A stretch of 64,000 nucleotides of DNA from the NCBI GenBank assembly GCA_937870685.1, contig CALMZX010000104.1, positions 1 to 64,000 on the forward strand. The letters run 5' to 3'. The stretch's first letter is position 1; every line of letters starts with the position of its first letter. This document shows positions 1 to 64,000 of this stretch, in pieces. This DNA comes from an uncultured Alphaproteobacteria bacterium (GTDB taxonomy: Bacteria; Pseudomonadota; Alphaproteobacteria; Rhizobiales; Aestuariivirgaceae). The position numbers and the translations under genes are program-made. The notes below the pieces were generated by a model, which saw only the letters and a list, made by a program, of their open reading frames with translations, ran no database searches and was not told the origin of the DNA.

Positions 1-1180
<1,180 letters not shown>

Positions 1181-1276
1181 AGCCACTCTCCTCCTCAGCG
1201 CGCTTCCCCGGGACCCCGAAGGCACCCCCAGAAACGCCGTCAACAGATATGCCGTCACCGGCTGAACTTGGGCCTG

Positions 1277-1304
1277 ATATGGGGAGGCCTTTTCGCAAGA
1301 CAAG
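1277..1304 (-). promoter_or_regulatory. RpoH (sigma-32)-type promoter for clpB
   Basis: Read on the minus strand this is CTTGTCT, 13 bases, then CCCCATAT. The enterobacterial sigma-32 consensus is CTTGAAA-N(11-16)-CCCCATNT, so the -10 matches fully and the CTTG core of the -35 is intact. The start of transcription would be near 1270, giving a leader of about 90 nt before the clpB ATG. Heat-shock control of clpB is well established in proteobacteria. The assignment rests on motif match and position only. Confidence 0.6.
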
Positions 1305-1328
1305 CGCCGCGCCCAGGGCTTTCACCAT

Positions 1329-1342
1329 TTGACCGGAATCAT
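1329..1342 (+). promoter_or_regulatory. Weak FNR/FixK-like dyad upstream of the FNT gene
   Basis: TTGAC-CGGA-ATCAT differs at two positions from the FNR/FixK consensus TTGAT-N4-ATCAA. Its centre is about 62 bp before the FNT start codon, nearly the same spacing as the perfect box at 7130-7143 has to its gene. Formate/nitrite channels are often anaerobically regulated, which is why it is listed, but the match is imperfect. Confidence 0.3.
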
Positions 1343-1397
1343 GGGATTTCCCCGTAGAGACCGCTAGACTTGTCATGCAAAAACTGCAGGAACCACC

Positions 1398-2207
1398 ATG
1401 CCACCGAGCCAGTCACCGGAATTGCCACGCCATGACCCCACAGGGATCGATGCCTTCAAACCGGCGGAAGTGGCCAAGCGCATTGAAGAGGCTGGAGCCA
1501 CAAAGGCGGGGCTCCACGCCCTTCCGCTCACTGTCCTTTCAGTCATGGCGGGAATTTTCATTTCGCTGGGTGCGGCGGCCTTCACCGCCGTCGTCACCGG
1601 AACGGACCTCGCCTACGGCCCCACACGCTTCCTGGGTGGCCTCGTCTTCTCACTTGGGCTGGTACTCGTCGTGGTGGCGGGAGCCGAGCTTTTCACCGGC
1701 AATGCCATGCTGGTCATGGCCTGGGTGGACCGGAAGGTCACAACCCCGGCGCTTCTGCGCAACTGGCTCTATGCTTTCGCGGGCAACCTCGTGGGCGCGC
1801 TGCTGGTCGCCGCACTGATGCACGCCTCAGGCCTGCTCGGCGGACCACCCGGCGAAACGGCCCGGAAGATCGCCACGGCGAAACTGTCCATCGGCTTTCA
1901 GGAGGCTCTGATCCGCGGCATCCTCTGCAACATGATGGTCTGCCTCGCCGTCTGGCTGACGGTTGCGGCCCGAAGTGTATCTGACAAGATCCTCGCCATC
2001 CTGTTGCCCATCGCAGGCTTCGTGCTGCTGGGCTACGAGCACTCCATCGCCAACATGTATCTTCTGGCGGCCGGCTGGGCGGCGGGCGCGGACGTCACAC
2101 TCTCCGGCTATCTCGGCAATCTCGTGCCCGTCACCATTGGCAACATCATCGGGGGTGCTGGCGGCGTCGCCCTCACCTACCGGCTGGCCTATGGCCCGAT
2201 GAAATAA
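1398..2207 (+). CDS. Formate/nitrite transporter (FNT) family channel
   Basis: Inner-membrane pentameric channel family moving small monovalent anions such as formate, nitrite or hydrosulfide. The 269-aa length fits the family (about 260-290). After a hydrophilic N-terminus of about 45 residues there are six hydrophobic segments, including the family-typical LVVVAGAELFTGNAML stretch and a later ANMYLLAAGW / GNLVPVTIGNIIGG region. The substrate (FocA, NirC or HSC type) cannot be decided from sequence alone, and no formate or nitrite enzyme lies next to it. The gene is divergent from clpB across a 217-bp gap and stands alone in its orientation. Confidence 0.88.
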   Translation: MPPSQSPELPRHDPTGIDAFKPAEVAKRIEEAGATKAGLHALPLTVLSVMAGIFISLGAAAFTAVVTGTDLAYGPTRFLGGLVFSLGLVLVVVAGAELFTGNAMLVMAWVDRKVTTPALLRNWLYAFAGNLVGALLVAALMHASGLLGGPPGETARKIATAKLSIGFQEALIRGILCNMMVCLAVWLTVAARSVSDKILAILLPIAGFVLLGYEHSIANMYLLAAGWAAGADVTLSGYLGNLVPVTIGNIIGGAGGVALTYRLAYGPMK

Positions 2208-2237
2208 ATCCGGAAATGTTGCCGCGTTCGGCGAAGA

Positions 2238-3164
2238 TCACTCTTCGCCGGAAACGGGCTCATTCGGCGTGACACCTTCCTCACCATAGCGCGGACGGCG
2301 CCCGCGCGGGCGCTTTCCCGGCTGCGGGGCAGCATCAGTGGCCTCACCGTCACTGCCAACGCTCACTGCGGGCACTGGCCGCTTGAGGAAGGACGGAGCC
2401 TCCCAGTCGCCGCCGCCTTCGGCAGCAGGTGCCGCATCCACAGGCCGTTCCGCCCGTTCGCGGCGCGGCGCACGCTCAAAGCGCTCGGGACGGTCATTCC
2501 TTTCGGGGCGCTCAGCGCGCTCGCCACGATCCGGGCGATCGCCCTCTTCGCCGGCGGCTTCAGGGGCTGCACCATTGCCGTCACGGGCCTCGGGATTGCG
2601 TTCGCCCCGGCGCGGCCAACGGTTGCGGAAGCGCTCGCGCCCCCCACCCTGCTGGTCACGGTTTCCCTGGTCGCGGTTGTCGCGGGCGCGGAACGGACGC
2701 TGGCCGCCTTCGTCACCTGCGGCCGCGTCGCCCTCGGCTGGCGCTCCACCTTCACTGGCCACAACCTCTCCAGCCTCGGCAGCGTCGCCGGGTGTTTCGG
2801 CAGCCTCGTCTTCACCTTCCGCACCACCTTCCAGGTCCTCCACGTCCTCATCGAGACGGCGCGAGAACTGGATGGGCTGGCCAGCGGGCTGGGCCGCCAG
2901 CCACAGGCGGTAGTAGTGGTCGGCATGCTGGTAGTAGCTCTCCGCCATCACCCGGTCGCCCGAGGAGGCCGCGTCGCGCGCCAGCTGCATGTATTTTTCG
3001 GCGATCGTCTGGGCCGTGCCACGGAGCTTCACGTCCGGCCCGTTGGAATCGAGCACCCTGTTGCCGGGATTTCCGCCGCCGCCACCACCATTGCCGCCGC
3101 CACCATGGCGGTTGCGGTTGCGGTTCCGGTTGCGGTTCTTGAAATTGTTCTGTCCGGGTCTCAT
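2238..3164 (-). CDS. DUF4167 domain protein with Arg/Gly-rich and acidic low-complexity tail
   Basis: Conserved alphaproteobacterial protein of unknown function. Residues about 1-85 form the DUF4167 domain: a basic NRNRNRNR/poly-Gly start, then AQTIAEKYMQLARDAASSGDRVMAESYYQHADHYYR, a helical segment resembling a TPR-like hairpin. The rest (about 90-308) is disordered: an acidic Glu/Ala stretch followed by Arg-Asp-Glu repeats rich in ERPER-type motifs. The composition suggests nucleic-acid or ribosome association, but that is inference. It follows prmC in the usual alphaproteobacterial order prfA-prmC-DUF4167-clpB. Confidence 0.9.
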   Translation of the reverse strand: MRPGQNNFKNRNRNRNRNRHGGGGNGGGGGGNPGNRVLDSNGPDVKLRGTAQTIAEKYMQLARDAASSGDRVMAESYYQHADHYYRLWLAAQPAGQPIQFSRRLDEDVEDLEGGAEGEDEAAETPGDAAEAGEVVASEGGAPAEGDAAAGDEGGQRPFRARDNRDQGNRDQQGGGRERFRNRWPRRGERNPEARDGNGAAPEAAGEEGDRPDRGERAERPERNDRPERFERAPRRERAERPVDAAPAAEGGGDWEAPSFLKRPVPAVSVGSDGEATDAAPQPGKRPRGRRPRYGEEGVTPNEPVSGEE

Positions 3165-3462
3165 CTGGGATCACCTAAAGCAACACGCTGTCCACAACCC
3201 GGCGCATCGCAATGCAACGTCCGGTTTGGATGGATGCGAGTCAGAATTTAAAACGACTGGGCAATCATGTTGTCCTGCTTGCAGACCCTGCCGCCTCCGT
3301 ACGTGACCTTGTGGGGCACATTCATCGCCTGGTCTGTACGCACGGGGATTCGGATTTCGCTGCGATTAGGAAAGCAAAACCCGGCTCAATCGGCTGAACA
3401 GTCTCAAAAGGCAGGGGATACAAGCCCTAGATAGCGGAAACACGCTCCGATTCCAAGGAATT
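3165..3462. other. Intergenic region between prmC and DUF4167, no gene seen
   Basis: A 298-bp spacer, unusually long for this run of tightly packed minus-strand genes. Only short weak ORFs cross it (for example the 61-codon plus-strand frame at 3212), with no recognisable protein and no good ribosome binding site. It probably holds the promoter of the DUF4167 gene. I could not identify convincing -35/-10 elements. Confidence 0.5.
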
Positions 3463-4317
3463 TCACGCAAGCTGGCCGAACTGCAGGGCCCGGATGTGCC
3501 CGCCCAAGTCCCGCCGCTCAGCCGACAGGTGAAAACCGGCCCCGGCAAAAATGCTGCTGACATCGGCAGCCTGCCCTGCCCCGACCTCCACAATGATCCG
3601 TCCTGCAGGTGCCAGATGGGCCGCCGCCCCCGCTGCAATGGCGCGGTAACAGGTCAAACCATCCGGCCCGCCATCCAGCGCCAGATGCGGATCATGCGCG
3701 CGGACTTCAGGCTGCAATCCGGCAATGTCGCCCGAGGGAATGTAGGGCGGATTGGACACAATGAGATCAAAGCGGCCCGCGACAGGCGCAAACCACGCAC
3801 CTTCCAGAACAGTCAACCGGTCGTCCACCCCCAGTGCCCGCGCATTCTCCTCTGTCACCTGAAGGGCTGCCGGTGACAGGTCAACGGCAACACCCGTCGC
3901 CTGCGGCCATTCTGCCAGCAGGGTGCAGATCAGGGCGCCGCTGCCGCTGCCAAGATCAAGCACGTGTCCACCCGCAGGAAGAGCCTGCTCCAGCGCCAGT
4001 TCAACCAGGGTTTCCGTATCGGCGCGCGGATCAAGCACATACGCCGTCACGCGGAAGGGGCGGCCATAGAACTCACGCACGCCCAGGATCTTGGACACAG
4101 GCTCGTCCGCCGCCCGGCGCAGCAAAAGGGCATCGTAGCGCGCCATGTCCTCCGCCGACAGCATCCGCTCCCCGGCCAAAATCAATCCGGCATGGTCAAA
4201 CCCGAGGACTGCCTGCAACAACAGCCGCGCATCAAGCGAGGCGTCCACGCAGTCCGCCGCCACCAGCAGCGCCCGCCCACGCGCCAGGGCGGCAACTGTG
4301 CTCTCAGCCGCCGCCAT
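3463..4317 (-). CDS. prmC: Peptide chain release factor N5-glutamine methyltransferase PrmC
   Basis: Methylates the glutamine of the GGQ motif in release factors using S-adenosylmethionine. The 284-aa protein has the N-terminal helical domain (about 1-75), the SAM-binding [12 protein letters not shown] motif near residue 120, and the catalytic NPPY at 189-192. The start overlaps the end of prfA by 14 bases, so the enzyme is translated from the same transcript as its substrate, RF1. This pairing is near-universal in proteobacteria. Confidence 0.96.
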
Positions 4318-5380
4318 CTTCCGCCGCCAGCAATTCTGCCTGATGGTGGGAAATCAGCGCCGAGATCACCTCTTCCAATGCCGGGCCCTCAATGATCTCC
4401 GGCAGCTTGTAGAGCGTCAGGTTGATGCGATGGTCAGTAAGCCTCCCTTGCGGGAAATTATAGGTGCGGATGCGCTCCGAGCGGTCCCCGGACCCCACCT
4501 GTCCCTTGCGCGTGGCACTGCGCTCGGAATCGATGCGCTCGCGTTCGATCTCGTACAATCTGGCGCGCAACAGCTTCATCGCCATGTTCTTGTTCTTGAG
4601 TTGCGACTTTTCCGTCTGCTGCGCCACCGCAATGCCGGTCGGTAGATGCGTGACGCGCACCGCGCTGTCCGTTGTGTTGACCGACTGGCCGCCGGGACCG
4701 GAGGAGCGGAACACGTCGATCCGCAGGTCCTTGTCCTCGATCTTGATGTCCACCTCTTCGGCTTCCGGAAGCACCGCCACGGTTGCCGCCGATGTGTGGA
4801 TGCGCCCCTGTGTTTCGGTGTCGGGCACGCGCTGCACGCGGTGCACGCCCGATTCGAACTTCATCTTGGCATAAGCGCCCGCACCATAGATGTTGGCGAT
4901 CACTTCCTTGTAGCCGCCATGCTCGCCGTCGCTGGCGGAGATCAATTCCACCCGCCAGCCCTGCGCTGCGGCATAGCGCTGGTACATGCGGAACAGGTCG
5001 CCTGCAAAAATCGCGGCTTCGTCGCCCCCGGTCCCGGCGCGCACTTCCAGAATGACGTTGCGCGCGTCGGCGGCATCCTTGGGCAGCAGCAGCAGGCGCA
5101 TGTTGTGTTCAAGGCCCGCGATCCGTTCAGCCAACACGGGCCGCTCGTCGCCCGCCATGGCCGCGAGTTCGCCGCCCGCCGCAATCATCTCGTCAAGGCC
5201 CTTCAACTCGCCATAAGCCGCCCGCAATTCCTGCGCCGCCTTGGCGGCAGGCTCCAGTTCCGCGTAGTCCTTGGAGAGTTTGACGAAGGCCTCGCCCGTG
5301 GCACCGCTCGACAGCCCGTGTTCAACGGCGGCAAAGCGTTCAAGAATCCGGTCCAGTTTTTCGGGGGGAAGAGCGGCCAT
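4304..5380 (-). CDS. prfA: Peptide chain release factor 1 (RF1)
   Basis: Terminates translation at UAA and UAG. The 358-aa length is standard. The codon-recognition tripeptide appears as PDT (about 186-188) within [14 protein letters not shown], at the place of PxT in RF1. The catalytic GGQ lies at 230-232 in [17 protein letters not shown]. These features separate it from RF2, which carries SPF. It is followed by prmC with overlap, and dtd lies 18 bp upstream on the same strand. Confidence 0.97.
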
Positions 5381-5398
5381 GGCTGGCGCTCTCTACAA

Positions 5399-5848
5399 TC
5401 ATCTGTTGGCGGTATCAAACCAGATCGTGACCGGGCCGTCATTGACCAGCGAGACCTTCATGTCTGCACCGAAGACGCCGCGCGCAACCTGCAGGCCTGC
5501 GCCAGCGAGCGTTGTACAAAACCGCTCATAAAGGGCCTCGCCCTCCATGGCGCCCGCTGCTGCGGAAAAGCCGGGCCGATTGCCACTTTCGCAACCGTTG
5601 GCGGCCAGCGTGAACTGGCTGACGGCGAGGATGGAACCGTCAACCGCCTGAAGCGGCAAATTCATCTTGCCCGCATCATCGCGGAAAATCCGGCAGGCTG
5701 CGATCTTGCGGGCCAGCCAGTCAGCCTCAGCCACGCTGTCGCCCTGCATCGCACAGACCAGAACCAGAAAGCCGCGCCCGATCTCACCTGTGACGCGGCC
5801 ATCCACGGTCACACGGGCCTCGGAAACCCGCTGCACCAATGCCCGCAT
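5399..5848 (-). CDS. dtd: D-aminoacyl-tRNA deacylase
   Basis: Hydrolyses D-aminoacyl-tRNA (and glycyl-tRNA-Ala) to keep D-residues out of proteins. The protein has 149 aa against a usual 145-150. It begins [13 protein letters not shown] and contains the active-site SQFTL (77-81) and NDGPVT (136-141), the Gly-Pro loop that excludes L-residues. It lies in a minus-strand run between the RodZ-like gene (9 bp upstream) and prfA (18 bp downstream), so the three are probably co-transcribed. Confidence 0.95.
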
Positions 5849-5857
5849 GGAACAGGC

Positions 5858-7015
5858 TCAGCTCTTGCTGGCGAGCGTCTTCGGGTCCAGCGGCTCAGCG
5901 GCAAGCAACGAGCCGGGCAGGCCCAGCACGCCCTTTTCCACGCCATCGACGGCATAGACCAGCGCTCCGCCATCCTGGGCAATGGCCACCAGCCCGTCAC
6001 GGTTGGGCACGCGATAGGTGTCACCGGGATTGAGCATCTGCGTCGCCACGCGGTTTCCCTGCCCGTCTTCAATCAGAAGCCAGATGGCCTTGGTGGCCTT
6101 CAGCACGACACGGACGTCCGCGTCCTTGCTGCCAAACACCTTGCCTTCGCCGGGCGTTGCCGGCGCAAGTTCAACGGGTTTGCTCGTCGTCGCCACGGTT
6201 TCGGGATCGGCACCATCCACCTGCTCGGCAATGAAGGCACCCAGATCGCCAGTGGACTCACCTTCTGGAAGCGAGGCCTGGTCAGCCTCCGTTTCGCCGA
6301 GGCCGGGAATTGGCTGGTCGAGAGGCGCAGGCAGTTCAGCCGTGTCCTGCGGAGCAATCGCATCCTGCGTGATCTTCACCTCGGCCGCATCAGGGCCGGT
6401 CGTGGCCGTCGGCATCGGATCGCTGTTGGCCGCCATTTGCTGAACATCAGGCGAACCCGGTCCGCCCATATAGAAGAAGGAACCGCCCAGGAGCATGACG
6501 GCGATGGCCACCGAGGCGACGATTCCGTTGCGGCCACCTGGCACCTTCGGCATGGGCGGCAGCTTGATCGCCTTGAAGTCGATGGCCGGAATCTTCGGGA
6601 ACTTGCCGAAGGGAAGGATCTTCGCACTCATCATCGGTCCGGGATTGGCGGGATGGTGGCGCGGCGCCACCTCCGGCCGTGGCAGAAACGAGGCATAGTG
6701 CTGCAACAGCGGATCAGGATCGAAGCCAAGGAAATCCGCATAGGCCGCGATCATTTCCAGCGCCTCAAGACGTGGCGGCATGTGGGTCATGTCACCATAT
6801 TCGATGGCCTCCACATGGTAGGGGTGGATGCCCGTGCAGGCCGCCACATCGTCAAGCGAAAGCCCGCGCTGCATCCGTTCCCGTTCGAGATACCAGCCCG
6901 CTTCGCCTGCCGGATCCATGATGCCGTCCGGCTTGTCGCGAAGGGCAGAAAGTGCTTCTGCCTGATCCTCTGTCGCGGCGTTGCTGTTCACATCCTGGGA
7001 AAACGTCTGGTCCAT
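5858..7015 (-). CDS. RodZ-like protein: cytoplasmic HTH, one transmembrane helix, C-terminal DUF4115
   Basis: Single-pass inner-membrane protein of the RodZ type, which in other bacteria links MreB to the cell-wall machinery. Of 385 aa, residues about 40-105 form the HTH_25 domain (GWYLERERMQRGLSLDDVAACTGI, then the YGDMTHMPP recognition region). A transmembrane helix GIVASVAIAVMLLGGSFFYMGG lies near 160-182. A Pro/Asp/Glu-rich periplasmic linker leads to the C-terminal DUF4115 beta domain (about 285-370, IWLLIEDGQGNRV...NPGDTYRVP). The cell-shape role is inferred from the architecture. Confidence 0.85.
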   Translation of the reverse strand: MDQTFSQDVNSNAATEDQAEALSALRDKPDGIMDPAGEAGWYLERERMQRGLSLDDVAACTGIHPYHVEAIEYGDMTHMPPRLEALEMIAAYADFLGFDPDPLLQHYASFLPRPEVAPRHHPANPGPMMSAKILPFGKFPKIPAIDFKAIKLPPMPKVPGGRNGIVASVAIAVMLLGGSFFYMGGPGSPDVQQMAANSDPMPTATTGPDAAEVKITQDAIAPQDTAELPAPLDQPIPGLGETEADQASLPEGESTGDLGAFIAEQVDGADPETVATTSKPVELAPATPGEGKVFGSKDADVRVVLKATKAIWLLIEDGQGNRVATQMLNPGDTYRVPNRDGLVAIAQDGGALVYAVDGVEKGVLGLPGSLLAAEPLDPKTLASKS

Positions 7016-7129
7016 GGCCTTCTCACCTCGCGGCAGCAGGCGCTGCCGTTAACAACTGACTAACCAAGACAATGGCCAAGAATGGTGAACGATGCCCTAA
7101 CAGGCGGGGCGGATTGGTGAAATTTGCGA

Positions 7130-7143
7130 TTGATATCGATCAA
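7130..7143 (+). promoter_or_regulatory. Perfect FNR/FixK box upstream of the host-attachment gene
   Basis: TTGAT-ATCG-ATCAA is an exact match to the FNR/FixK/FnrN consensus TTGAT-N4-ATCAA and a perfect dyad. Its centre (7136.5) is 64 bp before the ATG at 7201. If it acts in the common class II position (-41.5), transcription would start near 7178 and leave a short leader of about 23 nt. The divergent RodZ-like gene is 115 bp away on the other side, so control of the 7201 gene is the simpler reading. Confidence 0.7.
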
Positions 7144-7200
7144 TGCGCACCGTGTCCGGTCCGGCAAGAGTTCACTTCAAAACCAATGGAGATTTCCTGA

Positions 7201-7629
7201 ATGAAGGACGAAACCCGGAAGACTTGGATTGTGGTGGCAGACGGCGGCCATGCCCGTATTCTGCTCAACAAGCACCGCGACGAAGGCGTGAGTGAACTGC
7301 CGCTGGTCAACAAGCACGATCCGCGCCTTGCCCACCACCACGGCGAATTGGCCGCTGGTGTGCATCACACACCCGCCTTCAAGCCGTCGCCGGAAAAACG
7401 CACCGAAGACAAGTTCCTCAGCACGCTGGCCGAGACAGTGCAGACCGGCGTCGCCAAGAAGGAGTGTGACCAGGTGATGCTGGTGGCCCCGGCCGTTGCC
7501 ATGGGTATTCTGCGCAAGGCGCTGAACAAGGAAACCCACAAGCACATCATCGCTGAAATCATTCACGACTACACTCACCAGGACAACGCCACGGTGTGGA
7601 AGCACGTGAAGGACAAGTTGCCGCTTTAG
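7201..7629 (+). CDS. Host attachment protein family (baeRF-like)
   Basis: A 142-aa soluble protein of the family annotated as required for attachment to host cells, related to the eRF1-like baeRF fold. It begins TWIVVADGGHARIL and carries the family-typical TEDKFLSTLAETVQ and VMLVAPAVAMGILRKAL segments, ending with EIIHDYTHQD. Biochemical function is not firmly known, and the family name comes from plant-associated bacteria. The gene stands alone between two minus-strand operons with its own FNR/FixK box and terminator, which suggests an oxygen-responsive monocistronic unit. Confidence 0.85.
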   Translation: MKDETRKTWIVVADGGHARILLNKHRDEGVSELPLVNKHDPRLAHHHGELAAGVHHTPAFKPSPEKRTEDKFLSTLAETVQTGVAKKECDQVMLVAPAVAMGILRKALNKETHKHIIAEIIHDYTHQDNATVWKHVKDKLPL

Positions 7630-7677
7630 CGGGGCGGTGCCTTCCTGACCGGGGGCGGAATATGGAAGGCACACAAG

Positions 7678-7713
7678 AGCCTCCCGCAGGGGTGCTGCGG
7701 GAGGCTTCTTTTT
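7678..7713 (+). terminator. Rho-independent terminator of the host-attachment gene
   Basis: A perfect 12-bp stem (AGCCTCCCGCAG / CTGCGGGAGGCT) with a 5-nt loop is followed at once by TCTTTTTT. It lies 49 bp past the stop codon at 7629 and also sits just beyond the end of ptsP on the other strand. The T tract is only on the plus-strand side, so it serves the plus-strand gene. Confidence 0.92.
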
Positions 7714-7720
7714 TGCGGGC

Positions 7721-9985
7721 TCAGATCACCACGCCGTTGCGGTTGGCGAATTCCATCAGGTCGCCACGCAGCGAATGCAGCGGCGACTTGAGCAGCGGCT
7801 GCATGAACCCCCACAGCTTGTTCTGGTCCAGTGAGCGGATCATGGCTTTCACAGGGCCGATGCCGGACGGCACCATGCTCATGGAGGTCATGCCAATGCC
7901 CACAAGCCCCATCGCCTCCAGCGGCCGCCCGCCCAGTTCACCGCAAAGCGTCACCTTCTTGCTGTGCTGGCGGCCCTTTTCGACAATCAGCCGCATGGCC
8001 GAAAGGGCTGACGGCGACAGCGGGTCGTAGCGGCCAGCAAGCTTGGGGTTGCCGCGGTCAGACGCAAACAGGAACTGCACCAGGTCGTTGGAGCCAATGG
8101 ACGCAAAGTCCACCAGCGGCAGCAGGTGATCCAGTTGCCAGATGAGCGACGGGATTTCGATCATCACGCCGATCTTCAGCGTTGTGGGCAGGGCGTGGCG
8201 GCGCAGCGTCAGATAGGCCACTTCCTTGTCCACCGCCGCCTTGGCCTGCAGGAACTCATCCACATCGGCGATCATCGGGAACATGATGCGGATGTCCTGG
8301 CCCGCACCCGCCATCAGCATGGCGCGGATTTGCAGGCGCAACAGGGCCGGACGGTCCAGCGCCATGCGGATCGAGCGCCAGCCCAATGCCGGGTTTTCCT
8401 CGCGCGGCTGGCGCAGGTAGGGCAGCGTCTTGTCGGCACCGATGTCGAGCGTGCGGAACACCACCGGCTTGCCCTGCGCCTGGTCGAGAATCTGCTGGTA
8501 GTGGCGCACCTGAGAGGAAAGCCGCGGGAAGCGCTGCGCCATCATGAACTGCAGTTCGGTGCGGTAGAGGCCGACCCCGGCAGCACCTGAATCATGCAGG
8601 TGCGGCAAATCCACGATCAGGCCCGCATTGATGTTGAGTTCAATGTTGGCGCCATCCTTGGTGATAGAGGGCAGATCGCGGAGTGCCGCGAACTGCGCCT
8701 GCTTGCGCGCATAGAAGCGCACCTTCTCGCCATAGGCCTTCTGCAGCTCCTGGCTCGGGCGCACGAACACTTCTCCCGTGCCGCCATCGACGATGATGTC
8801 GTCTTCCGGATCGACAAGGTCAATCAGGCCTTCCGCCAGCCCGATGCCGGGAATGCCCAGCGCCCGGGCAACAATCGCCACATGGCTGGTCTTGCCGCCT
8901 TCCTCGAGGATCACGCCGCGGATCTTGCTGCGGTCATAGTCGAGAAGTTCCGCCGGTCCCATGTTGCGCGCCACGACAATGGCGTTGGCGGGAAGGTCGG
9001 TGCGCGAGGCGGTGGCGACAGCACCGGTGAGAATGCGCAACAGCCGGTTCGACAGGTCGTCGAGGTCATGCATGCGCTCGCGCAGGTATTCATCCTGCAT
9101 GCGCATCATGCGGGCACGGTTGTCGTTCTGCACCCGCTCCACCGCGGCCTCCGCCGTGAGGCCGGTCTGGATCGCGTCCCGCAGCCGGTTCACCCAGCCC
9201 TTGTCGTGGGCGAACATGCGGATCGTTTCCAGCACGTCGGAATAATCCGTGGCCCGCATGGCATCGGAGCCATCGAGAAGTTCGTCCACCTGCGCCCTGA
9301 GCTGCTGGACGGCATCCTCAAGCCGCTTCAGTTCCTTGGGGATGCTCTCGGCAATGAGGTTTTCGATCTCGACGCGCGGCTCATGCAGCACCACCTGTCC
9401 AAGGGCGATGCCTTCGGCCAGTGTTTCGAACTTGAGATTGTGGCTGCGCATGTGGGCGACGTCGATCGCCACCTCGCGCGCCACCTCCTGCAGCTCACCG
9501 GAGGCAATGACCTCCGCCAGCACCATGGCGGTGGTTTGCAGTGCCTCTTCTTCTTCCTCGGAATAGTTGCGCTTGGTGCGGTTCTGCACCACCAGAACGC
9601 CGATGACGGCACCACCGCGCATCACCGGCACGCCGAGGAAGGACTGGTAGATCTCTTCACCCGTTTCCGGCAGGTATTTGAACGAAGGGTGGGTGTGCGC
9701 GTCCGAGAGATTGAGGCCGATGGCCTGCTCGGCGATCAGGCCGACAAGGCCTTCGCCCGACTTGAGCTTTGACTTGTGGACGGCTTCCGCCTTCAGGCCT
9801 TCCGAGGCGTAGAGTTCCAGCACATTGCCAGGCCGCATCACATAGATGGAACAGACCTCCGCCACCATGTTGGCGGCGATGATCATGACGATCTTGTCGA
9901 GTTTGACCTGCGCTGTCTCCGGCTCCGCCATCACTTCCCGGAGCCGTCTGAGGAGGACACGCGGGCCGAGTGTGGCACTGACCAT
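7721..9985 (-). CDS. ptsP: Phosphoenolpyruvate-protein phosphotransferase PtsP (enzyme I of the nitrogen PTS)
   Basis: Takes phosphate from PEP to start the PTS-Ntr relay (to NPr, then EIIA-Ntr). About 754 aa. There is an N-terminal GAF domain (about 15-165), a helical linker, then the phosphohistidine domain with GGKTSHVAIVARALGIPGIG carrying the active-site His, and the C-terminal PEP-binding barrel with SIGSNDLVQFLFASDR and catalytic CGELGGRPLE. The ORF track extends 23 codons further; the ATG at 9985 is preferred because AAGGAC lies 9-14 bases upstream and MVSATLGPRVLLRRLREVM fits the family. The gene lies downstream of lysC, as is usual in alphaproteobacteria. Confidence 0.95.
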   Translation of the reverse strand: MVSATLGPRVLLRRLREVMAEPETAQVKLDKIVMIIAANMVAEVCSIYVMRPGNVLELYASEGLKAEAVHKSKLKSGEGLVGLIAEQAIGLNLSDAHTHPSFKYLPETGEEIYQSFLGVPVMRGGAVIGVLVVQNRTKRNYSEEEEEALQTTAMVLAEVIASGELQEVAREVAIDVAHMRSHNLKFETLAEGIALGQVVLHEPRVEIENLIAESIPKELKRLEDAVQQLRAQVDELLDGSDAMRATDYSDVLETIRMFAHDKGWVNRLRDAIQTGLTAEAAVERVQNDNRARMMRMQDEYLRERMHDLDDLSNRLLRILTGAVATASRTDLPANAIVVARNMGPAELLDYDRSKIRGVILEEGGKTSHVAIVARALGIPGIGLAEGLIDLVDPEDDIIVDGGTGEVFVRPSQELQKAYGEKVRFYARKQAQFAALRDLPSITKDGANIELNINAGLIVDLPHLHDSGAAGVGLYRTELQFMMAQRFPRLSSQVRHYQQILDQAQGKPVVFRTLDIGADKTLPYLRQPREENPALGWRSIRMALDRPALLRLQIRAMLMAGAGQDIRIMFPMIADVDEFLQAKAAVDKEVAYLTLRRHALPTTLKIGVMIEIPSLIWQLDHLLPLVDFASIGSNDLVQFLFASDRGNPKLAGRYDPLSPSALSAMRLIVEKGRQHSKKVTLCGELGGRPLEAMGLVGIGMTSMSMVPSGIGPVKAMIRSLDQNKLWGFMQPLLKSPLHSLRGDLMEFANRNGVVI

Positions 9986-10113
9986 GAGACGTGTCCTTAG
10001 GGGCGCTTGTAACGGTAATGCATGGCGCGGCCCGTTTGCCCAAAGCCCCACCATGCCCGGGCCTTGAAGACCGGGCGGATGGCGACGGGAACCGGGCGGA
10101 CGCGGATCATGCC

Positions 10114-11367
10114 TTACTTCTTGTCCAATCCGTAGGCCTGATGCAAGGCCCGCACGGCAAGTTCCGTATAGGCTTCGTCGATCAGCACCGAGACCTTGAT
10201 TTCAGAGGTGGTGATCGCCTGGATGTTGATGCCCTTGTCGGCCAGCGACTTGAACATCTTGGCGGCGACACCCGCGTGGCTGCGCATGCCGATGCCGACA
10301 ACCGAAATCTTGGCCACATCAGCGGAATGCACCACGTCGTCGAAGCCCACCTTGGACTTCATGGCGTTGATCACTTCAATGGCCTTGCGCAGGTCCTTGC
10401 GCGCCAGCGTGAAGGTGATGTCGGTGAAGGCACCGTCATGCGACAGGTTCTGCACGATCATGTCGACACTGATGTCGGCCTCGGCCAGCGGCCCGAAGAT
10501 TGCTGCCGAAACGCCGGGCTGGTCCTTGACGCGGCGGATGGAAACCTTGGCCTCGTCGCGCGAATAGGCGATTCCGCTCACAACATGCTGTTCCACGATC
10601 TTGTCCTCATCGCAAACGATTGTTCCGGGGCCCGTGCCATCGGGCTTGTTCTGGTTGGGCGAGTCGGGCGGCTCGAAGGAAGAGCGCACCTGCAGCGGCA
10701 CCTTGTACACCATGGCGAGTTCGACTGAACGGGTCTGCAGCACCTTGGCGCCGAGCGACGCCTGCTCCAGCATTTCCTCGTAGGAGATGCGGTCGAGCTT
10801 CTGGGCCGCCGTGACGATGCGCGGATCGGCGGTATAGACACCATCGACGTCCGTGTAGATGTCACAGGCCGCCTCCAGCGCCGCAGCGACAGCCACCGCC
10901 GAGGTATCCGAGCCGCCACGTCCCAGCGTGGAGACGCGCTTGTCCGGGCCGATGCCCTGGAAGCCGGTGATCACCGCCACCTGGCCCTGCTCCATGCGCT
11001 TGACGATTTCAGCCCCGTTGATGTGGGTCATGCGGGCGGCACCATGCACGCCGTCAGTTTCGATGGGGATCTGCCAGCCCGCCCAGGAGCGCGCCGGTAT
11101 GCCCATGTCCTGCAGCACGATGGCGAGAAGCCCCGCCGTGATCTGTTCGCCGGTAGAGACAATGGCGTCATACTCGCGGGCGTCATGCACGGCTGCGGCC
11201 TGGCGGCACCATTCCACCAGCTGGTTGGTCGTGCCGGCCATGGCCGAAACCACCACCGCCACATGATTGCCCGCCTTGACTTCCCGTTCCACGTGGCGCG
11301 CGACGTTGCGGATGCGTTCAATGTCCGCAACCGACGTGCCGCCGAATTTCATCACCAAACGGCCCAT
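10114..11367 (-). CDS. lysC: Aspartate kinase
   Basis: Phosphorylates aspartate, the first step toward Lys, Thr, Met and diaminopimelate. With the ATG at 11367 the protein is 417 aa, the normal class III length. The ORF-track start adds 102 residues with no family counterpart. It begins MGRLVMKFGGTSV (kinase motif KFGGTS), has FQGIGPDKRVSTLGRGGSDTSAVA near 150-170, and ends in two ACT regulatory domains (about 265-410). Feedback control by Lys/Thr is expected from the ACT domains but not shown here. Confidence 0.96.
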   Translation of the reverse strand: MGRLVMKFGGTSVADIERIRNVARHVEREVKAGNHVAVVVSAMAGTTNQLVEWCRQAAAVHDAREYDAIVSTGEQITAGLLAIVLQDMGIPARSWAGWQIPIETDGVHGAARMTHINGAEIVKRMEQGQVAVITGFQGIGPDKRVSTLGRGGSDTSAVAVAAALEAACDIYTDVDGVYTADPRIVTAAQKLDRISYEEMLEQASLGAKVLQTRSVELAMVYKVPLQVRSSFEPPDSPNQNKPDGTGPGTIVCDEDKIVEQHVVSGIAYSRDEAKVSIRRVKDQPGVSAAIFGPLAEADISVDMIVQNLSHDGAFTDITFTLARKDLRKAIEVINAMKSKVGFDDVVHSADVAKISVVGIGMRSHAGVAAKMFKSLADKGINIQAITTSEIKVSVLIDEAYTELAVRALHQAYGLDKK

Positions 11368-11551
11368 GGGCCCACGTTTCCCTAATCCAGCTTTAAATCC
11401 GGACGCCACCGGAAATCGTAACGATTTCGGCCCATTGCAGGCATCAATCAGGGAATCCCCAGACGCGTCGCGCCGTCTCATAGTGGACGGGCCCGTGCGA
11501 TGCAATATAAGGGGCCCGGTTTGGGCCTGAAAAGTTTGGAGTGAGGTCAGG

Positions 11552-12307
11552 ATGACAATCGATACGGCAGCCCGCCCCGCGAGCCTCGACCCGGCGGAAG
11601 TGGAGAAATTCTCCCGCATGGCCGCCGAATGGTGGAACCCCAAGGGCAAATTCGGGGTGCTGCACGTCTTCAATCCGGTCCGCCTCGACTACATCAAGGA
11701 ACAGGTGACCGCCCGACTGGCCCGCGACCCCCTCATCCGCCGCCCCTTCGAAGGCCTGCGTTTCCTTGACATCGGCTGCGGCGGCGGCCTGCTCTGTGAG
11801 CCCATGGCCCGCCTCGGGGCCAGCGTGGTGGGCGTTGACCCCTCGGAAAAGAACATCAAGACGGCGACCGTCCACGCCCAGGAGATGGGCCTCACCGTCG
11901 ATTACCGCGTCGGCCTCGCCGAGGATCTGGCCGCGGCGGGCGAGCAGTTCGACGTCATCCTCAACATGGAGGTGATCGAGCATGTGGCCGATCCCGCAGC
12001 CTACACCCGCTCCTGCCTCTCCATGCTGAAGCCGGGCGGCCTGATGTTCGTCGCCACCATCAACCGCACCGGCAAATCCTTCGCCCTCGCCATCGTCGGC
12101 GCGGAATATGTGCTGGGCTGGCTGCCCAAGGGCACCCACCAGTGGGAGAAGTTCATCACCCCGGATGAACTGAAGGGCTGGATCGCCGCCAACGGCACTG
12201 ACGTGACGGACGAAAGCGGCGTCACCTACCACCCCCTCGCCGGAGACTGGCGCCGCTCCCGCGACATGGGCGTCAACTACATGCTGGTGGCGCAGAAGGC
12301 GGCGTGA
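11552..12307 (+). CDS. ubiG: Ubiquinone biosynthesis O-methyltransferase UbiG
   Basis: SAM-dependent enzyme doing both O-methylations in ubiquinone synthesis. 251 aa. The N-terminal [30 protein letters not shown] is the UbiG signature, and the SAM motif [19 protein letters not shown] lies at about 70-88. The C-terminal [23 protein letters not shown] is also characteristic. It is divergent from lysC, the usual alphaproteobacterial arrangement. Confidence 0.96.
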
Positions 12308-12372
12308 CGGTCAATGTCGGCCCCGACACCACGCGCCAAACGGGGTTCAGCCGGGAAAGCGAATGGCCCTGA

Positions 12373-12672
12373 TCAACGCAACAGCCTGGTCAGGTCCACG
12401 GCGCCATAAACCACGCGCATGACATCCACGGCATTTCCGGCGACCCGGTAGAGCACCACATGATTGCCGACGACCAGCAGGCGCGCGGCGGGAGCAATGC
12501 TCTCACGCAGCACGCCGCGTTCCGGAAAATACTGCAGGGATTCGATTGATTGCCGCAACCGGCCATAGAATCGGTCAGCAACGGCCTCGCCCGCAGCACC
12601 ATGCACCCATTCGTAGAGCCTGATCAGGTCGGTCTCGGCAGCGCCTGAAAGTCTGACACTGTAGAGCTTCAA
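12373..12672 (-). CDS. ParE/RelE-family toxin of a type II toxin-antitoxin pair
   Basis: About 99 aa, RelE/ParE fold: LYSVRLSGAAETDLIRLYEWV, then FPERGVLRESIAPAARLLVVGNHVVLYRVAGNAVDVMRVVYGA, matching the ParE pattern of gyrase-targeting toxins. The ORF track gives a 133-aa version, but its first 34 residues overlap the antitoxin gene. I prefer the TTG at 12672, whose TTGA overlaps the antitoxin stop TGA and would couple translation. Target (gyrase or mRNA) is not determined by sequence. Confidence 0.85.
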   Translation of the reverse strand: MKLYSVRLSGAAETDLIRLYEWVHGAAGEAVADRFYGRLRQSIESLQYFPERGVLRESIAPAARLLVVGNHVVLYRVAGNAVDVMRVVYGAVDLTRLLR

Positions 12673-12950
12673 GTGGCCTTTGCCTTGCGTGAGGCCACGC
12701 GGCGTCTTGCTTCCGCAAGAATGGCATCGAGGGAGCCGAGCGTGCCCGGCCCGCTGTCCACACCTTCCTGCCAAAGGGCGCGCAACTCTTCGAGCGAGAG
12801 CGCAGGGGCATCCTGTTTTTCCTGCCAGTCACGGAGCGCCTCGCGCACAACCTCGCTGGTGGAAGCATATTGTCCACCGGCAACTGCCCGCTTCATGAGT
12901 TTGGTCATCGCCTTTGGAAGCGCGATGGAGATTTTCTCGACGTTGCTCAT
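12669..12950 (-). CDS. ParD-like antitoxin (ribbon-helix-helix)
   Basis: 93 aa. The N-terminal KISIALPKAMTKLMKRAVAGGQYASTSEVVREALRDW is the MetJ/CopG-type RHH DNA-binding unit found in ParD antitoxins. The C-terminal half would be the toxin-binding, flexible part. It precedes the toxin with a 4-base overlap, the order usual for ParDE. Autorepression of the pair is expected from the family. Confidence 0.88.
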   Translation of the reverse strand: MSNVEKISIALPKAMTKLMKRAVAGGQYASTSEVVREALRDWQEKQDAPALSLEELRALWQEGVDSGPGTLGSLDAILAEARRRVASRKAKAT

Positions 12951-12981
12951 GCGCCAACGGTAGCAAAAATTGCTACCAGCT

Positions 12982-13428
12982 TCAATTCCGTTCTTCCGGC
13001 AGGCGCGGCAGGGGCAGCACCTCGATACCCTCTTCGATCAGCGACATCGCCTCGTCGGCCGTCGCATTGCCGAAGATGCCGCGCTCCTCTGATTCACCAT
13101 AGTGAATCTTGCGGGCCTCGTCGGCGAATTTGTCGCCCACGTTCTCGGCATTTTCTTCCACATGGCGGCGCATCTCGCGCATCATCGCCATCATCTGTGC
13201 CATGCGCGGATCGGCGGGAACCGCTGCCATGCGTTGCGGCTTGGCATCACTTTTCCTGTTGGCTTTCGTGCCAACGCGCGGCGCCATCAGCTGCTTCTCG
13301 ACCTTGCTGGAGCCGCACTGGGTGCATTCGACAAAGCCGCGCTTCGTCTGCTTCTCGAACGCTTCCGAGTCCGAAAACCAGCCATCAAAAGCATGGCCCT
13401 TGTCGCAGATGAGATCATAGCGGATCAT
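12982..13428 (-). CDS. DUF1178 family protein
   Basis: 148-aa conserved proteobacterial protein of unknown function. It begins MIRYDLICDKGHAFDGWFSDS and has a zinc-ribbon-like set of cysteines (C9 and CTQCGS near 36-39), typical of DUF1178. The C-terminal half is helical and charged (MMREMRRHVEENAENVGDKFADEARKIHYGESEERGIFG). It lies 21 bp after the nitrilase-family gene on the same strand. Confidence 0.9.
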   Translation of the reverse strand: MIRYDLICDKGHAFDGWFSDSEAFEKQTKRGFVECTQCGSSKVEKQLMAPRVGTKANRKSDAKPQRMAAVPADPRMAQMMAMMREMRRHVEENAENVGDKFADEARKIHYGESEERGIFGNATADEAMSLIEEGIEVLPLPRLPEERN

Positions 13429-13449
13429 GGACTTTGAGGTAGCAACCGT

Positions 13450-14268
13450 TCAGGGCGATTTCAAGCCGAAGTCCCGGGCATTCCTGAGCGCCGGGATGCG
13501 CTGCCGCGCCAGCACCGATTGTGCCGGATCAATCTCGGCGGTGACCACGCAAGGCTCCGTGCCCGCTTCCGCCAGGATTTCGCCCCACGGTGAAATGGCC
13601 AGCGAATGGCCATAGGTGGCCTTGCCGCCATCATGTTCGCCACCCTGCGCCGCCGTCAGCACGAAGCTGCCCGTCTCGATCGCCCGCGCCCGCAACAGCA
13701 CATGCCAGTGCGCTTCACCCGTGGGCACCGTGAAGGCAGCGGGATAGGTCAATACTGTCGCACCCGCATTGGCATAGGCATTGGCGAGGCGGGGAAAACG
13801 CACGTCATAGCAGATGCACAGCCCCAGCCGTGCGGTCTGCACATCCACCGTCACAGCCGTGTCACCGGGCGCATAGGTCGCGGATTCACGGTAGCTCTCA
13901 CCATTGGGCAAGTCGATGTCGAAGAGATGGATCTTGTCATAACGCGCCGCAATACGGCCATCGGGGCCGAACACCAGGCTGCGGTTGGCGATGCGTCCGT
14001 CTCCCGCCTTCACCGCCACCGAACCTACATGCAGGTGAATGCGCAGTTCCCGCGCCAGTGCCGCAAAACGCTGCACCAGCGCATCTTCGCCTTCGCTTTT
14101 CACGATGGCACGCAGCCGGTCCTTGTCCGGCTCGAAGATGTTGGAAACCTCGGGCGTCTGCACATAGGTGGCACCCGTGGCAGCGGCCTCCCGCACCAGC
14201 GCCTCCGCCTCCGGCACATTCCGTGCCGGATCACGCGACGAGCGCATCTGGACAAGGGCAATCTTCAT
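13450..14268 (-). CDS. Carbon-nitrogen hydrolase (nitrilase superfamily; Nit1/omega-amidase type)
   Basis: 272-aa cytosolic amidohydrolase. The catalytic triad is visible as Glu in QTPEVSNIF (about 41), Lys in RYDKIHLFDIDLPNG and Cys in GLCICYDVRFP. The best match is to the Nit1/Nit2 branch, whose members hydrolyse deaminated glutathione or omega-amides. It sits directly after grxC (stop and start overlap by one base), which makes a glutathione-repair role attractive but unproven. Confidence 0.85.
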   Translation of the reverse strand: MKIALVQMRSSRDPARNVPEAEALVREAAATGATYVQTPEVSNIFEPDKDRLRAIVKSEGEDALVQRFAALARELRIHLHVGSVAVKAGDGRIANRSLVFGPDGRIAARYDKIHLFDIDLPNGESYRESATYAPGDTAVTVDVQTARLGLCICYDVRFPRLANAYANAGATVLTYPAAFTVPTGEAHWHVLLRARAIETGSFVLTAAQGGEHDGGKATYGHSLAISPWGEILAEAGTEPCVVTAEIDPAQSVLARQRIPALRNARDFGLKSP

Positions 14269-14525
14269 CAGGCCGCCAGCAGGGGATCGAGCTTGCCCGC
14301 CGCGTCAAGCGCGTGCAGGTCATCGCAGCCACCCACATGGGTGGCGCCAATGAAGATCTGCGGCACCGTGCGGCGGCCATGGGCGCGCTCCGTCATCTTC
14401 TGCCGCAATGCCGCATCGCCGCTCACGTCGATTTCGGCAAAGGCCGCGTTCTTCTTGCGCAACAGCGACTTCGCCATCTGGCAATAGGGGCAAAAAGGCG
14501 TCGTATAGATCGTGATCTCAGGCAT
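14268..14525 (-). CDS. grxC: Glutaredoxin 3
   Basis: 85-aa dithiol glutaredoxin that reduces disulfides with glutathione. The active site CPYC is at 12-15, the cis-Pro TVPQIFIG near 54-61, and the GSH-binding GGCDDL after it. The length and MPEITIYTTPFCPYC start are typical of GrxC. It lies 11 bp from comF and overlaps the next gene by one base, in the alphaproteobacterial order comF-grxC-nitrilase-DUF1178. Confidence 0.95.
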   Translation of the reverse strand: MPEITIYTTPFCPYCQMAKSLLRKKNAAFAEIDVSGDAALRQKMTERAHGRRTVPQIFIGATHVGGCDDLHALDAAGKLDPLLAA

Positions 14526-14536
14526 GGTCCATTCCG

Positions 14537-15337
14537 TCAGGCCTCAATATGTAACTGCGCAGGCGTCAGCACAAGGGCGAAGCTCAGCACATCCACCCCC
14601 GCCGCCCCCGCTGCCATCAGGGTCTCGGCACAGGCCGCCGCCGTGGCACCCGTGGTGCGCACGTCATCCACCAGCAGCACCCGCCTGCCCTCGATGGCAG
14701 GCCGTCTCTCCGGCGGAACGGCAAAGGCCCGGCGCACATTTTTCCGGCGCTCCTCCGCCGTCAGCCCCACCTGCGAGCGAGTCACCATCTGCCGCAACAG
14801 CACATCGGTCAGATAAGGCTTGCCCGAAACCCGGCTGATTTCCTGCGCCAGCACGGCCGCCTGGTTGAAGCGCCGCCGCCAAAGGCGCTTGCGGTGCAGC
14901 GGCACGGGCAGGATCACATCGCAATCCGCGATCAGCTTCCGCCCCGGACCCAGCATCATGCGGGCCATGGCAAGGCCTGCCTCATGCATGTCATTGTACT
15001 TGAGAAGATGGACGAGATGCTTGGCCGTCTCGGTGAAGGCAACAGCACCCCGCGCCCGCTGCCACGGCGGCGGTTCCGCGATGGCCGCCGGTGACAGCGC
15101 GCCTTCTCCCTGGTCATAGTCAAACGGCGTGCCCATCGCCTCGCACACCGGCTCGTCGATGAAGGTGAGCGTCTGCCAGCAGGCGAGGCACAGGCTGGCC
15201 CCTTCCGTCACCTCGGTCCGGCAAGCCACGCAGCGGGGCGGCGTGATCCAGTCCACGAAGCCCCGCCACAGCCAGCGCGCCGCCGCCTGTCCGCGCTGGC
15301 TGAGCGGGGGAATTTCCGCTATCGGCTCATCCGTCAT
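14537..15337 (-). CDS. ComF family protein (phosphoribosyltransferase fold)
   Basis: 266 aa from the ATG at 15337. Near the N-terminus are four cysteines (RCVACRTEV...SLCLACWQ, about 35-56) of the ComF double zinc-ribbon, and at the C-terminus the PRPP-binding loop VLLVDDVRTTGATAAAC. Homologues assist DNA uptake or recombination; the enzyme activity is uncertain. The ORF track extends it 183 codons into the divergent gene. The MTDEPIAEIPPL start is chosen because the family's zinc domain follows soon after. Confidence 0.88.
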   Translation of the reverse strand: MTDEPIAEIPPLSQRGQAAARWLWRGFVDWITPPRCVACRTEVTEGASLCLACWQTLTFIDEPVCEAMGTPFDYDQGEGALSPAAIAEPPPWQRARGAVAFTETAKHLVHLLKYNDMHEAGLAMARMMLGPGRKLIADCDVILPVPLHRKRLWRRRFNQAAVLAQEISRVSGKPYLTDVLLRQMVTRSQVGLTAEERRKNVRRAFAVPPERRPAIEGRRVLLVDDVRTTGATAAACAETLMAAGAAGVDVLSFALVLTPAQLHIEA

Positions 15338-16172
15338 GGAAGGACCACACCACATCTTTGATCGCGCTGTCCATGTGGCGCGCGTGCGGGCCGCCCAGGG
15401 TGATGCCGCGCACGCCCTCGACCGCCACATCGCCCGCGAACTGGCTGAGCGCATGGCTGTGATCAACCGCACATTCCCGGATGCCGTTCTCGTCGCCGCC
15501 CGTCCCAGTGCTTCACGCGAGATCTTGGTTGAAGACGGAAAATGCTTGAAAATCAGCACGTTGTCTCCATCCCCTGAGGACGTCCTGAGGCTCGAAGCAG
15601 AGACCACCTCCTGCCTCGTCAGCCTGCTCGACCTGCAGACCATCAATGATGTGCCGGGCCATCTCGCCCAGGCCGCCCGTGCGCTCCGCCCCGATGGCCT
15701 TGCGCTCTTTGCCTTCTTTGCCGGCGACACCTTGCGCGAATTGCGCGAAGTCTGGCTGGCGGCAGAAAGCGAAATGACGGGTGGTGTCACGCCACGCGTG
15801 GCGCCGATGATTGACCTCCGCGAGGCTGGCGGCCTCCTGCAGCGCGCTGGCCTTGCGCTTCCCGTTGCCGACATGGACCGCGTCACCCTGCGCTATGACA
15901 ATGCGCTGGCCCTCATGGCCGAACTCAAGGGCCTGGGCTTTTCCAATCCGATGGCAGGCCGCAGCCGCCACTTCACGCCGCGCCGCCTCCTTGGCCGCGT
16001 CGCCGAACTCTATCAGCAACGCTTCGCCGATCCCGATGGCCGCATCCGCGTGACACTCGACATTGCCTGGGCCATGGCCTGGAAACCCCACGCCTCGCAG
16101 CAGCAGCCGCTGAAACCCGGCTCGGCCAAAATGCGCCTCGCCGATGCCTTACGGGTGAAGGACGGGGAGTAG
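15336..16172 (+). CDS. Methyltransferase-like protein (NDUFAF5/BioC-like) with degenerate SAM motif
   Basis: 278 aa from the ATG at 15336. HIFDRAVHVARVRAAQ...LDRHIARELAERMAVI matches the N-terminus of alphaproteobacterial relatives of complex I factor NDUFAF5, and PGHLAQAARALRPDGLALFAFFAGDTLRELR plus GFSNPMAGRSRHFTPRR match its later parts. The glycine-rich SAM motif I expected after the first helix is not recognisable (VLVAARPSASREI instead of a DLGxGxG-type strand-loop), so catalysis is doubtful. The start codon overlaps that of divergent comF within CATG. Confidence 0.7.
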   Translation: MEGPHHIFDRAVHVARVRAAQGDAAHALDRHIARELAERMAVINRTFPDAVLVAARPSASREILVEDGKCLKISTLSPSPEDVLRLEAETTSCLVSLLDLQTINDVPGHLAQAARALRPDGLALFAFFAGDTLRELREVWLAAESEMTGGVTPRVAPMIDLREAGGLLQRAGLALPVADMDRVTLRYDNALALMAELKGLGFSNPMAGRSRHFTPRRLLGRVAELYQQRFADPDGRIRVTLDIAWAMAWKPHASQQQPLKPGSAKMRLADALRVKDGE

Positions 16173-16175
16173 GCG

Positions 16176-18059
16176 TCAGGCGGCCTTGCGTCCGCGTGGC
16201 GGTGCGCGGCGTCCAGGCGACTTCGGCGCCACCTTGTCATCGAAAAGCTCAGCCAGCTTTTCCGTCATGGCACCACCCAGCTCTTCCGCGTCCACGATGG
16301 TCACGGCCCGCTTGTAGTAGCGCGTCACGTCATGGCCGATGCCGATGGCGATGAGTTCGACCGGTGAACGGCCCTCAATGTCGTTGATCACCTGCCGCAG
16401 GTGCCGTTCCAGATAGTTGCCGGAGTTGACCGAGAGCGTGGAGTCATCAACCGGGGCGCCATCTGAGATCACCATCAGGATGCGGCGCTGTTCCGGCCGC
16501 CCCAGCAACCGGTTGTGCGCCCAGATCAGTGCCTCGCCGTCGATGTTTTCTTTCAGCAAACCTTCGCGCATCATCAGGCCAAGATTGCGCCGCGCCCGCC
16601 GCCACGGCTCGTCCGCCGCCTTGTAGATGATGTGGCGGAGATCATTGAGACGCCCCGGATTGGCAGGCTTGCCGCCCGCCAGCCACTTCTCGCGCGCCTG
16701 CCCGCCCTTCCAGGCCCGCGTGGTGAAGCCAAGAATTTCCGTCTTCACACCGCAGCGCTCCAGCGTACGCGCCAGGATGTCGGCACAGGTCGCCGCCACC
16801 GTGATCGGGCGGCCACGCATGGAGCCGGAGTTGTCGAGCAGCAGCGTCACCACCGTGTCGCGGAACTGCGTGTCCTTTTCCATCTTGAAGGACAGCGGAT
16901 GCATCGGGTCGATCACCACCCGCATCAGCTTGGCGGTGTCGAGGATGCCCTCTTCAAGATCGAAATCCCACGAGCGGTTCTGCTGCGCCATCAGGCGGCG
17001 CTGCAGCCGGTTGGCCAGCCTCGCCACCACGCCCTGCAGATTGGCCAGCTGCTTGTCGAGATAGGCGCGGAGCCGCGTCAGTTCCTCGGCGTCGCACAGG
17101 TCGTCGGCTTCCACCACTTCATCGAAGCTGTTGGAATAGACCTTGTAGAAATCCTCGTTGTTGTTGGAGGAGAAGGGCAGTTGCGGACGGAACGGCTCCT
17201 CGCCGTCGGTGTTCTCTTCCGTCGCGTCGTCTTCGGGTTGCTCGTCGGTTTCCACCGACTGGGCTTCCATCTCGGCGGATTCGGTTTCCCCTTCGGCCTG
17301 CTCCATCTGCTCGGCCTGCGATTCGCTTTCCTGCTCCTCGCCTTCGGGAGTCTCGTTGCGCTCGCCGGGATCCTCTTCGGCTTCCTGTTCTTCGTTGTCG
17401 TCGCCCTTGTCCGGGTCCTCGCCCAGCTCATCGGCCATGTCGAGGGCGGAAATCAGCTCGCGTGACAGCCGGGCGAAGGCCTGCTGATCGGTGAGCGCGT
17501 CCTTCAGGTGATCCAGCTGGTCGTGGGCCTTTTCCTCGACCCACGGCCGCCAGAGATCGACATAGGATTTGATCGCCGGCGGCGGCGCCTCGCCCGTCAG
17601 GCGCTCGCGCAGGATAAGGCCGACGGCTTCCTCCAGCGGTGTGTCCCGCCGGTTGCTGGAACGGTTGACCACGGTGCGGCTGTAGCGGTCATCCAGCATC
17701 ACGCCGAGGTTCTGCTTCACGCCCGGCATGGCGTTGGCACCGATGGCTTCCACGCGTGCCTGCTCCACCGCGTCAAACACCGCGCGCGCATTCTTGCCCA
17801 CCGGGCTGTAGCGTGAATGCACGTTGTCGGCATGGTGTGAAAGGCGCAACGCGAAACTGTCGGCGAGGCCACGCGTCACGGCAATGTCACGCGCCGAGGC
17901 ATTCTGGTTCACCTGCGGCAGGCGCGCCTTGTGTCCGGTCAGCGACGGCTGCTCGTTGCCGAAACTCACATTGAGTTCCGGATCAAGCGCCATGGTCTTC
18001 ATGGCGGCGCCCAGCACCCCCTTGAAGCGTTCGGCGCGATCATCCTTGCCCTGCGCCAT
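16176..18059 (-). CDS. cobT: Aerobic cobaltochelatase subunit CobT
   Basis: 627 aa. CobT joins CobS and CobN to insert cobalt into hydrogenobyrinate diamide in the aerobic cobalamin pathway. The N-terminal half contains the CobT domain, followed by a very acidic stretch (about 215-295, rich in EDDEE/QAEQ). The C-terminal VWA domain has the metal-ion MIDAS loop [12 protein letters not shown] near residue 408. The end [15 protein letters not shown] is basic. It lies 12 bp after cobS; cobN is not in the window. Confidence 0.95.
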
Positions 18060-18071
18060 TGTGTTTCAGTC

Positions 18072-19073
18072 TCAGGCGATGGCGAGGCGAGCCGCCGATT
18101 CCGGCAGCTCTTCACCGAAGCAGCGCTGGTAGAATTCCGCGATGATCGGGCGTTCCAGCTCGTCGCACTTGTTGAGGAAGGTCAGGCGGAAGGCCATGCC
18201 GAGGTCGCCGCCGAAAATCTCGGCATTCTGCGCCCAGGTGATCACCGTGCGCGGGCTCATGACCGTGGAAACGTCGCCCTGCATGAAGGCGTTGCGCGTG
18301 AGGTCGGCGACGCGCACCATGTTGGCCAGCGTCTTGCGGCCCTTCTCGGTGTCGTAAGCTTTGCACTTGGCCAGCACGATGCCGACCTCCTGCACATGCG
18401 GCAGGTAGTTGAGCACGGTAACGACCGACCAGCGGTCCATCTGTGCCTGGTTGATCTGCTGCGTGCCGTGGTAGAGGCCGGTGGTGTCTCCGAGGCCCAC
18501 CGTGTTGGCCGTGGCAAACAGCCGGAAGGCCGGGTGAGGGCGGATGACGCGGCTCTGGTCCAGCAGCGTCAGCTTGCCGGAGGATTCGAGGATGCGCTGG
18601 ATCACGAACATCACGTCGGGGCGGCCCGCGTCATATTCGTCAAAGACCAGTGCCACGTTGTGCTGGTAGGCCCAGGGCAGGATGCCCTCACGGAACTCCG
18701 TCACCTGCTTGCCCTCTTTCAGCACGATGGCATCCTTGCCGATGAGGTCGATGCGGCTGATGTGGCTGTCGAGGTTGATGCGGATGCACGGCCAGTTGAG
18801 GCGCGCCGCCACCTGCTCGATGTGGGTGGACTTGCCGGTGCCGTGATAGCCGGTCACCATCACGCGGCGGTTGTGGGCAAAGCCCGCAAGGATGGCAAGC
18901 GTGGTTTCCTTGTTGAACAGGTAGTCCTGGTCCAGGTCCGGAACATGCTCGCTGGTGTCCGAATAGGCCGGCACCATCATGTTCGATTCGAAGCCGAAGA
19001 CCTGCGACACCGAAACCATCTTGTCGGGGTTGCCGGGCATCGCGCCGTTGGCGCCATTGGGTGTTGCAGTCAT
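18072..19073 (-). CDS. cobS: Aerobic cobaltochelatase subunit CobS (AAA+ ATPase)
   Basis: 333-aa MoxR/CobS-type AAA+ ATPase powering cobalt insertion. Walker [10 protein letters not shown] at 75-83, Walker [14 protein letters not shown] near 147-159, sensor-1 [10 protein letters not shown]. The N-terminal [15 protein letters not shown] is a CobS hallmark. It is the first gene of the cobS-cobT pair and follows a J-domain gene, the arrangement common in Hyphomicrobiales. Confidence 0.96.
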
Positions 19074-19171
19074 GTCAGCTCACTCAGTCACGGGGCGGGA
19101 AAAGCCCAATTGATCCGTCGCACGTTCGGGGAATGCACAGCCTTCTAGAGGCAAGCGGCCCATCCGGCAAG

Positions 19172-19771
19172 TCAGCAGAAGCCACTGGCCCTAAGCGTGT
19201 CGTAGGCGTGGATGACCGCTTTCAGCGTGTCCTCGTTGGCACGGCTGCCGCCGTTGGCATCGGGGTGAAGCCGCTTCACCAGCAGCTTGTATTTCGCCTT
19301 GGCGTCATCGGGTGTGGCATTCTCGTCAAGGCCAAGCGTCAGCAGGGCCTTCATCTCGTTGCGCTTCAGGCTGCGGCCCAGCTTCTGTTCGGCCGGCTTG
19401 CGCTGCGCCCGGCCGAGGATTTCCATGGGATCGTCAAGGCGCCGCGCCGTGCCACGGGTCGAGCCGGCCCGGGCGTGGGCATTCTGCCCCAGCTTCCAGG
19501 TGGGCCGCTCGCCCAGTTGCGCCGCCTTCTGGTAGTCCGAAATGGAGCCATCCGACATGCCGGCGAAATAATTGTAGGTCTTGTTGTACTCCTGCACATG
19601 CGCCGTGCAGTAGTTGTGGAACTGGCCCTCCTGGCCACGGCCTTTCGGAGCCTTGTGGCGCGCGGGCTTTTCACACTCCGGCCATTCGCACTTGGCCTCC
19701 GCCTTGGGCTGCGGCTTGGAGCCACGCGGCGTGATCCTGATCTTGTCGAAGTACTTTGAATCGAGTTTCAT
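19172..19771 (-). CDS. J-domain molecular chaperone-like protein
   Basis: 199 aa from ATG 19771; the ORF-track start adds 22 unlikely residues. The J domain is C-terminal (about 140-195): TLGLDENATPDDAKAKYKLLVKRLHPDANGG with the HPD tripeptide that stimulates DnaK ATPase. The N-terminal part has cysteine pairs (CEWPECEKPARH, then FHNYCTAHVQEYN) that look like a small zinc-binding module. This protein neighbours cobS and bolA across alphaproteobacteria; its client is unknown. Confidence 0.88.
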   Translation of the reverse strand: MKLDSKYFDKIRITPRGSKPQPKAEAKCEWPECEKPARHKAPKGRGQEGQFHNYCTAHVQEYNKTYNYFAGMSDGSISDYQKAAQLGERPTWKLGQNAHARAGSTRGTARRLDDPMEILGRAQRKPAEQKLGRSLKRNEMKALLTLGLDENATPDDAKAKYKLLVKRLHPDANGGSRANEDTLKAVIHAYDTLRASGFC

Positions 19772-19901
19772 GAATGGGATATAGGCATTGAAATCGGTTG
19801 GAACGATGGAAGCCCGGACTTTTACCCGATCGGGCACAAAAAGGCGAAGGCTTTCCGCATCTTCATGTCCGGTTTGATTGATTGGAGCAAAGGCATATCA
19901 C

Positions 19902-20177
19902 GTGCAGAACGCATTGGGCCCCGTCGGAAAACGCATGGCGGAAAAACTGGAGCGCGCCTTCAGCCCGTCCAGCCTCGACGTCATTGATGAAAGCCACCAC
20001 CACGCAGGCCACTCCGGCAGCCGCCCGGATGGCGAAAGCCATTTCCGCATCCGCATCGCCGCGGCGGCACTGGATGGCCTGAGCCGCGTCAACCAGCACC
20101 GCAAGGTCAACGAGGTGCTGGCGAATGAACTCCGCTCCCGCGTTCACGCCCTTGCCATCGAGGTGCTGAAGGCCTGA
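19902..20177 (+). CDS. BolA family protein
   Basis: About 91 aa. RMAEKLERAFSPSSLDVIDESHHHAGHSG...ESHFRIRIAAAALDGLSRVNQHRKVNEVLANEL is a clear BolA domain, with the DESHxHAGH metal/iron-sulfur-binding His region. BolA proteins partner monothiol glutaredoxins in Fe-S or iron signalling. The start is uncertain: TTG 19878 (ORF track), GTG 19902 (AAAGG about 9 nt upstream, the usual N-terminal length) or ATG 19935. I chose GTG 19902. Confidence 0.88.
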   Translation: MQNALGPVGKRMAEKLERAFSPSSLDVIDESHHHAGHSGSRPDGESHFRIRIAAAALDGLSRVNQHRKVNEVLANELRSRVHALAIEVLKA

Positions 20178-20192
20178 GATTCATACTGGGAC

Positions 20193-21491
20193 TCAGCCGG
20201 TCTTCTCGTCCGTCTCGTCGCCGGGTTTCTCCAGCTTCATCACCCGGATCGAAGTCAGCTGCTGGCGCTTCTTCTTGAGGATTTCGAAGCGGAAGCCGTG
20301 GAAGCTGAAGGTCTGCCCCACCGACGGAATCATCCGCGCCTCGTGGATGACGAGCCCCGCGAGCGTCGTCGCTTCATCATCTGGCAGCTCCCAGTCAAAC
20401 GCCCGGTTGAGATCACGCAGCGGCAGCGCGCCATCGACGATGATCGAGCCGTCCTTCGACTTGCGCACGCCTGTTGCCACCGCGTCGAACTCGTCCTTGA
20501 TGTCGCCAACGATCTCTTCGATGATGTCTTCCAGTGTGATCAGGCCCTGCACCTCGCCATATTCGTCAACCACGATGGCGAAGTGTGTCTTGCGCCGCAG
20601 GAAGGCGTTGAGCTGGTCCTCCAGCGGCCGCGTGTCCGGCACGAACCACGGGTCCGAGAGGATGTCGTCCAGCTTCACCTTGCCATGTTCACCTTCCACC
20701 TTCTGGATCGCGGCGAAAAGCGCCTTGGCGTGCAAGACACCAATGATGTTGTCGGGCTTGTCCTTCCACACGGGGATGCGCGTGTGACCTGACTTCAACA
20801 CCTGCGCCACGATGTCTTTCACGGGTTCTGCCACGTCCAGCGTCACCATCTTGGTGCGGTGGACCATCACGTCCATCACCTCGAGGTCTTTCAGGTCAAG
20901 GATACCGCCCAGCATGTCCTTGTCCGTCTTCACCAGCGTTTCTTCCTTGTGGTGAAGATCGATTGCGCCGCGCAGTTCCTCGTGTGCCGAGAGCACGTTC
21001 TTGCTGTCATCCACATTGGCACCGAGCATCTTCAGCGTGAACTTCACGATCACCTCCACCGTCAGCACGATGGGGCCGAGCACCGCCGAGATGACGCGCA
21101 TCAGCGGCGCCACGAAGATCGAGGTCCTCTCCGGATAGGTGATGGCATAGGTCTTGGGCATCACTTCGGCGAAGATCAGGATCACCACGGTCATGACGCC
21201 CGAGGCGATCACCGCACCGCTGTCGCCGAACATCTTGATGAGGGCCGCCGTCGCCACCGCCGATGCCGTGATATTGGCGAGGTTGTTGCCGAGCAGCAGC
21301 GCGCCGATCAGGCGCTCCGGCGCTTCCAGCAGGCGCAGCGCCGTGCTGGCCCGCGTGCTGCCGCGCTTTTCGATTTCATTGAGCCGCGCCCGCGAGGCCG
21401 CTGTCAGTCCCGTTTCCGCCGCTGAGAAAAACGCTGCCACCAGCAGCAGGAGAATGATGGAAAGAACGGCAGTGCCGATGTCACCACTCAT
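20193..21491 (-). CDS. CNNM/CorC-type transporter with DUF21, CBS pair and CorC_HlyC domains
   Basis: 432-aa inner-membrane protein of the hemolysin-C/CorC/CNNM family, linked to Mg2+ or Co2+ export. The N-terminal DUF21 has about four transmembrane helices (1-140, starting LSIILLLLVAAFFSAAETGLTAASRARL). Two CBS domains follow (about 200-335), then the CorC_HlyC domain (about 340-425, DGSIIVDGALPLRDLNRAFDWELP). It begins inside the aroB stop (ATGA overlap), so it is coupled to the shikimate genes. Confidence 0.93.
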   Translation of the reverse strand: MSGDIGTAVLSIILLLLVAAFFSAAETGLTAASRARLNEIEKRGSTRASTALRLLEAPERLIGALLLGNNLANITASAVATAALIKMFGDSGAVIASGVMTVVILIFAEVMPKTYAITYPERTSIFVAPLMRVISAVLGPIVLTVEVIVKFTLKMLGANVDDSKNVLSAHEELRGAIDLHHKEETLVKTDKDMLGGILDLKDLEVMDVMVHRTKMVTLDVAEPVKDIVAQVLKSGHTRIPVWKDKPDNIIGVLHAKALFAAIQKVEGEHGKVKLDDILSDPWFVPDTRPLEDQLNAFLRRKTHFAIVVDEYGEVQGLITLEDIIEEIVGDIKDEFDAVATGVRKSKDGSIIVDGALPLRDLNRAFDWELPDDEATTLAGLVIHEARMIPSVGQTFSFHGFRFEILKKKRQQLTSIRVMKLEKPGDETDEKTG

Positions 21492-22609
21492 GGATGTTTC
21501 AAGTCCTCTTCCAGAAACCGCAGTACGTCCGCATCCGGCACGTCCTTCGCGATGAACGCCTCGCCGATGCCTCGCACCAATATGAACGTCAGCCTGCCCG
21601 CCACAGCTTTCTTGTCCTGACGCATCAGTTCAAGCAGGCCCTGTGGGGGTGGCAGATCACCGGGAATCTCGCGTGAATGGATGGGCAGCCCCGCCGCCTT
21701 CAGGTGAGCCGCCACGCGCCCTGCCGTTTGCGGCGGGCACAGGCCACGGGCCTCGGAGAAGCGGAAGGCCTGCACCATGCCGATGGCCACCGACTCACCA
21801 TGCAGCAGTCGCTGCGAATAACCGGTTGCCGCCTCCAGCGCATGCCCGAAGGTATGGCCGAGATTGAGCAGCGCGCGCACGCCCGTCTCCGTCTCGTCTT
21901 CCGCCACAATATTGGCCTTGGCCTTGCAACTCACGGCCACCGCGTGGCCGATGGCCTCCAGGTCACCTGCAAATACCCTGCCGACGTTGTCATCAAGCCA
22001 GTCAAAGAAGCCCCTGTCGCCCAGCAGGCCATATTTCACCACTTCAGCATAACCCGCCGCCAGTTCCCGGCGTGGCAACGTCTTGAGCAGTCCAAGGTCG
22101 GCCAGCACCAGTTGCGGCTGATGGAAGGCCCCCACCAGGTTCTTGCCATGGGGCGAGTTGATGCCGGTCTTGCCTCCAACAGAGGAATCCACCTGTGCCA
22201 GAAGCGTTGTCGGGATCTGGATGAAGTTGACACCACGCCTGAGGATCGCCGCCGCAAATCCGGCGAGATCGCCGATCACCCCGCCGCCAAAGGCGATGAT
22301 GGTGTCACGCCGTTCGACGCCTGCCGCCAGCAGCTTGTCACACAGCTCGGCCAGCGTGGCGTAGCTCTTGCTCTTCTCGCCGGGGGCCAGCACGATGGCA
22401 TCACTGCCCACGCCAGCCGCCGAGAGAGAGGCCTGCAGGGCCGCGAGATGATGCCGCGCCACGTTTGCGTCGGTGACAATCACCGCATGCGGCCGCTTCA
22501 GGTGCGGTTTCACCAGTTCCCCGGCGCGCGCCAGCAGGCCGTTACCGATCAGGATGTCATAGGAGCGGTCGCCGAGGGCGACAGCAACAGTCGTGTGTGA
22601 TGTGTTCAT
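21488..22609 (-). CDS. aroB: 3-dehydroquinate synthase
   Basis: Converts DAHP to 3-dehydroquinate, NAD- and metal-dependent, in the shikimate pathway. 373 aa. Visible are GGGVIGDLAGFAAAILRRGVNFIQIPTTLLAQVDSSVGGKTGIN (about 105-150) and the metal-binding E...H...H set (LNLGHTFGHALEA). ATGA overlaps tie it to aroK upstream and the CNNM gene downstream. Confidence 0.97.
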   Translation of the reverse strand: MNTSHTTVAVALGDRSYDILIGNGLLARAGELVKPHLKRPHAVIVTDANVARHHLAALQASLSAAGVGSDAIVLAPGEKSKSYATLAELCDKLLAAGVERRDTIIAFGGGVIGDLAGFAAAILRRGVNFIQIPTTLLAQVDSSVGGKTGINSPHGKNLVGAFHQPQLVLADLGLLKTLPRRELAAGYAEVVKYGLLGDRGFFDWLDDNVGRVFAGDLEAIGHAVAVSCKAKANIVAEDETETGVRALLNLGHTFGHALEAATGYSQRLLHGESVAIGMVQAFRFSEARGLCPPQTAGRVAAHLKAAGLPIHSREIPGDLPPPQGLLELMRQDKKAVAGRLTFILVRGIGEAFIAKDVPDADVLRFLEEDLKHP

Positions 22610-23208
22610 GATGCGGATACGGTTGGGCTTGCGGCGGATTCGGATTGGGCCTTGCGGGCCAGCGCCCGCAGCACGTCATTCACCATCTGGGCGTGCTGCA
22701 CGTCACGGCATTCCACCGTGACATCGGCTTCGGCATAGACAGGATAGCGGTCTTCGATGAGGCCGCGCATCACCGCCTCCGGGTCGGCGGTGCGCAAGAG
22801 CGGGCGGTCATTGCGTTTCATCACCCGCTTCATCAGCAGGCCAAGGTCGGCCTTCAGCCAGACGCAGATGCCGCCTTCCTTGATCCGCGCCCGGGTCTCC
22901 GGGTTCATGTAGGCTCCGCCACCGGTGGCGAGAATCTGTTCGCCATTTTCCATCAGCCGCGCGATCACCTTGCGCTCGCCATCGCGGAAGTAGGCTTCGC
23001 CATGTTCGGCAAAGATGTCGGCGATGGTCTTGCCCGCGGCGGCCTCGATCTCGTGATCGGCGGCGACGAAGGAGAGCCCCATTTTCTCGGCCAGCCGCCG
23101 CCCGATGCTGGTCTTGCCTGCCCCCATCAGGCCCACAAGCACGATGGGCCGCCCGCGCAACAGCGCCTTGGCGGCTTCGAGGTCCTTGCTGGTGGAACGC
23201 TTGGCCAT
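22606..23208 (-). CDS. aroK: Shikimate kinase
   Basis: Phosphorylates shikimate with ATP. About 200 aa with the ATG at 23208, which has TGAGG upstream; the ORF track uses a TTG eight codons earlier. Walker A is GLMGAGKTSIGRRLAEKMG (about 26-44), the shikimate-binding DHEIE and TGGGAYM follow, and the lid region ends with RNDRPLLRT. It is the first gene of aroK-aroB-CNNM. Confidence 0.96.
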   Translation of the reverse strand: MAKRSTSKDLEAAKALLRGRPIVLVGLMGAGKTSIGRRLAEKMGLSFVAADHEIEAAAGKTIADIFAEHGEAYFRDGERKVIARLMENGEQILATGGGAYMNPETRARIKEGGICVWLKADLGLLMKRVMKRNDRPLLRTADPEAVMRGLIEDRYPVYAEADVTVECRDVQHAQMVNDVLRALARKAQSESAASPTVSAS

Positions 23209-23319
23209 GTCGGGGGCCTCATAGCGCATCAATGCCGGGATTGCATGGGTTTTGAGAAAGGCATTTTTCTGGTGCAGGCCGCAGGCCTTTCTGGCACAAT
23301 CACGGTCGGGGGTTATGTC

Positions 23320-23490
23320 GTGTCAGATTTCATTGCGCATCAAGTGATTCCCGATTTCCTCAAATTCATCCTGGTGATCGCCGCACTGGTCGGTGCGGTC
23401 TATGGTGGTGCCCTTGCGCTGGCCACCTTCCCGCCCGAACAGTCCGACGTGATCCGCCCGCTGCCCCATGAAAAGCTCAGGCAGGACTGA
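23320..23490 (+). CDS. Small single-pass membrane protein (56 aa) upstream of xerD
   Basis: Starts at GTG 23320 with GGGGG about 8 nt upstream and ends at TGA 23490. The ORF track only shows it fused to a long antisense frame. One transmembrane helix FILVIAALVGAVYGGALALATF is followed by PPEQSDVIRPLPHEKLRQD. Similar tiny proteins ending in a PPEQS...RPLP-type tail occur divergent from aroK and before xerD in many Hyphomicrobiales. It overlaps xerD by 23 bases, so the two are co-translated. Function unknown. Confidence 0.75.
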   Translation: MSDFIAHQVIPDFLKFILVIAALVGAVYGGALALATFPPEQSDVIRPLPHEKLRQD

Positions 23491-24433
23491 GGCGCGCAAA
23501 GGCGGACCGCTGGTCAACCGCTTTCTCGAAATGATGGCGGCGGAGCGGGGAGCGGCCCGCAATTCCTTGCTCGCCTATGCCAACGACCTGACCGATTATG
23601 TGCAGGATCTGGCCCGCGCCGGTGCCTCACCGGAGTCAGCCACGACAGCCCATGTCCGCGACTATCTGCAAGGGCTCGAAACCCGCGGCCTCGCCCGCCG
23701 CACCGCCGCGCGCCGCCTCTCCGCCATCCGGCAGTTCCACGCCTTCCTGCACAGCGAAGGCTTCACCCGGCAGAATCCGGCTCAGATCGTCGAGAGTCCG
23801 AAACAGCAGCGCAGCCTGCCGGAGGTCTTGTCGGCGGCAGAGATCCAGTCCCTTCTGGCAACAGCTGCGGCAGAAGCCTCAGCCGCCAAGGGCAAACCCG
23901 CTTTCAAGGCCTGGCGCCTGCATGCGCTTGTGTCACTTCTGGCCGCAACGGGCCTGCGTGTGTCGGAACTCATCACCCTCACCCGCCGCCAGCTCGCGGC
24001 GGACGCGGACATGCTGGTGATCAAGGGCAAGGGCGGACGCGAGCGTATGGTTCCCGTGGCGCCCGGCGCGCGTGGCGTGCTGACGCGCTATCTCTCATTC
24101 CTTGCCGTCCACGATGAAAAATCACCCTGGGCCTTCCCGTCACACGGCAAGTCCGGCACGCTGACCCGCCAGCATTTTGCCCTTGAACTGAAGGCGCTCG
24201 CGGCGCGGGCCGGCCTGGCACCCCAGCGCATCTCGCCTCACGTGTTGCGCCACGGCTTTGCCACACGCCTGCTCGATCATGGAGCCGACCTGCGCGCCGT
24301 GCAGCAGATGCTTGGACACGCCGACATCTCGACAACCCAGGTTTACACCCATGTGCAGGCCTCGCGGCTGACGGCAGCGGTGGAGGAATTTCACCCCCTC
24401 GCCCGCAAGAAGGCCGCAGCCAAGACACGTTGA
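23468..24433 (+). CDS. xerD: Tyrosine recombinase XerD-like
   Basis: Site-specific recombinase that resolves chromosome dimers at dif. 321 aa. The N-terminal SAM-like DNA-binding domain (about 15-100) has SLLAYANDLTDYVQDL and RTAARRLSAIRQFH. The catalytic residues of the C-terminal domain are visible as Arg in TGLRVSELITL, HVLRHGFAT (H-x-x-R), H of LGHADISTTQ and the nucleophile Tyr in VYTHV. The genomic position next to aroK and accA matches alphaproteobacterial xerD. Confidence 0.93.
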   Translation: MKSSGRTEARKGGPLVNRFLEMMAAERGAARNSLLAYANDLTDYVQDLARAGASPESATTAHVRDYLQGLETRGLARRTAARRLSAIRQFHAFLHSEGFTRQNPAQIVESPKQQRSLPEVLSAAEIQSLLATAAAEASAAKGKPAFKAWRLHALVSLLAATGLRVSELITLTRRQLAADADMLVIKGKGGRERMVPVAPGARGVLTRYLSFLAVHDEKSPWAFPSHGKSGTLTRQHFALELKALAARAGLAPQRISPHVLRHGFATRLLDHGADLRAVQQMLGHADISTTQVYTHVQASRLTAAVEEFHPLARKKAAAKTR

Positions 24434-24488
24434 CAATCTGGGGCCACCCCGCCAGTAACATCATCGAACAAACGCTCCGAGGTTGATC

Positions 24489-25442
24489 TTGCAGGCATTT
24501 CTCGATTTCGAGGCCCCCGTTGCCGAACTGGAAGGCAAAATTGCCGAATTGCGCGCCCTCGCCCAGGGCGATGCTTCGGTGTCGATCGCCGATGAAGTGA
24601 AATCGCTGGAGAAGAAGGCGTCCAAAAACCTCGCTGATCTCTATGCCAACCTTGAACCGTGGCAGAAATCGCAGGTGGCCCGCCATCCCGACAGGCCCCA
24701 CGCCCTCGACTACATCAAGACCCTGATCACCGACTTCGTGCCGCTCGCCGGAGACCGCAAGTTTGCCGAGGACGAAGCCCTCGTCGGCGGCCTGGGCCGT
24801 TTCCGTGGCCGTGGCGTTGTCGTCATCGGTCAGGAAAAAGGCAATGACACCCAGAGCCGCCTCAAGCACAACTGGGGCATGGCGAAGCCGGAGGGCTACC
24901 GCAAGGCGGTGCGCCTCATGGAAACGGCAGACCGCTTCGGCCTGCCGGTTATCACGCTGGTTGATACGTCCGGCGCCTATCCCGGCGTCGATGCTGAAGA
25001 GCGCGGCCAGGCCGAAGCCATCGCCCGCTCCACCGATTGCTGCCTGTCACTGGGCGTGCCGCTTGTTTCGCTGATCATCGGCGAAGGCGGCTCCGGCGGT
25101 GCCATTGCCATCGCCACGGGCAACAGCGTTTTGATGCTCGAGCACGCCATTTACAGTGTCATTTCGCCGGAAGGTGCGGCCTCCATTCTCTGGCGCGATG
25201 CGGCCCGTGCCAAGGATGCCGCCGCCGCCCTCAAGATCACCGCGCAGGACCTGAAGAAACTCGGTGTCATCGACGAAATCATCCCTGAACCGCTGGGCGG
25301 CGCGCACCGTAAGCCGGAAGCGGCCATCGCCGCCGGTGGCGACGCCGTGGCCCGCGCCCTCCAGGCGCTGGAAGGCGTATCGCCGGACGTCTTGCGCACC
25401 CAGCGCCGCGAGAAGTTCCTCGGGATCGGCCGCGGCCTCTGA
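24489..25442 (+). CDS. accA: Acetyl-CoA carboxylase carboxyltransferase subunit alpha
   Basis: Alpha subunit of the carboxyltransferase making malonyl-CoA for fatty acid synthesis. About 317 aa. The start is taken as TTG 24489 ([17 protein letters not shown]) because GAGG lies 6 nt upstream; the ORF-track TTG at 24483 would touch that site. Key segments are [38 protein letters not shown] and [13 protein letters not shown], typical of AccA. accD is not in the window. Confidence 0.96.
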
Positions 25443-25500
25443 GAGCACCAAGGTCAGGTGCCATCAGTCCGCCGCACTCGGCAGGAAAGGATTGGCCATC

Positions 25501-26967
25501 ATGACACATGTGTTTGACACGAAACTGAACCGCCGCCGCCTGCTCACGGGGTCCGCCGCCCTCGCTGCCTTCGCAAGCCTGCCGCGCTCCACTCCCGCCG
25601 CGGCACAGGTCGCCAACCTGCGCGTCACCACCCGCGTGCTGGAGGTCAAGGGCAAGGCGGCAACCGTCATGGGCATCCTTGATGACCAGGGCCGCCACGG
25701 CGTGAACATGGTCTTCAACGGACGCTTCGCCGCGCGCCTCACCAACGGGCTCTCGGAAGAAACCATGGTGCACTGGCACGGCCTGACGCCTCCGCTGGCG
25801 CAGGATGGCGTGCCCATGCTCTCCGGCCCTCCGCTGAAGCCCGGTGAAACAGCCGACTATGACTTCGCCACCCGTGATGCCGGCACCCATTGGATGCACT
25901 CCCACGTCGGCCTGCAGGAACAGCAGATGCTGGCCGCCCCCCTCATCATCCGGGAAAGCAACGCGCCGCTCTATGACGAGCAGGAGCACGTGGTAATGCT
26001 GCATGATTTCACCTTTCGCGATCCGAAGGAAATCCTTGCCGAACTGCAGGCGGGCGGCGGCGGGCATGCGGCCCACGCCGGACATGGTGGCGGAAACATG
26101 CAAGGCATGGATCACAGCGCCATGGGGCACGGTGAAGCCCCGGCGGCAGGGTCTGCCATGCTGAACGACATCACCTTCGATGCCTTCCTCGCCAATGACC
26201 GCACGCTGGACGATCCGGAGGTCGTGAAGGCCGAGAAAGGCGGGCGTTTCCGCCTGCGCATCATCAACGCCAGCGCCGCCAGCAACATGTGGATCGACCT
26301 CGGCGCGCTGTCCGGCGAGTTGATCGCCGTCGATGGCCATGCCGTGCAGCCCGTGAAAGGCCAGCGCTTCCCGCTCGCCATCGCCCAGCGCGCCGACATC
26401 CGGCTGGAACTGCCGCAAGGTCCGGGCGCCTATCCCGTTCTCTTCAAGGTGGAGGGCGGCACGGGCCAGTCCGGCATCATCCTCGCTGCTGGCGATGCGA
26501 CGGTTGCGAAGATCAGCGACCAGGGTGAGGTGCAGCCGCCACTGGATCTGGCGCTGGAAGCCCGCCTGAAATTCATGGGCAAGACACCCGAGATCGCCGT
26601 CTCAAAAACCGAGATGGTCATGCTCACCGGCGGCGGCGCGGATTATGTCTGGGGCCTCAACGGCAAGTCGTCCATGCATGACGTGCTCTTCAAGGTGCGC
26701 GAGGGCGAGCGCTACGAGGTGATGTTCCACAACATGACGGGCATGGCCCACCCGATGCATCTGCATGGGCACTATTTCAAGGTCGTCGGCATCGGCAACG
26801 AGCGCATCGACGGCGCGCTCCGCGACACCGTGCTGGTGCCTGTGGGCGGCATGGTCACCATCCAGTTCGACGCCAACAACCCCGGCACCTGGGCCTTCCA
26901 CTGCCACCATGTCTATCACATGAATTCCGGCATGATGGGCGCCATCGCCTACAGCACCGCAGCCTGA
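25501..26967 (+). CDS. Tat-exported multicopper oxidase (CopA/CueO-like)
   Basis: 488-aa periplasmic laccase-type oxidase. A twin-arginine signal (NRRRLLTGSAALAAFASL) ends near residue 35. Copper motifs are HWHG (domain 1), HSHVGLQ, and at the C-terminus HPMHLHGH and HCHHVYHMNSGMM, giving all type 1, 2 and 3 ligands. A His/Met-rich insert (HAAHAGHGGGNMQGMDHSAMGHGE, about 190-215) resembles the copper-binding segment of CopA/CueO proteins. Copper tolerance by Cu(I) oxidation is likely. No copper regulator or pump lies nearby. It begins 58 bp after accA. Confidence 0.9.
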   Translation: MTHVFDTKLNRRRLLTGSAALAAFASLPRSTPAAAQVANLRVTTRVLEVKGKAATVMGILDDQGRHGVNMVFNGRFAARLTNGLSEETMVHWHGLTPPLAQDGVPMLSGPPLKPGETADYDFATRDAGTHWMHSHVGLQEQQMLAAPLIIRESNAPLYDEQEHVVMLHDFTFRDPKEILAELQAGGGGHAAHAGHGGGNMQGMDHSAMGHGEAPAAGSAMLNDITFDAFLANDRTLDDPEVVKAEKGGRFRLRIINASAASNMWIDLGALSGELIAVDGHAVQPVKGQRFPLAIAQRADIRLELPQGPGAYPVLFKVEGGTGQSGIILAAGDATVAKISDQGEVQPPLDLALEARLKFMGKTPEIAVSKTEMVMLTGGGADYVWGLNGKSSMHDVLFKVREGERYEVMFHNMTGMAHPMHLHGHYFKVVGIGNERIDGALRDTVLVPVGGMVTIQFDANNPGTWAFHCHHVYHMNSGMMGAIAYSTAA

Positions 26968-27644
26968 AGCCAGCGCTCAAGCGCGGCCGCCGTTTCATCC
27001 GGATATTCCAGTGTGGGGAAATGCCCGCAGTCCGGCAGTTCAACATAGTCTCCGCGCGCCACCGAGGCCGCAATCCGCTGGCCATCCGCCGCCGGGCTGA
27101 ACTTGTCGTGCACGCCCCAAAGACAGAGCACGGGACAGGAGATCTCGCCGAGCCGTCCCCACTTGTCTGTGCGCTGCGCCAGCGCATCGGACTGCCGGGC
27201 CAGTGTCTCCGGGTCCATGGCCTGCGCCATGGTGATGAAGGCCTCCCGTGTTGCAGGCCCCCGTGGCCCCGGCAAATGCGCGATCATGTTGCCCATTTCG
27301 ATCAGTACCTGCTGCTTCTCGCCGCCACGAATGCGGGCCGAGCGCCGCAGGCCCGCCGCCGGATCGGCAACGGCACCCGCACCTGCCCCGATCACCACCA
27401 GTCCCTCCACCCGCTCCGGTGCCGCCAGCGCCACCTCCAGCGCCAGCCGCCCGCCCATGGAGGTCCCCAGAACCACAAAGCGTTCCGGGGCAAATGCCAA
27501 TACCTCTGCCACCATGGCCCCGAAGCTGTCCTGCGCAGCAACATGGCTTCGGACCTCCACGGCTTCCGCCAGCCGTCCGGCAATCGCACCATAGAGTCCG
27601 GCATCACAGCCGAAGGCGGGAATCATGACCAGTGTCTTGCGCAT
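26949..27644 (-). CDS. Alpha/beta hydrolase
   Basis: 231 aa from ATG 27644; the ORF-track start adds 23 residues without family support. The nucleophile elbow GTSMGGRLALE is near residue 70, and the catalytic His is likely in DCGHFPTLEYPDETAAALERWL at the C-terminus. LCLWGVHDKFSP supplies the Asp. Substrate unknown. Its 3' end overlaps the convergent multicopper oxidase gene by 19 bases. Confidence 0.85.
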   Translation of the reverse strand: MRKTLVMIPAFGCDAGLYGAIAGRLAEAVEVRSHVAAQDSFGAMVAEVLAFAPERFVVLGTSMGGRLALEVALAAPERVEGLVVIGAGAGAVADPAAGLRRSARIRGGEKQQVLIEMGNMIAHLPGPRGPATREAFITMAQAMDPETLARQSDALAQRTDKWGRLGEISCPVLCLWGVHDKFSPAADGQRIAASVARGDYVELPDCGHFPTLEYPDETAAALERWLQAAVL

Positions 27645-27727
27645 GGTGGCTCTGACCTCTTGTGCTTGTTTCAAATGCAGTGTGCCGCCATAAGGCTCGG
27701 CGGTGCAACTCAATCCATGGAACCCCG

Positions 27728-28720
27728 ATGATCAAGTCCCTCGATGTCAAGCTGAAGAAGATCACCTCCGGCAAATACAGGCCTGCCGACTTCATCGTCG
27801 CCGATGCCAAGGACCCGGAGATGTCCGGCGGCGCCTCCTCAACCGGCCCGAAGGACCTCGCTGACGAAAGCAAGGGCTTCCACACCGTCGAGCACTTCCG
27901 CCAGACCGTGGTGGACATGGTGAAGCACGGCAACATCGACATCATGCTGGTCGCCGCCTCCTCCCTCGAAGCCATCGCCAGAACCGGCCTGTTCAAGAAG
28001 TCGAAGGTGACGCCGGCCATCCGCGCCAACGACGCCACCGACATCTGGCGCGCCCGCCACTCCACCTATGCCAAGGAAATGGCCCGCCCCTTCCGCACGG
28101 CAAACCTCGCCCACTGCAGGAAGTTCTCGGACCTCGGCCTCTACTCCGTCACCTTCAACAATGACCTCTCGGCCGACTATGCCCATCTCGAAGCCTACAA
28201 CGCCTTCCGCGCCGAAGCCTCAAAGCTGAAGTTCCGCCACTTCCTCGAAGTTTTCAATCCGAATGCGCCGCAGAACCTCTCGCCCGAGCAGATTCCCGCC
28301 TTCGTCAACGACAACATCCTGCGCTGTGTCGCAGGCATGACCACGGCCGATGCGCCGCTCTTCCTCAAGATGCCCTTCAACGGCCGCAAGGCCATGGAGG
28401 AACTGGCAAGCTACGACCGCAATCTCGTGGTTGGCATTCTCGGTGGTTCCGGCGGCACCACGCGGGATACCTTCGAGCTTCTGCATCAGGGCGAAAAGTC
28501 CGGCGCCCGCGTCGCCCTCTTTGGCCGCAAGATCAAGCTCTCGGAGAGCCCGATTGACCTCGTCCACCTCTTCCGCCGCGTGGTGGAACGCGACCTCACC
28601 CCGGAGCAGGGCGTGAAGGAATACCACGCCATCCTCCGCAAGAAGAACCTCACAGCGGTGCGTTCCCTGGAAGACGACCAGAAGATCACCGAAAGCGTGC
28701 TCGACGGTTACAGGAAGTAA
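27728..28720 (+). CDS. Predicted TIM-barrel aldolase-like protein, unassigned
   Basis: 330 aa from ATG 27728. I do not recognise a named family with certainty. Late in the chain, LFLKMPFNGRKAMEEL and VVGILGGSGGTTRDTFELL...GARVALFGRKIKLSESP resemble the Schiff-base lysine strand and phosphate-binding end of class I (DhnA/DeoC-type) aldolases, whose signature ends in GRNI. IMLVAASSLEAIARTGLF would be an early barrel strand. A PfkB sugar kinase follows on the same strand after 134 bp, which fits a kinase-plus-aldolase route for a sugar phosphate. It is divergent from the hydrolase gene. Confidence 0.6.
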   Translation: MIKSLDVKLKKITSGKYRPADFIVADAKDPEMSGGASSTGPKDLADESKGFHTVEHFRQTVVDMVKHGNIDIMLVAASSLEAIARTGLFKKSKVTPAIRANDATDIWRARHSTYAKEMARPFRTANLAHCRKFSDLGLYSVTFNNDLSADYAHLEAYNAFRAEASKLKFRHFLEVFNPNAPQNLSPEQIPAFVNDNILRCVAGMTTADAPLFLKMPFNGRKAMEELASYDRNLVVGILGGSGGTTRDTFELLHQGEKSGARVALFGRKIKLSESPIDLVHLFRRVVERDLTPEQGVKEYHAILRKKNLTAVRSLEDDQKITESVLDGYRK

Positions 28721-28745
28721 GTGCGAGCATTTCACCCTTCCGCTC

Positions 28746-28832
28746 CGTCACCCCGGCGCAGGCCGGGGCGGGGCTTTGGTCACCTGCACACCGCAGGCAG
28801 AAAGCCCTCTCCCGGCCTGCGCCGGGATGACG
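28746..28832. repeat. Palindromic intergenic repeat, family C copy 1
   Basis: An 87-bp inverted repeat. The left arm starts CGTCACCCCGGCGCAGGCC and the right arm is CCGGCCTGCGCCGGGATGACG; the arms differ at one base over about 22. The centre (about 43 bp) contains a smaller dyad, CCTGC...GCAGG. It fills the gap between the aldolase-like and PfkB genes. A related copy lies at 53134-53253. Confidence 0.9.
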
Positions 28833-28854
28833 GTTGGAGGGAGGGAGCACTTCC

Positions 28855-29853
28855 ATGATCCGCTCCGGCATCGTGCTCGCAGGCACCATCGTCCTCGACA
28901 TCGTCCACATGATCGACAGTTGGCCGGATGAGGAGCAGATCGCCTTCATCCGCCAAACCATCGAGGCGCCCGGAGGTCCGCCCCACAACGCGGCGGCGGG
29001 GCTGGTGAAATTGGGCGCACCCTTTCCTGTCACCATGACCTGCCTGGTGGGCGATGACCCCGCCGCCGACACCTTCATCCGCATCGCAGGCGGCCTAGGC
29101 CTCGACACCTCCGGCGTGATCCGTGTGCCGGGTCAGACCACTGACGTCACCCATGTCATGACGTCGCGCGCCACCGGCAGGCGCACCTTCTTCTTCCGCC
29201 CCGGTGCCAACAGCACCATGACGGCGGAACAGATGCTGCCGCCCCATGCCCGGGGGAAAATTTTCTATCTCGGCTCGCCCGGCATCTCCACCTCGATGGA
29301 TGCCAGCGATGGCTGGCGCGCCGTGCTCCGCAACGCCCGTGCCCGCGGCTACAGGACGGCCATGGAACTGTGCCCGGTGCCGCGTGAACTGCAATGCGCC
29401 CAGACGCGGCCCTGCCTGCCGCTGCTCGACTATTTCATCATCAACGACACGGAAGCCGAAGCAGTGTCCGGCCTGCCTGTCACGGTGGACGGACGCCTCG
29501 ACATTCCCGCAGCGGAGCGCGCCTGCGCCGCCTTGCTGGACTTTGGCGTGCAAGAACTCGTCTGTATCCACCACCCCGACGGCGCACTGGCCATGCGCCG
29601 CTCCGGCGAAAGGGCCTTCGCGCCCTCCGTCAACGTCCCCAAATCCGAAATCGTCGGAACAGTGGGCGCAGGCGATGCCTTCTACGCCGGCATGCTCTTC
29701 GGCCTGCATGAGGACTGGCCGCTCGCCCAATGCCTCGCGCTGGCCAACGCCAGCGCCGCCACCTCCCTGCACAGCGCCACCACCTCGGCATCGATCAGGC
29801 CGTGGCGGGAATGCCTGGAGTATGCGAGTTCGCGTGGCCTTCGTCAGCCGTGA
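28855..29853 (+). CDS. PfkB-family carbohydrate kinase
   Basis: 332-aa ribokinase-fold sugar kinase. The ATG at 28855 has a purine-rich GGAGGGAGGGAG site just upstream. The sugar-binding PGGPPHNAAAGLVKLGA segment is near 40-55, and the ATP/catalytic VGTVGAGDAFYAGML with the base Asp is near 265-280. The substrate is not identifiable. The neighbouring aldolase-like protein suggests that the phosphorylated product is then cleaved. Confidence 0.9.
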   Translation: MIRSGIVLAGTIVLDIVHMIDSWPDEEQIAFIRQTIEAPGGPPHNAAAGLVKLGAPFPVTMTCLVGDDPAADTFIRIAGGLGLDTSGVIRVPGQTTDVTHVMTSRATGRRTFFFRPGANSTMTAEQMLPPHARGKIFYLGSPGISTSMDASDGWRAVLRNARARGYRTAMELCPVPRELQCAQTRPCLPLLDYFIINDTEAEAVSGLPVTVDGRLDIPAAERACAALLDFGVQELVCIHHPDGALAMRRSGERAFAPSVNVPKSEIVGTVGAGDAFYAGMLFGLHEDWPLAQCLALANASAATSLHSATTSASIRPWRECLEYASSRGLRQP

Positions 29854-29856
29854 CGG

Positions 29857-30249
29857 CTACTGCATCAGTCCCTCTGCCTGCAGCTCCTTGATCCGGTCAT
29901 TGGTCTTCTGGGCAAGGCACGCATTCACCAGCATCGGTTCCATGGAGCCGCCATGGGCCTCGAAACCCTGCCAAGCACATTCCGCGTCACGATAGGCGAG
30001 CCATGCGCGTTGGGAGGCCATCAGGGCATCAAGAAATTCCGTCTTGCCCGTCCCCTCGTCCGTGCTTTTCGCTTCGTCCCTGATCTCCGGCCAGATGCGG
30101 TTCAACTCTGCATCCGCCTTCTCGAAATCCAGCCCGGCACAGCGCGTCATGGTGGACTGGTCCATCTGGTTGGCGCAGTCCAGCGCATCCTGCGCGGCCG
30201 CCGCTGTATAGATGAAGACCATGAATGTGACTGACAAAACGGCGCGCAT
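29857..30249 (-). CDS. Secreted LprI-like protein (lysozyme inhibitor family)
   Basis: 130 aa from ATG 30249, chosen because GGGAGG lies 5-10 bases upstream; the ORF track begins 10 codons earlier. A Sec signal peptide (MRAVLSVTFMVFIYTAAAAQ) is followed by DCANQMDQSTMTRCAGLDFEKADAELNRIW and LMASQRAWLAYRDAECAWQGFEAHGGSMEPMLVNACLAQKTNDRI, the DUF1311/LprI pattern with its conserved cysteines. Lysozyme inhibition is shown for some relatives only. Confidence 0.85.
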   Translation of the reverse strand: MRAVLSVTFMVFIYTAAAAQDALDCANQMDQSTMTRCAGLDFEKADAELNRIWPEIRDEAKSTDEGTGKTEFLDALMASQRAWLAYRDAECAWQGFEAHGGSMEPMLVNACLAQKTNDRIKELQAEGLMQ

Positions 30250-30304
30250 GTGACCTCCCGGAAGTCGCCCCGAACGCATGATGCCACGCCGGTAGGCGCA
30301 CCGA

Positions 30305-30336
30305 AAGCAAAACGCGGGGCCATGTCTGACCCCGCG
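30305..30336 (-). terminator. Rho-independent terminator downstream of pnp
   Basis: On the minus strand: CGCGGGGUC, a 6-nt loop, GGCCCCGCG (9 bp with one G-U), then UUUUGCUUUC. It lies 28 bp past the pnp stop and would close the rimP-to-pnp operon before the LprI-like gene. Confidence 0.85.
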
Positions 30337-30364
30337 CTCGATGTTTTCAACTTTGTCGCGAAAC

Positions 30365-32518
30365 TCAGTCGCCGGTCTTCTCGTCGCCGCCTTCAGCGTC
30401 GCCCTGCTTGCGGCTCAGGTCTTCGCCGGTGGCCTGGTCGACCACCTTCATGGACAGGCGGATCTTGCCGCGGTTGTCCATGCCGAGGAACTTGACCTTG
30501 ACCATCTGGCCTTCCGAAACAACGTCGCCAACCTTGTTGACGCGCTGCGGAGCAAGCTCCGAGACGTGCACGAGGCCGTCGCGGGCCCCGAAGAAGTTCA
30601 CGAAGGCGCCGAATTCCATGATCTTCACGACCTTGCCTTCGTAGATCTCGCCCACTTCCGGTTCGGAGACGATGGACTTGATCCACTTCAGCGCCGCCGT
30701 GATCGCCGCACCCGACGAGGACGCCACCTTCACCGTGCCGTCGTCCTGGATGTCGATCTTGGCGCCGGTCTTTTCCACGATCTCGCGGATGACCTTGCCG
30801 CCGGTGCCGATCACTTCGCGGATCTTGTCGGTGGGGATCTTGATCTGCTCGATGCGCGGCGCATGTTCGCCAAGGCCGGCACGGGCCGAGGCCAGTGCTT
30901 CCGACATCTTGCCGAGGATGTGCAGGCGGCCTTCCTTGGCCTGGAACAGCGCCACCTTCATGATCTCTTCGGTGATGCCGGTGATCTTGATGTCCATCTG
31001 CAGCGAGGTCACGCCTTCCGACGTGCCCGCCACCTTGAAGTCCATGTCGCCGAGGTGGTCTTCGTCACCCAGGATGTCCGAGAGGACGGCGAAGCGGTCG
31101 CCTTCCTTGATCAGGCCCATGGCGATGCCGGCGCAGGGCGCCTTCATCGGCACGCCCGCATCCATGAGGGCGAGCGAGGAGCCGCACACCGTGGCCATGG
31201 AGGACGAACCGTTCGATTCGGTGATCTCGGAGACCACACGGATCGTGTAGGGGAAGTCTTCCGGCTTCGGCAGCAGCGGATTGATGGCGCGCCAGGCAAG
31301 TTTGCCATGGCCGATTTCACGGCGGCCCGTGGCCCCCATGCGGCCTACTTCACCCACCGAGAAGGGAGGGAAGTTGTAGTGCAGCATGAACTTGCCCTTG
31401 GTCAGGCCGTCGAGCGTGTCGATGTACTGTTCGTCTTCGCCGGTGCCGAGCGTGGTCACCACCAGCGCCTGCGTTTCACCACGGGTGAACAGGGCCGAGC
31501 CGTGGGTGCGCGGCAGGACCGAGGTTTCGGCGATGATGGCGCGCACCGTCTTGGTGTCGCGGCCATCGATGCGCTTGCCCGTGTCGAGGATGTTGTTGCG
31601 CACGATGTCGGCTTCAAGCTGCTTGAAGTTTTCACCGATCGCCTGCTCCGAGGGGGCGTTCGGGTCTTCCTTGTTGACCAGCGCTGCCTTCACCTTGTCC
31701 TTGGCGGCGGCAACGGCGTCCTGGCGCTCTTCCTTCTTGGCAATGGCATAGGCCTTGCGCAGGTCGGCTTCGGCCTGCTTCTTGACGGCGGCGTAGACGG
31801 CCGAGTGGTCCTTCGGCTGGAAGTCGCGCGGCTCGCGCGACGAGCGTTCGGCAAGGCGGATGATCGCCTCGATGATCGGCTGGAAGCCGCGGTGGCCGAA
31901 CATCACGGCTTCAAGCATGATGTCTTCGGAAAGTTCCTTGGCTTCCGATTCCACCATCAGCACCGCGTCCTGCGTGCCCGCGACCACGAGGTCGAGGGAG
32001 GAGAGCTTCTGCTGTTCGATCGTCGGGTTGAGCACGAACTGGCCATCGATGTAGCCGACGCGCGCCGCACCGACCGGGCCCATGAAGGGAATGCCGGAGA
32101 GCGTGAGGGCAGCCGACGAGGCGACAAGTGCCGCAATGTCGGTGTCGTTCTCAAGGTCGTAGGAGAGCACAGTAGCGATCACCTGGGTTTCCAGGCGGAA
32201 GCCATCCGGGAAGAGCGGGCGGATCGGGCGGTCGATGAGACGCGAGATCAGCGTTTCGCGTTCCGTCGGGCGGCCTTCACGCTTGAAGTAGCCGCCGGGA
32301 ATCTTGCCCGCGGCATAGGTCTTTTCCTGGTAGTTGACGGTGAGCGGGAAGAAATCAATTCCCGGCTTTTCGTTGCGCGCCGCAACGGCGGTGGCAAGAA
32401 CGGTGGTTTCACCGATGGTGACGAGCACGGCCCCGTCGGCCTGACGGGCAACGCGGCCCGTTTCCATGCGGAGCGGCTTGCCACCCCATTCGAGTTCTTC
32501 AACGTCGATGTTGAACAT
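30365..32518 (-). CDS. pnp: Polyribonucleotide nucleotidyltransferase (PNPase)
   Basis: Trimeric 3'-5' phosphorolytic exoribonuclease of RNA decay. 717 aa from ATG 32518 ([16 protein letters not shown]); the ORF track adds 16 residues. Two RNase PH domains (about 10-230 and 310-550) flank a helical domain. The second has the catalytic [19 protein letters not shown]. The C-terminus holds the KH domain ([29 protein letters not shown]) and the S1 domain ([20 protein letters not shown]). It follows rpsO, as in most bacteria, with a large palindromic repeat between them. Confidence 0.97.
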
Positions 32519-32672
32519 CGTCAGTCCTTTTCCATTGTCCTTCGCCGCCACTTTCGCACCGATCACTTGGACGGCATCCCCTTTGGACGTGCGTGAACCG
32601 GCCCTATTGCCGGTTTGCTTGTCGGGGACGCGGGCGGCTGTTCGGTGTCCGCCCGCTCATGCTTGGCATTCT

Positions 32673-32799
32673 TCTCCCTCCCCCTTGTGGGGAGGGCCGG
32701 GGTGGGGGTCGCGCTGATGTAACAGATCTGGCGACGGCAGGATGATCCGGCAGTGCCAGACCCCCACCCTTGCTCCCTCCCCACATGGAGGAGGGAAAG
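32673..32799. repeat. Long palindromic intergenic repeat, family A copy 1 (rpsO-pnp spacer)
   Basis: Two arms of about 40 bp in inverted orientation: CCCTCCCCCTTGTGGGGAGG...GGGGTGGGGGT on the left and ACCCCCACCCTTGCTCCCTC...GGAGGGAAA on the right, about 40 bp apart. Each arm also contains its own hairpin (CCCTCCCC/GGGGAGGG). The second copy at 57824-57947 lies in inverted orientation. In the rpsO-pnp transcript it would form very stable structure. Confidence 0.92.
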
Positions 32800-32804
32800 T
32801 CGTG

Positions 32805-33074
32805 TTACCTGCGGATTTCGAGCTTCTTGATGAGCGCCTGATAGCGCGCTTCATCCTTGCGCTTGAGATAGTCCAGAAGGCTGCGGCGGTTGCTCACCAT
32901 GCGCAGCAGGCCGCGGCGCGAATGGTTGTCCTTCTTGTGGGTCTTGAAGTGCTCAGTGAGGTAGTTGATGCGTTCCGTCAGGATCGCAACCTGCACCTCG
33001 GGCGAGCCCGTGTCGTTTGCCGTGGTGGCATTGTTCTTGATCAGAGCAGTCTTCTGCTCGGCAGTCATCGTCAT
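32805..33074 (-). CDS. rpsO: 30S ribosomal protein S15
   Basis: 89 aa, standard length. Contains [55 protein letters not shown], the S15 signature. It binds 16S rRNA early in 30S assembly and autoregulates in E. coli. The start may be either Met1 or Met3. It lies between truB (19 bp upstream) and the repeat before pnp. Confidence 0.98.
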
Positions 33075-33093
33075 CGTGCATCTCCACTGGAGT

Positions 33094-34056
33094 CTAGAGG
33101 TTGAACAAACGTCTGGGCTTCAGCACACCGTTTTCGATGGAACCGAGCCCCAGGGGCCTGCCATCATGGCGCACCAAAACCACCTCCGCCGCCAAGGGAG
33201 CATTCCCTTGCAACATAACCGTCTGGCCATGTCTGAGGCGCTGCGCATCCGGGTCCATCAGATCCAGCGCCGGGATGCCGTCCAGCACGCTCTCGATGGG
33301 GCGAAGGATGCCGCTGAGGCTGTTTTCGCTGGCGGGGCTATGGACCATTTCCGTGAGCTTTTCCAGCGAAATCATGTCCGCCGCACGGAACGGGCCAACC
33401 GCCAGCCGCCTGAGCATCACCACATGGCCAAGCCAGCCCAGCGCCCGCCCCAAGTCACGGGCAATGGAGCGCACATAGGTGCCCTTGCCGCACACCACCT
33501 CGAAGGTCGTCTGCGATGGCGTGGGCCAGTCGATCACCGTGAGATTGTCGATCTGCACCGTGCGGGCATCAAGCGCCACCTCTTCGCCCGCCCGCGCCAG
33601 GTCATAGGCCCGTTCCCCGTCGACCTTGATGGCGGAATAGGCGGGCGGTCTCTGCTGCACCGCACCATGAAATGACAGTAAGGCCGCCGACACATTTTGC
33701 CGCATTGCAGCAAAACTCATGCTGCGCGGTAAAACATTGTTTTCATTGCTGCTAACGAAGTAGTTCGATGTCGCAACTATTTTTCCTTCGAGATCATCTG
33801 TACTGGTTTCGCTGCCCCATTGCACGGTGAACTGATAGGTTTTCATGCCGTCCATCGCCCATTGGATCGTCTTGGTGGCCTCGCCCAAGGCGATCGGCAA
33901 CAAACCGGAGGCCAGCGGGTCCAATGTCCCCCCATGCCCAGCCTTTTCGGCATTCACCAGCCAGCGGACTTTGCCCAAGGCCTGAGTTGAGGTCAAACCC
34001 AACGGCTTGTCCAGCACGATCCAGCCATGCAGTTGATTGCGTTGGCGTTTCGCCAC
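33094..34056 (-). CDS. truB: tRNA pseudouridine(55) synthase
   Basis: Makes pseudouridine 55 in the T loop of tRNAs. 320 aa. N-terminal [17 protein letters not shown], catalytic Asp in [23 protein letters not shown] (about 41-63), then [10 protein letters not shown] and the second signature [17 protein letters not shown]. Between them, [23 protein letters not shown] is longer than usual for alphaproteobacterial TruB and is encoded by a patch (about 33660-33840) of roughly 47% GC by hand count. It abuts rbfA with no spacer. Confidence 0.96.
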
Positions 34057-34443
34057 TCAATCGTCTTTCTTGAGATCCTGCGCCACATGCGGGGAATGCA
34101 GGATGTCATCAATCTTGGAAGCGTAATCCAGCGCAGTATCGATCCGAAACCGAAGTTGCGGCATAAATTTCATGTCCAGTTTCGGTGCCAGCAGCCCGCG
34201 CATGTAGTTCTGGTTCCGGGTGCAGGCGTGCAGAACCTTCTTTTCCTGACCCATCACGAGCGGGCGCACGAAGGCCGTGGCGATTTTCAGGTCTGGCGAC
34301 ATCTGCACCTCGACCACGCTGAACTTCAGCCGCTCCAACTCCGGGTCGCCAGTTTCGCCGCGCATGAAAATGTCCGCCAGCCCATGGCGGATCAGTTCTC
34401 CGGCGCGAAGCATGCGTTGCGAGGGGGCAGAGGAATGGCTCAT
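34057..34443 (-). CDS. rbfA: Ribosome-binding factor A
   Basis: 128 aa from ATG 34443; the ORF track uses a GTG ten codons earlier. A single type II KH fold: RMLRAGELIRHGLADIF...SVVEVQMSPDLKIATAFVRPL...LLAPKLDMKFMPQLRFRIDTALDYASKID. RbfA matures the 5' end of 16S rRNA in the 30S subunit. Immediately followed by truB. Upstream Shine-Dalgarno is weak (ACCGGA). Confidence 0.95.
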   Translation of the reverse strand: MSHSSAPSQRMLRAGELIRHGLADIFMRGETGDPELERLKFSVVEVQMSPDLKIATAFVRPLVMGQEKKVLHACTRNQNYMRGLLAPKLDMKFMPQLRFRIDTALDYASKIDDILHSPHVAQDLKKDD

Positions 34444-34495
34444 GAAAAATCCGGTGTCATCGTTGGGAAGCACTTAGGGCCATTGGGCGGCCGGT

Positions 34496-35086
34496 TCAAC
34501 CCTGTGCGGCCGCAAGCCCGATGAGTTTGTCCGCCGCCACGCGGGCGAACAGCGTGTCCATGAGAAAGGCCTTGTCCTGAGGCGAGGCAAAGCCCCGTTC
34601 CGGAATGTGCAGCACAAAGAGCTTGAAGCGGATCAGGACCAGTCCCTGCTGTTCCGTGACCTCGTCCATGCCGTCATAGGTGATCGCATGGCTGATGCTC
34701 GGCGTGGCCCAGGCGATGCGGTCAGGAAAGCAGGTCACGACAACATCTTCGGTGTCGGCCTCCCGGGCCAGGCCCTCAAGGAAACGTTGCTGGCCCTTCC
34801 ACAGGCGGAAATTGATCCAGAGTGCCGCCACGATGCCCAGAAGAAAGGCCAACGAGGCGGTCATCACCGGCCGGCTCCATCCCTCAGGCCAATAGGGTGC
34901 CGCCAAGGCCCACCCCGCACCGATGGCAAGTCCCAGCGCCAGCAGGCCGCGCTTGCCCCACCGGGTTCCGATCTGGAGTGCGGGCGGCGTGAAGGCATTC
35001 GGCGCCCGCCGCACCTCGTCCGGGGTCGAATGGAAGCGCGCCACGACGCGGCCCTGGGCGGGAATGTCAATTCGATTGGACATCAA
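34496..35086 (-). CDS. YcxB-like membrane protein
   Basis: 196 aa; Met2 is an equally good start. Two transmembrane helices (GLLALGLAIGAGWALAAPYW and PVMTASLAFLLGIVAALWINF, about 48-95) are followed by a cytoplasmic beta domain with DRIAWATPSISHAITYDGMDEVTEQQGLVLIRFKLFVLHIPERGF, which matches the YcxB-like family. Function unknown. Its place between infB and rbfA interrupts the usual operon order. Confidence 0.75.
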   Translation of the reverse strand: MMSNRIDIPAQGRVVARFHSTPDEVRRAPNAFTPPALQIGTRWGKRGLLALGLAIGAGWALAAPYWPEGWSRPVMTASLAFLLGIVAALWINFRLWKGQQRFLEGLAREADTEDVVVTCFPDRIAWATPSISHAITYDGMDEVTEQQGLVLIRFKLFVLHIPERGFASPQDKAFLMDTLFARVAADKLIGLAAAQG

Positions 35087-35152
35087 CCGTCAAATTCCAA
35101 AAACATTGCGACAAAACTCATCATCAAAAAATGGCAAACTGGGTCGCGACCA

Positions 35153-35560
35153 TCAATGCTCCGGCTTGGTCTTGCCGTGAAGCCATCTTGCTGACCAACC
35201 CAGCATGACAGAAATCAGGGTCAGCAAGACCACGCCCAGGATGCCACCCGCCACTGTCGCGCAGCCCTCTTGAATCGAAGCCCGATACAAAGAAGCGTTG
35301 TTGAAGAACAATTCATATGCCCCCGACGCGGCATACAGAAGCAACAGAGCGGCCAACCCCAGATATACCTGCCAGACGCGAAAATGCCAGCAAACCACCA
35401 ACCACGCTAACAAAACCAAGGGGATGAGTACCATCCAAGTTGACAAGGGAACATCTTCGCTCTTGTCACACACCTCAGCCAGAGCAGGTGACGTACTCAC
35501 CACCAAAACAAAAAGGGCAGCCGCACCGCGGCTGCCCTGGATCCTGTTCACAAAGCGCAT
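35153..35560 (-). CDS. Unrecognised multi-pass membrane protein
   Basis: 135 aa from ATG 35560, with TGAGG 5 nt upstream that overlaps the infB stop codon; the ORF-track start lies inside infB. A signal-like N-terminus (GAAALFVLVVSTSPALAEVCDKS) is followed by three hydrophobic helices (STWMVLIPLVLLAWLVVCW, VYLGLAALLLLYAASGAY, VAGGILGVVLLTLISVMLGW). I recognise no family. Its base composition is visibly less GC-rich than infB. It is probably co-translated from the infB transcript. Confidence 0.65.
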   Translation of the reverse strand: MRFVNRIQGSRGAAALFVLVVSTSPALAEVCDKSEDVPLSTWMVLIPLVLLAWLVVCWHFRVWQVYLGLAALLLLYAASGAYELFFNNASLYRASIQEGCATVAGGILGVVLLTLISVMLGWSARWLHGKTKPEH

Positions 35561-35565
35561 CCGCC

Positions 35566-38175
35566 TCACCCCAGCGTGCGCGCCACCTTCTCCACGCGGA
35601 AGCATTCGATGACGTCGTCCTTGCGCATGTCCTGGTAGTTCTCGAAGGCCATGCCGCATTCCTGGCCGCCCACCACTTCCTTGACTTCGTCCTTGAAGCG
35701 CTTGAGCGTGGAGAGCGTGCCTTCGTGGATGACCACGTTGTCGCGGATGAGACGCACCTTGGCGCCGCGTTCCACCTTGCCCTCGGTGACCATGCAGCCC
35801 GCCACCTTGCCCACCTTGGTGATGTTGAACACCTCGAGGATGCGGGCATTGCCGATGAAGGTTTCGCGCAGTTCCGGCGCCAGCTTGCCGCTCATCGCCG
35901 CCTTGATGTCATCCACCAGGTCATAGATGATGTTGTAGTAGCGGATTTCGATGCCCTGCTGCTGTGCCGCGTCCCGCGCCTGCCCGTTGGCACGCACGTT
36001 GAAGCCCAGCACCACGGCGCCAGAGGCCGCGGCAAGCGAAATGTCGCTCTCGGAAATGCCGCCCACCGCGTAGTGCACCACGCGGCTGCGGATTTCCTCG
36101 TTGCCGATCTTTTCCAGAGCCTGCACGATCGCTTCCGCCGAGCCCTGCACGTCAGCCTTGACCAGGATCGGGAATTCCTTGCGGCCCGACTGGTTGATCT
36201 GGCTCATCATGGTTTCGAGCGAAGCACGCGCCGCACCCGCACCACGCTTGTCGCGGCGTTCGCGTTCACGGTAGTCGGTGATCTCGCGGGCACGCGCTTC
36301 ATTGGGCACCACGTCAAAGCGGTCGCCCGCTTCCGGCGCCGAGTTGAGACCCAGCACTTCCACCGGCACGGAAGGTCCGGCCGTCTTCAGGTGTTCGCCC
36401 TTTTCGTTGACCAGTGCGCGCACGCGGCCCCAGGCCGAGCCGGCGACGAAAATGTCACCATGCTTCAGCGTACCGCGCTGCACCAGCACCGTCGCCACGG
36501 GTCCGCGGCCCTTGTCGAGCTGCGCTTCGATGACAAGGCCGGAAGCCTCACGGTCCGGATTGGCCTTGAGGTCCAGCACTTCGGCCTGCAGCAGGATGGT
36601 CTCCAGCAGCTTGTCGAGGTTCAGGCCCTTGAGCGCCGAAACTTCCACATCAAGGATGTCGCCGCCCATGCTTTCCACCACGAGGTCGTGCTGGAGCAGG
36701 TCGGTGCGCACCCGCGTCGGGTTGACGTTGGGCTTGTCGATCTTGTTGATGGCAACGATGATCGGAACGCCCGCCGCCTTGGCGTGATTGATGGATTCGA
36801 CCGTCTGCGGCATCACGCCGTCATCGGCGGCAACCACAAGGATGGCGATGTCGGTGGCCTTGGCGCCACGCGCGCGCATGGAGGTGAAGGCCTCGTGGCC
36901 GGGCGTGTCGATGAAGGTGATCACACCCCTGGGCGTGTTCACCTGATAGGCGCCGATGTGCTGGGTGATGCCGCCTGCTTCACCCGAAACCACGTTGGTC
37001 TTGCGGATGGCGTCAAGCAGCGAGGTCTTGCCGTGATCGACGTGGCCCATGATGGTGACCACGGGCGGACGCGGCTTGAGGGCATCGGGTGCGTCGTTGT
37101 CGGCATCGAGGCCTTCGACGACGTCGGAGGCCGACACGCGCTTCACCTTGTGGCCCATTTCCTCGGCGATGATCTGCGCCGTATCGGCGTCGATCACGTC
37201 GTTGATGGTGTGCATCTGGCCCTGCTTCATCAGCAGCTTGATGATGTCCACCGCGCGTTCGGCCATGCGGTTCGACAGTTCCTGGATGGTGATCGCTTCC
37301 GGAATGATGATCTCGCGCGACATCTTTTCCGTCGGCATCTGGAAGCCGTGCGACTTGTTCTTCAGGCGCTCGGTGCGGCGGCGGAAAGCGGCCACCGAAC
37401 GGCCGCGCGCCGTCTCGTCCTCGTCCATGGCGTTGGACACCGTCAGGCGGCCACGCATTTCCTTCTTGGCAATGTCGGCCTTGGTGCGCGTCGGCGCAGC
37501 GGCAGGCTTGGAGACAACCTTTGCCGCGGGGCTTGCCGGGCGGAAGGAGGTGGACGGACGCGGACCGCCCGACGACGGGCGGCGGCGGCTGCCGTCATCC
37601 TGTTCTTCCTCATCACGTGCCGGTGCCTTGGGGGAGAGCTTCTTGGCGGCTTCCTCGGCCTTGCGGCGGCCCTGCTCCTCCGCCTGGTGGCGGGCATCGT
37701 CCTCGGCCTTGCGCTTGGCGGCGGCTTCGCGCTCGACGCGGTCGCGTTCGTCCTGCACCTTGCGGCGCACAAGTTCTTCTTCCTGGCGCTTGCGCTCGTC
37801 AGCCTCGCGCAGGCGGGCATCGGCCAGCGCGCGTTCGCGCGCCTCGCGCTCGTCATTCGTCAGTGTGCGGAGCACAACGCCGGAACGGTTCGGCGGCGGC
37901 GGCGAGGGCCGCTGCGTGGTCGAAGGCGGAGCCACCTGTGTCTGCTGGCTGGCAACACGCGGCTGGGCCTGGAAGGCCTGTTTTGCCTCCGGCGCGGCGG
38001 CAGGCTTGTCATCACCGAAACGCTTGCGCTTGGTCTCCACCACAACCGTCTTGGTGCGGCCGTGGGAGAAGCTCTGCTTGACGCGTGACTGTTCCACCGC
38101 AGGGCGCTTCAGCGTCAGCGTGCCACCGGGCCTGGAACCACCGGTCTTGTCCTTGTTGTCCGTCGTATCGTTCAT
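35566..38175 (-). CDS. infB: Translation initiation factor IF-2
   Basis: 869-aa GTPase that places fMet-tRNA on the 30S subunit. The N-terminal 270 residues are low complexity: Pro/Ala-rich, then a long Arg/Glu coiled segment ([21 protein letters not shown]...). The IF2_N fold follows, then the G domain with [23 protein letters not shown] and NKIDKP, and domains II-IV. Start codon and ylxR stop overlap (ATGA). In the classic nusA-infB operon. Confidence 0.97.
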
Positions 38176-38765
38176 GTCTCGTCTTCTGACCCAACTGCCC
38201 TAAAAGCGTAACCCTCGTAACGCGACAATCGCGTCACATGAAACAACAGCCGCTCTGCCAACCCGCCGTCAGCCACGGCAGCGTGTACCACATTTGTGCG
38301 GCCAAAAGCCAAATCCAAATCATCCGGCGTCATGAAACCGCAGATCAGCGTCCGCGGGCCTGCCAGCCGGTCCAGTTTGCCGCCGTCACCTGCCGAGCCA
38401 GCCGCATGGAACAGCAGCCGCACCGGCCCCCGCCGCAGGGCCTCTTCCACCTTGGTGAAGCCGGACAATGCCTCCCCGGCCTTCCGGGCCAGCGAGAGAT
38501 GCGATGTCACCTGCCCCCGGAGCAGCTTTCCCACCCCGTCAGCAAGTTCGGGGCCTGCCTTGCTTGGGGCCTTGAAGCCCCGTGCAAACAACCCCTTGGC
38601 GGCGGCCTCCGCCACCGTGTCCCTGGCGAGGGAAACCCAGACCCCCCGGCCCGGCAGCTTGCGCGCCAGATCCGGCACCACCTCGCCTTCGGGCGAGCGG
38701 ACAAAGCGCAGGAGATCTGCCTCATCCATGACCTTGCGGGTCACGATGCACATGCGCTCCGGCAT
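38172..38765 (-). CDS. YlxR/DUF448 RNA-binding protein with C-terminal L7Ae-like domain
   Basis: 197 aa. The N-terminal YlxR domain (about 1-80) has [42 protein letters not shown], including the GRG motif. The C-terminal part (about 90-185, [45 protein letters not shown]) resembles the L7Ae/YlxQ RNA-binding fold. This fusion is usual in alphaproteobacteria, between nusA and infB. Confidence 0.92.
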
Positions 38766-38794
38766 GTCGTCCTCGTCCGTGGCTGCGGCTGTGC

Positions 38795-40396
38795 TCAGGC
38801 GTCCTGCTCCGCTTCGGCTTCGGCATCAGCCTCAACAGCCGGCGCCTCGATCCAGCCCAGGGCCACACGGGCCTGGAGGATCAGGGCTTCGGCTTCCGCC
38901 GCCGTCACGCCATGTTCAGACAGATATCCCTTGTGCTTCACCGTCTCGCCGTTCTTGCGTTCGTTCCAGCCGGTGAGTTCGTCCGTGGCAAGGTCGGCAA
39001 AGTCCTCGAGTGACTTCACGCCCGCCTCGCCCAGCCCCACCACCATGCGCGGGCTCAGGCCCTCGAAGGTGGCAAGATCATCGGCAACGCCAAGCGCCTT
39101 GCGCTTTTCTTCCATCTCGGCGGCTTCCCGCTCCAGGAAGGCCTTGGCACGGTTCTGCAGTTCTTCCGCCGTCTGCTCGTCGAGGCCTTCGATCGAGGCA
39201 ATCTCGTGCGGTTCGACATGGGCCAGTTCGTCCACCTCGGCAAAGCCTTCCGAGGCGAGCAGCTGGGCCAGCGTCTCGTCCACGTCGAGGGCGTCGACGA
39301 AGAGCTTGGTGCGGGCGGCGAATTCCTTCTGGCGGCGCTCCGATTCCTCGGCTTCCGTCATGATGTCGATGTCCCAGCCGGTGAGCTGCGAGGCGAGGCG
39401 CACGTTCTGGCCGCGCCGGCCGATGGCCAGTGACAGCTGCTCGTCCGGCACCACCACCTCGATGCGCTCGGTTTCCTCGTCGAGAACCACCTTGGAGACT
39501 TCCGCCGGAGCCAGCGCGTTGACCACAAAGGTCGCCACATCCGGCGACCACTGGATGATGTCGATCTTTTCACCCTGCAACTCGTTCACCACGGCTTGCA
39601 CGCGGCTGCCGCGCATACCGACGCAGGCGCCCACCGGATCGATCGAGCCGTCCTTGGAGCGCACGCCGATCTTGGCGCGGCTGCCCGGATCGCGGGCCAC
39701 CGACACCACATCAACAACGCCGTCATAGATTTCCGGCACTTCTTGGCCAAAGAGCTTGGCCATGAACTGCGGGTGCGTGCGCGACAGGAAAATCTGCGGC
39801 CCCCGCTGCTCGCGGCGCACGTCATAGATATAGGCGCGGATGCGGTCACCCGGGCGGAAGGTTTCGCGCGGCAGGGTTTCGTCCCGGCGCACGATGCCTT
39901 CGCCGCGTCCGAGATCGACGATCACGTTGCCATACTCGGCGCGCTTGACGACGCCGTTGATGATGTCGCCGATGCGGTCCTTGAATTCTTCGTAGACGCG
40001 GTCACGTTCGGCATCGCGCACCTTCTGCACGATCACTTGCTTGGCCGACTGCGCGGCGATGCGGCCGAACTCGATGGGCGGCAGGGCCTCGGCGATGAAA
40101 TCGCCCACCTGTGCGGCGGGGTTGCGCTTCTGGGCGTCAACGATGGAAATCTGCGTGGCGTCGTTCTCCACCACCTCGGCCACCTGCAAAAGGCGGTTGA
40201 GGCGGGTTTCGCCGGTGCGCGGATCGATCTCGGCGCGGATGTCATTTTCCATGCCGTAGCGCTGCTTGGCGGCGCGCGTCATGGCGTCTTCCATCGCTTC
40301 GAGCACGATGCTCTTGTCGATGGACTTTTCCCGCGCCACGGCATCCGCGATCTGCAGAAGCTCAAGCCTGTTGGCGCTGACAGCAGTGTTAGCCAT
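38795..40396 (-). CDS. nusA: Transcription termination/antitermination protein NusA
   Basis: 533 aa from ATG 40396 ([27 protein letters not shown]). The N-terminal RNAP-binding domain (to about 125), S1 (about 130-200), two KH domains ([30 protein letters not shown] and [18 protein letters not shown]) and two C-terminal helix-hairpin-helix acidic repeats follow in order. NusA modulates pausing, termination and antitermination. It overlaps rimP by 8 bases. Confidence 0.97.
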
Positions 40397-41033
40397 TGTC
40401 ATTTCCTTCTTTGGTGTCTTCGTCCCCGTCGTCATCTTCGGGGGGATTGATCTCGCCGTCGAAGTCGGAGGCATCCGAGACGGCATTGGGGTTGTTCTTG
40501 AGCCGCGCCTTGGCGGCCTCGATCAGTTCGTCAGTGAGCGACAGCTTGGCCTCGCCGATGTCGGCAAAGGGCACGCCGATCAGCAGCGGCTCCTTGTTGC
40601 CACCTTCCGGGTTCTCGATGAAGAGGCGCACCTCGCCATCATGGTAGCCTTCCAGTTCGCCCTTGAAGCGCTTGCGGCCGGCCTGCGGCACCGCCATGTC
40701 CAGCTTCACCTCGTGGCCCGCCCAGTCTTCAAAGTCCTGGGCCCGCACCAGCGGACGGTCGATACCGGGCGACGACACCTCAAGCTGGTAGCGCCCGCTC
40801 ATGATGTCGGCCACATCCATGACCGGCGAGAAGGCGCGGCTGAACTGTTCGCAGTCATCAATGGTGAAGGTGCCGTCCGGCCGTTCCGCCATCACCTGCA
40901 CCGTGCCGCCGATCAGCTTCACCCGCACCAGCCGGAACCCCATGCCGTCAAGCACCGGCTCGGCCAGTGCGGCAATGCGCGCCGCTGGTCCCGTCTCGCG
41001 GGCCAGCCTCTGGGTTGGCAGTGTCTCGGTCAT
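40389..41033 (-). CDS. rimP: Ribosome maturation factor RimP
   Basis: Assists 30S maturation. 214 aa: DUF150 N-domain ([44 protein letters not shown]), the [30 protein letters not shown] junction, the C-terminal SH3-like domain, then an acidic Asp/Glu tail. The Shine-Dalgarno AAGGAC precedes the ATG. First gene of the operon, with a premature terminator 22 bp ahead. Confidence 0.96.
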
Positions 41034-41054
41034 TCTGTCCTTGCTTCAGGCAAT

Positions 41055-41083
41055 AAAAAAAGCGGGCCCCTCGCGGGACCCAC
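41055..41083 (-). terminator. Premature terminator in the rimP operon leader (attenuator candidate)
   Basis: On the minus strand: GUGGGUCCC, loop GCGA (a GNRA tetraloop), GGGGCCCGC, then seven U. The 9-bp stem and U tract fulfil every rule for intrinsic termination. The only minus-strand gene that could be affected is rimP, 22 bp downstream; no minus-strand gene ends upstream. It therefore lies in the leader of the rimP-nusA-infB operon. Confidence 0.85.
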
Positions 41084-41210
41084 TCCCAATTCCGGTTTCC
41101 CGGTTCTGATGAGTGAATATCGTGGAGGTCACATAGGCTCTTTTGTCCGCCGGGGCAAGGGGGAATGCCCGAAACTGCCAGACCGTCAGCGACACTTTGC
41201 CATCATTTCT

Positions 41211-41247
41211 TTCGCAAGTGCGAGATTGAACCCTTCGCAGTTGCGAA
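41211..41247. promoter_or_regulatory. Two tandem TTCGCA-N2-TGCGAA palindromes
   Basis: TTCGCAAGTGCGAG (41211-41224) and TTCGCAGTTGCGAA (41234-41247) are 14-bp dyads, centres 23 bp apart. The second is perfect; the first has one mismatch. They overlap the predicted rimP transcription start and lie ahead of the 61-aa gene on the other strand, so a dimeric regulator could control either or both. Confidence 0.6.
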
Positions 41248-41248
41248 A

Positions 41249-41276
41249 TATATAGACTTTCGTGTTAGGACAGCAA
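41249..41276 (-). promoter_or_regulatory. Candidate promoter of the rimP-nusA-infB operon
   Basis: TTGCTG at 41276-41271, a 16-bp spacer and TATATA at 41254-41249 on the minus strand. The start would be near 41242, giving a leader of about 210 nt that contains the terminator at 41055-41083. Confidence 0.55.
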
Positions 41277-41311
41277 CTTGAGCGTTGCTCCCGTCCGGAC
41301 GGAGAAGAAAG

Positions 41312-41497
41312 ATGTTGCACCAGAAATACCGCAAGATGGCCGAACCCAACCGGGGCCACACCTACAGCGTGCATGAGCACGGCAAATCAGGCAAGATTCA
41401 CCAGTGGCTTTTGTGCCGCGACAGTGACGTGTTTGACCGTCACCTCGTCGAGGAAAAAGACCTGGGCGATCCCAAGCAGTGGCTCTGGCTGGAATAG
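41312..41497 (+). CDS. Small hypothetical protein (61 aa)
   Basis: ATG 41312 with GGAGA 6-10 nt upstream; the ORF track begins nine codons earlier. Sequence is hydrophilic, rich in His, Lys, Asp and Trp (HTYSVHEHGKSGKIHQWLLCRDSDVFDRHLVEEKDLG), with no signal or membrane segment. I recognise no family. It is divergent from the rimP operon and monocistronic. Confidence 0.6.
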   Translation: MLHQKYRKMAEPNRGHTYSVHEHGKSGKIHQWLLCRDSDVFDRHLVEEKDLGDPKQWLWLE

Positions 41498-41517
41498 GTT
41501 TCCGTCAACAGATGGCG

Positions 41518-41533
41518 GGGCAGCGCGCTGCCC
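41518..41533. other. GC-rich perfect palindrome between convergent genes
   Basis: GGGCAGCGCGCTGCCC, a 16-bp perfect dyad in the 41-bp gap between the 61-aa gene and the convergent TauE gene. It could act as a shared hairpin terminator, but has no T tract on either side. Confidence 0.45.
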
Positions 41534-41538
41534 TGCCC

Positions 41539-42288
41539 CTATCCCCATACCGGCAGGCTCAAGGCCAACGACAGGCCGATGAGGGCGAGGCAGATGCGCC
41601 GGAAGGTTTCGGCACTCGCCATGTGGAAGATTTTGCTTCCGCCATAGAGTCCTGCCGCGAAGAACGGCACCAGCAGGACACTCAGCACCAGCACCTCAAT
41701 CGTCAGCAGCTTGCCCACGAGGTAGCTGAAGAAGCCGATGGCCGTGGAGAAGGCAAAATAGAGGATGGTCGATGACCGCATCTCGCGGTGATCATGGTTG
41801 CCACCCAGCCAGTAAGCCACCACTGGCGGCCCCGCCAATTGTGCCAGCCCGCTGAAGACCCCAGACAGCACGCCCACGCCGACCGTGACGCTGGCATGGG
41901 GTTTGCCGCCATAGCGCCAGCCCGAGAGCAGCAGCACCAGCATCAGCGCCACCAGCGCCGTGATGATCCAGCGCAGGAGTGTGGGATCCCCCAGCGCCAG
42001 CGCAAAGGTACCCGCCGGAATGCCGATCACGGCACCTGCCGCCATCAGCGCCACCTCCGGCTTGCGCGCCCGCTCCCACGCCGACCAGATCATCGGCACA
42101 GCCACAATGCCGTCCGCCAGCAGCAGCAGCGGGGCCGCAATCTGCGGACCCACAAAACGCGAGGCCAGCGGCACGAAGATCAGGGCCGCGCCAAAGCCTG
42201 AGAAACCCCGTGCCATGCCCGCGACGAAGGCGGTGACAGCCAGCACGGCCAGGAGCTGCAGGGAAAGTTCAGGCAGGGGAAACAACAT
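41539..42288 (-). CDS. TauE/SafE family sulfite exporter-like permease
   Basis: 249 aa from ATG 42288; the ORF track adds 14 residues. About eight transmembrane helices, with the family-typical AGMARGFSGFGAALIFVPLAS in the first repeat and GVLSGVFSGLAQLAGPPVVAYWL in the second. The family exports sulfite, sulfoacetate or related anions. No sulfonate genes lie nearby, so the substrate is open. Confidence 0.87.
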   Translation of the reverse strand: MLFPLPELSLQLLAVLAVTAFVAGMARGFSGFGAALIFVPLASRFVGPQIAAPLLLLADGIVAVPMIWSAWERARKPEVALMAAGAVIGIPAGTFALALGDPTLLRWIITALVALMLVLLLSGWRYGGKPHASVTVGVGVLSGVFSGLAQLAGPPVVAYWLGGNHDHREMRSSTILYFAFSTAIGFFSYLVGKLLTIEVLVLSVLLVPFFAAGLYGGSKIFHMASAETFRRICLALIGLSLALSLPVWG

Positions 42289-42357
42289 CACGACCCTGAT
42301 AGGCGGCACACATGTTCCGTCAAGCGCCACCCGCCGCGCCGCGGCAAGGCCAAGCGC

Positions 42358-42768
42358 TCACCCCTTGAAATCGCGCAGGATGTTTTTCAGGCCGGGCTCG
42401 GCCACGCGCAGCACCGCATCATGGGTGGAAAACCAGCTGCGCTCGCGTTCCTTCATCTCGGGCCAGGCCTTGCGCTTGGTCTCGACTTCCAGGGCATAGA
42501 CAGTGACGGTGACCGGCAGCACTTCCTTCTTGCCACGCTTCTCATAGAAGAATGTGCCCAGTGGCTCGCGCCGCATGTGGCCCTCGACACCCGCCTCTTC
42601 AAAGGCCTCGCGCCGCGCCGCGTTGTAGTCGGCGAGCCCTTCCATGGGCCAGCCCTTCGGGATCACCCAGCGCCGCGTCTCGCGCGAGGTCACCAGCAGC
42701 ACCTCCACTGTGCCTTTCCGCCTGCGCCAGCACAGCGCCGCCACCTGCTGAAGGGTACGCTCCGCCAT
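42358..42768 (-). CDS. NUDIX hydrolase
   Basis: 136 aa from ATG 42768, whose first base is the last base of the pit stop codon (TGATG). The Nudix box is WVIPKGWPMEGLADYNAARREAFEEAGVEG (about 34-63). The IPKGWPM form is typical of the diphosphoinositol/diadenosine polyphosphate branch in alphaproteobacteria. Coupling to a phosphate transporter is suggestive of polyphosphate or signalling-nucleotide turnover, but that is inference. Confidence 0.88.
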   Translation of the reverse strand: MAERTLQQVAALCWRRRKGTVEVLLVTSRETRRWVIPKGWPMEGLADYNAARREAFEEAGVEGHMRREPLGTFFYEKRGKKEVLPVTVTVYALEVETKRKAWPEMKERERSWFSTHDAVLRVAEPGLKNILRDFKG

Positions 42769-43778
42769 CACAGCAGATGGGTTGCCAGCCAGTAGGACAC
42801 GGCCGCAAGAATCGCCGACGCCGGGATTGTGATGACCCATGCCCAGACAATGCTGGAAGCGAGGCCCCAGCGCACCGAATTGGCGCGGCGCGCCGTTCCG
42901 GCCCCCACGATGGCGCCCGTGATGGTATGGGTCGTGGAAACGGGAATGCCGAGATAGGTCGCCGCAAACAGCGTCATGGCTCCGGCCGTGTTGGAACAGG
43001 CCCCCTGCATGGGCGACAGCTTGGTGATCTTTGATCCCATGGTGCGCACGATGCGCCAGCCGCCCATCATGGTGCCCATTCCCATGACCACATAACACGA
43101 GAAGATGGCCCAGTCCGGCACATGGAATTCCTTGTACACCCCGTTCGAATAAAGAAGCACCGCAATGATGCCTGCCGTTTTCTGGGCGTCATTGCTGCCG
43201 TGGCCGAGCGAATAGAGCGCCGAGGCCACAAGTTGCAGCTTGCGCATGACGCCTTCCGCCCAGGAAGGGCTGGCGCGCATGAACAGCCAGCTCATCAGGA
43301 TCATCAGGATGATCGCCAGCACAAAACCCGTGAAGGGTGACAGCACGATGGCATAGAGCGTCTTGGAGAGGCCGCCCCAGACGATGCCGCCAAAGCCTGC
43401 CTTGGTGACACCCGCCCCGACGATGCCGCCGACAAGGGCGTGCGACGAGGACGACGGTATGCCACCCCACCAGGTGATGAGATTCCAGACGATGGCTCCA
43501 GCCAGTGCGCCGAAGACCACCGCATTGTCGATCAGGTCGGGCGAGATGATGCCCTTGCCGATGGTGTTGGCGACATGGGCCTCGAAAACAAAATAGGCCG
43601 CGAAATTGAAGAACCCGGCCCACAGCACGGCATGCACGGGCTTGAGAACGCGGGTGGACACCACCGTTGCGATGGCATTGGCGGAGTCGTGCATGCCATT
43701 GATGAAGTCAAAGAACAGCGCCACGAAGATCAGGAAGAACAGCGTCGCGTTGAATGCGCCAAGGTCCATGGCGGCCAT
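42768..43778 (-). CDS. pit: Low-affinity inorganic phosphate transporter, PiT family
   Basis: 336 aa, ten or so transmembrane helices. The duplicated PiT signature is visible as FFDFINGMHDSANAIATVVSTRVL near the N-terminus and MQGACSNTAGAMTLFAATYLGIPVSTTHTITGAIVGAG near 250-290. It carries phosphate with protons or metal-phosphate complexes. It lies 6 bp after the DUF47 gene, the orfA-pit arrangement known from Sinorhizobium meliloti. Confidence 0.95.
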   Translation of the reverse strand: MAAMDLGAFNATLFFLIFVALFFDFINGMHDSANAIATVVSTRVLKPVHAVLWAGFFNFAAYFVFEAHVANTIGKGIISPDLIDNAVVFGALAGAIVWNLITWWGGIPSSSSHALVGGIVGAGVTKAGFGGIVWGGLSKTLYAIVLSPFTGFVLAIILMILMSWLFMRASPSWAEGVMRKLQLVASALYSLGHGSNDAQKTAGIIAVLLYSNGVYKEFHVPDWAIFSCYVVMGMGTMMGGWRIVRTMGSKITKLSPMQGACSNTAGAMTLFAATYLGIPVSTTHTITGAIVGAGTARRANSVRWGLASSIVWAWVITIPASAILAAVSYWLATHLL

Positions 43779-43784
43779 CTCCCG

Positions 43785-44429
43785 TCAGGCGTGTTCGATG
43801 ACGATATCGCTCATCACGTGAGCCACATCCTCGAAGCGGTCACAGACCTTTTCGAGATGTTCATAGAGTTCCGCGCCGATCACGAAGGCAAGCGCATCCT
43901 TCTTGGCACGGCCCTTGTAGAGGGCCCGCAGGCCCTCGTCGTTCAGTTGGTCCGACTGTTCCTCGATCTTGGTGATCTCGCCTGTCAGCGTGTGCAGCTT
44001 GGAGGAATTTTGGCCGATGTTGCGCAGCAGCGGCAGGGCCTCCGAGGTGAGTTTCGCCAGCATGATCACGCGGTCCGCCATGGCCCTCATGTTGGGCTCG
44101 AACTCTTTCACGTCATAGAGCATGACCACCTTGCCGGTCTTGTTCATCTGGTCGATGGCATCATCCAGCGAGGCCGAGAGGCCCTTGATGTCGCTGCGGT
44201 CGAAGGGCGTGATGAAGGCACGGCGGATCGCCTGCATCACCTCATAGGAGATGTGGTCTGCCTCTTCTTCCTGGCGCGAGAGCGTGGCGCAATTGTCGGC
44301 AACCGCCTTGCCGCCATCGAGAATGGCGCGCAGCGACTGGGCTGCTTCCTGCGCCTTTGCGGCCTGCGCTTCGAAGAGGTCGAAGAACTTCTCCTCACGC
44401 GGCATCAGGGACTTGATGAAATGGAACAT
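43785..44429 (-). CDS. DUF47 (PhoU-like) protein, Pit accessory
   Basis: 214-aa helical cytoplasmic protein of the DUF47/YkaA family. MFHFIKSLMPREEKFFDLFEAQAAKAQEAAQSL...EEEADHISYEVMQAIRRAFITPFDRSDI is the family signature, with acidic metal-binding helices like PhoU. In Sinorhizobium the equivalent orfA is co-transcribed with pit and repressed by PhoB. The start has GGAG about 9 nt upstream. Three Pho boxes lie only 15 bp upstream of the ATG. Confidence 0.92.
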   Translation of the reverse strand: MFHFIKSLMPREEKFFDLFEAQAAKAQEAAQSLRAILDGGKAVADNCATLSRQEEEADHISYEVMQAIRRAFITPFDRSDIKGLSASLDDAIDQMNKTGKVVMLYDVKEFEPNMRAMADRVIMLAKLTSEALPLLRNIGQNSSKLHTLTGEITKIEEQSDQLNDEGLRALYKGRAKKDALAFVIGAELYEHLEKVCDRFEDVAHVMSDIVIEHA

Positions 44430-44444
44430 CGCCGGGCTCCGGTC

Positions 44445-44473
44445 ATGACATTTGGATGACAGTCATATGACAG
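44445..44473 (-). promoter_or_regulatory. Triple Pho box (PhoB operator) of the DUF47-pit-NUDIX operon
   Basis: On the minus strand: CTGTCAT-N4-CTGTCAT-N4-ATGTCAT, three direct heptamers at exact 11-bp intervals. The first two match the PhoB half-site consensus fully, the third has one change. A TTGCGG...CATATGA element suggests a promoter whose -10 lies inside the boxes, so bound PhoB would block rather than activate. Confidence 0.88.
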
Positions 44474-44510
44474 GGCAGATGCCCGCAAGAAAGCGCGATT
44501 TTGCCGCGAT

Positions 44511-45164
44511 TCACCGTTTTCGGAAGGTGAGATAGGTCGGCGTGCGGCCTTCCCGCAGGGCTTTCGCTTCGTAGCGGGTACGCGTCCAGTCCGGGAACGG
44601 CAGGGCCGGATCGCCTTCCTCGGCGAAACCGCCATGCGCAGCCACGTGATCCCGCGTCCACGCCACATAGTCGGGAATGTCGCTGGCAAACAGGAAAAAA
44701 CCGTCACCCGCCAGCAATCTGTGAAAGTGGGCGAGGTTGGCCGGGCTGACAAAGCGGCGCTTCTTCTGCCGCTCCTTCGGCCACGGATCGGGATAGAGCA
44801 GGTAGAGGCGCTCCAGACATCCGTCCGGCAAGACCTCCAGCAAGGCGCGGGCATCCCCGTAGTGGACACGCACATTGCCGATGGTCTGCTCGTCCAGCGC
44901 CGCCAGCAGCTTGGCCACGCCATTGAGGAAGGCTTCCGCGCCAATGAGGGAAAGGTCACCATGCAGCGCCGCCTGGTGCGCCAGATGTTCACCACCGCCA
45001 AAGCCGATTTCCAGCCAGCGCCGCGAGCCCGTTGCCGCCAGCGGATCGGCGAGATCAACCGCCACCTGCGGTAGCAGCACATCCATCAGTTCCGAATGAC
45101 GGCGGCGCAAGGGCTTGCCCTTGCGCCGTCCGTAGAACTGGAATTTCGGCTGTGGCGAGGTCAC
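44511..45164 (-). CDS. trmB: tRNA (guanine-N7-)-methyltransferase TrmB
   Basis: Methylates G46 of tRNA. 217 aa from GTG 45164, which overlaps the metK stop (GTGA); the ORF-track start 15 codons earlier lies within met[25 protein letters not shown] opens the family, SAM motif [18 protein letters not shown] near 50-67, then [17 protein letters not shown] with the tRNA-binding basic run. Translationally coupled to metK, which makes its cofactor. Confidence 0.95.
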
Positions 45165-46351
45165 TTCACCGCCGCTTTGAGCGCCTTGACCAGATCGGTG
45201 CGCTCCCACGAGAAGCCGCCATCCTTCTCTGCCTTGCGCCCGAAGTGGCCGTAGGCCGCCGTGCGCGCATAAATCGGGCGGTTGAGATCGAGGTGCGTGC
45301 GGATGCCGCGGGGCGACAGGTCCATCACCTTGCGGATCGCCTTTTCGAGTTTTTCTTCCTTCACCTTGCCGGTGCCGTGGGTATCCACATAGACCGAGAG
45401 TGGCTGCGACACGCCGATGGCATAGGACAGCTGGATCGTGCAGCGCGAGGCGAGTTTCGCCGCCACGATGTTCTTGGCGAGATAGCGCGCCGCATAGGCG
45501 GCTGAGCGGTCCACCTTGGTCGGGTCCTTGCCCGAGAAGGCACCGCCGCCATGGGGTGCGGCACCGCCGTAGGTGTCGACGATGATCTTGCGGCCCGTGA
45601 GACCGCAGTCACCATCGGGACCGCCGATGTAGAACTTGCCGGTGGGGTTGACGTGCCACACCGTGTCCTTGCTGATCCAGCCCTTGGGCAGCGCCTTCTT
45701 CACATATGGCTTCACCAGCGCGAGCACGTCCTTCGACGTCATCGACTCGTCAAGATGCTGGTGCGACACCACGATCTGTGTGGCGCCAACGGGTTTGCCG
45801 TTCTTGTACTGCACCGAGACCTGGCTCTTGGAGTCAGGGCCGAGGCGCTTTTCACCCTTGTGGCGGGCTTCCGCGAGAAGCTGCAGGATGCGTTGCGAGT
45901 AGTAGAGCGGTGCGGGCAGCAGGTCGGGCGTTTCATCACAGGCATAGCCGAACATGATGCCCTGGTCGCCCGCTCCTTCGTCCTTGTGAGCCGCCGCATC
46001 GACGCCGACAGCGATGTCGGCAGATTGGCCGTGCAGCAGGATTTCGACCTTGGCGGTGTTCCAGTGGAAGCCATCCTGCTCGTAGCCGATATCCTTGATC
46101 GCCTGCCGCGCTGCGGCCTCGATCTTGTCATTCGTCACCGAGGAGGGCCCGCGGTATTCGCCCGCGATCACCACGCGGTTGGTGGTGGCCAGCGTTTCGC
46201 AGGCGACGCGCACTGACCACGGGTCCATGCCCTGCGCCAGCGCCTCGCGGAAGAACAGGTCGACCACTTCGTCGGAGATGCGGTCGCAGACCTTGTCCGG
46301 ATGGCCTTCGGAGACGGCCTCACTGGTGAATACGAAGTTCTTGCGCGCCAT
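45161..46351 (-). CDS. metK: S-adenosylmethionine synthetase
   Basis: Makes SAM from methionine and ATP. 396 aa from ATG 46351 ([31 protein letters not shown]); the ORF track adds 22 residues. [17 protein letters not shown] (ATP-binding) and [23 protein letters not shown] (phosphate-binding loop) are intact. A dyad operator and a candidate promoter lie upstream. The XRE regulator gene before it seems to have its own hairpin terminator. Confidence 0.97.
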
Positions 46352-46374
46352 CGGGAGCCCCTTCTCAGTTCGAT

Positions 46375-46433
46375 ATAAAGATATCTTTATGTGTTCCTGT
46401 GCCGTTAATGGCAGCACTGTCGATAGGGGTCAA
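46375..46433 (-). promoter_or_regulatory. metK promoter with ATAAAGATATCTTTAT operator
   Basis: TTGACC (46433-46428), 17-bp spacer and CATTAA (46410-46405) form a plausible promoter on the minus strand, starting near 46398. A perfect 16-bp palindrome, ATAAAGATATCTTTAT, occupies 46375-46390, about +8 to +23, a position that suits a repressor. I see no SAM riboswitch in the leader of about 50 nt. Confidence 0.6.
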
Positions 46434-46442
46434 GAGCGAACA

Positions 46443-46466
46443 CGGCCGCACGTTCCCGTGCGGCCG
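46443..46466 (-). terminator. Hairpin downstream of the XRE regulator gene
   Basis: CGGCCGCACG-N4-CGTGCGGCCG, a perfect 10-bp stem, lies 53 bp past the regulator stop codon at 46519. On the minus strand it is followed by TGTTCGCTCTT, a weak U tract. It probably ends the regulator transcript ahead of the metK promoter. Confidence 0.55.
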
Positions 46467-46518
46467 CGCCATGATCATGTTGATGGTATGATGGTACGGG
46501 CGGATCGACCCGTTGTCG

Positions 46519-46926
46519 TCAGGCCGGTTCCTTGGAGTCTGCAACCTGGCGGGCCAGCGCCGCAATGAGCTTGCGCTTCTGTGGTGTGCTCGCGTCGCGG
46601 AAAGCCTTGGCCAGCTGGATGCCTTCCGGCGTCATGAGCGAGCTCATGAATTCGTCCGGCTGCGCGCCCTCCTTCAGGCCGCCATCGGCTTCAAGCCCGG
46701 GCAACCCTTCAAAAAAGAAGTTGATCGGCACGCCCAGCGTCTTTGCGGCATAGAAGAGCCTGCTTGCGCTGATGCGGTTGGCACCCTTCTCGTATTTCTG
46801 CACCTGCTGGAAGGTGATTCCCAGCAACTCACCAAGCCGTTCCTGGCTCATGTTGATCAGTTGACGGCGCATGCGGATGCGCGTGCCGACATGCACATCG
46901 ATATAGTTTGGATCGCGTCTTGCCAT
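46519..46926 (-). CDS. XRE-family helix-turn-helix regulator
   Basis: 135 aa. The HTH is at about 13-67: VGTRIRMRRQLINMSQERLGELLGITFQQVQKYEKGANRISASRLFYAAKTLGVPINFFF. This is the alphaproteobacterial regulator regularly found between lnt and metK. The C-terminal part (about 75-135) is helical and family-specific. Targets are unknown; the dyads at 46375 and 47065 are candidate sites. Confidence 0.9.
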   Translation of the reverse strand: MARRDPNYIDVHVGTRIRMRRQLINMSQERLGELLGITFQQVQKYEKGANRISASRLFYAAKTLGVPINFFFEGLPGLEADGGLKEGAQPDEFMSSLMTPEGIQLAKAFRDASTPQKRKLIAALARQVADSKEPA

Positions 46927-47064
46927 TGTTCTCAGACCCTTGCCCCCAGTCTGAACATCTTAACGACCAAGCACCGTGCAACTCCCAGCAAAGGCAAGTG
47001 ATTTGGTCAACTTCTAAATCCCTTAGGGCAAGTCCCCTCACGGAACAATCAGAAATGCGCATGT

Positions 47065-47086
47065 CCAAGTAATTTTCATTATTTGG
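47065..47086. promoter_or_regulatory. AT-rich dyad between lnt and the XRE regulator
   Basis: CCAAGTAAT-TTTC-ATTATTTGG, 9-bp arms with one G-T mismatch, 12 bp past the lnt stop codon and about 139 bp before the regulator start. It could be an operator or a weak terminator of lnt. No clear T tract follows. Confidence 0.4.
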
Positions 47087-47098
47087 TATAAGTACAGT

Positions 47099-48688
47099 TC
47101 ACCTCAATCGCCCGGACAGGCTTTCGCGGGTTGACAGCCTGACGCGGCGCAACACGGCGGCAAGGCCGGGGAAAAGTGCCAGCAGCAGCCAGTCGCCCCA
47201 GCGTGAATAGGGCGTGGGAGGCAGGGACTGCGGCACGCGGCTGTCGATGACCGCGCGTGTCTCCAGCGCGCTGCGGGCCAGAATCCGCCCCACCGGATCG
47301 ATGACGGCGGAAACCCCCGTGTTGGCCGCGCGGAACAGCGGCAGGCCCTGCTCAACGCTGCGCAGCCGCGCCTGGGCAAGGTGCTGGTGCGGCCCTGTTG
47401 AACGCCCGAACCAGCCGTCATTTGTCACGTTGATCAGCACATCCGGGCGCTCGGGCGGCACCAGAGCGTGCGGAAAGATCACCTCATAGCAGACCAGCAT
47501 GGCGGCCTCGCCGATACCGGGCAAGTGCAGGCTCGACGGGCCCTTGCCCGGTGTGAAGCTCTCAGGCAGCGAAACCACCTTGCGGAAGCCGATGCGCGAC
47601 AGCAGGCCCTCCATGGGCAGGAATTCGCCGCCTGGCACCAGCCGCCATTTGTCATAGACGCCCGCAATGGCGCCCTGATCGTCAACGAGTATGACACTGG
47701 TGAAATAGGGCTCCGCGCCGTCCTGCGGTTTTTCCCGCCGTATTGCACCGGCAACAAGGGTGCTCCCCGGTTTCAGCAGGGCAGAAATTCGCTCCAGCGC
47801 GCCTGCGTCTTCATCCAGAAGGAACGGCACCGACGATTCGGGCCAGATGACATGCGACACGGACGCTGACTGTGCCTCTCCGCGAGAAAGGCTGAGCAGG
47901 GTTGAGAAAATCGCTTCGGCATTGTCACTGCGCCATTTGTCGTCCTGGGAGATGTTGGGCTGCACCAGGCGCACAACGGCCGTGCCCGCATAGGCCGTGG
48001 GTGATTGCGCCAGCCGCCACAGCCCCCACAGCTCCGCCAAGGGGAGCAGCGCCAGCACCGCCAGCGCCGCCACGGGCAGGCGCCGCTGCCCACGCCAGTT
48101 CCGCCAGATCACCGCAGGCAAGGCCGCCCAGACAAGAAGCAGCAGCGTCAGCCCGGTCATGCCGGCGACACTGGCAATCTGCACGGCAGCCCCCATGCCA
48201 TCCGCGGCAAGCCCGACGGCGGCCCAGGGAAATCCTGTCAGCAAATGTCCGCGCAACCATTCGGCGATGGCGAGCGCCAACACCGCCGTGAGCCAGCGGG
48301 GAAGGACGGCACGCGGCACGGCAACGGCCAAGACTGCGGCAGCCCCCCAGTAACACGCCATGAACAGGGCAAGCCCGCCCACCGCGAATGGCATCATCCA
48401 GATATCGGCGGCATTGACGAAGAAGGCGTAGCCGATCCAGTGAAAGGCCACTGTGAAATAGCCGAAACCGAAGCCGAGCCCGCACATGAAGGCCGCGCCC
48501 CATGCTGCATCTGGCAAGCGCTCCAGCCGCGTGAGCAGCACAGGCACCGTCAGGGCGAGCAGCCACCAGAGTCCGGTGGGTGGCAGCGCCAGGGCTGACG
48601 CACCACCTGCCACCGCCAGAAGGAGCAACCGCGACCAGAAGGGCGCACTGCCTTGCCCGACGTCATTGCCTGCCTCATCTCTTGCCAT
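47099..48688 (-). CDS. lnt: Apolipoprotein N-acyltransferase
   Basis: Adds the third acyl chain to lipoproteins in the inner membrane. 529 aa: about seven or eight N-terminal transmembrane helices (to about 215), then a periplasmic nitrilase-like domain. The triad is Glu in IWPESSVPF, Lys in YDKWRLVPGGEFLP and Cys in VCYEVIFP. In many relatives corC precedes lnt; here the upstream neighbour is a divergent TerB gene. Confidence 0.96.
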   Translation of the reverse strand: MARDEAGNDVGQGSAPFWSRLLLLAVAGGASALALPPTGLWWLLALTVPVLLTRLERLPDAAWGAAFMCGLGFGFGYFTVAFHWIGYAFFVNAADIWMMPFAVGGLALFMACYWGAAAVLAVAVPRAVLPRWLTAVLALAIAEWLRGHLLTGFPWAAVGLAADGMGAAVQIASVAGMTGLTLLLLVWAALPAVIWRNWRGQRRLPVAALAVLALLPLAELWGLWRLAQSPTAYAGTAVVRLVQPNISQDDKWRSDNAEAIFSTLLSLSRGEAQSASVSHVIWPESSVPFLLDEDAGALERISALLKPGSTLVAGAIRREKPQDGAEPYFTSVILVDDQGAIAGVYDKWRLVPGGEFLPMEGLLSRIGFRKVVSLPESFTPGKGPSSLHLPGIGEAAMLVCYEVIFPHALVPPERPDVLINVTNDGWFGRSTGPHQHLAQARLRSVEQGLPLFRAANTGVSAVIDPVGRILARSALETRAVIDSRVPQSLPPTPYSRWGDWLLLALFPGLAAVLRRVRLSTRESLSGRLR

Positions 48689-48838
48689 GGCGTTCCCATG
48701 CAGGGCTTTTCCGTGAGCCGCAAGAAGGCGCAGGACGCCCAGCCAGTTTTCCAGTTCAATGAGTCCAGAAGGCCTTGCTAAACCGCAATTCTAGTGTAGG
48801 CGGCACAGCCAATCTGGTACTCTGGGAACCAAACAATC

Positions 48839-49333
48839 ATGAATGAACCTCTCGAAGGCCGCGACGGCCTTTCGAAAGCGTCTGCGCATCTGGAAGAAAT
48901 TGTCGCCCTCCTGAAAGAACCATCCGGCTTTTCGCGGCTCTCGCCCGAACAGCGGAAGTTCGTTCTGGCGGTCGTCATCGCATCGGTCGTGCCGGCTGAC
49001 GGCAAGATCAAGCAGTGCGAACTGGAAAAGCTGCAATCGCTTCTCAACACGCGCATGCAGACGCGCGGCCAAACCCTGCACGAAGCCTTGCTGCTGGCCC
49101 AGTCCGGACTTGGCGCGAATCCGGCCATCGGCATTTCGGCAACGCGCCTTGCGGATCTGCTCGGCATCGAAGACCGCTGTGCCCTGATCGGCATGCTCTG
49201 GGACATTGCGCTGTGCGACTACGAACTGCACGCCAAGGAAGAACAGCTGATCTACGAGATCGCCGACAAGGCCGGCGTGCCCCGCAAGAAAGTGGCGGAA
49301 CAGCAGGCCCGCGCGGCAGCCAACATTTCCTGA
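48839..49333 (+). CDS. TerB-family (tellurite resistance-like) protein
   Basis: 164-aa helical protein. FVLAVVIASVVPADGKIKQCELEKLQSLLNTRM and GMLWDIALCDYELHAKEEQLIYEIADKAGV match the TerB/DjlA fold, with repeated acidic sites (ADGKI, YELHAKEE) that bind metal in relatives. Single TerB proteins without the other ter genes are common, so tellurite resistance should not be assumed. It is divergent from lnt and convergent with the ureohydrolase gene. Confidence 0.85.
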   Translation: MNEPLEGRDGLSKASAHLEEIVALLKEPSGFSRLSPEQRKFVLAVVIASVVPADGKIKQCELEKLQSLLNTRMQTRGQTLHEALLLAQSGLGANPAIGISATRLADLLGIEDRCALIGMLWDIALCDYELHAKEEQLIYEIADKAGVPRKKVAEQQARAAANIS

Positions 49334-49342
49334 TCCGGTGCC

Positions 49343-50317
49343 TCAGGCCGTCCGGCCGCGCGCCACCGCTTCCGCCATGTTGCAGAGGATTTCGAACATC
49401 ATCACGGCCCCGGCATAGGCCGTGAGGCCGGACGGATCAAAGGGTGGCGACACTTCCACAACGTCGGCACCAACAATGTTCACGCCGCGCAAGCCACGCA
49501 GCATCTGCTGGGCCTGGAAAGTGGTGAAGCCTCCGATTTCAGGCGTGCCTGTACCCGGCGCATAAACCGGATCCAGCATGTCGATGTCGAAACTCACATA
49601 GGTCTCCGCCGCACCTGCGATGCGGCGCGCCTCTTCCATCACCCGCTGCGGCCCAAGCTCCATCGCCTCCTCGATGCGCATGCAGCGCACCCCCATCTTC
49701 TCGCCCCATTCGAAATCGTCGTTGTCATACATCGAACCGCGCAGGCCGATCTGGATCACCCGCTTGGGATCAAGCACACCTTCTTCAATGGCGCGGCGGA
49801 ACGGCGTGCCATGGGTGTACTTGAAGCCGCCGAAATAGCCGTCATAGAGGTCGGTGTGGGCATCAAAATGGATCATGCCGAGCGGCTTCTTCTTTCCCAG
49901 CGCCCGCAGCACCGGCAGCGAACACAGATGGTCACCACCCGCCGAGAGCGGCCGGATGCCCTTGGCCACCAGTTCGGCAAAATGTTTCTCCACCCGCTTC
50001 AGCGTGTCATCGACACTCGCCGGATTGACCGAACAGTCGCCGAGGTCCGCCACATTGGCGAGATCATAGGGAACGACGCGCGTGGTCTGGTGCATGCGCC
50101 GGACCATGGAGGACTGGTCTCGCATCTGCCGCGGCGCATGGCGCGGGCCGGGCCGGTTGGTCGTGCCGCCATCCCACGGAATGCCAACGACACCGATGTC
50201 CAGGTTCTTTGCCTCCGCCAGCGCCACATGTGGCAACCGGAAGAAAGTGGCGATGCCGCCGAAGCGCGGTGTCACAAGGCCGGAGACGGGTTGGTTGAAG
50301 TCGTTGCGGTTGGGCAT
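49343..50317 (-). CDS. Ureohydrolase, agmatinase/guanidinobutyrase family
   Basis: Dimanganese enzyme releasing urea from a guanidino compound. 324 aa from ATG 50317 with AGGAGA upstream; the ORF track adds 7 residues. Metal ligands are GGDHLCSLP, HFDAHTDLYD and SFDIDMLDPVYAPGTGTPE. The N-terminal TPRFGGIATFFRLPHV resembles Pseudomonas GbuA (guanidinobutyrase). The divergent arginine-to-2-ketoarginine genes next to it make 4-guanidinobutanoate a likely substrate, but agmatine cannot be excluded. Confidence 0.85.
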   Translation of the reverse strand: MPNRNDFNQPVSGLVTPRFGGIATFFRLPHVALAEAKNLDIGVVGIPWDGGTTNRPGPRHAPRQMRDQSSMVRRMHQTTRVVPYDLANVADLGDCSVNPASVDDTLKRVEKHFAELVAKGIRPLSAGGDHLCSLPVLRALGKKKPLGMIHFDAHTDLYDGYFGGFKYTHGTPFRRAIEEGVLDPKRVIQIGLRGSMYDNDDFEWGEKMGVRCMRIEEAMELGPQRVMEEARRIAGAAETYVSFDIDMLDPVYAPGTGTPEIGGFTTFQAQQMLRGLRGVNIVGADVVEVSPPFDPSGLTAYAGAVMMFEILCNMAEAVARGRTA

Positions 50318-50413
50318 GGAACTCTCCTGTTGGGACAAAGGCTATCATGCCGTGCCGCCAACGCAACCGCCAGCGCGTGACAAACAAGCAAGCCATGCGT
50401 TAGGCTTGCCGCC

Positions 50414-51529
50414 ATGAAATCCTTCGACATCATCGTCATCGGGGCGGGCATCGCCGGTGCCTCGGTGGCTGCGCACCTTGCCGCGAAGCGGCGCGTGGCC
50501 ATCCTGGAAATGGAAGAGCGCCCAGGCGTGCACAGCACCGGCCGTTCCGCCGCAAGCTTCGAGCCCAACTACGGGCCAGCGCCCATGCTCGCCTTCACCC
50601 GGGCCAGCGGGAATTTCTTTCTGGAACCACCCAAGGGCTTTGCCGACGCGCCGTTGCTCACGCCGCGCGAGTCGCTGTTTCTCGTGGCCAGGGGACAGGA
50701 CGAGGCGGCAGAGCGGCTGGTTGCCAAGGCCAGCGAACTCGGCGAAATCACCGAACGCGCCGCCCGCGAGATTTTCCCTGTCCTGCGCGAAGGCCATGCG
50801 CACCGTGTCTTCCTTGATCCCAACACAGGCGATCTTGATGTCGATCTCATCCACCGCGGCTTTCTCCGCATGGCGCGCGAACGCGGTGCCGAACTCTTCA
50901 CCTCCCATGACGTGAAGGGCCTCCTGCACCGCTCCGGCCTCTGGCAGGTCGCCACCGCGCAGGGCATCTTCGCGGCCCCTGTCGTGGTCAATGCCGCAGG
51001 TGCCTGGGGCGACACCGTTGCCAAACTCGGCGGCGTGAAGCCGGTCGGCCTCCAGCCCAAACGCCGCTCCATTGGCCTCATCCCCATGGACAGCCATCCG
51101 GATGTGATGGACTGGCCCTTGGTCACCGATGTCGGCGAAACCTGGTACTGCAAGCCGCAGAGCGGCAAGCTCATTGTCTCCTCCGCCGATGCCACACCCG
51201 TTGACCCCCACGATGCCTCTGCCGACGACATGGCCATTGCCCTTGGCATTGAGCGCATGAACGAAGCCACCACGCTTTCGGTGCAGCGTCTGGAACACAG
51301 CTGGGGCGGCTTGCGCAGCTTTGTGCGCGACAGCAACCCGGTGGTGGGTTTCGCTCCCGGCCACGACGGCTTCTTCTGGCTGGTGGGCCAGGGCGGTTAC
51401 GGCATCCAGTCCTCGCCTGCTCTTGGCGAAACCGCAGCCGCACTCATCCTCGGCACCCCGCTCCCCGTGGACGTTCTTGGACACGGCCTTGATCCCAAAA
51501 ACATTTCCCCAGAACGGTTGCAACCATGA
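50414..51529 (+). CDS. dauA: FAD-dependent D-amino acid dehydrogenase, DauA-like (D-arginine dehydrogenase)
   Basis: 371-aa flavoprotein of the DAO family. FAD-binding IIVIGAGIAGASVAAHLAA at the N-terminus, then RPGVHSTGRSAASFEPNYGP, VVVNAAGAWGDTVAKLGGVKPVGLQPKRRS and the C-terminal EHSWGGLRSFVRDSNPVVGF...QGGYGIQSSPALGE. From memory these segments align closely with Pseudomonas aeruginosa DauA, including the end GLDPKNISPERLQP. DauA oxidises D-arginine (and other D-residues) to the 2-keto acid. It overlaps the AruI-like gene (ATGA), so product and next enzyme are coupled. Confidence 0.8.
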   Translation: MKSFDIIVIGAGIAGASVAAHLAAKRRVAILEMEERPGVHSTGRSAASFEPNYGPAPMLAFTRASGNFFLEPPKGFADAPLLTPRESLFLVARGQDEAAERLVAKASELGEITERAAREIFPVLREGHAHRVFLDPNTGDLDVDLIHRGFLRMARERGAELFTSHDVKGLLHRSGLWQVATAQGIFAAPVVVNAAGAWGDTVAKLGGVKPVGLQPKRRSIGLIPMDSHPDVMDWPLVTDVGETWYCKPQSGKLIVSSADATPVDPHDASADDMAIALGIERMNEATTLSVQRLEHSWGGLRSFVRDSNPVVGFAPGHDGFFWLVGQGGYGIQSSPALGETAAALILGTPLPVDVLGHGLDPKNISPERLQP

Positions 51530-53097
51530 CATCACGTCCCGAACTCTCCGCAGGCGAAGCCCTGGTCAGTCTTCTGGAGGCCTATGGTGTCGATACGATC
51601 TTCGGCATTCCCGGTGTCCACAACATCGAGATGTACCGCGCCCTGCCGCGCTCGCAGATCCGCCACATCCTCACCCGCCACGAACAGGGCGCAGGCTTCA
51701 TGGCCGATGGCTATGCGCGTGCCAGCGGCAGGCCCGGCGTCTGCTTCACCATCACCGGTCCCGGCCTGACCAATATCCTGACGCCACTGGGGCAAGCATG
51801 GTCTGACAGCTCCAACGTGCTGGTCGTATCGTCAGCCCTCGACAAGAAGGATTCGGCGCAAGGCCGTGGCCGCCTGCACGAGATGATCAGCCAGTTCAAC
51901 GCCGCCGCATCGGTCACCGCGACCGCCATGCGCGCCTATACGCCCAAGGACATGCAGGATGGCGTGGCCCGTGCCTTCGCCGGCTTCGCCTCCGCCCGGC
52001 CAAGGCCCGCCTATCTCGAAATCCCCCTCGATCTTCTCTCCGAACCGGCTGGCCCCGGCTGGAAGGCGCGCAACACCGCGGCACGCCCGGCCCACCGTGG
52101 CGAAGATATTGCCTCCGCCATCGCTATGCTCAAAACCGCGCGCTCACCCTTCATCATTCTGGGTGGCGGCGCCCTCGACGGTGGTGTTGCGGCACTCGCC
52201 GTCGCCGAGGCACTGGGTGCCCCCATCCTCACCACAACGGCAGGCAAGGGCGCGGTTCCGGCCGATCATCCGCTCTGCTGGGGTTATTGTCTGGGCAATC
52301 CCGCCGTGCAGGCGATGGTGCAGGCCTCGGACTGCGTGCTGGCCGCAGGCACGGAACTCTCCGAAACGGATTTCTGGACCAGCGACTGCCTCCTCGAGAA
52401 CCTCATCCGCATCGATATCGATCCAACCTCCATCGGCCGTCCGCACGCAGCGCGCCTCGCCATTCTTGCAGATGCCGCACCGGCCCTTGCAGCCATTGCC
52501 GCAGGCGTCACGGGCAAAACGGCACCCCGGCAAACGGCTCCGTCCACGGAGGATCATCCCTTGCGCGCCACCTTGCGCAAGGTCCTCGCCGTGATCCGCG
52601 ACAGCCTGCCACCCGACACCGTAATCGCCTCCGACATGACCCAGATTGCCTATGCGGCGAACGAAATCTTCCCGGTCTCGCAGCCCCGCACCTGGCTGCA
52701 TCCGGTGGGCTTCGGCACCTTGGGCTTTGCGCTCCCGGCCGCCATTGGCGCCAAATTCGCCGTCGGTGAAAAACCAGTTGCCGCCCTGCTCGGCGACTAC
52801 GGCTTCCAATACACCTGCAACGAACTGGGCACAGCGGTAGAACACAAACTCCCCATGCCCATCCTCCTCTGGAACAACGAGGCACTGGGACAAATTCACG
52901 ATGGCATGGTGGGGGCAGGCATCCAGCCCAACGCCGTCAATCTCATGAATCCGGATTTCCAGGTGTTCGCCCGCGCCTACGGCGCATCAGCCGAACGCCC
53001 CGCCGATCTCAAGTCATTGGCCCGCTGCATCGGAAAAGCCCTGAAGGCCGACGGCCCCACGATCATCGAAATGACGCCGCGCATGGTGGCGGGTTAG
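51526..53097 (+). CDS. aruI: ThDP-dependent decarboxylase, AruI-like (5-guanidino-2-oxopentanoate decarboxylase)
   Basis: 523 aa, acetolactate-synthase fold in three domains. The N-terminal DTIFGIPGVHNIEMYRALPRSQIRHILTRHEQGAGFMADGYARASGRPGVCF contains the ThDP-activating Glu and closely matches AruI. The C-terminal ThDP/Mg motif is GDYGFQYTCNELGT...LLWNN (GD-x24-26-NN type). AruI converts 2-ketoarginine to 4-guanidinobutanal and CO2. Coupling with a DauA-like gene and a nearby ureohydrolase supports the assignment over acetolactate synthase, which would need a small subunit. Confidence 0.8.
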   Translation: MTSRPELSAGEALVSLLEAYGVDTIFGIPGVHNIEMYRALPRSQIRHILTRHEQGAGFMADGYARASGRPGVCFTITGPGLTNILTPLGQAWSDSSNVLVVSSALDKKDSAQGRGRLHEMISQFNAAASVTATAMRAYTPKDMQDGVARAFAGFASARPRPAYLEIPLDLLSEPAGPGWKARNTAARPAHRGEDIASAIAMLKTARSPFIILGGGALDGGVAALAVAEALGAPILTTTAGKGAVPADHPLCWGYCLGNPAVQAMVQASDCVLAAGTELSETDFWTSDCLLENLIRIDIDPTSIGRPHAARLAILADAAPALAAIAAGVTGKTAPRQTAPSTEDHPLRATLRKVLAVIRDSLPPDTVIASDMTQIAYAANEIFPVSQPRTWLHPVGFGTLGFALPAAIGAKFAVGEKPVAALLGDYGFQYTCNELGTAVEHKLPMPILLWNNEALGQIHDGMVGAGIQPNAVNLMNPDFQVFARAYGASAERPADLKSLARCIGKALKADGPTIIEMTPRMVAG

Positions 53098-53133
53098 GGA
53101 AAAACCATTGCCACGGAACCCACCCACACGCTC

Positions 53134-53253
53134 CACCACCCCGGCACAGGCCGGGGCGAGGCACTGTTCAAACGCCACGCTCAATGAATGCGAAGCAGCT
53201 CCGCCGTCATCGACCACCCAGAAGCCCAACCCCGGCCTGCGCCGGGGGGACGG
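53134..53253. repeat. Palindromic intergenic repeat, family C copy 2
   Basis: Inverted arms CACCCCGGCACAGGCCGGGG and CCCCGGCCTGCGCCGGGG (the latter running on as GGACGGA) flank about 75 bp of unrelated sequence. The arms match those at 28746-28832. It fills most of the 174-bp gap before the HAD gene. Confidence 0.85.
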
Positions 53254-53271
53254 AATGTAGGGTGAGCCGCA

Positions 53272-53946
53272 ATGCAGGTTGGCAATTGCGCCGTCATCTT
53301 TGATGTCGATGGCGTGCTTCTTGAACTCACGCCCAACGAGGAGGACATCTTCTTCGCGGCGTTCACGCCCTGGGGCGACCCCAACACCCTGTCGCGCAAC
53401 TGGAACAGCTACCGCATCCGCAATGACGACGACATCGTCGACGAGATCATCACCCGCTGGTCCATTCCACTGACCGAAAAACCCGCCCTGGTCGGCGCCT
53501 ATCATGCAGCCCTTGCCGCCCGCCTCGATGATGGCCGCCTCGGGAGCCACGCCATTCCCGGCGCACCCGGCCTGCTCGCAGCCCTTTCCGGAAAGGCCCG
53601 CCTCGGCATCGCCACAGCCAATTTCCGCGAGGCCGCCAGACTCCGCCTCGTGGCCGCAGGCCTCTGGCCTTCGGTGCAGGATCTCGCCCATGGCGCTGAT
53701 GGCGGGGGCCACAAGCATGCCATCCTCGCCCGCGCCATCGCCGCCAGCGGACTTCCCCCGGAACGCATCGTCTACATCGGTGACAATGTGAACGACGTCG
53801 AGGCGGGCCTGCGCAACGGTGTCCACTTCATCGGCTTCTCGACTTCGCCTGAACGCCGCGCCATCCTCGCCTCCGCAGGCGCCCGCCTGTGCTGCGCCAG
53901 CCATGCTGAAACACTGCCGCTGATCCTCGGCAGTTTGAACGCTTGA
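53272..53946 (+). CDS. HAD-superfamily phosphatase
   Basis: 224 aa. Motif I VIFDVDGVLLEL (nucleophile Asp near residue 11), motif II Thr in IATANFREA, motif III Lys in GGGHKHAILARAI, motif IV VYIGDNVNDVEAGL. Class I cap, phosphoglycolate phosphatase-like. Substrate unknown; the cap insert is short, about 70 residues. Confidence 0.88.
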   Translation: MQVGNCAVIFDVDGVLLELTPNEEDIFFAAFTPWGDPNTLSRNWNSYRIRNDDDIVDEIITRWSIPLTEKPALVGAYHAALAARLDDGRLGSHAIPGAPGLLAALSGKARLGIATANFREAARLRLVAAGLWPSVQDLAHGADGGGHKHAILARAIAASGLPPERIVYIGDNVNDVEAGLRNGVHFIGFSTSPERRAILASAGARLCCASHAETLPLILGSLNA

Positions 53947-54013
53947 CCCCGCCCCATCCCCATGGGATTCCGGTGGGCAACAGCCCGTGAGAGGCATGAA
54001 ACCGGAGGATCGA

Positions 54014-57000
54014 ATGGCGGCCCACAGCCAGTTTGCACTGCTGAAGACCAGGCGTTTCCTGCCGCTCTTCGTCACCCAGGCGATGAGCGCCTTCAATGAC
54101 AACGTCTTCCGCTATGCGCTCTCCATTCTTTTCCTCACCACGCTCGGCAAGGAACAGGGCGGCGTCCTCAACACCATTTCGGCGGCCCTCTTCATCCTGC
54201 CCTTCTTCCTCTTCTCTGCCTTCGCAGGCCAACTCGCCGACAAGTTCGACAAGGCCTTCATGGCCCGGCGCATCCGCTTTGCCGAAATCTTCATCGTGGC
54301 ACTCTCCGCCTGGTCGCTGTTTTCGGGCCACGTCCATTTCCAGCAGTTCTGTGTCTTCCTCGCGGGCTGCCAGGCCGCCTTCTTCGGCCCCATCAAATAC
54401 GGCATCCTGCCCCAGCACCTGACCAAGGATGAACTGCTTGGCGGCAACGGCATGGTGGAAATGGCGACCTTCATTGCCATCCTCCTCGGCACCATCTTCG
54501 GCTCCATCGTCATCAACACCGAAGGCGGCCATACATGGGTCGCCGCTGTCATGATCGGCATCGGCGTCATTTCCTATTTCACATCCTTGCAGATACCGCC
54601 CGCCCCCTCGGCCCAGCCCGACCTGAAACTCAACTGGAACATCTTCGGCGAGACCTGGAACGTCATCGGCATGGCCATGCGCAAGCCGGAGGTCTTCCAG
54701 TCCATCCTCGGCATTTCCTGGTTCTGGTTCCTGGGCGTCGTCTTTGTCACCCAGATTCCGCTCTTTACCTTTGACAGCCTGAAGGGCAGCGAAACCGCAG
54801 CTTCGCTGATCTTCGCACTCTTTTCGATCGGTATCGCCGTGGGCTCGATCCTCTGCAACAGGCTGCTCGGCGGCAAGGTCAGCGTCCGCTTCGTGCCCAT
54901 CGTGGCGCTGCTGATGAGTCTCTTCATGATCGAACTCTACTTCGCCGCAGGCAGTGCCGAACGCGCCCTTGCCGCCGCCGTTGCAGGAGGCGAAGTAATG
55001 ACCGAACAGACCGCCTCCGGTCCCGTCATGGGTCTCCTCCCCATGCTGGGCTACTGGCAGGCCTGGCGCGTGCTTTTTGACCTCGCCGTCATCGCCGCGC
55101 TGGCCGGGCTCTATGTCGTCCCGCTCTTCGCCACCATGCAGGCCCGCACCGCCTATTACCTGCGCGCCCGCATTGTCGGTGCCAACAACATCGTCAACGC
55201 CATCTTCATGATCATCGCCACGGGTCTGTCGGGCGTGCTGCTCGCCTCCGGCCTCACGGCGCGAGGCCTCTTCCTCTGCCTCGGCCTCGCCAATCTCGTG
55301 GCCGCCATCTACGTGATCCGCATCCTGCCGCACGAGGCACTTGCGGGATTCGCCCGCGCCCTCTTCCGCCTGCTCTACCGCGTCGAGGTGAAGGGCATCG
55401 AGAATGTCACCCTGCGCGGCCGCCGCTCGCTCCTCATCGCCAACCACACCTCGTTCCTCGATGGCCCGCTGCTCTCCGCCTTCCTGCCGGAACGCGCCGG
55501 CTTCGCCATCAACACCCAGATGGCCAAACGCTGGTGGGTCAAGCCCGCCTTCGCCCTTTTTGATCTCTGCCCCATTGATCCCGGCAACCCTCTGGCGCTC
55601 CGCGGCCTCGTTGACATGTTGAAGAAGGGCCGCCGCGTCGTCATTTTCCCGGAAGGACGCATCACCGTCACGGGCGGCCTGATGAAGGTTTATGAAGGCC
55701 CCGCCGCCGTCGCCCAGATGGCCCGCGGCCATCTCATTCCCGTGCGCATTGACGGCGCCCACCTGACACCCTTCTCCCGCCTTGCCGGGAAGCTGCCCAC
55801 GATCTGGTTCCCCAAGATCACCATCACCTTCCTCAAGCCCATCGACCTGCGCGCACCCGAAGGCCTGCGCGGTGCGGCGCTGCGGGAATACCAGGCGGAA
55901 CATCTCTATGATGTGATGACGGACTCGCAGTTCAAGACCGCGCCCATCAACGAGACCCTGTGGCAATCCCTGCTCGACGCCCGCAACCTCTTCGGTGGCC
56001 ACACAAAGGTGCTGGAGGACATCCAGCGCGCGCCCATCACCTATGACCGCCTGATCACAGGCAGCCTCATCCTTGGCCGCAAGATTGCCGCCGTGACCCC
56101 GGGCGAGAAAACCGTGGGCGTGCTCCTGCCCAATGCCATCGCCACCGCTGTCACCTTCTTTGGGCTCCACGCCACGGGCCGCGTGCCCGCCATGCTGAAC
56201 TTTTCGACCGGTGCGGTGAACATGGCCGCCGCCTGCATGGCGGCCGAAGTCCGCACCATCCTCACCTCGCGCAAGTTCATCGAGGCGGGCGAGATGGAAG
56301 CCGACCTCAAGGTGCTCGCCGAGCGCTGCAAGATCGTCTATCTCGAGGACATCCGCGGCCAGGTCGGCAGCATGGACAAGCTGCGCGGCCTCCTGCAGAA
56401 ATCCTTTGCACCCCGCGCGTTGAAAGCCATGGGGGCCTCACAGGACCCCGACAGCCCGGCCGTGGTGCTCTTCACATCCGGTTCGGAAGGCGTGCCCAAG
56501 GGCGTTGTCCTCTCTCACCGCAACATCAATGCCAACCGCCTGCAGGCGGCGGCGCGCATCGCCTTCACACCGCAGGACCTTGTGTTCAACGCGCTGCCTG
56601 TCTTCCACGCCTTCGGGCTGACGGGCGGATTGATGCTGCCGCTGCTCTCCGGCATCTACACCTTCATGTATCCCTCGCCGCTGCACTACAAGATCATCCC
56701 GGAACTCTGCTACGACACCGGCGCCACGGTGATCTTCGGCACGGACACCTTCCTCTCCGGCTACGCCAAGAATGCCCACCCCTATGATTTCTACAACATG
56801 CGCCTCGTGGTGGCAGGTGCCGAGCGCCTCAAGCCCGAGACCCGTGACATCTGGATGAACAATTTCGGCCTGCGCATCCTCGAAGGCTATGGCGCCACGG
56901 AATGTTCACCCGTCGTCTCGGTCAACACCCCCATGCACTACCGCACCGGAAGCGTCGGCCGCCTCATGGACGGCATCGACTACAGGCTGGAGGATGTGCC

Positions 57001-57484
57001 CGGCATTGAAGGGGGCGGCCGCCTGCATGTGAAAGGCCCCAACATCATGCTGGGCTATCTCCGCGCCGACAATCCCGGTGTCCTCGAACCGCCGCCCGAC
57101 GGCTGGTACGACACCGGCGACATCGTGGCGGTGGATGAGCGCCGCTTCATCACCATCCTTGGCCGCGCCAAGCGTTTCTGCAAGATCGCGGGCGAAATGG
57201 TCTCGCTCAACGCCATCGAGACGAAGCTGCTGGAACTCTACCCAGAGCACAACCACGCCGTTGTTGCCGCCCCGGACAGGAAGAAAGGCGAACAGCTCGT
57301 CATGTTCACCACTCTGAAGAACCCGGACCGCAAGGAAATTGCCACGGGTCTGAAACGCCTCGGCCTTGCCGATCTCGCGATTCCGAAAAACATCTTCACC
57401 CTGGATGAACTTCCCATCCTCGGCTCCGGCAAGACCGACTACGTCACCATGAACCGCCTCGCCCGCGAGAAAGTGCCGGAGTAG
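54014..57484 (+). CDS. aas: LplT-Aas fusion: lysophospholipid transporter / acyltransferase / acyl-ACP synthetase
   Basis: 1156 aa in three parts. Residues about 1-420 are a 12-helix MFS transporter like LplT (QAMSAFNDNVFRYALSILFL). About 450-640 is a PlsC acyltransferase with NHTSFLDG (HX4D near 476) and FPEGRITVTG. About 660-1150 is an AMP-forming acyl-CoA/ACP synthetase with LFTSGSEGVPKGV near 818 and YDTGDIVAVDERRFITILGRAKRF. Together they import and reacylate lysophospholipids. ATG 54014 has GGAGG 6 nt upstream; the ORF track starts 9 codons earlier at GTG. Confidence 0.93.
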   Translation: MAAHSQFALLKTRRFLPLFVTQAMSAFNDNVFRYALSILFLTTLGKEQGGVLNTISAALFILPFFLFSAFAGQLADKFDKAFMARRIRFAEIFIVALSAWSLFSGHVHFQQFCVFLAGCQAAFFGPIKYGILPQHLTKDELLGGNGMVEMATFIAILLGTIFGSIVINTEGGHTWVAAVMIGIGVISYFTSLQIPPAPSAQPDLKLNWNIFGETWNVIGMAMRKPEVFQSILGISWFWFLGVVFVTQIPLFTFDSLKGSETAASLIFALFSIGIAVGSILCNRLLGGKVSVRFVPIVALLMSLFMIELYFAAGSAERALAAAVAGGEVMTEQTASGPVMGLLPMLGYWQAWRVLFDLAVIAALAGLYVVPLFATMQARTAYYLRARIVGANNIVNAIFMIIATGLSGVLLASGLTARGLFLCLGLANLVAAIYVIRILPHEALAGFARALFRLLYRVEVKGIENVTLRGRRSLLIANHTSFLDGPLLSAFLPERAGFAINTQMAKRWWVKPAFALFDLCPIDPGNPLALRGLVDMLKKGRRVVIFPEGRITVTGGLMKVYEGPAAVAQMARGHLIPVRIDGAHLTPFSRLAGKLPTIWFPKITITFLKPIDLRAPEGLRGAALREYQAEHLYDVMTDSQFKTAPINETLWQSLLDARNLFGGHTKVLEDIQRAPITYDRLITGSLILGRKIAAVTPGEKTVGVLLPNAIATAVTFFGLHATGRVPAMLNFSTGAVNMAAACMAAEVRTILTSRKFIEAGEMEADLKVLAERCKIVYLEDIRGQVGSMDKLRGLLQKSFAPRALKAMGASQDPDSPAVVLFTSGSEGVPKGVVLSHRNINANRLQAAARIAFTPQDLVFNALPVFHAFGLTGGLMLPLLSGIYTFMYPSPLHYKIIPELCYDTGATVIFGTDTFLSGYAKNAHPYDFYNMRLVVAGAERLKPETRDIWMNNFGLRILEGYGATECSPVVSVNTPMHYRTGSVGRLMDGIDYRLEDVPGIEGGGRLHVKGPNIMLGYLRADNPGVLEPPPDGWYDTGDIVAVDERRFITILGRAKRFCKIAGEMVSLNAIETKLLELYPEHNHAVVAAPDRKKGEQLVMFTTLKNPDRKEIATGLKRLGLADLAIPKNIFTLDELPILGSGKTDYVTMNRLAREKVPE

Positions 57485-57496
57485 CAGCACCCCTTC

Positions 57497-57785
57497 CCAC
57501 GCTCCCCCAGCTTGCTGGGGGAGCTGTCCGAAGGACTGAGGGGGCCACACTTGCCGCCCCATGGATGGTCCACATGAAGTGGACCATGACGGCCCAACAG
57601 GAATCCACTAACCCGTCATGGCCCGCTTCAAGCGGGCCACCCACGCTCCTCCCAGCTTGCTGGGGGAGCTGTCCGAAGGACTGAGGGGGCCACCCTTGCC
57701 GCCCCATGGATGGTCCACATGAAGTGGACCATGACGGCCCAACAGGAATCCACTAACCCGTCATGGCCCGCTTCAAGCGGGCCAC
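57497..57785. repeat. Two tandem copies of a three-module palindromic repeat (family B)
   Basis: A unit of 144 bp (57497-57640) is repeated as 145 bp (57641-57785) with two visible differences (one inserted T, one A/C change). Each unit holds three dyads in order: GCTCCCCCAGC-TT-GCTGGGGGAGC, TGGTCCAC-N5-GTGGACCA and GGCCCGCTTCAAGCGGGCC. No ORF of interest crosses it. It begins 12 bp past the aas stop. Confidence 0.95.
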
Positions 57786-57823
57786 CCATCGCGTGCCGAA
57801 CCGATGCAGCAAATTCCTTCCTT

Positions 57824-57947
57824 CCCCCTCCCCCTTGTGGGGAGGGCCGGGGTGGGGGTCTGGTGGTGATGCAGGATGGGACGAAAACGATGTTCGAGCA
57901 GCAGCGCGACCCCCACCCTTCATCCCTCCCCACAAGGGGGAGGGAAA
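57824..57947. repeat. Long palindromic repeat, family A copy 2
   Basis: Same arms as 32673-32799 (CCCTCCCCCTTGTGGGGAGG / CACAAGGGGGAGGG, with GGGGTGGGGGT / ACCCCCACCC inside). The ends of the centre (GGTCGCGCTG...CCAGACC) match copy 1 only when this copy is reverse-complemented, so it is inserted in the opposite orientation. It lies about 105 bp before the aminotransferase start. The rest of the 57485-58051 gap shows nothing else. Confidence 0.9.
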
Positions 57948-58051
57948 TGATCCATCTCCCCACCCGTCACCCCGCGTGAATTTTGCTGCGGCGCTGGTGC
58001 ATCCGCACGCTGTTGAGTGGCCACCACCTTCCGTGTATCCCCGACTGCATC

Positions 58052-59224
58052 ATGCGTTATGCCTCCACTGTCTCCCGCCTCGAACACCTCGGTTCCGCCA
58101 AATGGGCCATCCACATCGCCGGAAAGCGCCGCGCCGCCAACGGTGAAAAGCTGATCTTCCTGTCGATCGGCGAGCCGGACCTGCCGCCGCCCATGGCGAT
58201 CATTGATGTGGCCGACCGCCAGATGCGCGCCGGGCGCCTGCGTTATTCCGCCGGCCGTGGCGACCTCTCGGTGCGCGAGGGGCTCGCCAGCTACTACACC
58301 CGCCAGACCGGGCGCGACATATCAGCCGACCAGTTCCTCTTCCTGCCGGGAACGCAGGCCGCACTCGCCAGCACCATGATGGCAATCCTCGAACCGGGCG
58401 ACGAGGTGCTGCTGCTCGATCCCTATTACGCCACCTACGAAGCCGTGGTGACGGCCCCCGGCGGTGTGCCCGTGCCCGTGCCGCTGGACCCCGACCGGGG
58501 TTTCCACCCAGACATTGCGGCAATCGAAAAAGCCGTAACTTCAAGGACAAAGGCGATCCTCCTCAACTCGCCGTCAAACCCCACCGGTGCCGTCTTCACC
58601 GCAGCCGAAAACCGCGCCATCGGCGAAATTGCCAAGAAGCACGATCTCTGGATCGTCTCCGACGAAGTCTATGCCTCGATGATCCACGGCAACCATGTCT
58701 TCCATTCCCCCTTCTGCGAGAAGGATCTGGAGGAGCGCACCATCGTTGTCTCGTCGATTTCGAAATCGCACGCTTTGCCTGGCTTCCGCTGCGGCTGGGT
58801 CGCGGGCTCGGCCGAGTTCTGCAACCATCTTCTGCCGGTCACTGAAACCCAGCTCTTCGGATCGCAGCCCTTCCTCGAAGATGCCACGGCCTTTGCGCTC
58901 ACCACCCACTTCGATGAAACCGACGCCATGAAGAACGCCTACCTCGCCCGCGCCCGCGTGCTGATGGAAGGCGTGAAGGGGGCAAAGGGTGTCACCACAC
59001 ACCTGCCGGAAGGCGGCATGTTCCTTATGCTCGACGTGCGCGGCACGGGCCTCACCGGTGAAGCCTTTGCGAGGCGCCTGCTGGACGAGGAAGACGTCGT
59101 CACCATGCCCGGCGAAAGCTTCGGCGCCCGCGGTGCCGGCCACCTGCGCGTGGCGCTGACAGTGGATGAAGCCACCATGGCCGAAGCCGCGCGGCGGATC
59201 ACCCGGCTGGCGGGGCGGCTGTAG
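58052..59224 (+). CDS. PLP aminotransferase, AruH-like (arginine:pyruvate transaminase)
   Basis: 390-aa fold-type I aminotransferase. AKWAIHIAGKRRAANGEKLIFLSIGEPDLPPP, LNSPSNPTG, HDLWIVSDEVYASM and the PLP lysine in SISKSHALPGFRCGWV are intact. From memory many positions follow Pseudomonas AruH, including SKSHA, PEGGMFLMLDVRGTGLTGEAFARRLLDEEDV and GESFGARGAGHLRVAL. AruH would make 2-ketoarginine for the AruI-like enzyme 5 kb upstream. Other aspartate-type aminotransferases remain possible. Start chosen at MRYAS; the Shine-Dalgarno is poor. Confidence 0.75.
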   Translation: MRYASTVSRLEHLGSAKWAIHIAGKRRAANGEKLIFLSIGEPDLPPPMAIIDVADRQMRAGRLRYSAGRGDLSVREGLASYYTRQTGRDISADQFLFLPGTQAALASTMMAILEPGDEVLLLDPYYATYEAVVTAPGGVPVPVPLDPDRGFHPDIAAIEKAVTSRTKAILLNSPSNPTGAVFTAAENRAIGEIAKKHDLWIVSDEVYASMIHGNHVFHSPFCEKDLEERTIVVSSISKSHALPGFRCGWVAGSAEFCNHLLPVTETQLFGSQPFLEDATAFALTTHFDETDAMKNAYLARARVLMEGVKGAKGVTTHLPEGGMFLMLDVRGTGLTGEAFARRLLDEEDVVTMPGESFGARGAGHLRVALTVDEATMAEAARRITRLAGRL

Positions 59225-59231
59225 CCAGACC

Positions 59232-59504
59232 GAAGCCCCCTCCGCCCTTCGGGCACCTCCCCCAGCAAGCTGGGGGAGAGCATCGTCGCCACCACCACCC
59301 ACGCTCCCCCAACTCGTTGGGGGAGCTGTCCGCAGGACTGAGGGGGCCACGCCTCCGGCCACGTGGATGGTCCACGTGAAGTGGACCATGACGGCCCAGA
59401 AACAACCGATCCTCTTCCCGTCATGGCCCGCTTCAGGCGGGCCACCCACACCCCACGCTCCCCCCAACTCGCTGGGGGAGCTGTCCGCAGGACTGAGGGG
59501 GCAC
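59232..59504. repeat. Second cluster of family B modules
   Basis: Contains an inverted, diverged module 1 (59232-59278), a complete three-module unit (about 59299-59444) and a lone module 1 (about 59454-59502). Relative to the 57.5-kb copies the module 1 loop reads AACTCGTT and CTGTCCGCAGGACTG. It fills the gap between the aminotransferase and hisS, where I see no gene. Confidence 0.9.
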
Positions 59505-59568
59505 TCACACCACTCTGGTCAAAACACCCCGCCTTCTCTAGAAGCCCCGGCAAAGAGACGAGTGAGAC

Positions 59569-61071
59569 ATGGCAAAAGACTTCCGCCCCAAGGCCCGCGT
59601 GGCCAAGGGCTTCCGTGATGTGGGCCCGGAGGAAATCCGCGGCCTTCGCAGCATGATGGCGACCATCCAGCAGGTCTATGAATCCTACGGCTTCGAGCCG
59701 GTGGAGCAGCCCTTCATCGAATACACCGAGGTGCTGGGCAAGTTCCTGCCCGACCAGGACCGCCCCAACGCCGGCGTCTTCTCCTTCCAGGACGATGACG
59801 AGCAGTGGCTTTCGCTGCGCTATGATCTCACCGCACCACTGGCCCGCTATGTGGCCGAGAACAACCAGGGCCAACTGCCCACGCCTTACCGCAGCTACCG
59901 TCAGGGCTGGGTCTTCCGCAACGAGAAGCCGGGCCCGGGCCGCTACCGCCAGTTCATGCAGTTCGATGCCGATACCGTGGGCACAAGCAGTATCGCCGCC
60001 GACGCAGAGGTTTGCATGATGGCGGCTGATACAATGAAAGCGCTTGGGATGCAGAAGGGGCAATATGTCGTCAAAGTGAGTAATCGAAAGATACTAGATG
60101 GGATGCTGGAAGCGCTGGGGGTGCAAGGCAGCGATCAGAAACTTACGATTCTTAGAGCAATAGACAAACTTGATAAGCTGAACGTAGACGGAGTCAGGTT
60201 GCTGCTTGGCGCTGGACGCAAAGATGTAAGTGGCGACTTCACAAAAGGCGCAGGACTGAATGAAGACGCCATTGATAGTATTCTGGATCTAATCCGCGCT
60301 CCAAAAGTAGTTCATAAGGCAGCTTCCGGTGAAGACATTTCTACGGAGGAGGTTGACGTACTCGTACGGTTCTCCAAGACACCATTTATGGTCAACCAGA
60401 CCTTCGCTGAGGGTTTTGGAGAATTGCGGGCGATGAATGAAATTTTTGCAGACTGCAACTATGATGAAAGCAGAATATTAATTGACCCCTCCGTTGTCCG
60501 CGGCCTCGAATACTACACCGGCCCGGTCTTCGAATGCGAACTCCTGATGGAGACCAAGGACGAAGACGGCAAACCCGTGCGCTTCGGCTCCGTCGGCGGC
60601 GGTGGCCGCTACGACGATCTCGTCGCCCGCTTCACCGGTGCCAAGGTTCCGGCCACCGGCTTCTCCATTGGCGTGTCGCGCCTCTATTCGGCGCTGAAGC
60701 TCGTCGGCAAGGCGCAAGGCTCGAATGTGTTGGCCCCCGTCGTCGTCCTTGTCATGGACAAGGAACGTCAGGCCGATTACTGGCGCATGGTCACGGACCT
60801 GCGCAAGGCCGGTGTCCGCGCCGAAATGTACATGGGCACCGCCGGCATGAAGGCCCAGATGAAATATGCCGACAAGCGCGGTGCCCCCCTCGTCATCATC
60901 CAGGGCGGTGATGAAAAGGCCAGGGGCGAAGTGCAGATCAAGGACCTGCGCCTGGGCAGCGAACTCGCTGCCTCAATCGAAACCCGCGAAGAATACGCCA
61001 GCCAGCGCCTTGCCCAGTTCACCGTCGCAGAGGCTGACCTCGTCTCCGCCGTGAAGAAGGCACTCGCCTGA
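59569..61071 (+). CDS. hisS: Histidyl-tRNA synthetase
   Basis: 500-aa class II synthetase. Motif 2 is [24 protein letters not shown] (about 106-130), the His-specific [12 protein letters not shown] near 307-318 and motif 3 [13 protein letters not shown] ahead of an anticodon-binding C-terminus. The codons from about 60020 to 60480 (residues about 151-304) are rich in AGA, ATA, GTA and CTA and only about 46% GC by hand count, against about 60% on either side. The protein reads normally through this patch. hisZ begins 1 bp after the stop. Confidence 0.96.
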
Positions 61072-61072
61072 C

Positions 61073-62209
61073 ATGGCAGGTCGTTCCTCCGCCGAGCGCG
61101 AGGCATTGGCCCGCCAGAACGCCGCCATCATGGCGGTGTTCGAACGCGCCGGTTTTGACCATATCGCGCCAGACATCATCCAGCCCGCCGACATCTTCCT
61201 CGAACGCTCCGGCGAAGACATCCGCGCACGGACTTTTGTCTTCAGCGATCCCGACGGCAATGAACTCTGCCTGCGCCCCGACCTCACCGTGCCCGCCTGC
61301 CGCTATCACCTGAGCCACGGCACCCCGCAGGCCGAAGCCCGCTACTGCTACCTCGGCACCGCCTTCCGCTTCCCCGATGAACTTTTGAGCCCGCAGGAAT
61401 TCAACCAGGCAGGCATCGAATGGTTCGGTGACAGCAATCCGGTCGAGGCCGAAGCCCGCGTCATGAAGCTCACCATCGCGGCGCTGGAAGCCGCTGGCCT
61501 CGCCCGCCTGAAAGTGACCATGGGCGATCTCGGTCTCTTCAACGCGCTGATCGGTTCCATGGCCATGCCGGAGCGCTGGCGCCGCCGCCTCAGGCACCAG
61601 TTCTGGCGTCCCGCCGCCTTCCGCAGCCTGCTGGAACGTTTTGCCAGGCCCGCCACCCAGAAGCGCACCGCCATCTCCGCCCATGTCGATGCCATCGCCG
61701 GGCAGGACTCCGAAGCCGCCGTTGCTGCGCGCCTCGCCGCCCTGAACCTCCCCCACGTCACTGACCGCAGCACCGGCGAAATCGCCGCCCGCCTCGCGGA
61801 GAAACTCGCCGACCGCTCGGAGGCCCCGCTTGATCCCGCCATGGTGAAGGAGATCGAAAGCTATCTCGCCATCGAAGGCAGCGTCACCGATGTGGCCACA
61901 CAGCTGGCGAAGCTGCCATCATCCCCCGCGCTCGATGGTGCCCGCCGCTGGTTCGAGGCGCGCATCGAGGCGCTGGAAGACCAGGGCCTCAACCCCCGCC
62001 GCTTCCACTTCAGCGCCAACTTTGGCCGCGAACTGGAATATTACACCGGCCTCGTCTTCCAGGTGGAAGTGGAAGCCCGCAACGCGCCCCTCGTGGTGGC
62101 GGGCGGTGGCCGCTACAATGACCTTCTGCAGGATCTCGGCGCGCCAACGCGCATTCCCGCCGTGGGCTGCGCCATCCACACCGAGCGTGTGAAGGCGGTG
62201 CTGGCATGA
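61073..62209 (+). CDS. hisZ: ATP phosphoribosyltransferase regulatory subunit HisZ
   Basis: 378-aa HisS paralogue without synthetase activity, which with the short HisG forms the octameric first enzyme of histidine synthesis. [60 protein letters not shown] is the class II core, and [15 protein letters not shown] plus [13 protein letters not shown] near the C-terminus correspond to motif 3. The anticodon-binding domain is absent, as expected. ATGA overlap with hisG. Confidence 0.93.
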
Positions 62210-62907
62210 GCGAGGCTGTGCAAACACTCACCCTCGGCATCCCCTCCAAGGGCCGCCTCATGGAGGCCACGGCAGGGCTTTTCGCCAAGGCAGGCTTTGC
62301 CATCGAACGCGTCGGCAATGACCGCGGCTATCGCGGCAGGCTCACGGGCGTTGACGGCATTGATGTCGCCTTCCTCTCGGCCTCGGAAATCGCAGGCCAG
62401 CTGCGCGATGGCAGGATCAGCCTCGGCGTCACCGGCGAAGACCTGCTGCGCGAGAAAATTCCGCCCACGGATGAATCCGTCGGCGTGGCGCTCCGCCTTG
62501 GCTTCGGCCCCGCCAATGTTGTCGTCGCCGTGCCGGAATGCTGGCTCGACGTCGCCGCCATGGCCGATCTCGATGAGGTGGCGGAACAGTTCTACCGCGC
62601 CCATGGCCGCCGCATCCGCGTGGCCACGAAATACATCCACCTCACCCGCCGCTGGTTCGCCGCCCATGGCGTGACAGGTTACCGCATCGTCGACAGCTCC
62701 GGTGCCACCGAAGGCGCCCCCGCCGCAGGGCTCGCTGAACTCATTGTCGATATCACCACCACCGGCTCAACCCTCGCGGCCAACCATTTGCGCATCCTGG
62801 ATGACGGTTTGATCCTGGAATCCTGCGCGGTTTTGGCCGTCCGGGGCGAAAATTCCGCCGACACTCGCCTGCAAAGCGTTGTTTCCGCCCTGTCCAAAGC
62901 CCTTTGA
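62206..62907 (+). CDS. hisG: ATP phosphoribosyltransferase catalytic subunit, short form HisG
   Basis: First step of histidine synthesis: ATP plus PRPP to phosphoribosyl-ATP. 233 aa, the short HisG-S type lacking the C-terminal regulatory domain, which agrees with the presence of his[25 protein letters not shown] and the PRPP-binding [21 protein letters not shown] are clear. Confidence 0.95.
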
Positions 62908-62939
62908 GGGCGCGGCGAAAATTAATTTGCGTGGAGAAA

Positions 62940-62967
62940 TTGCGGTTTGTTTCAATTCAGCTATAGT
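62940..62967 (+). promoter_or_regulatory. Promoter of the candidate ncRNA
   Basis: TTGCGG (62940-62945), 16-bp spacer, TATAGT (62962-62967), a good sigma-70 type promoter that would start transcription near 62974. There is no ORF with a plausible ribosome binding site directly after it. Confidence 0.65.
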
Positions 62968-62973
62968 GGCGGT

Positions 62974-63151
62974 CACATATTCCATGGGGGCGTGGATTTG
63001 CGGAGACGTCGGGCTAAGGCCGGGCACGCCGTGAGTCCGTGCTTGCAGACCCATCGGCATCGCCCCCGGTTCGATGGCCTGGACTAAGCATGGGTTCTGG
63101 CGTGAAGTGGTCTTGGGCGGGAGCAGTGCGCAAGCGCTGCTCCCGTTTCTT
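62974..63151 (+). ncRNA. Candidate structured small RNA (about 178 nt), family undetermined
   Basis: Bounded by the promoter at 62940-62967 and an intrinsic terminator (63118-63151: 12-bp stem CGGGAGCAGTGC / GCGCTGCTCCCG, loop GCAA, then TTTCTT). Inside, GGGGGCG at 62986-62992 can pair with CGCCCCC at 63061-63067, and shorter stems such as GCACG/CGTGC fit within. Length suits 6S RNA, but I could not confirm its hallmark bubble. It could also be the leader of the SulP gene 61 bp downstream. No tmRNA tag or RNase P motif is present. Confidence 0.5.
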
Positions 63152-63212
63152 ATGGGCCATACTGTGCTAGTGTGGCCACTACACTCCCTCCCGTTGCACA
63201 GTTCCATTGATC

Positions 63213-64000
63213 ATGCAGTTTCCCTTTACCCCCAAGCTCGTCACCCAGCTGCGCGAGGGCTATGGCGCCGCCGCCTTCCGCAAGGATGCGCTGGCGGGCC
63301 TTACCGTGGCCATTGTGGCGCTGCCCCTCTCCATGGCCATCGCCATCGCTTCCCATGCACCACCGGAGGCTGGACTTTTCACGGCCATCATCGGTGGCTT
63401 CCTCATTTCGGCGCTCGGCGGCAGCCGCTTCCAGATCGGCGGCCCCGCCGGTGCCTTCATTGTCCTCCTCGCCTCCATCATCGACACTCACGGCATGGAG
63501 GGCCTGCTCATTGCCACCATGATGGCGGGCGTCATCATGGCTGTGGCCGGCGTCCTGCGCCTCGGCACGCTCGTCCGCCATGTGCCCCATGCCGTCACGG
63601 TCGGCTTCACGGCAGGCATTGCCGTCATCATTTTCGCCAGCCAGATCCATGATCTCCTGGGCCTCAGGCTGGCATCAGCCGAACCGGGCGAATTGCTGCA
63701 CAAGATTGAAGCCCTCTGGTCAGCCCGCGCCTCGCTCAACCCCTGGGCCGCCGCGCTGGCCGCCGCCACCATCGCCATCATTGTCGCCATCCGCGCCTGG
63801 CGTCCGCTCTGGCCCTCGCTCCTCATCGCCGTGGTGCTGGCCGCCGCCGCCGCCTGGGCCCTGCAGTTGCCGGTGGAAACAATCGGCACACGCTTTGGAG
63901 GAATACCCTCCACCCTGCCGTGGCCGGCCCTTCCTGCCGTAACCATGGACAAGCTCATCGCCCTCCTGCCGAGTGCCGTGTCGCTGGCTGTGCTGGGAAG
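63213..64000 (+). CDS. SulP-family anion transporter, N-terminal part (cut by window edge)
   Basis: 262 codons visible, no stop before the window ends, so it is missing from the ORF track. FRKDALAGLTVAIVALPLSMAIAIASHAPPEAGLFTAIIGGFLISALGGSRFQIGGPAGAFIVLLA is the SulP signature. At least seven transmembrane helices are present. The family carries sulfate, bicarbonate or other anions. Whether a STAS domain follows cannot be seen. Confidence 0.93.
   Translation, partial: MQFPFTPKLVTQLREGYGAAAFRKDALAGLTVAIVALPLSMAIAIASHAPPEAGLFTAIIGGFLISALGGSRFQIGGPAGAFIVLLASIIDTHGMEGLLIATMMAGVIMAVAGVLRLGTLVRHVPHAVTVGFTAGIAVIIFASQIHDLLGLRLASAEPGELLHKIEALWSARASLNPWAAALAAATIAIIVAIRAWRPLWPSLLIAVVLAAAAAWALQLPVETIGTRFGGIPSTLPWPALPAVTMDKLIALLPSAVSLAVLG

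Follow-up and report, generated by a model that had tools for sequence, protein, structure and literature searches.

Start-adjacent Pho boxes and predicted PhoB repression of a DUF47-pit-NUDIX operon in an Aestuariivirgaceae bacterium

We predict, from sequence and by analogy with Sinorhizobium meliloti, that PhoB very probably represses a DUF47-pit-NUDIX operon during phosphate starvation in the uncultured Aestuariivirgaceae bacterium whose DNA was analyzed here (the whole stretch of 64,000 nucleotides is referred to as the window). Three PhoB half-sites would form an operator covering the promoter of the operon or the region transcribed first. When phosphate runs short, PhoB~P would bind these tandem repeats cooperatively, and the bound protein would exclude RNA polymerase or block its escape. 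Low-affinity import through Pit would then be shut down, together with the Pit accessory protein and the NUDIX hydrolase that would be co-transcribed with pit, while PhoB turns on pstSCAB.

The box array, its operon and the cognate regulator

The array occupies positions 44473 to 44445 of the minus strand and consists of CTGTCAT (44467-44473), the spacer ATGA, a second CTGTCAT (44456-44462), the spacer CCAA, and ATGTCAT (44445-44451), in exact 11-bp steps. The earlier note had described CTGTCAT repeats every 11 bp; the spacing and two of the copies are exact, and the third copy matches at six of seven positions. Its placement of the boxes 15 bp before a start codon, with a ribosome binding site in between, was borne out: the last half-site ends at 44445, and 15 nt (GACCGGAGCCCGGCG) separate it from the ATG of DUF47 at 44429 and include a Shine-Dalgarno-like GGAG (minus strand, 44440-44437). 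A Pho box is defined by two or more CTGTCAT-like 7-mers repeated directly every 11 bp; the array is one by sequence, and PhoB binding is predicted. The 29-mer MTGTCAT-N4-MTGTCAT-N4-MTGTCAT matches the window once, with 0 mismatches, and 100 dinucleotide shuffles of its sequence gave no hit. Across the whole genome this array is the only match with 0 mismatches to the triple pattern, ten others each having 3 mismatches, and the exact pair CTGTCAT-N4-CTGTCAT occurs nowhere else in the 3.29-Mb assembly.

Gene order on the minus strand is metK, trmB, the boxes, DUF47, pit, NUDIX, and then a TauE-type permease and rimP. DUF47 encodes a PhoU-like Pit accessory protein of the orfA type (43785-44429, 214 aa; PF01865, E 2e-37) and is followed on the same strand, after a 6-nt gap, by pit, a low-affinity phosphate transporter of the PHO4 family (42768-43778, 336 aa; PF01384, E 2e-93). 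The pit stop codon and the ATG of the NUDIX gene (42358-42768, 136 aa; PF00293, E 9e-12) share one base (TGATG), and on this layout the reading of the three genes as an operon holds. The translational coupling of NUDIX stated in the earlier note is a possibility suggested by this stop-start overlap. Upstream, trmB (44511-45209, start codon approximate; assigned from PF02390 and from the conserved metK-trmB-boxes-DUF47 synteny) shares the strand of DUF47, and 37 nt separate its end from the first box. A terminator-like stem after trmB (44508-44494) was discounted as within chance numbers.

The host genome encodes a cognate PhoB for these boxes. One phoB scores above the curated TIGR02154 cut-off (327.7 bits versus 296.2); it sits at C146 in a phoR-pstSCAB-phoU-phoB cluster, and its product matches structures of the E. 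coli PhoB DNA-binding domain. The genome's second-best Pho box array (G000:C26:6021-6060, minus strand) points against a short conserved gene, presumably DUF2794, and lies just before or over its start. This array is partly kept at five other loci (L277, L278, L281, L289 and L290), and the short gene is possibly a second target of PhoB repression.

Position, orientation and register of Pho boxes

A DUF47 relative was present in 95 of 398 genomes sampled from the order. We surveyed 167 non-redundant DUF47 upstream regions from -100 to +20 using a soft box score that was set by hand from the published consensus and was untrained. A box scoring at least 13 was found in 47 of the 167, compared to 0.05 expected by base shuffling. 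When the upstream regions were read backwards as a control, 9 boxes were found compared to 54 in the real sequences at a threshold of 12.5, and 5 compared to 44 at 13; the enrichment is therefore real, but the shuffles overstate it. About two thirds of the DUF47-pit operons in the order have no clear box by this score, and scoring of relatives found no clear box in the Methylobacterium loci, in genomes of f23/g66 or in several genomes of f34. Boxes lie close to the gene they precede: 43 of the 46 scoring at least 13 within 200 nt are 52 nt or less from the start codon, and none is farther than 88 nt.

Conservation is tightest among loci that share the metK-trmB-DUF47 synteny. Boxes are kept in place in the window and in L036, L038, L039, L044, L061, L065, L130 and L137, and likewise in L037, which is on an incomplete contig. 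Within this clade protein identity falls to 53-60% and the flanks have diverged, while the 11-bp-phased half-sites are retained; in L061 the boxes are 52 nt upstream of the start. Many PhoB sites in E. coli, mostly intragenic ones, are transcriptionally inert according to one study (PMC10294691), and the array could in principle bind PhoB to no regulatory effect or consist of chance repeats. We regard this as very improbable, given that the array is unique genome-wide and its position is conserved in the clade and across the order.

Box orientation varies among relatives. Among DUF47 boxes scoring at least 13 between -100 and +20, 17 are forward and 30 are reverse, although these counts are not independent because many of the reverse cases belong to one family (f35). 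Reverse boxes are also present outside that family, including in the genus of the window (L138, and L054 from Aestuariivirga litoralis), and the boxes of the window and its clade are forward. In A. litoralis and a relative (L055), the inverted Pho box overlaps the DUF47 start codon, compared to the forward arrangement in the window's subclade of the genus. The same-genus set appears to contain A. litoralis, so the bacterium studied here probably falls in Aestuariivirga or close to it. DUF47-pit itself is patchy among the same-genus genomes G001-G036 and absent altogether from many, suggesting gain and loss of low-affinity uptake.

Boxes upstream of pstS served as a positive control. In 22 pstS upstream regions from 21 genomes, including the window's own and many shared with the DUF47 set, the best box is always forward (22/22) and at least 47 nt from the start. 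A -10-like NTA occurs 9 or 31 nt after the box in all 22, compared to 0-5 of 22 in shifted registers. The E. coli phoA promoter has this 9-nt interval as well. The pstS promoters look very regular: L116 (13527-13640) and L244-L264 appear to have four 11-bp-phased half-sites with a -10 (CTA...) 9 nt past the fourth.

None of the 16 forward DUF47 boxes has this activation register (NTA 9 or 9+11n nt after the box), and neither does any of the 28 reverse boxes tested in their own direction, towards a divergent gene. By the geometry of pstS, the DUF47-pit boxes therefore do not activate the operon, nor do they activate a gene divergent from it. In the window, the hexamers where a -10 would be expected, 10 nt after a box pair, are TGACCG after the first pair of half-sites and CGGCGA after the second, and a -10 after the first pair would put the transcription start approximately 3 nt before the ATG, leaving a leader without a Shine-Dalgarno sequence. 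The register test led us to reject the window array as a PhoB-activated promoter of the pstS class. Activation of the operon by PhoB from these boxes, on the pattern of pstS, might be expected from PhoB being mostly an activator and from the boxes of the window and its clade pointing forward, but this is highly unlikely in view of the missing -10, the register (0/16 compared to 22/22), the variable orientation in relatives, and the repression seen in S. meliloti (PMC3131613, PMC8829014). Boxes that adjoin the start codon in either orientation and without a register fit steric blocking rather than activation.

Reverse boxes were also considered as operators of divergent genes in general, and this was rejected: at L224-L226, L233 and L240 the gene upstream of DUF47 runs in the same direction, and the register is absent (0/28). 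At one locus (L231, in G058), a reverse Pho box lies in the gap that separates DUF47-pit from a divergently transcribed ugpB-like gene. Here a role as operator of the divergent gene is possible, and the site could serve both.

Promoter candidates and the mode of repression

The earlier note's claim that the boxes are positioned for repression stands as far as the Pho boxes, the cognate PhoB and the exclusion of canonical activation by geometry (0/44 compared to 22/22) are concerned; the promoter that it presumed is only a candidate. A consensus sigma-70 scan of the window found no good promoter. The best -10 candidate in the window's clade, tentatively, is CATATG inside the box array (44464-44469, minus strand), whose position is kept in relatives: its distance to the ATG is 29-36 nt in the window, L036, L038, L130, L065 and L137, and 49 nt in L061. 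In five other loci (L156, L159, L172, L188 and L145), a strong CTTTAC-N16-18-CTATnn promoter is immediately upstream of the box or overlaps it, and the box therefore covers the predicted start site. A universal -10 within reverse boxes (TATGAC) was rejected as unsupported for f35, where there is no -35 at the right spacing.

PhoB at the boxes could instead be a roadblock to polymerases that read through from metK-trmB or start at a promoter within trmB, rather than a blocker of a dedicated promoter. Consistent with this, 37 nt lie between the end of the same-strand trmB and the first box, no strong promoter was found in the trmB-DUF47 gap, and in L146 and L151 a same-strand NUDIX gene ends inside the box. 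However, relatives in f20, f50 and f42 have a good promoter directly at the box, and roadblocks are usually leakier than promoter occlusion. We consider a roadblock the less likely arrangement, with perhaps a minor share of the probability. Either promoter occlusion or a roadblock represses the operon.

The NUDIX partner and comparison with known systems

Repression by PhoB would also reach the NUDIX gene. The earlier note presented this gene as a new member of the regulated unit, which is too strong, as its adjacency is widespread: a NUDIX gene of the window's subfamily lies within 3.5 kb of DUF47 in 26 of 78 DUF47-bearing genomes of the order. Eighteen of these neighbors are downstream on the same strand, 6 are divergent and 2 are upstream on the same strand. 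In the window's synteny clade, the NUDIX ATG is at or overlaps the pit stop wherever both ends could be read. In L146 (G389) and L151 (G246), the order is reversed relative to the window: the gene of this NUDIX subfamily precedes DUF47, and its end falls directly in the Pho box. That the same partners occur in such varied layouts points to a functional link rather than to simple inheritance of an operon. Co-repression of NUDIX with pit is likely in the window but cannot be general, because NUDIX precedes the box in L146 and L151 and is divergent in others.

AlphaFold2 modeled the NUDIX protein with a confident Nudix fold (pLDDT 95.7), and the alignment shows its core as REAFEEAGV, which fits REUXEEXGU. 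In sequence searches of the PDB it best matches the diphosphoinositol polyphosphate phosphohydrolases of human and yeast (E 1e-9), and its top Foldseek matches are likewise DIPP/Ddp1 (approximately 26-32% identity, TM approximately 0.7-0.76), with Ap4A hydrolases and MutT1 nearly equal by fold score. The protein looks like a DIPP-type hydrolase, and its putative substrates would be those of that class, PP-InsPs, Ap5A/Ap6A or polyphosphate. It resembles DIPP1 and Ddp1 in these matches and in the retained core, and it differs in belonging to a bacterial KGWP subfamily in which another residue, here Leu, takes the place of the first Glu in the canonical Nudix box. Our literature search found nothing joining a NUDIX hydrolase with pit and PhoB. 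The survey brings to light a conserved, unstudied NUDIX hydrolase linked to low-affinity phosphate uptake.

We speculate, with somewhat less than even confidence, that throughout the order PhoB shuts off pit operons by way of an operator that is conserved in position and free in orientation, that has been repeatedly gained or inverted, even within one genus, and that is told from activating boxes by the missing -10 register. In the same proposal, the DIPP-like NUDIX joins DUF47 and Pit as the third component of the uptake unit, linked to them in function; its substrates may be polyphosphate or dinucleoside polyphosphates that the cell makes in phosphate plenty. The pstS promoters of the same genomes share with DUF47-pit the half-site, the 11-bp phasing and the regulator. 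They differ in that pstS boxes all point forward, keep a distance of 47 nt or more from the start and stand in fixed register with a -10, whereas DUF47-pit boxes are start-adjacent, in either orientation and without register. Register of the -10, distance to the start and orientation together would provide a sequence rule separating PhoB-repressed from PhoB-activated targets in alphaproteobacteria, and with it repressed members of the Pho regulon would become predictable.

The closest known system is orfA-pit of S. meliloti (SMc02862-SMc02861), compared here through the literature. One report has orfA-pit repressed on phosphate starvation, with a PHO box that, in contrast to most PhoB targets, directly precedes the putative translation start (PMC3131613, citing Bardin et al. 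1998). Another ranks pit1 with the genes most strongly repressed under phosphate stress (PMC8829014). The agreement with S. meliloti claimed in the earlier note is thus confirmed by the literature, and because this repression is published, our core claim is already known in kind. What is new here is the order-wide sequence rule and the recurrent NUDIX partner. The arrangement known from Sinorhizobium recurs in many relatives, with the boxes in either orientation. The window shares with S. meliloti the order of DUF47 and pit, adjacent on the same strand, and a start-adjacent Pho box, here 15 nt before the DUF47 start; in S. meliloti the low-phosphate repression is reciprocal to pst. The window differs in its three 11-bp-phased half-sites, in having metK-trmB upstream, and in the NUDIX gene that overlaps pit stop to start.
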